From: a virus
IMG/VR virus record: IMGVR_UViG_3300043137_000163
Span: 1 to 21,178 of that record
DNA: 21,178 nucleotides
Reading direction: 5' to 3' (one strand)
A program made the position numbers and the translations under genes. The notes beneath the pieces were generated by a model, which was not told where the DNA came from, made no database searches, and saw only the letters and a list, made by a program, of their open reading frames with translations. Positions 1-21,178 of the stretch are shown piece by piece. Position 1 is the first letter of the stretch; each line of letters starts with the position of its first letter.

Positions 1-20
1 CATCAGCGGAGTTCAAATGA
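1..20 (+). CDS. 3' end of an upstream gene (partial)
   Basis: In the frame with codons at 3, 6, 9 and so on, the window opens with Ser-Ala-Glu-Phe-Lys and a TGA at 18-20. That TGA overlaps the ATG at 17-19 as ATGA, the same junction used by many neighbouring genes here. In T4-like genomes genes 45 and 44 lie upstream of 62, but five residues are too few to identify the gene. Confidence 0.4.
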
Positions 21-196
21 GAGCAGATATATATTTCAAAGAAGGATTCTGGTGTGTAGATTTTATCGACGATAACGATGAGATGCTACCATCAGTTGGA
101 ATGTTTACATCCCTTGAAGATGCAAACTCAGCAGCACGTATTTGGACTAAAGGTGACTACGAAAATGTGGGCATTGTGGGCAAAAGCACTAGGTGA
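17..196 (+). CDS. Small hypothetical protein, 59 aa
   Basis: The ATG at 17 has a GGAG at 8-11, five bases upstream. The frame runs to TGA at 194-196 and gives an acidic, soluble protein that begins MRADIYFKEGFWCVDF and continues with SLEDANSAARIW. The pattern of short beta strands followed by an amphipathic helix is common in small early phage proteins, and no known family is recognised. It overlaps the following small gene by 32 bases. No signal peptide or membrane segment is visible. The start is well supported by the ribosome binding site; the function is unknown. Confidence 0.7.
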   Translation: MRADIYFKEGFWCVDFIDDNDEMLPSVGMFTSLEDANSAARIWTKGDYENVGIVGKSTR

Positions 197-314
197 AAAG
201 GCGAGTGAGTGTGATAAAGAAGCTGATAAGGTAGCTATCATACGAACTCTTATTGTTATGTGTTACATCGTCACAAACGTGTTTATTGTGGCAGGTGTTA
301 TTAGACATTGGTAA
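165..314 (+). CDS. Small predicted membrane protein, 49 aa
   Basis: The chosen ATG at 165 is preceded by AAAGGTG at 149-155, nine bases upstream. The same frame is open back to 78, but those residues lie inside the previous gene and have no ribosome binding site. The product has a charged amphipathic N-terminal half (residues 1-23, with several Glu and Lys) and one hydrophobic stretch at about residues 24-45 (IIRTLIVMCYIVTNVFIVAG). It ends RHW, which suggests a single-pass inner-membrane protein. Tiny membrane proteins are common in T4-like early regions. The function is unknown. Confidence 0.6.
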   Translation: MWALWAKALGEKASECDKEADKVAIIRTLIVMCYIVTNVFIVAGVIRHW

Positions 315-321
315 ATATATT

Positions 322-915
322 ATGAAACGTTGTGGAATTTATGACTTTGAGACATTGACTCAAGATACTATTAATGGTGTTGTTTTGTCTATGGCTCTAT
401 TGGAATTTGATGAAGATCGTTATGTGACTAATCCTTATACGTATGAAGAGTTGCTTACAAATTCACGTATGATTAAGTTTGATGTTGAGGAACAAGTTAA
501 GAAGTATAAGCGTACTATTAACCCCGATACTCTTCGTTGGTGGGGTGAGCAATCTAAGGAAGCTCAGAAAGTTCTGAAGCCTTCTGTTGAAGATGTATCT
601 ATTGATAAGTTACATGCATTCATTGTCTTAAACATTAAAGACCCATTGAAACTTAAGAAGACATACACTCGTGGTAACACCTTTGATTGTATCTTCCTTG
701 AGCATATCATGCGTGCTACTGGTAAGCCAGATCCATTCAATTGGCGTGGTATTCGTGACACTCGATCTATGATTGAAGGTATGTCATGGGGCACTGATAT
801 GGACAATGGTTATATTCCTGAAGGCTTAGCCGCAAAGTTCATTGCTCACGATCCACGTCATGATATCGTAATGGATGTTATGCGTATGCAAGAACTTGCT
901 CGAGCTTTAGCATGA
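322..915 (+). CDS. dexA: DnaQ-fold 3'-5' exonuclease, DexA-like
   Basis: This predicted 197-aa protein has the DEDD exonuclease layout. Exo I is IYDFET with D8 and E10, Exo II is NTFDCIFLEHI with D122, and Exo III is HDIVMD with H180, D181 and D185. Length and order match T4 DexA (about 227 aa), a 3'-5' exonuclease implicated in host DNA turnover. The frame is open back to 253, but the homologous N-terminus begins at the ATG at 322. The ribosome binding site there is weak. The stop overlaps the start of gene 62 as ATGA, so the two genes are probably translationally coupled. The family call is firm; strict orthology to T4 DexA rather than another phage DnaQ exonuclease is an inference. Confidence 0.85.
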   Translation: MKRCGIYDFETLTQDTINGVVLSMALLEFDEDRYVTNPYTYEELLTNSRMIKFDVEEQVKKYKRTINPDTLRWWGEQSKEAQKVLKPSVEDVSIDKLHAFIVLNIKDPLKLKKTYTRGNTFDCIFLEHIMRATGKPDPFNWRGIRDTRSMIEGMSWGTDMDNGYIPEGLAAKFIAHDPRHDIVMDVMRMQELARALA

Positions 916-1286
916 ATCCCTTTGACTTCATTACAGCAATCTGTGACAGTAAGAAAGAACTGATCACAGACGATATTACTGAAAAAGCATACAATCCTTT
1001 CATGGTGAATAGATCCCTTTCCTATCACTATGACACTGTTCTCTTAGCCAATGAGATGAATCAAAGAGCTTTTCTCGACAAAAAGCTTCAATTTGATTTT
1101 CTTATAAATACGGTTAGGAAGAAAAAACGCTTTGCTAAATGGGTAAAGCCAATTTCTTCTGATGACTTGGAAGTGGTCAAATCGTATTATGGCTATAGCA
1201 ATGAGAAGGCTCGAAAGGTTTTACCTTTGCTTAGCGATGACCAAATGGGACAATTGAAGCAAAGGATATTCAAAGGTGGAAAATAA
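912..1286 (+). CDS. 62: Clamp-loader small subunit gp62 (short form)
   Basis: This 124-aa protein begins MNPFDFITAI and carries KSYYG-type and RKKKRFAKW motifs. I recognise these from gp62 of T4-like phages, especially the short forms of cyanophage relatives. gp62 and four gp44 subunits form the clamp loader that places the gp45 sliding clamp on primer-template DNA for the gp43 polymerase. T4 gp62 is about 187 aa, so this protein lacks roughly a third. The sequence is intact to its TAA, so it is a compact form and not a broken gene. Its start overlaps dexA, and its last codons overlap the GTG start of regA, matching the T4 order 62-regA. A chance TATAAATA lies inside it at 1103-1110. Confidence 0.8.
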   Translation: MNPFDFITAICDSKKELITDDITEKAYNPFMVNRSLSYHYDTVLLANEMNQRAFLDKKLQFDFLINTVRKKKRFAKWVKPISSDDLEVVKSYYGYSNEKARKVLPLLSDDQMGQLKQRIFKGGK

Positions 1287-1701
1287 CGAGAAGAGCGTCG
1301 AGTGGACACCAGCATCAATGCTGGAAGTTACACTAAACGAGCCGGACGATTTTCTAAAAGTACGTGAAACATTAACACGCATTGGCGTAGCATCACGTAA
1401 AGATAGAAAGCTATATCAATCATGTCATATCTTGCATAAGCAAGGTCGATATTTTATCGTTCATTTTAAAGAACTATTTGTGTTAGATGGTAAACCATCA
1501 ACTATCACAGAGAATGACATTCAACGTCGTAATACAATCGCAGTGCTGCTATCAGACTGGGGTCTAATCACGATAAATAGTAATGAACAAGCTAAAGATC
1601 GCGCTCCATTGAGGCAGATCAAAGTTATCTCGTTCAAAGAACGCAATGAATGGGAACTGTGTCCGAAGTATAACATCGGCAACACACGTAAAGACTTCTA
1701 A
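1276..1701 (+). CDS. regA: RegA translational repressor
   Basis: The 141-aa product closely follows T4 RegA. Shared segments include DDFLKVRETLTRIG, LYQSCHILHKQGRYFIVHFK, LLSDWGLI, VISFKERNEWEL and PKYNIGN. RegA is an RNA-binding protein that represses translation of early phage mRNAs by occupying their initiation regions. The frame begins with GTG at 1276, preceded by AAAGGA at 1261-1266 nine bases upstream. That start adds 14 residues ahead of M15, the residue that aligns with the T4 initiator Met. An internal ATG at 1318 would give the T4-like form but lacks a clear Shine-Dalgarno. Overlap with 62 suggests coupling. In T4 regA precedes gene 43; here several genes lie between them. Confidence 0.93.
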   Translation: MENNEKSVEWTPASMLEVTLNEPDDFLKVRETLTRIGVASRKDRKLYQSCHILHKQGRYFIVHFKELFVLDGKPSTITENDIQRRNTIAVLLSDWGLITINSNEQAKDRAPLRQIKVISFKERNEWELCPKYNIGNTRKDF

Positions 1702-1901
1702 ATTCTCCGGGATGGGAACATGGCGGCAGTAACCATGTAAACAACTGTCACTAACCTACCTTAGGGTCCGTTGTCGCTTACGGTTATAGGCGTCCGTGCA
1801 ATTGCACTGTCATACGTAATTGACGCTGGATAAAGTAACCAGCTTTATTAGTATGCCATATTGGGTACTATAATTTTATTTCGCTTAAAAGGAAAACAAA
1901 A
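1702..1901 (+). ncRNA. Gene-free 200-base gap with multiple hairpins; candidate structured leader or small RNA
   Basis: No credible ORF is present. Two hairpins of identical architecture are visible. CATGG (1719-1723) pairs with CCATG (1733-1737), and GCTGG (1825-1829) pairs with CCAGC (1839-1843). Each has a five-base-pair stem and a nine-base loop ending AGTAA. Between them are ACGG/CCGT (1780-1783 with 1794-1797), the perfect palindrome GTGCAATTGCAC (1796-1807) and a possible GCGTC/GACGC helix (1790-1794 with 1822-1826). ATAAAG (1830-1835) can pair with CTTTAT (1843-1848), which competes with the second hairpin. No tRNA cloverleaf or T-arm motif is found. Whether it is a leader for hsp20 or a separate RNA is unresolved. 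Confidence 0.45.
1845..1874 (+). promoter_or_regulatory. Possible sigma70-type promoter for hsp20
   Basis: A perfect TATAAT lies at 1869-1874, 27 bases before the hsp20 ATG. The -35 is poor: TTATTA at 1845-1850 with an 18-base spacer is the best match, and it lies within the ATAAAG/CTTTAT hairpin. A Shine-Dalgarno AAGGA follows at 1889-1893. The -10 alone is convincing. Confidence 0.45.
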
Positions 1902-2393
1902 ATGACACAAAAACAATTCACACCATCATTCTTTAGTCAAGATATCTTCAAGGACTTTGATAAGTTCTTCGTAGGCTTCGACGAGCAATTCGAGAAGATG
2001 CAAACTTTGCATGACGACTTGACTAAGAACATTCCAAACTACCCTCCATTTAACGTTCGCAAGAATGGTAACACCTACACTATTGAAGTAGCTGTTGCTG
2101 GCTTTGCTGAGCATGAAATCGACATCACTATTGACGGTGGTAAGTTAATTGTTAAAGGTAATGTAGAATCTAAGGAAGCTGAAGATACTCTATTGTTTAA
2201 AGGTATCTCTAATCGTGCGTTTACTCGTGCATGGGCTATTGGCGATCAGTATGAAGTTAAGGATGCAGAGTTGTTCAATGGCATGTTAAAAATTGCTCTT
2301 GATAAACTTGTACCTGAAGAAAAGAAAGCCAAGAAAGTTCCAGTTAAAACTGGTAGCTCACATAAGCAATACCTAACTGAAAGTGATCTATGA
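1902..2393 (+). CDS. hsp20: Small heat-shock protein, Hsp20 / alpha-crystallin family
   Basis: This 163-aa ATP-independent chaperone has a variable N-terminal arm (about residues 1-45, rich in Phe and Asp) followed by an alpha-crystallin domain (about 48-140). Diagnostic features are PPFNVRKNGNTYTIEVAVAG, the strand GGKLIVKGNVES, and NGMLKIALDKLVPEE, which is the GxLxI-type end of the domain. A Lys-rich tail follows. Hsp20 genes are characteristic of T4-like phages of cyanobacteria and other aquatic bacteria, where they are thought to assist virion protein folding or protect replication proteins. AAGGA at 1889-1893 is the ribosome binding site. The TGA overlaps the ATG of a micro-ORF. Confidence 0.93.
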   Translation: MTQKQFTPSFFSQDIFKDFDKFFVGFDEQFEKMQTLHDDLTKNIPNYPPFNVRKNGNTYTIEVAVAGFAEHEIDITIDGGKLIVKGNVESKEAEDTLLFKGISNRAFTRAWAIGDQYEVKDAELFNGMLKIALDKLVPEEKKAKKVPVKTGSSHKQYLTESDL

Positions 2394-2461
2394 AAATTCT
2401 AACATACATTAGAAACTTTATTCAATCATTCAAAGATTACAAGACTGGAAAAGTCAAATAA
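2390..2461 (+). CDS. Micro-ORF, 23 aa, basic peptide
   Basis: The ATG at 2390 overlaps the hsp20 stop as ATGA, and the frame runs to TAA at 2459-2461. The predicted peptide begins MKILTYIRNFIQSFKDY and ends KTGKVK. It is amphipathic and basic, with Ile, Leu and Phe spaced along one helix face. The ATGA junction and lack of stop codons are the only support. It could instead be a non-coding spacer between hsp20 and the CUUCGG hairpin. No family is recognised. Confidence 0.4.
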   Translation: MKILTYIRNFIQSFKDYKTGKVK

Positions 2462-2466
2462 AGAAC

Positions 2467-2484
2467 AAGGGACTTCGGTCCCTT
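2467..2484 (+). terminator. C(UUCG)G hairpin between hsp20 and the acetyltransferase gene
   Basis: AAGGGAC (2467-2473) pairs perfectly with GTCCCTT (2478-2484) around the extra-stable TTCG loop. Such CUUCGG hairpins are a known feature of T4 intercistronic regions. The T run after the stem is only three bases before AACG, so termination is probably partial; it may instead protect upstream mRNA 3' ends. It ends seven bases before the next ATG. Confidence 0.75.
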
Positions 2485-2491
2485 TAACGTT

Positions 2492-3085
2492 ATGATACCA
2501 AGAAAACTATATTCTGTCTTTGATAAGTCTACACTATTAGAACACCTCTGTTCACTTCAAGGTGAAGATCGTCGTCTTCGCTTTGGTGGAACTGTATCAG
2601 ATAACTACATTACTGAATATGTAGAAAACTCGTGGGAAAACGATTCTACATGGTTTGGTTACACAATGCACTCAAGAATCATAGCTGCATGCCACGTTGC
2701 TATAGATAAAGAGGAAGCCGAATTAGGATGTTCAGTTGACTCTGAATATCGCGGTTACGGCTTGGCTCAATCTATGTTCAACAGAGCAGTTACTTATTTG
2801 AGATCGCATAACATCACTAAAGTTTACATGCATTGTCTTACTGAAAATCAAATCATGAGACATATTGCACGTAAGAATGACATGACACTTGTAAGTTGTT
2901 ATGGAGAATCTGATGCTAGAGTTGAGGTGGAACCACCAACATCAATGACAGCATTAGAAGATGTGTACTTAGATAGAATGGCAATGTACGACATGTTGAT
3001 TAGAAGCCAAGCAGAAGTATATAGTTCTGTATTGGAAAAAATGACAAATGGCGCGCAAAAAGTTCATATCTTTAGACGTAATTGA
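2492..3085 (+). CDS. GNAT-family N-acetyltransferase
   Basis: The 197-aa protein carries a GNAT core. A beta-strand pair ends in ELGCSVDSEYRGYGLAQSM, in which R87-G88-Y89-G90-L91 is the acetyl-CoA pyrophosphate-binding loop (R/Q-x-x-G-x-G/A pattern). It is followed by the typical helix and the strand ITKVYMHCLTENQIMRHIARKNDM. About 50 C-terminal residues with helical character lie outside the core. The substrate cannot be told; phage GNATs may modify host proteins, antibiotics or toxins. The ATG at 2492 has no Shine-Dalgarno and abuts the CUUCGG hairpin, and the next in-frame Met is residue 59, inside the fold, so the start is probably right. It overlaps the next gene by 38 bases. Confidence 0.75.
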   Translation: MIPRKLYSVFDKSTLLEHLCSLQGEDRRLRFGGTVSDNYITEYVENSWENDSTWFGYTMHSRIIAACHVAIDKEEAELGCSVDSEYRGYGLAQSMFNRAVTYLRSHNITKVYMHCLTENQIMRHIARKNDMTLVSCYGESDARVEVEPPTSMTALEDVYLDRMAMYDMLIRSQAEVYSSVLEKMTNGAQKVHIFRRN

Positions 3086-3242
3086 AAAAGACGACTGGAT
3101 TATTAAAGCAAGTTCTTATAAGAATTACATCCTACTTGTAATTCTTAATAAAGAGACTGGTTCATTTGCTATTCAACATACGGATGACGAATATAAAGCA
3201 AATTTGATTATTGAATACATCATTGAAAAAGGAGAATTATGA
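3048..3242 (+). CDS. Small hypothetical protein, 64 aa
   Basis: The ATG at 3048 lies within the 3' end of the acetyltransferase gene; a GGA at 3034-3036 is a modest ribosome binding site. The protein starts MARKKFISLDVIEKDDW, then alternates hydrophobic and charged residues (YILLVILNKETGSFAIQH), suggesting a small beta sheet followed by one helix (YKANLIIEYIIEKGEL). It resembles other small two-layer phage proteins but no family is recognised. Its stop overlaps the next start, and its last codons contain the GGAG serving that gene, so the two are likely coupled. Confidence 0.6.
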   Translation: MARKKFISLDVIEKDDWIIKASSYKNYILLVILNKETGSFAIQHTDDEYKANLIIEYIIEKGEL

Positions 3243-3538
3243 TGGAAATTAAGTGCTACCAATTAATTAATGGTCAGGACATCATGGGTGAAGCTACTGA
3301 CATGGGCGAGACAATCGTTCTACGTAAGCCAGCATCAATCCATTTGGTACCTTCTCAACAAGGTAACCAACAATCATTTGGTGTGGCTTTAATGCCATTT
3401 ACACCTTATGCAGAATTTGATAAGGTTACACTCCGCAAGGATAAAATCATGCTCGAATTCGATGCTACTGTAGACCTTGCAAACAACTACAGTAAAATGT
3501 TTGGCAGCGGAATTCAAATCGCAAATGTAATGCCTTAA
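3242..3538 (+). CDS. Small beta-rich protein, possibly Sm-like, 98 aa
   Basis: Two adjacent ATGs are possible, 3239 and 3242. GGAG at 3231-3234 sits seven bases from the second and only four from the first, so 3242 is preferred. The protein begins MEIKCYQLINGQDIMGEATD, continues IVLRKPASIHLVPS, then ALMPFTPY and VTLRKDKIMLEFDA. This strand pattern, with a GxxIxGE-type turn followed by a strand with a bulky hydrophobic residue, is reminiscent of an LSm/Hfq-like barrel. Similar short proteins occur near gene 43 in other T4-like aquatic phages. The fold is inferred from pattern only, and RNA binding is not demonstrated. The stop lies one base before the hairpin of the gene 43 promoter. Confidence 0.6.
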   Translation: MEIKCYQLINGQDIMGEATDMGETIVLRKPASIHLVPSQQGNQQSFGVALMPFTPYAEFDKVTLRKDKIMLEFDATVDLANNYSKMFGSGIQIANVMP

Positions 3539-3570
3539 ACCTGTACAGCAGGTAAAAACTGTGATATAAT
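3539..3570 (+). promoter_or_regulatory. Promoter of gene 43 with hairpin/operator over the -35
   Basis: TGTACA (3542-3547), a 17-base spacer and TATAAT (3565-3570) preceded by TG (3562-3563) form an extended -10 promoter. ACCTG (3539-3543) pairs with CAGGT (3549-3553) around TACAG, so the -35 sits inside a dyad. The expected start of transcription is about 3577, the first base of the gene 43 ATG. A close relative lies at 8149-8182 and a partial one at 18236-18267. Confidence 0.8.
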
Positions 3571-3576
3571 AGATTC

Positions 3577-6102
3577 ATGCAAAATGAATTTTATACAAAC
3601 TTGAGTCGCTATGGTAACTCTATCTTATATCGTGGTTACAAAGATGGTAAACGGATCCAATACAAGGTTCCGTTTGCTCCAACTCTTTTCGTACCCGTAG
3701 AAAAACCCACAGAATTCAAAACACTCGATGGTAAGTATGTTGAACCAGTCAAACTGGAAAACATGCGTGAAGCTAAAGAGTTCATGGAACGTTATCAAGA
3801 CGTAGCCAACTTTGAAATCTATGGCAATACAAACTACCTTGCTCAATTCGTATCTGAGCATTGGCCAGTTGAAATCAATTTCGATCGTAACTTAATTAAC
3901 GTTACCAACATCGATATTGAGGTGGAATCAGATGAAGGCTTCCCTGAACCAGAAGAAGCTAAATTCCCGATTACCGCCATCGCAATCAAAAACAACATTG
4001 ACAATACTTTCTACGTCTGGGGATGTGGTGATTATGATGTGAGTAAATCCATCATGACTGAAAACCGTGTTGTCTACGTAAAGTGTCATGATGAACGTGA
4101 ACTGCTAGTTCGCTTTATGGCTCATTGGAATTCTCCAGTGAATATGCCAGACGTTGTCACAGGTTGGAACATTCGTAATTTTGACATTCCATATATTGTT
4201 AACCGTACACTGCGCATCTGTGATGAAGACCTCGTTAAGAAGTTATCACCTTGGGGTCGTGTTGAGGAAAAGCAAATTACTATGATGAAGAAAGTGACTC
4301 AGGTTTATGAGATCATTGGTATTCCTCAAGTAGATTACATGGACTTGTTTAAGAAGTTTGGACACTCATTCGGTCCACAAGAATCATACAGTTTGAATCA
4401 CATTGCATCGGTTGTGCTTGGTGAAACTAAACTTGCGTATGATGGTACACTATCATCGCTGTATCACACTGATCACCAAAAGTTTATTGACTACAACATC
4501 CGTGACGTTGACTTGGTTGACCGCATGGAAGATAAGATTGGTTTGATTACATTGTGTTTCACTATGGCATACAAAGCTGGTGTAAACTATAATGATACGT
4601 TTGGTACTACAGGAATCTGGGATACACTGATCTATCGCTTCCTTAAGAAGCAAAACATTGTGGTACCACCAAACAAAGATTCATTCAAGTCTGATTACGC
4701 TGGTGGATACGTTAAAGACCCTCAATGTGGTGTACATGATTGGGTTGCATCCTTTGACGTTAACTCACTTTATCCTAACATCATTGTGCAATGGAACATG
4801 AGTCCTGAGACAATTATGAAAGGTCGTTACGATCATCGTGTTACGCCTGATTCTATCCTCGAGGGTTACATCCCTGAGAAGGTTGAAGGTGTTGGCATCT
4901 GTGGTTCAGGTCAAATGTTCTCTAATGCAAAGCAAGGTTTCATGCCTCAAATTATTGAACAACTATATGATGAACGTGTCTTTATTAAGAAGCAAATGAT
5001 TGCCTCTAAGAAAGAATTGGAAGTTGCTGATAAGACTAACAAGCAAGAAATCTATCGCATTGAACGTGATATTGCTCGATATGAAAACCAACAAACTTCT
5101 ATTAAGCTTCTACTCAACTCACTTTATGGTGCGTTAGGTAACAAGTACTTCCGATACTTCACGATGGAAATCGCTGAAGGTATTACACTATCAGGTCAAA
5201 TGATTATTCGTTGGGCTGAGAAGCATGTTAATGATTACCTGAATAAGGCTCTAAGGAATAAGGATTACAAAGATTATGTTATTGCTATTGATACTGATTC
5301 TGTTTATGTGGCGCTTGAACAGATCGTTAAAAGCACGGGACTCACAGACAAAGTAAAGATCACCAACTTACTTGATAAGTTATGTTCTGATTCGCTTGAA
5401 TCTGTTTTGGACAAGTGCTTTAATAATCTATCCACATCAATGAATGTGCATAAGAAACGCATCACTATGAAGCGTGAAGCTATTGCTGATCGTGCTATCT
5501 GGGTTGCTAAGAAACGATACATCCTAAACGTATTGGATAACGAAGGTGTTAGATATGCTAAACCGAAACTCAAGATTATGGGGATCGAAGCCATCAAGTC
5601 GTCGACTCCTGGCACTTGCCGTGAAGCGTTTGAAGAGTTGTTCCAAGTGCTCATCAGCGGTACGGAAAGTGAAACTCAAGCTTTTATTAGCAAGTACAGA
5701 GAAACTTTCGAAGCACTCCCGCCGGAGGCAAAAGCTTTTCCACGCGGAGTTTCAGGCATTAAGAAATACATGGATAAGCAAACGCTCTATGTCAAAGGAA
5801 CGCCTATCAACTCGCGTGCGGCAATCCTCTACAACAATCTATTAAAGCAACATAGCCTTAAGACTTACCCTCAGATTCGTGAAGGTGATAAGATCAAGTA
5901 CATTCACTTGTATCCAAACAACCCAATGAAAGAAAACGTAATTGCTTTCATTGATGTCTTGCCTCCAGAATTTAAGTTGGATCGTTACATCGATAATGAT
6001 ACACAATTTGAAAAGGCATTCCTTGACCCTGCAAAATCGATCATCGAAGCTATCGGTTGGAAAGCAGAACCTACAGCTTCATTAGAGGACTTCTTTCAAT
6101 GA
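3577..6102 (+). CDS. 43: Family B DNA polymerase, gp43
   Basis: This replicative polymerase (841 aa; T4 gp43 is 898) contains both exonuclease and polymerase motifs. Exo I is NIDIEVES (D113, E115), and Exo III is in YNIRDVDLVD. Polymerase motif A is SFDVNSLYPN with D394, motif B is KLLLNSLYGALGNKYF, and motif C is DTDSVYV starting at D572. All catalytic acids are present, so proofreading and synthesis should be intact. The N-terminus MQNEFYTNLSRYGN aligns with the T4 start. No ribosome binding site precedes the ATG, and the promoter -10 ends six bases upstream, implying a leaderless mRNA. A stretch around 5565-5830 uses codons unlike the rest. The stop overlaps the next gene. Confidence 0.97.
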   Translation: MQNEFYTNLSRYGNSILYRGYKDGKRIQYKVPFAPTLFVPVEKPTEFKTLDGKYVEPVKLENMREAKEFMERYQDVANFEIYGNTNYLAQFVSEHWPVEINFDRNLINVTNIDIEVESDEGFPEPEEAKFPITAIAIKNNIDNTFYVWGCGDYDVSKSIMTENRVVYVKCHDERELLVRFMAHWNSPVNMPDVVTGWNIRNFDIPYIVNRTLRICDEDLVKKLSPWGRVEEKQITMMKKVTQVYEIIGIPQVDYMDLFKKFGHSFGPQESYSLNHIASVVLGETKLAYDGTLSSLYHTDHQKFIDYNIRDVDLVDRMEDKIGLITLCFTMAYKAGVNYNDTFGTTGIWDTLIYRFLKKQNIVVPPNKDSFKSDYAGGYVKDPQCGVHDWVASFDVNSLYPNIIVQWNMSPETIMKGRYDHRVTPDSILEGYIPEKVEGVGICGSGQMFSNAKQGFMPQIIEQLYDERVFIKKQMIASKKELEVADKTNKQEIYRIERDIARYENQQTSIKLLLNSLYGALGNKYFRYFTMEIAEGITLSGQMIIRWAEKHVNDYLNKALRNKDYKDYVIAIDTDSVYVALEQIVKSTGLTDKVKITNLLDKLCSDSLESVLDKCFNNLSTSMNVHKKRITMKREAIADRAIWVAKKRYILNVLDNEGVRYAKPKLKIMGIEAIKSSTPGTCREAFEELFQVLISGTESETQAFISKYRETFEALPPEAKAFPRGVSGIKKYMDKQTLYVKGTPINSRAAILYNNLLKQHSLKTYPQIREGDKIKYIHLYPNNPMKENVIAFIDVLPPEFKLDRYIDNDTQFEKAFLDPAKSIIEAIGWKAEPTASLEDFFQ

Positions 6103-6299
6103 AACCAGACGCATACGATATTTTAAACGCAGCTCTAACTATGTGGGGTCAACAAGCAATGGCTCACAATGATGCAACTGACATTAGGAAAAAGGCACTC
6201 GGTATGCCAATTCATGTGCTAACAAATTCTGGCATGTGTGAAATTAATAATGTTAAATACGATCCCGAATTCGGAATTGTATTTACTATTATAGAATAA
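6099..6299 (+). CDS. Small hypothetical protein, 66 aa
   Basis: The ATG at 6099 overlaps the gene 43 stop as ATGA; the frame is open upstream but inside the polymerase gene. The protein begins MKPDAYDILNAALTMWGQQ and has an N-terminal helix followed by a beta-rich part (MPIHVLTNSGMCEINNVKY, then GIVFTIIE). No family is recognised. Its 3' end contains a 32-base inverted repeat (6254-6285) and runs into the -35 of the next promoter. Coding constraint and the palindrome therefore share the same bases. Confidence 0.6.
   Translation: MKPDAYDILNAALTMWGQQAMAHNDATDIRKKALGMPIHVLTNSGMCEINNVKYDPEFGIVFTIIE
6254..6285. repeat. 32-base imperfect palindrome just upstream of a promoter
   Basis: The centre is the perfect 10-base palindrome CCGAATTCGG (6265-6274), flanked by AT on each side and by TAAATAC (6254-6260) against GTATTTA (6279-6285). 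Mismatches are confined to two symmetric position pairs. As RNA one of these is a G-U wobble, leaving a single C-A mismatch. It overlaps the -35 TTTACT at 6282-6287 and lies in the 3' end of a coding gene. It may be an operator or an mRNA hairpin. Confidence 0.6.
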
Positions 6300-6310
6300 T
6301 ATGATACAAT
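6282..6310 (+). promoter_or_regulatory. Extended -10 promoter for the MazG-like gene
   Basis: TTTACT (6282-6287), a 17-base spacer, and TACAAT (6305-6310) preceded by TG at 6302-6303. The expected transcript start is about 6317, leaving a 13-base leader that includes AGGAG before the ATG at 6330. The -35 overlaps the right arm of the 32-base palindrome. Confidence 0.65.
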
Positions 6311-6329
6311 ATATCTTTAGGAGAAAATT

Positions 6330-6770
6330 ATGAGTAGTAAATGGGTAAGTGATATTTCAGATATGCATACAAAGTTTGGCGTAAACAAAGTTTTGCGTGA
6401 ACTTGATAAAGAAAAGCTTGAAGCATTCTTGAAGTTTCGTATTGACTTCTTACAAGAAGAACTTGATGAAATGCGTAAAGCGTTAGTTGATTATCAGGTT
6501 GGCGCTGTTGATGGTCTACAAGCGGCAGACGATACAGTTGATGCTTTGATTGATTTGTGTGTGGTTGCTATTGGTACACTAGATGCATTCGATGTTGATA
6601 CAGATGAGTCTTGGAATCGTGTTCATGATAAGAACATGCAAAAGGAAGTTGGTATTAAAGCCTCTCGTCCAAATCCATTAGGTTTGCCTGATTTGATTAA
6701 GCCAGAAGGTTGGACTGCACCAATGCATCACGACAACATTGGTTTGTTATCTAAAGTGTATGGCTGTTAA
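6330..6770 (+). CDS. MazG-like all-alpha NTP pyrophosphohydrolase
   Basis: The 146-aa protein has the helical MazG / phosphoribosyl-ATP pyrophosphohydrolase signature. QEELDEM supplies the E44-x-x-E47 pair, and ADDTVDALIDLC supplies D68-x-x-D71 plus D75, expected to bind Mg2+ for cleavage of a nucleoside triphosphate to the monophosphate and pyrophosphate. The tail W..VHDKNMQKE and SRPNPLGLPDLIKPEGW resembles phage homologues in cyanophages. The ATG follows AGGAG at a good distance. The substrate is not determinable. In a phage predicted to replace cytosine, dCTP removal (the role of T4 gp56, also an all-alpha pyrophosphatase) would be useful; this is inference only. Confidence 0.8.
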   Translation: MSSKWVSDISDMHTKFGVNKVLRELDKEKLEAFLKFRIDFLQEELDEMRKALVDYQVGAVDGLQAADDTVDALIDLCVVAIGTLDAFDVDTDESWNRVHDKNMQKEVGIKASRPNPLGLPDLIKPEGWTAPMHHDNIGLLSKVYGC

Positions 6771-7161
6771 TTTTCCAACATACACTGATGCTGTTGCTGC
6801 AAATCGCCCGCCAATAATGGGCGACATTAGAAAGCGTACTGACTATAATACATGGACAGATATCGTTGAAATTTTTAATGGTACCGATTGGCAAGACATG
6901 AAGGTGCAGGAAAGTGTGACTAAAACTACAAATGGTAATTTTAGTATAACCAGTATTCCAGCACCAGCAGGTAACTATGCAGCAGTATCAACGGCAGCGA
7001 CAACTATCAAAAATGATGTTGTAACTATGATCGAAAAGAACATCCGAGTTGCAGAAGTATATGACACTAAAACTCAGAAGCTTAAACGAGCAGAGTTACA
7101 ATTCCGTGAAGGCCCAGGTTCTGTTTGGGAACCAATCCAACGTGTGAAACTATACGAATGA
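6760..7161 (+). CDS. Hypothetical protein, 133 aa
   Basis: The ATG at 6760 lies within the last codons of the MazG-like gene; the open frame extends to 6739 but the homologous-looking start is MAVNFPTYTDAVAA. The segment DYNTWTDIVEIFNGTDWQDM resembles the short repeat of virion and tail-associated proteins that reads EIYDGTxW. The middle (about residues 55-85) is rich in Ala, Thr, Ser and Pro and probably flexible, followed by an Arg/Lys-rich helix (TKTQKLKRAELQF). A structural role would be out of place in this replication cluster, so it may be a remnant or a differently used motif. The function is unknown. Confidence 0.6.
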   Translation: MAVNFPTYTDAVAANRPPIMGDIRKRTDYNTWTDIVEIFNGTDWQDMKVQESVTKTTNGNFSITSIPAPAGNYAAVSTAATTIKNDVVTMIEKNIRVAEVYDTKTQKLKRAELQFREGPGSVWEPIQRVKLYE

Positions 7162-8150
7162 AATACTCTTTGACAGCCTTTGGTTCTATTTTCGATAATA
7201 AAACCCATAGGCAAATACATCATGATTCGTGGGAGTCTTTTGAAGCGATGCTATATAAGATGGCAGAGACTCCAGGATACAAACTAAAGAAGGGCGAGCG
7301 CAAAGCACCGAAAGGTCTTAAGGCGTCACCTCTAATTTCACCAGCAGTTTTCCCTGAAGGTAAGACTCGAGCTAACGATAATGTAACTGAGTGGGCAGGC
7401 TGGGCAGCACTTGATATTGATGATCACAAATTTGAAGGTGATCTTCAGAAAGAACTTCATGCTAAGTACGGCTCTTATTATTACGTTTGTTATTCTACTT
7501 CTAGTAGTACACTCGACCATCCAAAGTTTCGACTTGTATTCCCACTTAAAGTTTGTGTGCGAAAGGAGAACATCAAACAATTTTGGTACGCACTCAACAA
7601 GGAATTCGACGGACTCGGAGACGGGCAGACTAAGGACCTATCTAGAATGTATTATGTACCTGCTGTATATCCAGGTGCTAATAATTTTATTTTTACTAAC
7701 GCTGGTGATTTTGTTAATCCTAATGCTTTAATTGAAAAGCATCCAATGGTTGTTGTACAAAACAGTGTACAGACATTCATGGATAGATTACCATTGGAAG
7801 TTCAAAAGAAAGTTCTTAATCATCGCGAAGAACTTCTAAAAGGTAAAGCTAATTATGACTATGAATGGTCGTCATATTCTGATTGCCCATTCGTCAACAA
7901 GAAAATGATTAATGATTATCGAATGATCTCTGGGTCTGATGGCTCAGGCCGTTATTCAATGATCTATAAAATCATGACATCAATCGCATGTAATGCTATC
8001 AAGCGTAAGTATCCTATTAGCTCTTCACAAATTGCTGAGATGATTCGACAACTTGATAGAGACACTGCAAACATCTACTCAAAACGACCATTGAACACTG
8101 AGGCTGAACGCGCATTAGAATATGCATATAAGACAGTTGAGATCATTTAA
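7158..8150 (+). CDS. AEP-type primase-like protein
   Basis: The 330-aa protein shows the archaeo-eukaryotic primase / prim-pol pattern. Motif I is WAALDIDDHK with D86 and D88, motif II is YSTSSSTLDHPKFRLVFPL with S/H121 and R125, and a later block DLSRMYYVPAVYPGA contains the acid-plus-basic motif III region. The phrase SSxxxxHPKFRLVFPL is typical of plasmid and phage primase-like replication proteins. The C-terminal third (about 215-330) is helical and could be a primase C-terminal or helicase-interaction domain. The chosen ATG overlaps the previous stop as ATGA. T4 uses a DnaG-type primase, gp61, which is not in this window. Whether this protein replaces or supplements gp61 is unknown. Confidence 0.65.
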   Translation: MKYSLTAFGSIFDNKTHRQIHHDSWESFEAMLYKMAETPGYKLKKGERKAPKGLKASPLISPAVFPEGKTRANDNVTEWAGWAALDIDDHKFEGDLQKELHAKYGSYYYVCYSTSSSTLDHPKFRLVFPLKVCVRKENIKQFWYALNKEFDGLGDGQTKDLSRMYYVPAVYPGANNFIFTNAGDFVNPNALIEKHPMVVVQNSVQTFMDRLPLEVQKKVLNHREELLKGKANYDYEWSSYSDCPFVNKKMINDYRMISGSDGSGRYSMIYKIMTSIACNAIKRKYPISSSQIAEMIRQLDRDTANIYSKRPLNTEAERALEYAYKTVEII

Positions 8151-8182
8151 CCCTGTACTGCGGGTTAAAACTGTGATATAAT
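8149..8182 (+). promoter_or_regulatory. Promoter of the nuclease / DNA-modification operon
   Basis: TGTACT (8154-8159), a 17-base spacer, and TATAAT (8177-8182) with TG at 8174-8175. It shares 20 consecutive bases around the -10 with the gene 43 promoter. AACCC (8149-8153) pairs with GGGTT (8162-8166) over the -35, in the same place as the gene 43 hairpin but with a different stem sequence. The expected start is about 8189. Confidence 0.8.
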
Positions 8183-8210
8183 AGATCTATTCGTAACTAA
8201 CCAATACATC

Positions 8211-8657
8211 ATGAAATCTTGTGAACAACTTCAGCAACTTAATTCATTGCTGCTGAATTTAAACATTAATGAATTATGGTCTAATGCACAACATATTAGA
8301 ACTGTAAAATTGACTAAGAAATTTACAATTGAAGATATTGTAAATGATAGTAAATTATTTACTAAGTCGTATGGTGTTTATAAAGTAACTGTTGTTGGAT
8401 CTAAAGAAACTGCATACGTTGGAATGGCACTACGATCTAATGGCGCTCGTCGTGCTTATTCACATTTGTATTCTTTTATGAGTGGTCGTAAAACTGAATC
8501 AACTGGAAAGCATCTACGCAGTATTGTAGAGAATACTACTGATGGTGTTATTTTGACATTTGACTTTATCGATCTGACTAATACGCCATTGTTAATTTCA
8601 GCAATTGAGCAAAGATCAATTAAGCATTTTAAACCAATTATCAATTCACAAGTATGA
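8211..8657 (+). CDS. GIY-YIG family endonuclease
   Basis: The 148-aa protein has the GIY-YIG nuclease layout: YGVYKV (G55, V56, Y57), AYVGMA (Y69, V70, G71), the catalytic Arg region GARRAYSHL (R80/R81), E133 in the metal-binding helix, and KPIIN with N145. A roughly 50-residue N-terminal extension precedes the domain. T4 endonuclease II (DenA, 136 aa) has the same arrangement and cuts unmodified cytosine-containing DNA. That role would fit the adjacent hydroxymethylation genes, but free-standing homing endonucleases also use this fold. It is the first gene after the promoter and has no Shine-Dalgarno. Its stop overlaps the next start. Confidence 0.75.
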   Translation: MKSCEQLQQLNSLLLNLNINELWSNAQHIRTVKLTKKFTIEDIVNDSKLFTKSYGVYKVTVVGSKETAYVGMALRSNGARRAYSHLYSFMSGRKTESTGKHLRSIVENTTDGVILTFDFIDLTNTPLLISAIEQRSIKHFKPIINSQV

Positions 8658-9082
8658 CTAACCAAGAAATCTTAGGTGACTTAGGCGAGATCTTCTATCA
8701 ATCTCGCTTTGGCGGTACACTATCAAACTATAAGTATGATTCTGATAAAGATCTAGTGCATGATAATGGTGATGAAGTTGAAATTAAAACACAGTCGCGT
8801 CATCCCAATGGTTCATTTACTGTAAATGTAAAACATACAACTAACTTACGTAAATGCTTAAATGTCAAAAAACTAGTATTCATTGAATATAGTAATAGTG
8901 ATACTATTATTGTTCATGAATGTACTAACAGAAAATATTACACTACAACAACTCGTGATGGGCGAACAATGGCATGTTTTGACATTGAAGAAATGACAGT
9001 TGTTGATAAAGTAACATTGCCTAAGTTAGCAAAACTTATGCGATATCACTCTAGCTCTAAAACTTTAAAATGGATCGACTAA
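8654..9082 (+). CDS. PD-(D/E)XK nuclease-like protein
   Basis: The 142-aa protein shows the restriction-endonuclease-fold pattern: an N-terminal helix with E12 (LGDLGEIFYQSRF), then D33 in SDKDLVHD, and E43-I-K45 in EVEIKTQS. The spacing D-x9-E-x-K fits the family. The rest alternates strands and helices (KKLVFIEYSNSDTIIVHEC) without a recognised specificity domain. It overlaps the GIY-YIG gene as ATGA, and the two nucleases probably form one translational unit. Possible roles are host DNA breakdown or DNA repair. No methyl- or base-specific reader can be identified by eye. Confidence 0.65.
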   Translation: MTNQEILGDLGEIFYQSRFGGTLSNYKYDSDKDLVHDNGDEVEIKTQSRHPNGSFTVNVKHTTNLRKCLNVKKLVFIEYSNSDTIIVHECTNRKYYTTTTRDGRTMACFDIEEMTVVDKVTLPKLAKLMRYHSSSKTLKWID

Positions 9083-9397
9083 ATGAAATTTGATGAAGGC
9101 AAACCACAACTCGGTTTAATTCCACCAGAAGCACTGATTAAAATTGCTACAGTGCTTGGCTTTGGCGCTGCTAAGTATGGCGTCAACAATTGGCGTGATG
9201 ATGGTGGTAACTCCCCTTGGATTCGCACTTACTCTTCAATCCAACGCCATCTAACTGCTTGGCATGCTGGCGAAGATCTTGACCCTGAATCAGGTCAGTC
9301 ACATCTTGCTCATGCAACTACACAATTAATTATTCTCATGATCCACCAAATGGAACACCCTGAATGTGATGATCGCTATAAGAAGGAAGTAAAATGA
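9083..9397 (+). CDS. dATP/dGTP diphosphohydrolase-like protein (DUF5664 type)
   Basis: The 104-aa helical protein carries the signature KFDEGKPQLGLIPPEAL, FGAAKYGVNNWR, RHLTAWHAGEDLDPESG and HLAHATTQL. This matches the MazG-related family annotated as dATP/dGTP diphosphohydrolase, N-terminal, frequent in phages. Members are thought to hydrolyse dNTPs to shape the nucleotide pool. The ATG follows the previous stop directly, and AAGGA within its 3' end serves gene 42. Together with the MazG-like gene at 6330 it is a second candidate dNTP pyrophosphohydrolase. Which dNTP it attacks here is unknown; a dCTPase-like role is possible only as speculation. Confidence 0.75.
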   Translation: MKFDEGKPQLGLIPPEALIKIATVLGFGAAKYGVNNWRDDGGNSPWIRTYSSIQRHLTAWHAGEDLDPESGQSHLAHATTQLIILMIHQMEHPECDDRYKKEVK

Positions 9398-10065
9398 TTA
9401 GAAATTATGTAGACGATATTCGTCGTGAATTTATCCATAAGCTTGAAAATGAAAAGTTTGTAACTGATAAGGGTGGTCAAATGACTATCGAAATTATCAA
9501 TGCCTCTTTCATTGCTGATGAGAATTCTATCTTTGGTGTAGTCAATGAAGACTATGTTGCTCGTGAACTTGAATGGTATCGCTCATTGTCATTGTGTGTG
9601 AATGATATTCCCGGCGGTCCACCTGCAATCTGGAAACAAGTTGCTGATAAGTATGGACGCATCAATTCAAATTATGGTTGGTGTATCTACTCTGCAGATA
9701 ACGGTCATCAGTTCTCTAAAGTTGTAAATGAACTTGTTGCATCACCACTGTCTCGTCGTGCAACTATGATTTACATTCGTCCAACAATGCATGAAGATTA
9801 TTGCCGTGATGGTATGTCTGACTTCATGTGCACCTACTCAACTCAATATTATATTCGTGATGGTAAACTGCATGCATCAGTGTTCATGAGATCTAATGAT
9901 GCAGTATATGGTTATAAGAATGATTATGCATGGCAACATTATGTACATAAAGAAGTGCTTCAAGCAGTCAATGGTCGCAGCGGTACTGTATATGGTCTTG
10001 GTGATCTTCACTGGAATGCTGGTAGCTTACATGTCTATGAACGCCACTTTGATTTAATTGCTTGA
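9394..10065 (+). CDS. 42: dCMP hydroxymethylase, gp42-like
   Basis: The 223-aa protein is a thymidylate-synthase-fold enzyme very close to T4 gp42, which makes 5-hydroxymethyl-dCMP from dCMP and methylene-tetrahydrofolate. Shared blocks include ELEWYRSLSL, INSNYGW, DGMSDFMCT with catalytic C146, and RSNDAVYGYKNDYAWQ. In the last block D177 occupies the position of the conserved Asn of thymidylate synthases; an Asp there is the known switch to dCMP. It lacks about 22 residues found at the T4 C-terminus. AAGGA at 9383-9387 is a good ribosome binding site. Its product would need an hm-dCMP kinase (T4 gp1), not seen in this window. Confidence 0.95.
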   Translation: MIRNYVDDIRREFIHKLENEKFVTDKGGQMTIEIINASFIADENSIFGVVNEDYVARELEWYRSLSLCVNDIPGGPPAIWKQVADKYGRINSNYGWCIYSADNGHQFSKVVNELVASPLSRRATMIYIRPTMHEDYCRDGMSDFMCTYSTQYYIRDGKLHASVFMRSNDAVYGYKNDYAWQHYVHKEVLQAVNGRSGTVYGLGDLHWNAGSLHVYERHFDLIA

Positions 10066-10066
10066 T

Positions 10067-10513
10067 ATGAAAGAAACTAAGTGGGCTAATCGTTATATGT
10101 CTATGGCGAAAGAAGTTTCGTCATGGTCTAAAGACCCTAACACTAAGATTGGCGCAATCGCTGTAGGGTCTAAAGGTCAAATCTTGTCACAGGGATTTAA
10201 TGGTTTCCCACGTGGTATTTTTGATTTTGAAGATCGTCTAAACGATAGAGAAACAAAGTACAAATACGTAGTTCATGCTGAAATGAATGTCATATATAAT
10301 GCTACGTATTCTGGAATATCTTTAGACGGCGCTAAGCTTTTTGTTTATGGGTTACCTGTTTGTAGTGAATGCTGTAAAGGCGTCATTCAAGTGGGTATTA
10401 GTGAAGTCTATATCTCAGAAGAATGTTTAAATCTGCGACCACATTGGCATGAGTCATGGTTGCAATCTGCTGAGATGTTCAGCGAAGCAAATGTAAAGGT
10501 GTATGTAATATGA
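10067..10513 (+). CDS. cd: dCMP deaminase
   Basis: The 148-aa zinc enzyme converts dCMP to dUMP. The catalytic set is H70-A-E72 in VVHAEMNVIYNA and C99/C102 in PVCSECC; GFNGFPRG contributes to the substrate pocket, as in other dCMP deaminases. It is shorter than T4 Cd (193 aa) but of normal bacterial size. The reading frame is open from a TTG at 10058, but the ATG at 10067, one base after the gene 42 stop, is the natural start. It draws on the same dCMP pool as gp42, and its dUMP feeds ThyX encoded at 16535. The last codons contain AAAGGTG, the ribosome binding site for agt. Confidence 0.93.
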   Translation: MKETKWANRYMSMAKEVSSWSKDPNTKIGAIAVGSKGQILSQGFNGFPRGIFDFEDRLNDRETKYKYVVHAEMNVIYNATYSGISLDGAKLFVYGLPVCSECCKGVIQVGISEVYISEECLNLRPHWHESWLQSAEMFSEANVKVYVI

Positions 10514-11715
10514 AAATCGCAATCATTATGGGACGTGGCATTGAAGGATGTGGCGTAACTAAGTTTACTGTAGAGCAAACTAAATGGTTAGCAAAGAATG
10601 GATATGACTTCACAGTCTTTTCATCAAAAGACAAGTCGTGGACTCGTAAGAATGCTCATGATGTTTCTAATGTTATCCAATTGAAGTTGGCCAAAGCAGA
10701 CGAAGCACAAAAGATGATTGATGGCTGTAATGAAGCTGATGTAGTTATCATTAACAGTCTTCCATCTTTGTCACATCCAGAAGCAGCTATTGAGCAATTC
10801 AAGCGTGCTCTCAAGGAAATTAAAAAGCCAGTTGTATTGATTCAACATGATCACTCTTCATTGTCTATTAAGCGTAACGCTTGTATTGAAGAAGCTGTTA
10901 AGAAATCTGACATCTTGTTTGGTCACTCAGATACTAACGATTTTGCACGATATGTTACAGAGGTAACTGCATCTGGTCTTGATTCATTCATGGGTGGTGA
11001 TGATACTAGTAAGACTATTCTTAACTTCCAGCCAGGCATTGATTTTGCTTCAGTACGTTCTAAGTATTGGAAAGATATCGCTGAGCAAGATGAACTCCAC
11101 AATAAGTGGATTGGACGTACTACAAGTTGGAAAGGTTACAAACAAATGTTTGCATTCCACAATCAGTACTTACGTCCTAATGGTTATATTACTACCTTTG
11201 AAGGTATTGAAAAGTCACCAGCATATCTTGCTTTCCGTGAACTATCAGAGTTCCATGGCTTGATTGATAAAGATATTGCTACATCTTCAATTGCAATCAA
11301 TCAACCAGCATATGTGTTTGGACCGTATGTTAATGAGCAAATGCTTGAACGTATGTCAAAGGTTGCGTTTGGTTATCAACTCTCTTTGTTAGATGAGCGA
11401 TTCATCCAACGATCAATTGAATATACACATTGTGAACTTGCTGCAGTTGGTGTAGTACCAGTCTTCCGTAAAGCTTATGGCGAACGTTGTACTCATCGTG
11501 CTCAAGGTAAAAAGTTTATTGATTGTAAAGATACTGGAACGATTTGGCTTGATGATAACGATATGCAACCAGCCTTTGACGTACTAGATAAATTATCTAA
11601 AGACCGTGGAATGCGTAATGAGTATCGTGAAATGGCTTATGAATTCTATAAGTCACACCAAGATGCAGAACATACATTCAGTGAAATGATGACTCTTATT
11701 AAAGAAAGACTATGA
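10510..11715 (+). CDS. agt: DNA alpha-glucosyltransferase, T4 AGT homologue
   Basis: The 401-aa protein matches T4 AGT (400 aa) along its length. The N-terminal strand and loop are IIMGRGIEGCGVTKFT (T4 has a nearly identical segment). It also has IQHDHSSLSIKRN, NKWIGRTTSWKGYKQMF, LERMSKVAFGYQLS, YTHCELAAVGVVPVF and WLDDNDM. AGT is a GT-B enzyme that transfers glucose from UDP-glucose to 5-hydroxymethylcytosine in DNA, shielding it from host restriction. With gene 42 two genes upstream this predicts glucosylated hmC DNA. The start overlaps the cd stop as ATGA and the stop overlaps the MTase-like gene in the same way. The linkage (alpha) is inferred from homology; the sugar is not proven. Confidence 0.95.
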   Translation: MKIAIIMGRGIEGCGVTKFTVEQTKWLAKNGYDFTVFSSKDKSWTRKNAHDVSNVIQLKLAKADEAQKMIDGCNEADVVIINSLPSLSHPEAAIEQFKRALKEIKKPVVLIQHDHSSLSIKRNACIEEAVKKSDILFGHSDTNDFARYVTEVTASGLDSFMGGDDTSKTILNFQPGIDFASVRSKYWKDIAEQDELHNKWIGRTTSWKGYKQMFAFHNQYLRPNGYITTFEGIEKSPAYLAFRELSEFHGLIDKDIATSSIAINQPAYVFGPYVNEQMLERMSKVAFGYQLSLLDERFIQRSIEYTHCELAAVGVVPVFRKAYGERCTHRAQGKKFIDCKDTGTIWLDDNDMQPAFDVLDKLSKDRGMRNEYREMAYEFYKSHQDAEHTFSEMMTLIKERL

Positions 11716-12917
11716 CAATTAAACATGCAAGTATCGTCCCGTTAATTGGTGGACAAACCTTGGGACAAGAGAAAGCTATGGGAAGTCGGCCTGAATGGCT
11801 GGCTTCTTTTGAAGCCTTTGCCTCCAATGATTCACATGCAGTGAATCACTATAAAGACCTTCCATATTACGTTATGGATAAAGGTACACACTCTCCAAGT
11901 AAAGTAAATGTCATCTCGACGACTTGCCCATGCGCAGGTCTGTCGTCGTTATCTGCAGGTGCTTCTTCTGATGCTGCTGCAAATGATTGGATGTATAAGA
12001 CTGCTGAATTAGTTTTAGGTACATGGAAACCAGATGTGTTCTGGGGAGAGAATGCACCAGGGTTTGCTGGCAAGGTAGGCAAACCAGTCGTAGAGAAACT
12101 GCATGCAATTGCTAAAGAGCATGGTTATGTAATGTCAATCTATCGTACAAAATCTCAGCTTCATGGAATTCCACAAATTCGTGAACGTTCATTCTACTTT
12201 TTCTGGCGTGGTACTCGCGCACCAGTCTTCAACTTCTACAAGAAACCATGGACACGCATTGAAGACCTTATTGCCAATATGCCACAGAACTTAACTCAAC
12301 ATACTGTGACTAATGACAAAATTCCAACAAAGACTGATCCTTGGTATCGTTATGTGCTTGAGAAGATGGAAGGTGGAATCTCACATCGAGAGTTTTTCGA
12401 CAAGATTGAAAAGACTGATAACGCGATGGACTGGGTAGAACGTAACAATGTTTCGTATCTAGAAGTAGGTAAATGGATGGCAGAGAATAACTATCCAAAC
12501 ATTGAAGCACGTTGTAAACGTATTCATGAGAAGTTAGGTCGCGGTGAAAATATCATGCGCAGATTGACTACCATTCCAAAGAATTACATTGGTGCTTTCG
12601 TTGGTCACTATCCAACTATGCTAACTCATCCTTATGAAGACAGATACATAACTTATAGGGAAGCAATGACAATCATGGGATTGCCTCATGACTTCGAGTT
12701 GTTAAACCCTAAGGCAAACTTGAACCACATCTGTCAAAACGTGCCAGTAGGTACCGCTTCAGACATGGCGTTCGAGATTAAAGAATTCCTTGAAGGTCGC
12801 AGAGATACAGTCGATGCAACAGATAGAATTCTTTTACAATACAACCACAGTGAATCTCAGGACTTCAGAGATATGATTGAAGTTCCAAAAGCTTCACTAG
12901 ATGGTTTCTTCCTGTAA
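11712..12917 (+). CDS. C5-cytosine methyltransferase-like protein
   Basis: The 401-aa protein has the C5-MTase motif order. A divergent motif I is at the N-terminus (SIVPLIGGQTLG). Motif IV is TCPCAGLSSLS with the putative catalytic Cys in PC, motif VI is WGENAPGF (EN pair), motif VIII is GIPQIRER (QxRxR), and motif X-like is VPVGTASDMAF at the C-terminus. A target-recognition region would occupy roughly 170-330. It is translationally coupled to agt through ATGA. Canonical enzymes have PCQ and a FxGxG motif I, so this is a divergent subfamily. Activity on cytosine would be surprising if the phage replaces cytosine with hmC. No cognate restriction endonuclease gene adjoins it. Confidence 0.8.
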   Translation: MTIKHASIVPLIGGQTLGQEKAMGSRPEWLASFEAFASNDSHAVNHYKDLPYYVMDKGTHSPSKVNVISTTCPCAGLSSLSAGASSDAAANDWMYKTAELVLGTWKPDVFWGENAPGFAGKVGKPVVEKLHAIAKEHGYVMSIYRTKSQLHGIPQIRERSFYFFWRGTRAPVFNFYKKPWTRIEDLIANMPQNLTQHTVTNDKIPTKTDPWYRYVLEKMEGGISHREFFDKIEKTDNAMDWVERNNVSYLEVGKWMAENNYPNIEARCKRIHEKLGRGENIMRRLTTIPKNYIGAFVGHYPTMLTHPYEDRYITYREAMTIMGLPHDFELLNPKANLNHICQNVPVGTASDMAFEIKEFLEGRRDTVDATDRILLQYNHSESQDFRDMIEVPKASLDGFFL

Positions 12918-12924
12918 TAAAATG

Positions 12925-12933
12925 TGATATAAT
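12925..12933 (+). promoter_or_regulatory. Extended -10 promoter of uvsX
   Basis: TGTGATATAATAG repeats the extended -10 of the gene 43 and 8149 promoters (TG at 12925-12926, TATAAT at 12928-12933). The -35 at 17 bases is a poor TTTCTT. CCTGTA is present but eight bases closer than in the other promoters. The expected start is about 12940, seven bases before GGAG. Confidence 0.6.
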
Positions 12934-12959
12934 AGTTCAATACTTTGGAGAATATAAAG

Positions 12960-14018
12960 ATGGGTCTAATGGACAAACTAAAAAAGAATTCGAAAATCGA
13001 ATACACTGCGGTGTTGGAAGATTCGAAGTTCTTTGGCGCAAAGGATATGATTACCACATCAGTTCCTATGATTAACGTTGCGTTGAGTGGCAAACTTGAT
13101 GGTGGACTTACACCAGGACTTACAGTCTTGGCCGGTCCATCTAAACACTTTAAAACTGCATTCTCTTTGCTAATGGCAAAGGCTTATATGGACAAGTATC
13201 CTGATGCAGTTATGTTATTTTATGATTCTGAATTTGGTACACCACAAGCCTACTTCGATTCATTCGGTATTGATACCTCACGAGTATTGCACACACCAAT
13301 CACTGACGTCGAGCAACTTAAGTTTGACGTTGTTGGTCAATTGAATAACCTTGAGCGTGGCGAAAAAGTTATCATCATCATTGACTCGATTGGTAACCTT
13401 GCTTCTAAGAAAGAATTGGAAGATACGTTGAATGAGAAGTCTGTTGCAGACATGTCTCGTGCTAAAGCGTTAAAAGGTTTGTTCCGTATGATTACACCAT
13501 ACTTGACATTGAAAGATGTACCAATGGTTGTAGTGAATCATACATACCAGGAAATGGGTCTATTCCCTAAGGCAATCGTTTCTGGTGGAACTGGTGTATA
13601 TTACTCAGCTGATACGATTTGGATTCTAGGTCGTCAGCAAGATAAAGATGGTACTGAGATTAAAGGTTACCACTTCATCATTAACGTAGAAAAATCTCGA
13701 TATGTTAAAGAAAAGTCTAAGATTCCTGTATCTGTTTCTTTCGACGGTGGCATTCAAAAGTATTCTGGCTTGCTTGATATTGCTTTGGCTGGTAACTTCG
13801 TCGTTAAACCTAATAACGGGTGGTATCAGAAAGTGGACCGAAACACAGGTGAGCTCGTGGGTACAAAAGTACGAGAGAAAGATACGCTCAATAAAGAATT
13901 CTGGCAAGACATTCTAGCCTCTGATGAATTCCAAAAGTATGTTACTGATAACTTCCTAATTGGCCATGCTGCCATGATGCAAGATAAGTATGAGGACATC
14001 GATGAAGATAACGAGTAA
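12960..14018 (+). CDS. uvsX: UvsX recombinase (RecA family)
   Basis: The 352-aa strand-exchange ATPase has a T4-style Walker A at residues 59-66 (GPSKHFKT), Walker B in KVIIIIDSIGNLASKK, and the motif VVVNHTYQ. UvsX coats single-stranded DNA and drives recombination-dependent replication and repair with UvsY and UvsW. The frame is open from a TTG at 12945, but GGAG at 12947-12950 lies nine bases ahead of the ATG at 12960, so the latter is chosen. The acidic C-terminus (KYEDIDEDNE) is typical. It has its own promoter and overlaps the following small gene. Codons in about 13840-13900 differ from the rest of the gene. Confidence 0.95.
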   Translation: MGLMDKLKKNSKIEYTAVLEDSKFFGAKDMITTSVPMINVALSGKLDGGLTPGLTVLAGPSKHFKTAFSLLMAKAYMDKYPDAVMLFYDSEFGTPQAYFDSFGIDTSRVLHTPITDVEQLKFDVVGQLNNLERGEKVIIIIDSIGNLASKKELEDTLNEKSVADMSRAKALKGLFRMITPYLTLKDVPMVVVNHTYQEMGLFPKAIVSGGTGVYYSADTIWILGRQQDKDGTEIKGYHFIINVEKSRYVKEKSKIPVSVSFDGGIQKYSGLLDIALAGNFVVKPNNGWYQKVDRNTGELVGTKVREKDTLNKEFWQDILASDEFQKYVTDNFLIGHAAMMQDKYEDIDEDNE

Positions 14019-14340
14019 CTCTTACTCCTTCGTTGAAAATGCCACCGTCAATGACGAGTGGCATGTAAAAGTCAATGAAGGTATGTTCAAAGATGTCGTA
14101 TACAAATACGGTAAAATACAAGTAAAAGAAAAAGATGAAGAAGCTTTATTGAGTTTTCAATTTAAGGTAATAGATCTACCTGAACATCTAGATGAAGATG
14201 AACTAAACTCTAGTGTAGACTTTATGGACTTGCTAGGTGACATTCTTACTCATGTAATTGAAGACTCACTTGAAACTGGAAAATTTAAATTAGGTAATGA
14301 TGATAAACCAACTGATTCTGAATCAACTGTGTACGAATGA
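14002..14340 (+). CDS. Conserved small protein between uvsX and 41, 112 aa
   Basis: GAGGA at 13992-13996 lies five bases from the ATG at 14002, which is preferred over the upstream in-frame ATG at 13990. The protein begins MKITSNSYSFVENATVNDEW and contains VYKYGKIQVKEKDEEALLSFQFKV and an acidic C-terminal half (LPEHLDEDELN, LLGDILTHVIEDSLE). From memory, similar proteins occur at the same position in T4-like cyanophages, suggesting a link to recombination or helicase function. No enzymatic motif is visible; acidity could reflect protein binding. It overlaps uvsX by 17 bases and gene 41 by about 40, so the three genes are tightly coupled. Confidence 0.75.
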   Translation: MKITSNSYSFVENATVNDEWHVKVNEGMFKDVVYKYGKIQVKEKDEEALLSFQFKVIDLPEHLDEDELNSSVDFMDLLGDILTHVIEDSLETGKFKLGNDDKPTDSESTVYE

Positions 14341-15682
14341 AGAATACACACGAAGAGCAATTCCATTCCTCAAAGACGAGTACTTTGAGCGTGGTGAGAA
14401 ATTACTCTTCGCTGTGGTTTCACGATTTGTCGAAACATATAATGTTGTTCCAACTGAAGCAGCATTAAAGATTGAACTGCAAAAGATTCCAAACGTACCG
14501 AATGAAATCTTTGACCAAGTTCATCAAGCATATCGTGCAGACCCAGTTGATATGGAATGGATGCTTAAACAAACTGAAAAGTTTTGCCAAGATCGTTCAA
14601 TCTATCTTGCCATCATGGAGTCTATTCAGATTATTGATGGCAAGCATAAAGAACTAAGCAACAATGCAATTCCCGACATATTATCTAAGGCCCTTGGTGT
14701 CAGTTTTGACACTAACATCGGGCATGATTACATCGATAACTCTGATGACCGATATGATTTTTATCACAAAGTCGAAGGAAGACTGCCCTTTGATCTTGAT
14801 TACTTCAACAAGATCACCAAAGGTGGATTGCCAAATAAGACGCTAAACATTATCCTTGCTGGTACAGGTGTTGGTAAGTCTTTATTCATGTGTCATATGG
14901 CAGGTGCCACTCTTACTCAAGGTAAGAATGTGCTATACATAACTATGGAAATGGCCGAGGAACGTATTGCTGAACGTATTGATGCCAACCTAATGAACAT
15001 CCCAGTTGATCAATTGGAATCATTGCCGAAAGCCGTATACGACCAGAAGATTCAAAAGATCGCTCAGAAGAATATTGGTAAATTGATTGTTAAAGAGTAT
15101 CCAACTGGAGCGGCCCACGTTGGTCACTTCAGAGCGTTACTAAATGAACTTAAACTTAAAAAGAATTTTAAGCCGGATATCATCTTTATCGATTACCTCA
15201 ATATTTGCGCTTCTTCGCGAATTAAAGGACTCGGCGGTTCAGTCAATACATACTCATATGTTAAGGCGATCGCAGAAGAAATGCGTGGCTTGGCAGTTGA
15301 AACAGGCGTCCCAGTTGTATCCGCAACGCAGACCACACGATCAGGATTCTCAAATACAGACGTGGGCCTTGAAGATACTTCAGAATCGTTCGGTCTCCCA
15401 GCGACAGCCGACTTCATGTTTGCCGTTATCTCGACGGAAGAACTTGAAAAGCTCGGTCAAGTCATGGTCAAACAATTGAAGAATCGATATAACGATCCAA
15501 CATCAAACAAACGATTCATCGTTGGTATTGATAGATCACGTATGAAATTGTATGATGTAGAACCATCAGCACAATCTCTAATCAATGACTCGGCTCATGT
15601 GCCTGATGCTAAAGAGGATAAACCTCTAAACACATTTGGAACTCGTGAACGTAAAGACTTTGGAAATTTTAGTTATGAGTAA
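14300..15682 (+). CDS. 41: Replicative DNA helicase gp41 (DnaB-like)
   Basis: The 460-aa protein aligns with T4 gp41. It has an N-terminal helical domain (DEYFERGEKLLF), a linker, then the RecA-like motor with Walker A GTGVGKS at about 188-194, ITMEMAEERIAERIDANLM, Walker B in FKPDIIFIDYLNIC, LKLKKNF, and ESFGLPATADFMFAVI. It unwinds DNA 5'-3' at the fork as a hexamer and works with a primase. Two ATGs, 14297 and 14300, are adjacent; AGG at 14292-14294 is better spaced for the second, which also matches the T4 N-terminus length. The 15190-15450 stretch uses rarer codons. The stop overlaps the next gene by eight bases. Confidence 0.96.
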   Translation: MINQLILNQLCTNEEYTRRAIPFLKDEYFERGEKLLFAVVSRFVETYNVVPTEAALKIELQKIPNVPNEIFDQVHQAYRADPVDMEWMLKQTEKFCQDRSIYLAIMESIQIIDGKHKELSNNAIPDILSKALGVSFDTNIGHDYIDNSDDRYDFYHKVEGRLPFDLDYFNKITKGGLPNKTLNIILAGTGVGKSLFMCHMAGATLTQGKNVLYITMEMAEERIAERIDANLMNIPVDQLESLPKAVYDQKIQKIAQKNIGKLIVKEYPTGAAHVGHFRALLNELKLKKNFKPDIIFIDYLNICASSRIKGLGGSVNTYSYVKAIAEEMRGLAVETGVPVVSATQTTRSGFSNTDVGLEDTSESFGLPATADFMFAVISTEELEKLGQVMVKQLKNRYNDPTSNKRFIVGIDRSRMKLYDVEPSAQSLINDSAHVPDAKEDKPLNTFGTRERKDFGNFSYE

Positions 15683-15926
15683 AGACATTCAAAAGGTTGT
15701 CATCTTCTATACGGATGGCACATTTACAGAAATTGGCAATGTACAAAAGGTACAAGAGTTTGGTGATAGACCAATTACACCTGATTGGTTTTCATCCATC
15801 AGACGACCATGTTACAAATGTGGTATTGATTTAAACAATACATCTGGTTCATGTGGAAACATTGATGGCTTTTGTCCAAGCGGCCGAGGGTTTCCACCAA
15901 TTAATCCAGGCGCTGTACAGGATTGA
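15675..15926 (+). CDS. Small putative zinc-ribbon protein, 83 aa
   Basis: The ATG at 15675 overlaps the gene 41 stop. After a short beta-rich half (VVIFYTDGTFTEIGNVQ) the protein has a four-Cys pattern: C46-x2-C49-x10-C60-x6-C67 (PCYKCG, then SCGNIDGFC). This looks like a zinc-binding ribbon, followed by a Pro/Gly-rich tail (GRGFPPINPG). No known family is recognised. Position directly after the helicase could suggest a replication accessory role, but this is only context. AGGA in its last codons serves the next gene. Confidence 0.65.
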   Translation: MSKDIQKVVIFYTDGTFTEIGNVQKVQEFGDRPITPDWFSSIRRPCYKCGIDLNNTSGSCGNIDGFCPSGRGFPPINPGAVQD

Positions 15927-15927
15927 T

Positions 15928-16200
15928 ATGAAACTAGAAGTTGTAATGTGTCATGCTTCATTGATGGCAATGTTATTAGTGCCAGAACAGTTTGCAAAAG
16001 CTGTTACTAGTTATGAATCAACATCGCCTGATATGACTTGCGAAGGCTTCAATGGCTATATGGAAGTCAAAGTAAAATTTATGATTAAAGATCTTGACGC
16101 CTTTAATACGCTTTGGAAGAATTCGTATATATTTCCAAGTGATAGAAACAAATGGTATCACGCAGTTAAGCAAGGAATGTTAGCATGTTCACAGAATTAA
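15928..16200 (+). CDS. Hypothetical protein, 90 aa
   Basis: The ATG at 15928 is one base after the previous stop and five bases after AGGA (15919-15922), so this start is preferred over upstream extensions. The product begins MKLEVVMCHASLMAMLLVPEQ, continues with a short central part (YESTSPDMTCEGFNGYMEVK) and ends with an amphipathic, aromatic-rich segment (LWKNSYIF, KWYHAVKQGM). The hydrophobic N-terminal run is too short and mixed for a clear membrane segment. No family is recognised. AAGGA at 16172-16176 inside its end serves the following gene. Confidence 0.6.
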   Translation: MKLEVVMCHASLMAMLLVPEQFAKAVTSYESTSPDMTCEGFNGYMEVKVKFMIKDLDAFNTLWKNSYIFPSDRNKWYHAVKQGMLACSQN

Positions 16201-16406
16201 GTAAAGGTTGCGATAAAGAATGCAGATTCATTGAAGGATTTGCAATGACAACGGCAATGTACTTCACACCAGTATATGATAAGAATGGTGTGAATATTAA
16301 CCCTGATGGAAACATTACAAGACGTAATGTTAGTTGTGTCACTTGTCATAAGAAGTGGACTGCAACAACTCAGTTTGGAGATACAGAATATGAGCAGAAA
16401 ATATAA
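16185..16406 (+). CDS. Small putative metal-binding protein, 73 aa
   Basis: The ATG at 16185 overlaps the previous gene and lies eight bases after AAGGA. The protein has two Cys pairs, C9-x3-C13 (GCDKEC) and C51-x2-C54 followed by H55 (CVTCHKKW). The intervening 37 residues (FIEGFAMTTAMYFTPVYDKN and beyond) are beta-like. The arrangement is compatible with a zinc-ribbon fold but spacing is irregular. The CVTCHKKW segment resembles the C-terminal knuckle of ribbon proteins. Function unknown; it overlaps the next gene by 17 bases. Confidence 0.6.
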   Translation: MFTELSKGCDKECRFIEGFAMTTAMYFTPVYDKNGVNINPDGNITRRNVSCVTCHKKWTATTQFGDTEYEQKI

Positions 16407-16545
16407 GGTATGCTATTACACAAATAGCAATGAAAGTAGTGTAACTACAAAGGTCTTTGAGTCTTATGAGGAAGCAATCAAATTTGCTGATAAGGTTCCA
16501 ACTGGTGATGTTTTAGAAATTAAGAGGATTGAAAATGGAAGTTAA
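16390..16545 (+). CDS. Small hypothetical protein, 51 aa
   Basis: The ATG at 16390 lies nine bases after GGAG (16377-16380) and inside the end of the previous gene. The protein is MSRKYKVCYYTNSNESSVTT followed by KVFESYEEAIKFADKVPTGD and a short strand. A strand, an acidic helix (SYEEAIKFADKV) and a final strand suggest a small alpha/beta unit like many phage-encoded host-interaction peptides. No family is recognised. The AAGAGGA ribosome binding site of thyX is within its last codons. Confidence 0.6.
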   Translation: MSRKYKVCYYTNSNESSVTTKVFESYEEAIKFADKVPTGDVLEIKRIENGS

Positions 16546-17209
16546 ATTAGTATCATATAGTAAACCATCACGTGAGTTTTATTCAGAAGGTCTTTTAGAT
16601 GTTCAGGATTTGATTGCCTTTTGTGCACGTGTATCAAATCCATCTAATCAATTGAATGCAGGCACTGCAGATAAGCTTATTCGTTATTTGATTAAGCACC
16701 AACATTGGTCACCATTAGAAATGGTTTCTGCTTGTATTGAGATTGAAACGACACGTGATATTGCTCGTCAAATTTTACGTCATCGTTCATTCTCATTCCA
16801 AGAGTTCTCACAACGATATGCAGATCCAACTAAAGACTTAGATTTTGTACTTCGTGAAGCACGCTTGCAGGATACAAAGAATCGTCAGAATTCTATTGAG
16901 ACTGATGATGTTGAATTGCAAGTTTGGTGGGATGCTAAACAAAAGTTCTTAATTGATTATGTTCGTGAAACGTATGCTCAAGCGATTGAAAAGGGTATTG
17001 CTAAAGAACAAGCACGTTCAATCTTACCAGAAGGTAATACTGTAAGCCGTATGTACATGAATGGTACATTGCGTTCTTGGATTCACTTTATTCAATTGCG
17101 TGCTGGTAATGGTACTCAAAAAGAACACCGTGAAGTAGCATTAGCATGTGCTAAAGTTATTGCTGAAATCTTCCCAATGGCTACAGAGTTAGTTACATGC
17201 GAATCTTAA
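16535..17209 (+). CDS. thyX: Flavin-dependent thymidylate synthase ThyX
   Basis: The 224-aa protein carries the ThyX signature RHRxxSxxxxSxR exactly, as RHRSFSFQEFSQR at residues 82-94. It also has the flavin/nucleotide-binding blocks HQHWSPLEM and LRSWIHFIQLRAGNGTQKEHREVA. ThyX methylates dUMP to dTMP using FAD and NADPH and releases tetrahydrofolate. The ATG at 16535 follows AAGAGGA by six bases and is preferred over the TTG at 16529. It replaces the T4 td enzyme in function. dUMP would come partly from the dCMP deaminase at 10067. Its stop overlaps the epimerase start. Confidence 0.96.
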   Translation: MEVKLVSYSKPSREFYSEGLLDVQDLIAFCARVSNPSNQLNAGTADKLIRYLIKHQHWSPLEMVSACIEIETTRDIARQILRHRSFSFQEFSQRYADPTKDLDFVLREARLQDTKNRQNSIETDDVELQVWWDAKQKFLIDYVRETYAQAIEKGIAKEQARSILPEGNTVSRMYMNGTLRSWIHFIQLRAGNGTQKEHREVALACAKVIAEIFPMATELVTCES

Positions 17210-18165
17210 TCACAGGAGGCTTAGGCCTTATTGGACATAATGTTGTTAAGAGATTGAAAGCCAATCATGATCTATTGATCGTTGATACCATGACTAATTA
17301 TGGTATCATCCCTCAAGATCAAATGACCTACTTGTTCAATCAACGATTGCAAAAGATTGAAACACCGCGTGATCCATTGAATATTCGTGTGGTGGACATT
17401 GCTGATCGTCAGGTGATGCGTGAAATCTACAAAGATTTTAAACCTGAGATTGTTATGCACTTAGCAAGCTTTCCTCGTCAAAAGGTTGTTAATGCTAACC
17501 CTCAACTTGGCTCAAAGACTATGTCAGAAGGTTTGTTAAACCTATGTGAATTGTCTGAAGAGTTTAAAGTAGAGAAGTTCTTATACATTAGTTCATCAAT
17601 GGTATATGGCGAATTTACTCATTGTATTAAAGAAGATGAACCATGCTATCCAGAAGGTCAGTATGGAATTATGAAACTTGCAGGAGAATGGCTTGTTAAA
17701 GATTATGCTCGTCGTAACGCTTTTAGTTACACTATTATACGCCCCAGTGCTGTATACGGTGAACTCGACGTGGAAGATCGAGTCATCTCTAAGTTCTTAC
17801 TAACAGCAATGCGTGGTGGAACACTAAAGGTTAATGGCATTAAAGAAGTGTTAGACTTCACGTATGTTGAAGATGCTGCTGATGGAATTGTTGCTGCTAC
17901 ACTAAGTGAGAACACTCATAACAAAACTTACAACATTACTAAAAGTCATAGCGTAAGTTTGTATGATGCTGCTGAGATGGCTGTCAAACTTGCAGGTAAA
18001 GGTGACATTGAAGTTCGTGATAAAGATGCAGACTTTCCAAGTCGTGGTGCATTAGATATCTCAGCTGCTCGTCGAGACTTTGGATATGATCCAAAAGTAG
18101 ACGTTGAAGAAGGCTTTGAAAAGTATTACTTTTGGTTAAAGAATTCTTCTTACTTTAACAAATAA
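17197..18165 (+). CDS. NAD-dependent nucleotide-sugar epimerase/dehydratase (extended SDR)
   Basis: The 322-aa protein is an extended short-chain dehydrogenase. It has the N-terminal GGLGLIG Rossmann motif (G7/G10/G13), the Asp-containing VDTMTNYG end of strand 2, ISSSMVYGE with the catalytic Ser region, and Y156-x3-K160 in QYGIMKLAGE. The C-terminal half has RPSAVYGE and DFTYVEDAADGI, typical of UDP-glucose 4-epimerase relatives. It could make a modified nucleotide sugar for surface or DNA glycosylation; the substrate cannot be read from sequence. It is coupled to thyX by a 13-base overlap and ends 20 bases before a strong terminator. A possible metabolic link to AGT is only inference. Confidence 0.88.
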   Translation: MRILITGGLGLIGHNVVKRLKANHDLLIVDTMTNYGIIPQDQMTYLFNQRLQKIETPRDPLNIRVVDIADRQVMREIYKDFKPEIVMHLASFPRQKVVNANPQLGSKTMSEGLLNLCELSEEFKVEKFLYISSSMVYGEFTHCIKEDEPCYPEGQYGIMKLAGEWLVKDYARRNAFSYTIIRPSAVYGELDVEDRVISKFLLTAMRGGTLKVNGIKEVLDFTYVEDAADGIVAATLSENTHNKTYNITKSHSVSLYDAAEMAVKLAGKGDIEVRDKDADFPSRGALDISAARRDFGYDPKVDVEEGFEKYYFWLKNSSYFNK

Positions 18166-18185
18166 AAACTGAATACTTTAGGTTT

Positions 18186-18227
18186 AAGTTTCAACTGTGT
18201 CTAAAATGATACAGTTGAAACTTTTTT
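18186..18227 (+). terminator. Strong intrinsic terminator after the epimerase gene
   Basis: A 16-base-pair stem pairs 18186-18201 with 18208-18223 (AAGTTTCAACTGT on the left arm; one G-U pair), closing a six-base TAAAAT loop. It is followed by a run of six T ending at 18227. It ends the long uvsX-to-epimerase transcript just ahead of a new promoter. Confidence 0.93.
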
Positions 18228-18238
18228 GCATTTAGCCC

Positions 18239-18267
18239 TGTACAACTACCCGCAAATGGTGTATAAT
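18239..18267 (+). promoter_or_regulatory. Promoter of the small-gene operon
   Basis: TGTACA (18239-18244), a 17-base spacer and TATAAT (18262-18267). CCCTGTACA and TATAATAGATC match the gene 43 and 8149 promoters, but the spacer is different and the hairpin is absent. The expected start is about 18274, giving a short leader with AAAGGAG before the ATG at 18298. Confidence 0.8.
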
Positions 18268-18297
18268 AGATCCATCAACAGTCAAAAAGGAGTTTAC

Positions 18298-18489
18298 ATG
18301 GCTAGGAAAAAAGTAGATGTAGTTACTATAGTAGACGGCGTAAAGGTTACTCAATGCGCTTATCGTGGTCCACGTAAGAATGAAGCAACATTTGATATTA
18401 ACAAGTCTAAGTACACAGTCTGGGTTCAAACAGTGAGCAAATACACACGTGGCTCTAATGGCGTTTTGGGGACTGTCGATCGTGGGTAA
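18298..18489 (+). CDS. Small basic hypothetical protein, 63 aa
   Basis: The ATG at 18298 has AAGGAG seven bases upstream and is the first gene after the terminator and promoter pair; the upstream open frame runs through the promoter and is ignored. The product begins MARKKVDVVTIVDGVKVTQ and contains YRGPRKNEATFDINKSKYTV and SKYTRGSNG. It is basic and beta-rich, suggesting a small nucleic-acid- or protein-binding unit. The MARKK start resembles that of the 64-aa protein at 3048 but the rest does not. Function unknown; probably an early gene. Confidence 0.75.
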   Translation: MARKKVDVVTIVDGVKVTQCAYRGPRKNEATFDINKSKYTVWVQTVSKYTRGSNGVLGTVDRG

Positions 18490-18490
18490 A

Positions 18491-18652
18491 ATGGCTGAAA
18501 TGCAATTAGAGATTGCTGAATACATTCGTGCTGGATATTGGCCTACTGATATCGAGAAACTTACAGGGTTTCCACTTGAGATGATTCTCGAAGTAGAAAC
18601 TGAATGCTACAAATTGACTAATCAACTTTTGACGGAGAACAACAATGACTAA
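18491..18652 (+). CDS. Small helical protein with possible HTH, 53 aa
   Basis: The ATG at 18491 is one base after the previous stop; upstream in-frame ATGs lie within the neighbouring gene. The protein is MAEMQLEIAEYIRAGYWPTD followed by IEKLTGFPLEMILEVETECY. The segment AEYIRAGYWPTDIEKLTGFP reads as a helix, a turn and a recognition-type helix, like the HTH of small regulators (I-x-x-G-x-x-x-x-x-I-x-x-L-x-G-x-x). At 53 aa it is close to the size of a bare HTH domain. The call is by eye only, and DNA binding is not certain. Confidence 0.65.
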   Translation: MAEMQLEIAEYIRAGYWPTDIEKLTGFPLEMILEVETECYKLTNQLLTENNND

Positions 18653-18959
18653 ACGCACAAGCACCGCATATGTTTTTACAGCAGATGTTAACTCAGTGAC
18701 TGACATGCATGCAATTGAAATTGTTCGTAAGACTGTTGCTACTTCAAATCGTATCTCTCGTCTTCACTATCAAAACAAATTGAAGTGGAATCCTAGTGCA
18801 ACAGATTTGATTGCTCCTAAACAACATCGTGTTGTATTGAAGCCACGTCTTGGTAAGAACAATCCTGCGTATGCTACTAAATACAAGAATCAATGGATTA
18901 AATCTATCAAAATGGAAGATGCAGTTCGTATTGATGTGTATGTTCATGCAAAGGACTAA
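18645..18959 (+). CDS. Basic hypothetical protein, 104 aa
   Basis: CGGAG at 18633-18637 lies seven bases before the ATG at 18645, which overlaps the previous stop region. The protein is basic: MTKRTSTAYVFTADVNSVTD, then EIVRKTVATSNRISRLHYQN, then KPRLGKNNPAYATKYKNQWI, ending VRIDVYVHAKD. Conserved-looking Arg and Lys positions suggest nucleic-acid contact. No family is recognised. Its last codons contain AAAGGA (18950-18955), the ribosome binding site of the next gene. Confidence 0.7.
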   Translation: MTKRTSTAYVFTADVNSVTDMHAIEIVRKTVATSNRISRLHYQNKLKWNPSATDLIAPKQHRVVLKPRLGKNNPAYATKYKNQWIKSIKMEDAVRIDVYVHAKD

Positions 18960-18960
18960 T

Positions 18961-19143
18961 ATGAATCCCAATGACTTTTACAAAAGCATCACCTACACGA
19001 TAGGAAGTCGCAAGAAACAAATTGCTATTCAGCAAACATTGAATTATCTACATGACCAGCAACTTGATATGATCGACGCAGCAGTCGATGCAAGTGATCT
19101 AAGTCAAGCAAAAGAATTGATTAACTATATTAAAAACAAGTGA
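18961..19143 (+). CDS. Small helical hypothetical protein, 60 aa
   Basis: The ATG at 18961 lies five bases after AAAGGA, directly behind the previous stop. The frame is open upstream inside the neighbour and that part is rejected. The product begins MNPNDFYKSITYTIGSRKKQ, then IAIQQTLNYLHDQQLDMIDA, then DASDLSQAKELINYIKNK. It is mostly helical with regularly spaced Leu and Ile, compatible with a small helical bundle. No family is recognised. Its TGA overlaps the ATG of the metallopeptidase by one base. Confidence 0.65.
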   Translation: MNPNDFYKSITYTIGSRKKQIAIQQTLNYLHDQQLDMIDAAVDASDLSQAKELINYIKNK

Positions 19144-19556
19144 TGATCTACATTAAGCCAAGTCCACTTCTCACTACTGAAAAACGTGAGATTTTGTATA
19201 ATGCTGCTAGTATTATTTTGAATGAATTGATGGGACGTAAACAAGGTCGAGTTACAGTGAACATTTCAGTCAAAGGTAAAGGTCTTGGAAAAGATGTAGA
19301 TGGTTATTGTCTTTGCATCGAAGAATATGATAATGGTAAACCAAAGGAAATTGATGTAGATATTCGAGGTGATAAAGGCGTTGATTTTGCTATCAAATGT
19401 TTAGCCCATGAATTAGTGCATGTCTGGCAAATGTGTACTGGTAGAATTGATGAACGAACGTATCATAAGACAAAAGATCACTATAACTCCTCTTGGGAAC
19501 GAGAGGCTAGGGAATTAGAGGAACCACTCTACAACCTTTGTATGAAAAATAGTTAA
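19143..19556 (+). CDS. HExxH zinc metallopeptidase-like protein
   Basis: The 137-aa protein has a zincin core: HELVH at residues 89-93 within LAHELVHVWQMCTG, and a downstream acidic candidate third ligand in SSWEREARELE (E119 or E121). A beta-rich N-terminal half (VTVNISVKG, CLCIEEYDNG, IDVDIRG) precedes it. The layout resembles small SprT-like or other compact gluzincin-type peptidases found in T4-like phages. Start choice is between GTG at 19140 and ATG at 19143; the ATG is preferred. It is the last gene before a strong terminator. The substrate is unknown; a role against a host protein is conceivable. Confidence 0.75.
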   Translation: MIYIKPSPLLTTEKREILYNAASIILNELMGRKQGRVTVNISVKGKGLGKDVDGYCLCIEEYDNGKPKEIDVDIRGDKGVDFAIKCLAHELVHVWQMCTGRIDERTYHKTKDHYNSSWEREARELEEPLYNLCMKNS

Positions 19557-19560
19557 AACG

Positions 19561-19588
19561 GGGCAGCATTAGCTGCCCTTAGTTTTTT
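19561..19588 (+). terminator. Intrinsic terminator closing the small-gene operon
   Basis: GGGCAGC (19561-19567) pairs with GCTGCCC (19572-19578) around ATTA, preceded by AAAACG and followed by TTAG and six T. The T run continues directly into a late promoter box. Confidence 0.93.
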
Positions 19589-19595
19589 ATAAATA
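19588..19595 (+). promoter_or_regulatory. T4-type late promoter (TATAAATA)
   Basis: A perfect TATAAATA sits in the gap before the gene at 19620. This is the known T4 late consensus read by the gp55 sigma factor with the sliding clamp. Transcription would start about 19601, leaving a leader of about 19 bases with GGA before the ATG. Confidence 0.85.
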
Positions 19596-19619
19596 GCAGT
19601 ATAGTTTAATGGAATAAAG

Positions 19620-20432
19620 ATGGCTGCTCAACAAGGTTTCGTATACGAGGAAAATGCAACTAAGTTTCTTAAGAAATTTGGTTTATCAGATGGTATTACC
19701 GCTGGCGCTTCGCATACTCGTCCAGATTTAATGCTTACAGTTCGTGGCAAACCGGCCGGTTGCGAACTTAAGATATCACCTACAGCAGGTGGAAGTCTTG
19801 TTATTAAAGCATATGCAAACTCAACACCTCACTGGAAGTTTGGTGAAATTGATCATGACGAAACTGAAAAGCAATTCCTTGCTGATCTAGCAAAGTCTGC
19901 AGGTGTACTAAATGAAATCAATAGAAAATGGGATACGCCAATCTATAACGTTTCAGATAGAACAAAAGACTGGGAACGTCAGATGTTAAAGATTCCATTG
20001 CGTGAACGCTATGACACTGATTTAAAGACATGCCCAGATATCAAGATGCAATTGCCAGCAGATGCAATGACTAAGTACTATAACCTAAAGAATACGTACT
20101 ACATCAACGTTGGTACACACGGCTTTTACTTACTGGGCAATAAAGACCCATTAGGTTTAAATGAAAGAATGAAAAAAGCTGGTCTTCCACTAGTACCAAA
20201 GTTTGAAGATGTATGCAGAATTACAGCACGTGTAAGATGCCAATCAAAAGGTATCACTAAGGCTGATGCTGCAGAAAGATCAAATGGAAGAATTGGCGCT
20301 CAAGGTTATCAATTTACATTTACTATCGAATTTGCGTTACCAAAAAATACAACTCCATATAACATTGCTCCTATCAATGGGACATCAGTTAACATTATGG
20401 AAAACAACGCAAACTACAAATGCTTATTGTAA
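19620..20432 (+). CDS. Late protein with PD-(D/E)XK nuclease-like motif, 270 aa
   Basis: The ATG at 19620 has GGA at 19611-19613 and follows a TATAAATA late promoter. The N-terminal 60 residues carry E10/E11 in a helix, then THTRPD-like SHTRPDLMLTV (P35-D36) and CELKIS (E49-x-K51). This is the spacing of the PD-(D/E)XK nuclease fold. The remaining 200 residues are alpha/beta with Lys- and Arg-rich blocks (SDRTKDWERQM, ITARVRCQSKGITKAD) and a final beta-rich segment (QGYQFTFTIEFALP). Related proteins, I believe, occur beside structural genes in T4-like aquatic phages. Being late-expressed, it could act in DNA processing or be packaged. Catalysis is inferred only from the motif. Confidence 0.7.
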   Translation: MAAQQGFVYEENATKFLKKFGLSDGITAGASHTRPDLMLTVRGKPAGCELKISPTAGGSLVIKAYANSTPHWKFGEIDHDETEKQFLADLAKSAGVLNEINRKWDTPIYNVSDRTKDWERQMLKIPLRERYDTDLKTCPDIKMQLPADAMTKYYNLKNTYYINVGTHGFYLLGNKDPLGLNERMKKAGLPLVPKFEDVCRITARVRCQSKGITKADAAERSNGRIGAQGYQFTFTIEFALPKNTTPYNIAPINGTSVNIMENNANYKCLL

Positions 20433-20441
20433 GAAACAAAA

Positions 20442-21178
20442 ATGAAATCATTTAAGAATTATCTAATTGAAGAGAAGAATACTCACATGACTCACCTTGA
20501 GGATTTAGTCCTTGATGGTGGAGTCAATGGAGCACGTCAAGCAATTAACGCTCTTCAATCATTAAGAGATATGTTAGCTGGTCATCAACCAGCAGAAGCT
20601 AGAACAGGACTGACTGTCAAATGGGATGGTGCACCAGCAGTGTTTGCTGGAACTGATCCACAAGATGGAAAGTTCTTTGTTGCTAAGAAGGGTATCTTTA
20701 ATAAGAACCCAAAGGTTTATAAGTCTCATGCTGATATTGAAGCAGACACTAGTGGTGACCTACAAAAGAAACTAATCATTGCATTTGATAACCTGAAGCT
20801 TTTAGGAATCAAAGGTGTAGTGCAGGGCGATATTATGTTTACTCAAGATGATCTTAAGAGTGAAACTATTGAAGGTGATGAGTATATTACATTCCATCCA
20901 AACACCATCGTTTACGCTGTACCAAAGAATGAGGCCAGTGCTTTGCTTAATGCAAACATTGGTGTAGTTTTCCATACGTCGTACGAGGGTAAATCTTTCG
21001 AAGAAATGAGAGCATCTTATGGCGTTAACGTTGAAGCATTCAAGAAAACCTCAAAGGTCTGGGCTGTATCAGCTGGAGTTGCAGACCTCGGTGGCAGAGC
21101 AACACTCACCTCGAGTGAGACGAAGCAAATCACGAAAGTATTATCCGATGCAGGTAAAATATTCCAGTCTATTGGAAG
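20442..21178 (+). CDS. KWDG-motif protein (DUF6267-like), partial at the right edge
   Basis: The open frame starts at ATG 20442 and runs past the end of the window, giving at least 245 residues. It begins MKSFKNYLIEEKNTHMTHLE and has LQSLRDMLAGH, then TVKWDGAPAVFAG with K60-x-D62-G63, FFVAKKGIF, and GVVQGDIMF. K-x-D-G is motif I of the covalent nucleotidyltransferases (DNA and RNA ligases, capping enzymes), where the Lys carries AMP or GMP; GDIMF could stand at motif III. I recall homologues of unknown function in T4-like cyanophages. The ligase link is a motif-level inference. It follows the previous gene by nine bases and is probably in the same late transcript. Confidence 0.7.
   Translation, partial: MKSFKNYLIEEKNTHMTHLEDLVLDGGVNGARQAINALQSLRDMLAGHQPAEARTGLTVKWDGAPAVFAGTDPQDGKFFVAKKGIFNKNPKVYKSHADIEADTSGDLQKKLIIAFDNLKLLGIKGVVQGDIMFTQDDLKSETIEGDEYITFHPNTIVYAVPKNEASALLNANIGVVFHTSYEGKSFEEMRASYGVNVEAFKKTSKVWAVSAGVADLGGRATLTSSETKQITKVLSDAGKIFQSIG

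What the first reader, a model, noticed from the sequence alone, without database searches (positions are those of the whole stretch)
8149..12917. Seven-gene nuclease, nucleotide-pool and DNA-hypermodification operon
From a single promoter, two nucleases, a dNTP diphosphohydrolase-like protein, dCMP hydroxymethylase, dCMP deaminase, DNA alpha-glucosyltransferase and a C5-MTase-like protein follow with overlaps or gaps of at most one base. In T4 the corresponding functions are scattered. The compact unit looks like a transferable self/non-self system: make and decorate a new base, and cut DNA lacking it.
Basis: partly seen in the sequence, partly recalled or inferred. Interest (0 to 1): 0.7.

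Follow-up and report, generated by a model that had tools for sequence, protein, structure and literature searches.

The report
Phage DNA-sugaring operon with methyltransferase partner
A virus of bacteria carries a compact set of genes that makes an altered DNA letter and hangs sugar on it, and the same set in many relatives ends in an unexplained methyltransferase-like enzyme that appears tied to this chemistry.

Summary
The seven co-directional genes exist at the stated coordinates. Five functions hold: dNTP diphosphohydrolase domain, dCMP hydroxymethylase (T4 gp42, E 4e-75, catalytic Cys and Asp kept), dCMP deaminase, T4-type alpha-glucosyltransferase (AGT, 45%), and a C5-MTase fold. The two nuclease labels are weak. 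The locus is the T4 43-42-GT-uvsX locus, so 'scattered in T4' is half right.

The core is hydroxymethylase-deaminase-AGT-MTase. In 54 of 56 informative AGT loci the MTase follows, 43 of 52 measured by an exact 4-base overlap. The nucleases are passengers: nucA 2 of 34 loci, nucB 21 of 34. A self/non-self 'cut DNA lacking it' unit is not supported. In one backbone AGT-MTase is swapped for an unrelated four-gene set.

The surprise is the MTase. It ends cassettes with various sugar modules, and lies downstream of a hydroxymethylase in 36 of 37 loci, against 0 of 26 for an ordinary phage C5-MTase. Phage G, S-TIM5 and XG4 also pair it with a dCMP-type thymidylate synthase. Catalytic residues are invariant in 147 of 147; the cofactor loop is changed. 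Its reaction is unknown. New variant of a known kind.

The parts
8150..8189 (+). promoter-like element: TGTACT, 17 bases, TATAAT with extended -10 TGA; overlaps a dyad (TTTAACCC...GGGTTAAA)
   Evidence: same place in window-backbone relatives
8211..8657 (+). nucA, putative GIY-YIG-like nuclease (variable passenger)
   Evidence: sub-threshold RE_Eco29kI match; nucA homologue in 2 of 34 loci
8654..9082 (+). nucB, putative nuclease by motif reading only (DxnExK read by eye); variable passenger
   Evidence: sub-threshold DUF6998; 21 of 34 loci; dN 0.57 to L008
9083..9397 (+). dATP/dGTP diphosphohydrolase N-terminal domain protein (PF18909); slot filled by other small ORFs (DUF1599-like in those scanned) in relatives
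   Evidence: E 6.8e-29
9394..10065 (+). dCMP hydroxymethylase (T4 gp42 type), Cys146 and Asp177
   Evidence: Cys and Asp in 170 of 170 rows
10067..10513 (+). dCMP deaminase
10510..11715 (+). T4-type DNA alpha-glucosyltransferase
   Evidence: R203 and K208 in 97 of 97 rows
11712..12917 (+). C5-MTase-fold protein, catalytic motifs intact, altered cofactor motif I ([VI]PLxGG)
12923..12935 (+). next promoter-like element (uvsX unit), closing the operon

Best explanation
This is the T4-type cytosine hypermodification locus (between gp43 polymerase and uvsX) of an uncultured T4-like phage, rebuilt as one operon. Shown by homology: gene 3 trims a nucleotide pool; the hydroxymethylase turns dCMP into 5-hydroxymethyl-dCMP; the deaminase turns dCMP into dUMP. 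Inferred from T4: after phosphorylation the polymerase inserts hmC, and the AGT adds alpha-glucose to hmC in DNA, shielding it from host nucleases. The terminal C5-MTase-fold protein, nearly always joined to AGT by a 4-base overlap, is a dedicated partner of the sugaring step. My committed guess for its reaction (inferred, not shown) is that it acts at C5 of DNA cytosines that must not or cannot carry the sugar: methylating cytosines that entered as plain C, or, less likely, converting hmC at chosen sites. The two putative nucleases are exchangeable passengers.
For: Families and active sites. Fold of the MTase: model pLDDT 88.5, VIA-align Z about 23 (rmsd 3.4-3.6, 276-327 residues) to DNMT1, M.HaeIII and M.HhaI, model residues 1-363. 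AGT followed by MTase in 54 of 56 informative loci (66 fetched; 1 same-contig duplicate and 9 contigs ending at AGT dropped); 46 directly, 8 with one gene between; 43 of 52 measured overlap by exactly 4 bases; the inserted genes are sugar-nucleotide enzymes in the two examples scanned (L023, L053). Hydroxymethylase upstream in 36 of 37 MTase loci with 5 kb of upstream sequence (80 fetched); 15 of 15 representatives under 75% identity. Ordinary phage C5-MTase control: 0 of 26 loci with hydroxymethylase, deaminase or AGT. Independent isolates: phage G has MTase gp301, two alpha-GTs, dCMP deaminase and a thymidylate synthase with Asp at the dCMP-specifying place within about 15 kb; S-TIM5/54 ThyA also has Asp; XG4 has a 47-48% hydroxymethylase. 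Catalytic Cys, Glu-Asn, Gln-x-Arg-x-Arg in 147 of 147 rows (repeated contigs included). dN far below dS for MTase and AGT.
Against: No DNA, nucleoside or transcript data. Hydroxymethylase does not demand the MTase: 26 of 51 hydroxymethylase loci with 6 kb downstream have neither AGT nor MTase, 12 have MTase without AGT, and nine hydroxymethylase records without it nearby lack it altogether, five of them 103-168 kb long (completeness unknown). Two AGT loci (L059, L060, AGT 43%) lack it. T4 lacks any such gene in this locus. The donor sugar may not be glucose. TS homologues can also make 5-hydroxy-dCMP (PMC13390438, passages).
Confidence: 0.72

Rival explanations
1. The C5-MTase is an ordinary active SAM-dependent enzyme that methylates cytosines left unmodified, protecting them from host restriction and from the phage's own C-specific nucleases.
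For: C5-MTase fold and all catalytic motifs kept; motif III Asp56 in 147 of 147; putative nucleases nearby; T4 relatives with gene 42 carry C-DNA nucleases (PMC2993671, passages).
Against: One derived subfamily is used across unrelated phages although other C5-MTases exist in phages; motif I altered; hydroxymethylase phages without AGT often do without it.
Confidence: 0.35
2. The MTase-fold protein acts on hmC itself: it removes or replaces the hydroxymethyl group at chosen sites before AGT arrives, leaving sugar-free C or 5mC at places that proteins must read.
For: Tied to dCMP-type thymidylate synthases and to sugar modules of several kinds; motif I changed in every member; C5-MTases can lose the 5hmC hydroxymethyl as formaldehyde in vitro (PMC11347137, passages).
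Against: That reaction is reported at low level and under artificial circumstances; no sites known; substrate preference cannot be read from sequence.
Confidence: 0.22
3. The MTase-fold protein is a non-catalytic partner that binds DNA or AGT and steers sugaring.
For: Exact translational overlap with AGT (43 of 52); altered cofactor motif.
Against: Catalytic Cys, Glu and Arg invariant in 147 of 147.
Confidence: 0.12
4. One reading: a transferable self/non-self unit in which the two nucleases cut DNA lacking the new base.
For: Nuclease-like ORFs in the same transcription unit; module swap at the locus.
Against: nucA in 2 of 34 and nucB in 21 of 34 loci; sub-threshold family matches only; operon genes have conflicting trees.
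Confidence: 0.07

Closest known systems
T4 43-42-beta-gt-uvsX locus and alpha-gt
   Same: hydroxymethylase next to a glycosyltransferase between gp43 and uvsX-40-41; AGT 45% identical
   Different: AGT sits in the variable GT slot with the deaminase and a C5-MTase-fold gene; T4 has no C5-MTase there
RB69/Mosigvirus arabinosyl module and T6 TAGT slot
   Same: variable sugar genes at the pol-uvsX locus (PMC6024577, passages) or at the T4 beta-GT position (PMC13390438, passages)
   Different: different transferases; no C5-MTase is mentioned in the passages read
MetaGPA environmental clusters (thymidylate synthase, PRA-PH, dCMP deaminase, carbamoyltransferase)
   Same: thymidylate synthase family with Asp at the dCMP position, deaminase and PRA-PH together on modified phage contigs (PMC8670742, passages)
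   Different: the tailoring enzyme tested there is a carbamoyltransferase; the main-text search gave 0 hits for 'methyltransferase' and PF00145 and one for 'methylase', a reference title, though the search listing counted 5 of 'methyltransferase' in its longer text
Phage TET / C5-MTase / TAGT hypermodification (recalled; paper not read)
   Same: C5-MTase beside a glycosyltransferase; one relative (L103) has a TAGT-family enzyme
   Different: the hydroxymethylase predicts hmC made at nucleotide level here; no TET model match in 12 records, but the control rang nowhere either
Bacillus phage G gp301-gp319 region
   Same: MTase relative, two alpha-GTs, GIY-YIG, deaminase, dCMP-type thymidylate synthase within about 15 kb
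   Different: spread over both strands; sequences very distant

Membership tests
T4-type hmC synthesis and glucosylation pathway | dCMP hydroxymethylase with catalytic Cys and dCMP-specifying Asp | tested here: met
   alignment to T4 gp42; 170 of 170 rows
T4-type hmC synthesis and glucosylation pathway | DNA hmC glucosyltransferase | tested here: met
   PF11440 E 5.8e-101; AGT structure sequence E 4.5e-112
T4-type hmC synthesis and glucosylation pathway | dCTP removal (gp56-type dCTPase) | not tested
   a PRA-PH domain ORF at 6330-6770 is a candidate; gp56 homology not searched
T4-type hmC synthesis and glucosylation pathway | glucosyl-hmC present in virion DNA | not testable with these tools
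   no isolate, no nucleoside data
C5-cytosine DNA methyltransferase | catalytic PC, ENx, QxRxR motifs | tested here: met
   Cys, Glu-Asn, Gln, Arg, Arg in 147 of 147; Pro of the PC pair in 146 of 147
C5-cytosine DNA methyltransferase | fold | tested here: met
   Z about 23 over model residues 1-363; Pfam PF00145 E 3.6e-15
C5-cytosine DNA methyltransferase | canonical motif I FxGxGG (recalled) and acidic motif II | tested here: inconclusive
   PLxGG in 147 of 147 instead; candidate motif II acid E/D in 48 of 147, its register uncertain; in 5 of 5 long records the PF00145 match starts at profile position 59-62, control at 2, while the window protein's match starts at 10
C5-cytosine DNA methyltransferase | SAM-dependent methylation | not testable with these tools
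   needs enzyme assay
Restriction-modification or self/non-self system | conserved nuclease paired with the modifying enzyme | tested here: not met
   nucA 2 of 34, nucB 21 of 34
TET-phage hypermodification | TET/JBP dioxygenase | tested here: inconclusive
   0 of 12 records, control silent

The most novel reading that the evidence does not exclude
A subfamily of C5-MTase-fold enzymes with an altered cofactor loop, spread over unrelated phages, is dedicated to hydroxymethylcytosine genomes and edits hmC in DNA (to C or 5mC) before sugaring, carving sugar-free sites into otherwise glycosylated phage DNA; it is the constant element to which exchangeable sugar modules are attached.
Probability: 0.2. 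Interest if true: 0.85.

Novelty: new variant of a known kind. Interest (0 to 1): 0.58.

Why it matters
If every cytosine enters phage DNA already hydroxymethylated, a cytosine-C5 enzyme should have nothing to do; yet this subfamily follows the hydroxymethylase and varied sugar genes in many uncultured phages and recurs in unrelated isolates. That makes a concrete question testable in existing isolates (phage G, S-TIM5, XG4): what does a C5-MTase do in a genome of modified cytosines? The swappable slot also predicts several unseen DNA sugars (glucuronate- or galactofuranose-type).

Tried and rejected
Single-sequence structure prediction of the MTase gave a useless model (pLDDT 33.9); the 31-row alignment gave pLDDT 88.5. 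A TET/JBP search was negative but its own control was silent, so nothing is concluded. An XG4 MTase scan of viral contigs found no relative. nucA and nucB gave no phage-record relatives, and nucA no PDB relative. The near-DNA search of the operon in phage records found nothing. The whole operon as one inherited block was rejected from conflicting trees and the swap. The count of promoter-like sites was rejected as evidence by itself. PDB sequence searches with two proteins of the alternative set gave nothing useful. Papers were seen only as search listings and passages. No statement linking this MTase subfamily to hmC was seen in the searches (open-licence full texts only, narrow term sets; one search returned nothing); this is not proof of absence.
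Full report
Observation. The window is a 21,178-base virus record. Seven + strand ORFs run from 8211 to 12917 with 4-base overlaps, one abutment and one 1-base gap. Family models support dATP/dGTP diphosphohydrolase N-terminal domain (PF18909), dCMP hydroxymethylase (PHROG and T4 gp42 structure sequence, E 3.9e-75), dCMP deaminase, DNA alpha-glucosyltransferase (PF11440, E 5.8e-101) and C5-MTase (PF00145, E 3.6e-15). The two 'nucleases' have only sub-threshold matches. The extended -10 element TGTGATATAATAG stands before pol, before the operon and before uvsX, and nowhere else on either strand. In the window backbone this bracket recurs in 11 of 11 sequences inspected that hold both ends (window, L005, L006, L008, L010, L013, L042, L155, L156, L158, L159); three of them (L156, L158, L159), which lack AGT and MTase, also have a site inside an ORF of the alternative gene set. 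No + strand terminator-like site lies between.

Place. T4 has 43-imm.1-imm-42-b-gt-segA-uvsX-40-41. So the operon is the T4 hydroxymethylase locus with AGT in the glycosyltransferase slot. That this slot varies is known: RB69 has a sugar module between polymerase and uvsX (PMC6024577, passages) and T6 has TAGT where T4 has beta-GT (PMC13390438, passages). In a second group (e.g. L023, L025, L030, L046) the order is pol-uvsX-gp41-PRA-PH-primase-...-hydroxymethylase-deaminase-AGT-MTase, so the core keeps its order in another setting.

Core against passengers. Of 66 viral loci fetched with the AGT, one is a second piece of a contig already counted and 9 end at or in the AGT. Of the remaining 56, 46 have the MTase directly downstream, 8 with one gene between, and 2 (L059, L060; AGT 43%) lack it. 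The overlap is exactly 4 bases in 43 of 52 measured. Hydroxymethylase is upstream in 38 of 40 and deaminase in 39 of 40 AGT loci with 2.5 kb upstream. nucA homologues are in 2 of 34, nucB in 21 of 34, the PF18909 gene in 5 of 34 loci with 1.3 kb before the hydroxymethylase. The inserted genes between AGT and MTase that I scanned are a UDP-glucose/GDP-mannose dehydrogenase-like protein (L023) and an NAD-dependent epimerase/dehydratase (L053).

MTase as constant partner. A profile scan gave 542 relatives, of which the best 80 were kept, so the sample leans towards the window. Of 37 with at least 5 kb upstream, 36 have a hydroxymethylase there, 32 a deaminase, 19 an AGT; the exception (L105) starts at a contig end and has the deaminase. 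Among 15 representatives under 75% identity, 15 have hydroxymethylase, 13 deaminase, 7 AGT. Where AGT is missing, the genes between include weak GT-family proteins (L096), a PHROG-only family (L081), TAGT with epimerase and dehydrogenase (L103), UDP-galactopyranose mutase with epimerase (L115), sugar nucleotidyltransferase, kinase and HAD domains (L102), or a gene set like that of L155 (L109, L125, L131). In the opposite direction, of 51 hydroxymethylase loci (80 fetched) with 6 kb downstream, 13 have AGT and MTase, 12 MTase only, 26 neither, 0 AGT only (not thinned for near-identical contigs). Nine hydroxymethylase records without a nearby MTase have none elsewhere either, five of them 103-168 kb long (L155, L163, L165, L166, L178). 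A control with an ordinary phage C5-MTase (SPbeta type) gave 0 of 26 loci with hydroxymethylase, deaminase or AGT; its relatives are a different kind of phage, so this is a base rate for one family only.

Independent isolates. In 50,697 phage records the MTase finds 6 at E 1e-5: five S-TIM cyanophage records and Pseudoalteromonas phage XG4. XG4 has a 47% hydroxymethylase. In S-TIM5 and S-TIM54 the nearby 'ThyA' reads PLD where ordinary thymidylate synthase has Asn, i.e. the dCMP-type Asp (meaning of the position from PMC8670742, passages); they have a distant AGT, 27-29%, and no match to the T4-type hydroxymethylase itself. Bacillus phage G, found by structure and confirmed by profile (E 7e-26), has gp301 MTase, gp305 GIY-YIG, gp306 and gp313 alpha glucosyl transferases, gp309 glucose-1-phosphate thymidylyltransferase, gp317 deaminase and gp319 thymidylate synthase with PYD within about 15 kb.

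What the MTase is. The A2 model (pLDDT 88.5) matches DNMT1, M.HaeIII and M.HhaI at Z about 23 over model residues 1-363. Cys74, Glu113-Asn114, Gln155, Arg157, Arg159 and motif III Asp56 are invariant in 147 of 147 rows (repeated contigs included). Motif I reads [VI]PLxGG in 147 of 147 instead of the canonical FxGxGG (recalled), and the candidate motif II acid is E/D in only 48 of 147; that register is uncertain. Phage G reads IFGGSASIG there. In five long records the PF00145 match starts at profile position 59-62, in the SPbeta control at 2, though for the window protein it starts at 10. So target-base chemistry is kept and the cofactor side is changed but not shown to be lost.

Exchange. L155 against L042: pol 78, primase 87, hydroxymethylase 86, deaminase 87, uvsX 90, gp41 91 per cent, yet AGT-MTase is replaced by four genes (383 and 327 aa unknown, 326 aa phrog_13881, 320 aa PLP/threonine-dehydratase-like phrog_7093) between the same promoter-like elements. 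Trees of ten taxa: AGT and MTase show no strong conflict with each other, the hydroxymethylase conflicts strongly with pol, primase, AGT and MTase. So AGT-MTase behaves as a unit, the whole operon does not. Trees of uvsX and gp41 were not built; identities only.

Mechanism. Shown by homology: hydroxymethylation of dCMP, deamination of dCMP, AGT family. Inferred from T4: insertion of hmC, alpha-glucosylation, protection. Inferred only from linkage: the MTase serves the sugaring step. Two readings lead for its reaction: methylating residual C (0.35) or acting on hmC (0.22). Loss of the 5hmC hydroxymethyl as formaldehyde by C5-MTases is reported in vitro (PMC11347137, passages), described there as happening in somewhat artificial circumstances. 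A TS homologue can also make 5-hydroxy-dCMP (PMC13390438, passages), so the exact base is not proven.

Novelty. The pathway is known; the module arrangement with a dedicated C5-MTase subfamily was not seen in the papers reached, but only open-licence texts were searchable.

Noticed in passing
L155:11141-15175: Four-gene set (two families without any Pfam or PHROG match at the limits used, phrog_13881 with a faint beta-GT likeness in a relative, a PLP threonine-dehydratase-like protein) sits exactly where AGT-MTase sits in relatives: probably an undescribed cytosine hypermodification.
   Followed up: partly
L115:4645-5031 (also L154:11120-11536): Small protein after the deaminase with sub-threshold UDG-superfamily match (E 0.0017 and 0.00079); similar-looking ORFs stand in other hydroxymethylase cassettes.
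   Followed up: no
L115:7002-8000: UDP-galactopyranose mutase (PF03275, E 8e-57) directly before the MTase: predicts galactofuranose as a DNA sugar.
   Followed up: no
window 3535-3560 and 8150-8172: A like dyad around CCTGTAC...GGT overlaps the -35 region of the pol and operon promoters, but not the uvsX one: possible operator or terminator.
   Followed up: partly
window 17197-18165: NAD-dependent epimerase/dehydratase after thyX; may alter the sugar donor of AGT.
   Followed up: partly
L040:4579-7275, L041, L044:3678-6144: uvsX, gp41 and a second MTase fragment appear in separated pieces, suggesting introns, inteins or insertions.
   Followed up: no
L228 (Bacillus phage G 216000-236000): Cluster of thymidylate synthase with Asp, deaminase, two alpha-GTs, sugar-nucleotide enzyme and MTase: suggests modified cytosine in phage G DNA.
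   Followed up: partly

Follow-up and report, generated by a model that had tools for sequence, protein, structure and literature searches.

Several described systems are close to the locus analyzed here. In phage T4, glucosylated hydroxymethylcytosine (hmC) is produced with the help of the dCMP hydroxymethylase gp42 and the DNA alpha-glucosyltransferase (AGT). In the phage TET pathway, 5mC and then hmC are made on the DNA. A further reference point is provided by the canonical C5-methyltransferases of family PF00145, such as M.HhaI, M.HaeIII, and DNMT1. The positions A19, G20, E40, G303, and N304 (M.HhaI numbering) are established SAM contacts in M.HhaI and DNMT1, with Glu40 touching the SAM ribose. 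Apart from methyl transfer, C5-methyltransferases catalyze the exchange of the hydroxyl group for thiols and the addition of formaldehyde, the latter being a reversal of dehydroxymethylation. The stripping of the hydroxymethyl group from hmC by C5-methyltransferases without SAM has been discussed with supporting data (PMC11347137).

The stretch of DNA under study (the window) is the 21,178-base record of an uncultured virus, a T4-like phage with homologues of DNA polymerase, UvsX, a DnaB-type helicase, and a clamp-loader protein. In common with T4, the window encodes homologues of dCMP hydroxymethylase, dCMP deaminase, and AGT, the first two upstream of AGT and of a gene resembling C5-methyltransferases (MTase-like gene):

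6330 to 6770, plus strand: MazG/PRA-PH-type NTP pyrophosphohydrolase (PF01503, E = 5.6e-07)
9083 to 9397, plus strand: dATP/dGTP diphosphohydrolase N-terminal-type protein (PF18909, E = 6.8e-29)
9394 to 10065, plus strand: dCMP hydroxymethylase, gp42 homologue
10058 to 10513, plus strand: dCMP deaminase (PF00383, E = 3.4e-17; phrog_174, E = 1e-39)
10510 to 11715, plus strand: DNA alpha-glucosyltransferase (AGT; PF11440, E = 5.8e-101; 45% identity to T4/T6 AGT), with a 4-bp overlap with the MTase-like gene
11712 to 12917, plus strand: C5-cytosine-methyltransferase-like gene, 401 amino acids (PF00145, AlphaFold2 model, and Foldseek)

The thymidylate-synthase-like ORF at 9394-10065 aligned along its whole length with T4 gp42. 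Its best phage match was the dCMP hydroxymethylase of Citrobacter phage Moon (62%), and it carries the Asp of T4 gp42 at the position where thymidylate synthase has Asn. The assignment as a gp42 homologue in the earlier note was thus confirmed, as was the overlap with a T4 AGT homologue: the ATG of the MTase-like ORF overlaps the TGA of the AGT ORF as ATGA. We infer that the pyrophosphohydrolase is a candidate dCTPase. In T4, unlike in the window, a homologue of the MTase-like gene was absent within the reach of our tblastn search. T-even phages make glucosyl-hmC without this gene, which is therefore not generally needed for that modification.

Three further genes of the window deserve mention. 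A ThyX is encoded at 16529-17209 (PF02511, E = 6.5e-45); since no gene with a thymidylate-synthase fold was seen other than the dCMP-type one, ThyX seems to have taken over thymidylate synthesis. An NAD-dependent nucleotide-sugar epimerase at 17197-18165 (PF01370, phrog_540) possibly supplies another sugar nucleotide. The ORF at 8211-8657 showed a weak match, below the curated cut-off, to the Eco29kI restriction endonuclease family and might encode a homing or host-DNA nuclease.

The MTase-like ORF matched PF00145 with 56.6 bits (cut-off 22; E = 3.6e-15) and the phrog_116 DNA methyltransferases with E = 3.9e-22. As the earlier note had stated, it contains the C5-methyltransferase motif set, with TCPCAGLS (motif IV), GENAP (motif VI), and QIRER (motif VIII), and a divergent motif I, which reads IVPLIGG and not DLFxGxGG. 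To place these residues in a family context, 127 unique family members were aligned with M.HhaI, whose sequence was checked against the PDB, and with 26 further canonical enzymes from bacterial genomes. Residue numbers refer to M.HhaI unless a residue of the window protein is given. The features of the window protein are as follows:

11736 to 11753, plus strand: former motif I, residues 9-14, VPLIGG (canonical F-x-G-x-G-G); A19 replaced by Pro and G20 by Leu in 127/127 members
11805 to 11807, plus strand: Ser32, which takes the place of the motif II acid (M.HhaI Glu40); Ser or Thr in all 127 family members, Glu or Asp in all 27 canonical enzymes
11928 to 11933, plus strand: motif IV, Pro73-Cys74, with the predicted C6 nucleophile; Cys in 127/127, Pro in 126/127
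12048 to 12053, plus strand: motif VI, Glu113-Asn114; 127/127
12174 to 12188, plus strand: motif VIII, Gln155-Ile-Arg157-Glu-Arg159; both Arg in 127/127
12219 to 12611, plus strand: middle region, approximately residues 170-300, apparently replacing a target-recognition domain of known type; predicted mostly alpha-helical by DSSP of the model
12732 to 12746, plus strand: motif X, Cys341-Gln342-Asn-Val-Pro345 (canonical G-N-x-V-P); G303 replaced by Cys in 126/127, N304 by Gln in 127/127

The alignment revealed a clear division. The fold and motifs IV, VI, and VIII are common to the window family and canonical C5-methyltransferases: the equivalents of C81, E119, N120, R163, and R165 were identical in all 127 members, and that of P80 in 126. 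Unlike in the canonical enzymes, however, motif I, the motif II acid, and the Gly-Asn pair of motif X are replaced by other, fixed residues. The earlier note was right about motif I but understated the change. Within the canonical set, G20 was kept in 27/27 sequences, E40 in 26/27 (the exception being Asp), and N304 in 26/27 (the exception being a gap). G22, G23, and V306 are retained in the family. The D60 column differs as well, although the alignment is less sure there because an invariant Asp lies two residues off. Moreover, the N-terminal region contains the invariant polar residues Asn39, His42, and Asp56. As judged from the alignment and the structural model described below, the MTase-like protein has a C5-methyltransferase fold in which the predicted residues for C6 attack and N3 protonation are invariant, while the predicted SAM-holding residues are replaced by other invariant ones.

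The replacements do not point to decay. Comparison with relatives of 80-87% identity yielded dN/dS values of approximately 0.03-0.07, a sign of strong purifying selection. These values, the intact ORFs, and the invariant catalytic residues ruled out a decayed pseudogene. Since the pocket replacements are fixed, they point to a re-specialized pocket. A missing N-terminus hiding a normal motif I was likewise rejected: in most loci, the 4-bp overlap with the upstream gene fixes the position of the start codon, and the longer N-termini of the isolates XG4 and S-TIM54 also lack DLFxGxG.

Because the machinery for C6 attack is invariant while the methyl-donor site has been rebuilt, ordinary methylation can no longer be taken for granted. 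The protein might nevertheless be a SAM-dependent C5-methyltransferase with a diverged pocket, which methylates residual cytosines or host DNA and shields residual sites from host restriction. Its fold, its catalytic residues, and its overall homology are those of PF00145, and cleaning up residual cytosines would be an advantage whichever sugar is attached, in agreement with the constant pairing described below. Since divergent SAM pockets do exist and G22, G23, and V306 are retained, the residues alone are not decisive against SAM binding, a point that counts against the SAM-independent reading favored below. On the other hand, at the five positions for SAM contact, 126-127 of the 127 members share other, invariant residues, whereas canonical enzymes almost always keep G20, E40, and N304, and the substrate should be scarce once dCTP is replaced. 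On balance, we consider an ordinary methyltransferase rather unlikely.

To obtain structural information, an AlphaFold2 model was built on a 31-sequence alignment (pLDDT 89.1, pTM 0.87). The catalytic loop 76-84 was modeled with low confidence. The best PDB matches in Foldseek were C5-methyltransferases (M.HaeIII, M.HhaI, DNMT1, and MET1), with E values down to 2e-13 among the matches listed. The query-normalized TM-scores against these PDB structures were only 0.5-0.6, probably owing to the middle region, which is predicted to be mostly helical. A PDB sequence search with residues 168-300 gave no match at E ≤ 1. The window protein thus also appears to differ from canonical C5-methyltransferases in its middle region, which is predicted to be helical and showed no resemblance in sequence to a target-recognition domain in the PDB.

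Among the fold matches was 8yf3, a C5-methyltransferase that uses carboxy-SAM. This raises the question of whether the rebuilt pocket holds another one-carbon or group donor, such as a SAM derivative, methylene-folate, or a thiol or amine nucleophile, with which the enzyme would write a new group at C5. The substituted residues are fixed rather than drifting, and Asn39, His42, and Asp56 lie in the same N-terminal region, as would suit such a pocket. However, 8yf3 is not close to the family (16% identity) and shows only that the fold allows donor changes. We regard a different donor as very improbable.

The best viral structural match was gp301 of Bacillus phage G (TM-score 0.77), annotated as a DNA cytosine methyltransferase, which the family profile also matched (E = 4e-35). 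Like the window family, gp301 has an altered motif I and the Asn-to-Gln exchange in motif X. Unlike the window family, with which it shares approximately 20% identity, it keeps the motif II Glu, and its motif I reads FIFGGS instead of VPLIGG. On the basis of its sequence, gp301 may be an intermediate. As phage G retains this Glu, a loss of SAM binding need not hold across the superfamily. In the phage G genome (JN638751), positions 219303-234494 encode, within approximately 15 kb, gp301, the AGTs gp306 and gp313, a sugar nucleotidyltransferase, the dCMP deaminase gp317, and the dCMP-type thymidylate-synthase-like gp319. This cluster predicts glycosylated hmC in phage G DNA.

To determine how widespread the gene is, viral contigs were scanned with the window protein, which yielded 188 confirmed loci, and with a family profile, which yielded at least 584. 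Bacterial genome bins contributed ten further loci, which mostly had the same hydroxymethylase neighborhood. Among cultured phages, tblastn retrieved only six records, namely the cyanophages S-TIM5 (two records), S-TIM54, S-TIM61, and S-TIM66, and Pseudoalteromonas phage XG4. For comparison, 627 phage records contain AGT and 1283 a hydroxymethylase-like gene. Literature searches on such a family and on phage G, restricted to openly licensed papers, returned no description of the family. We conclude that the gene belongs to a large and apparently undescribed family with a cofactor pocket unlike that of every canonical member examined.

The genomic context was analyzed for 130 unique loci, and hydroxymethylase counts were restricted to the 53 with at least 6 kb of upstream sequence. 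The hydroxymethylase was detected by tblastn in 51 of these 53, and the two exceptions, S-TIM5 and S-TIM54, have a neighboring "ThyA" with the dCMP-type Asp. Hence, all 53 loci contain a dCMP-type (Asp, not Asn) homologue of thymidylate synthase, and the pattern that would have spoken against the earlier note, homologues mostly in phages without genes 42 and agt, was not observed. The Asp was present in all 140 readable hydroxymethylase genes (loci not made unique; one more gene was unreadable). A MazG/PRA-PH pyrophosphohydrolase homologue accompanied the family in 43/53 loci. The MTase-like gene followed AGT within 1 kb in 108 of the 110 AGT loci with room downstream, a set that was not made unique and was seeded in part by the MTase-like gene; an independently AGT-seeded set gave the same order. 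We predict that hmC is made at the nucleotide level in these phages, in contrast to the phage TET pathway. No TET/JBP match was found in 18 records, a weak argument against the TET pathway, since the control genomes gave no positive either. The TET pathway likewise has a C5-methyltransferase-type gene beside glycosyltransferases, and some of those beside the genes of the window family are of the TAGT type.

The S-TIM5 and S-TIM54 proteins, annotated as "DNA methylase", are also family members, with 30% identity across 93-99% of the protein length. Unlike in the window, their genes do not form an operon with AGT, a distant relative of which is encoded elsewhere in the genome. The S-TIM5 gene at 140905-141741 (JQ245707), annotated as ThyA, encodes Asp instead of the Asn of thymidylate synthase, and its product is therefore probably a dCMP hydroxymethylase or methylase.

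The partner on the other side of the start codon is far less constant. The exact 4-bp ATGA overlap with the upstream gene was found in 102/130 unique loci. Among 123 loci, however, the genes directly upstream formed 13 unrelated groups, most of which encode glycosyltransferases or nucleotide-sugar enzymes. Besides AGT (58/123 loci), they include GT4, TAGT (the beta-glucosyl-hmC alpha-glucosyltransferase type), UDP-galactopyranose mutase, UDP-glucose dehydrogenase, a sugar epimerase, cytidylyl- and nucleotidyltransferases, and a GT47-like protein. On a quick tree, parsimony required approximately 28 changes of the upstream class, the minimum possible being 12. With AGT upstream in less than half of the loci, we rejected it as an obligate partner. 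The 42-type gene was present in every locus with at least 6 kb of upstream sequence, whereas AGT itself is not required and is often replaced by other sugar genes. As far as gene neighborhoods indicate, the MTase-like gene travels with the dCMP hydroxymethylase, directly behind a predicted sugar-transfer or sugar-activation gene, whichever sugar is involved. Since the gene stays constant while the adjoining sugar genes are exchanged, its product likely acts on hydroxymethylcytosine or the replaced cytosine, not on the sugar.

The start-stop overlap directly behind a sugar gene could also indicate a base-flipping partner or reader without turnover, which flips or covalently holds hmC for the adjacent glycosyltransferase or marks sites. 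The altered cofactor pocket and a middle region seemingly unlike known target-recognition domains would agree with such a role. However, the Cys, the Glu-Asn pair, and the two Arg do not vary among the 127 members, which goes beyond the needs of pure binding, and the partner genes come from many unrelated families, which argues against a fitted protein complex. We therefore deem a non-catalytic partner improbable.

Given the split between retained base-attack residues and replaced pocket residues, together with the precedent of SAM-free hmC dehydroxymethylation, we favor a SAM-independent reaction at C5 over these three alternatives, albeit with slightly less than even confidence. The MTase-like protein would be a dedicated enzyme of hmC-hypermodification cassettes that attacks C6 of cytosine or hydroxymethylcytosine in the phage DNA. 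It would act after replication and probably before glycosylation, flipping a cytosine-family base out of the phage DNA so that Cys74 could add to C6. The C5 substituent would then be changed without an ordinary methyl transfer from SAM. The best chemical precedent would be the reversible C5 hydroxymethyl reaction of C5-methyltransferases without SAM, in which hmC is converted to cytosine and formaldehyde or vice versa. The enzyme might thereby remove hmC from selected sites, finish the conversion of residual cytosines to hmC, or substitute another group for the 5-CH2OH. Two further points weigh against this reading: free formaldehyde is a poor donor in the cell, and T-even phages produce glucosyl-hmC without a gene of this kind. 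More tentatively, a C5-methyltransferase-fold enzyme may have given up SAM altogether and act on hydroxymethylcytosine itself by removing, completing, or replacing its 5-CH2OH group, as an unchanging partner of sugar modules that vary. The puzzle of an already occupied position 5 raised in the earlier note and its suggestion of a repurposed enzyme are both strengthened by the tie to hmC cassettes, the rebuilt pocket, and the intact base-attack residues; the new base chemistry itself is what we infer.

Should the family act on hydroxymethylcytosine without SAM, phage DNA hypermodification would gain an enzyme class, reactions known to date from in vitro work would have a natural use, and a possible tool for editing hmC in DNA would become available. 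It would also explain why one gene is fixed beside repeatedly exchanged sugar genes. Even an ordinary methyltransferase would belong to a large, apparently undescribed family with a divergent cofactor pocket. Among cultured phages, hmC chemistry is to be expected in three: cyanophage S-TIM5, Pseudoalteromonas phage XG4, and Bacillus phage G.

The exchanged genes themselves provided additional observations. Two large families without assigned function, phrog_13881 and phrog_14998, occupy the glycosyltransferase slot (L042:8925-9992 and L066:6056-7150) and are candidate new DNA sugar transferases. The predicted fold of phrog_13881, the second most common upstream protein (pLDDT 79.5), gave ambiguous Foldseek results, with weak matches to esterases and T4 BGT, and its role in sugar transfer is a guess. 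Finally, genes resembling myo-inositol-1-phosphate synthase lie within hmC cassettes at L100:5967-7259, identified by a Pfam match, and at L102:6236-7528, identified by a similar start, hinting at an inositol-type decoration of the base.
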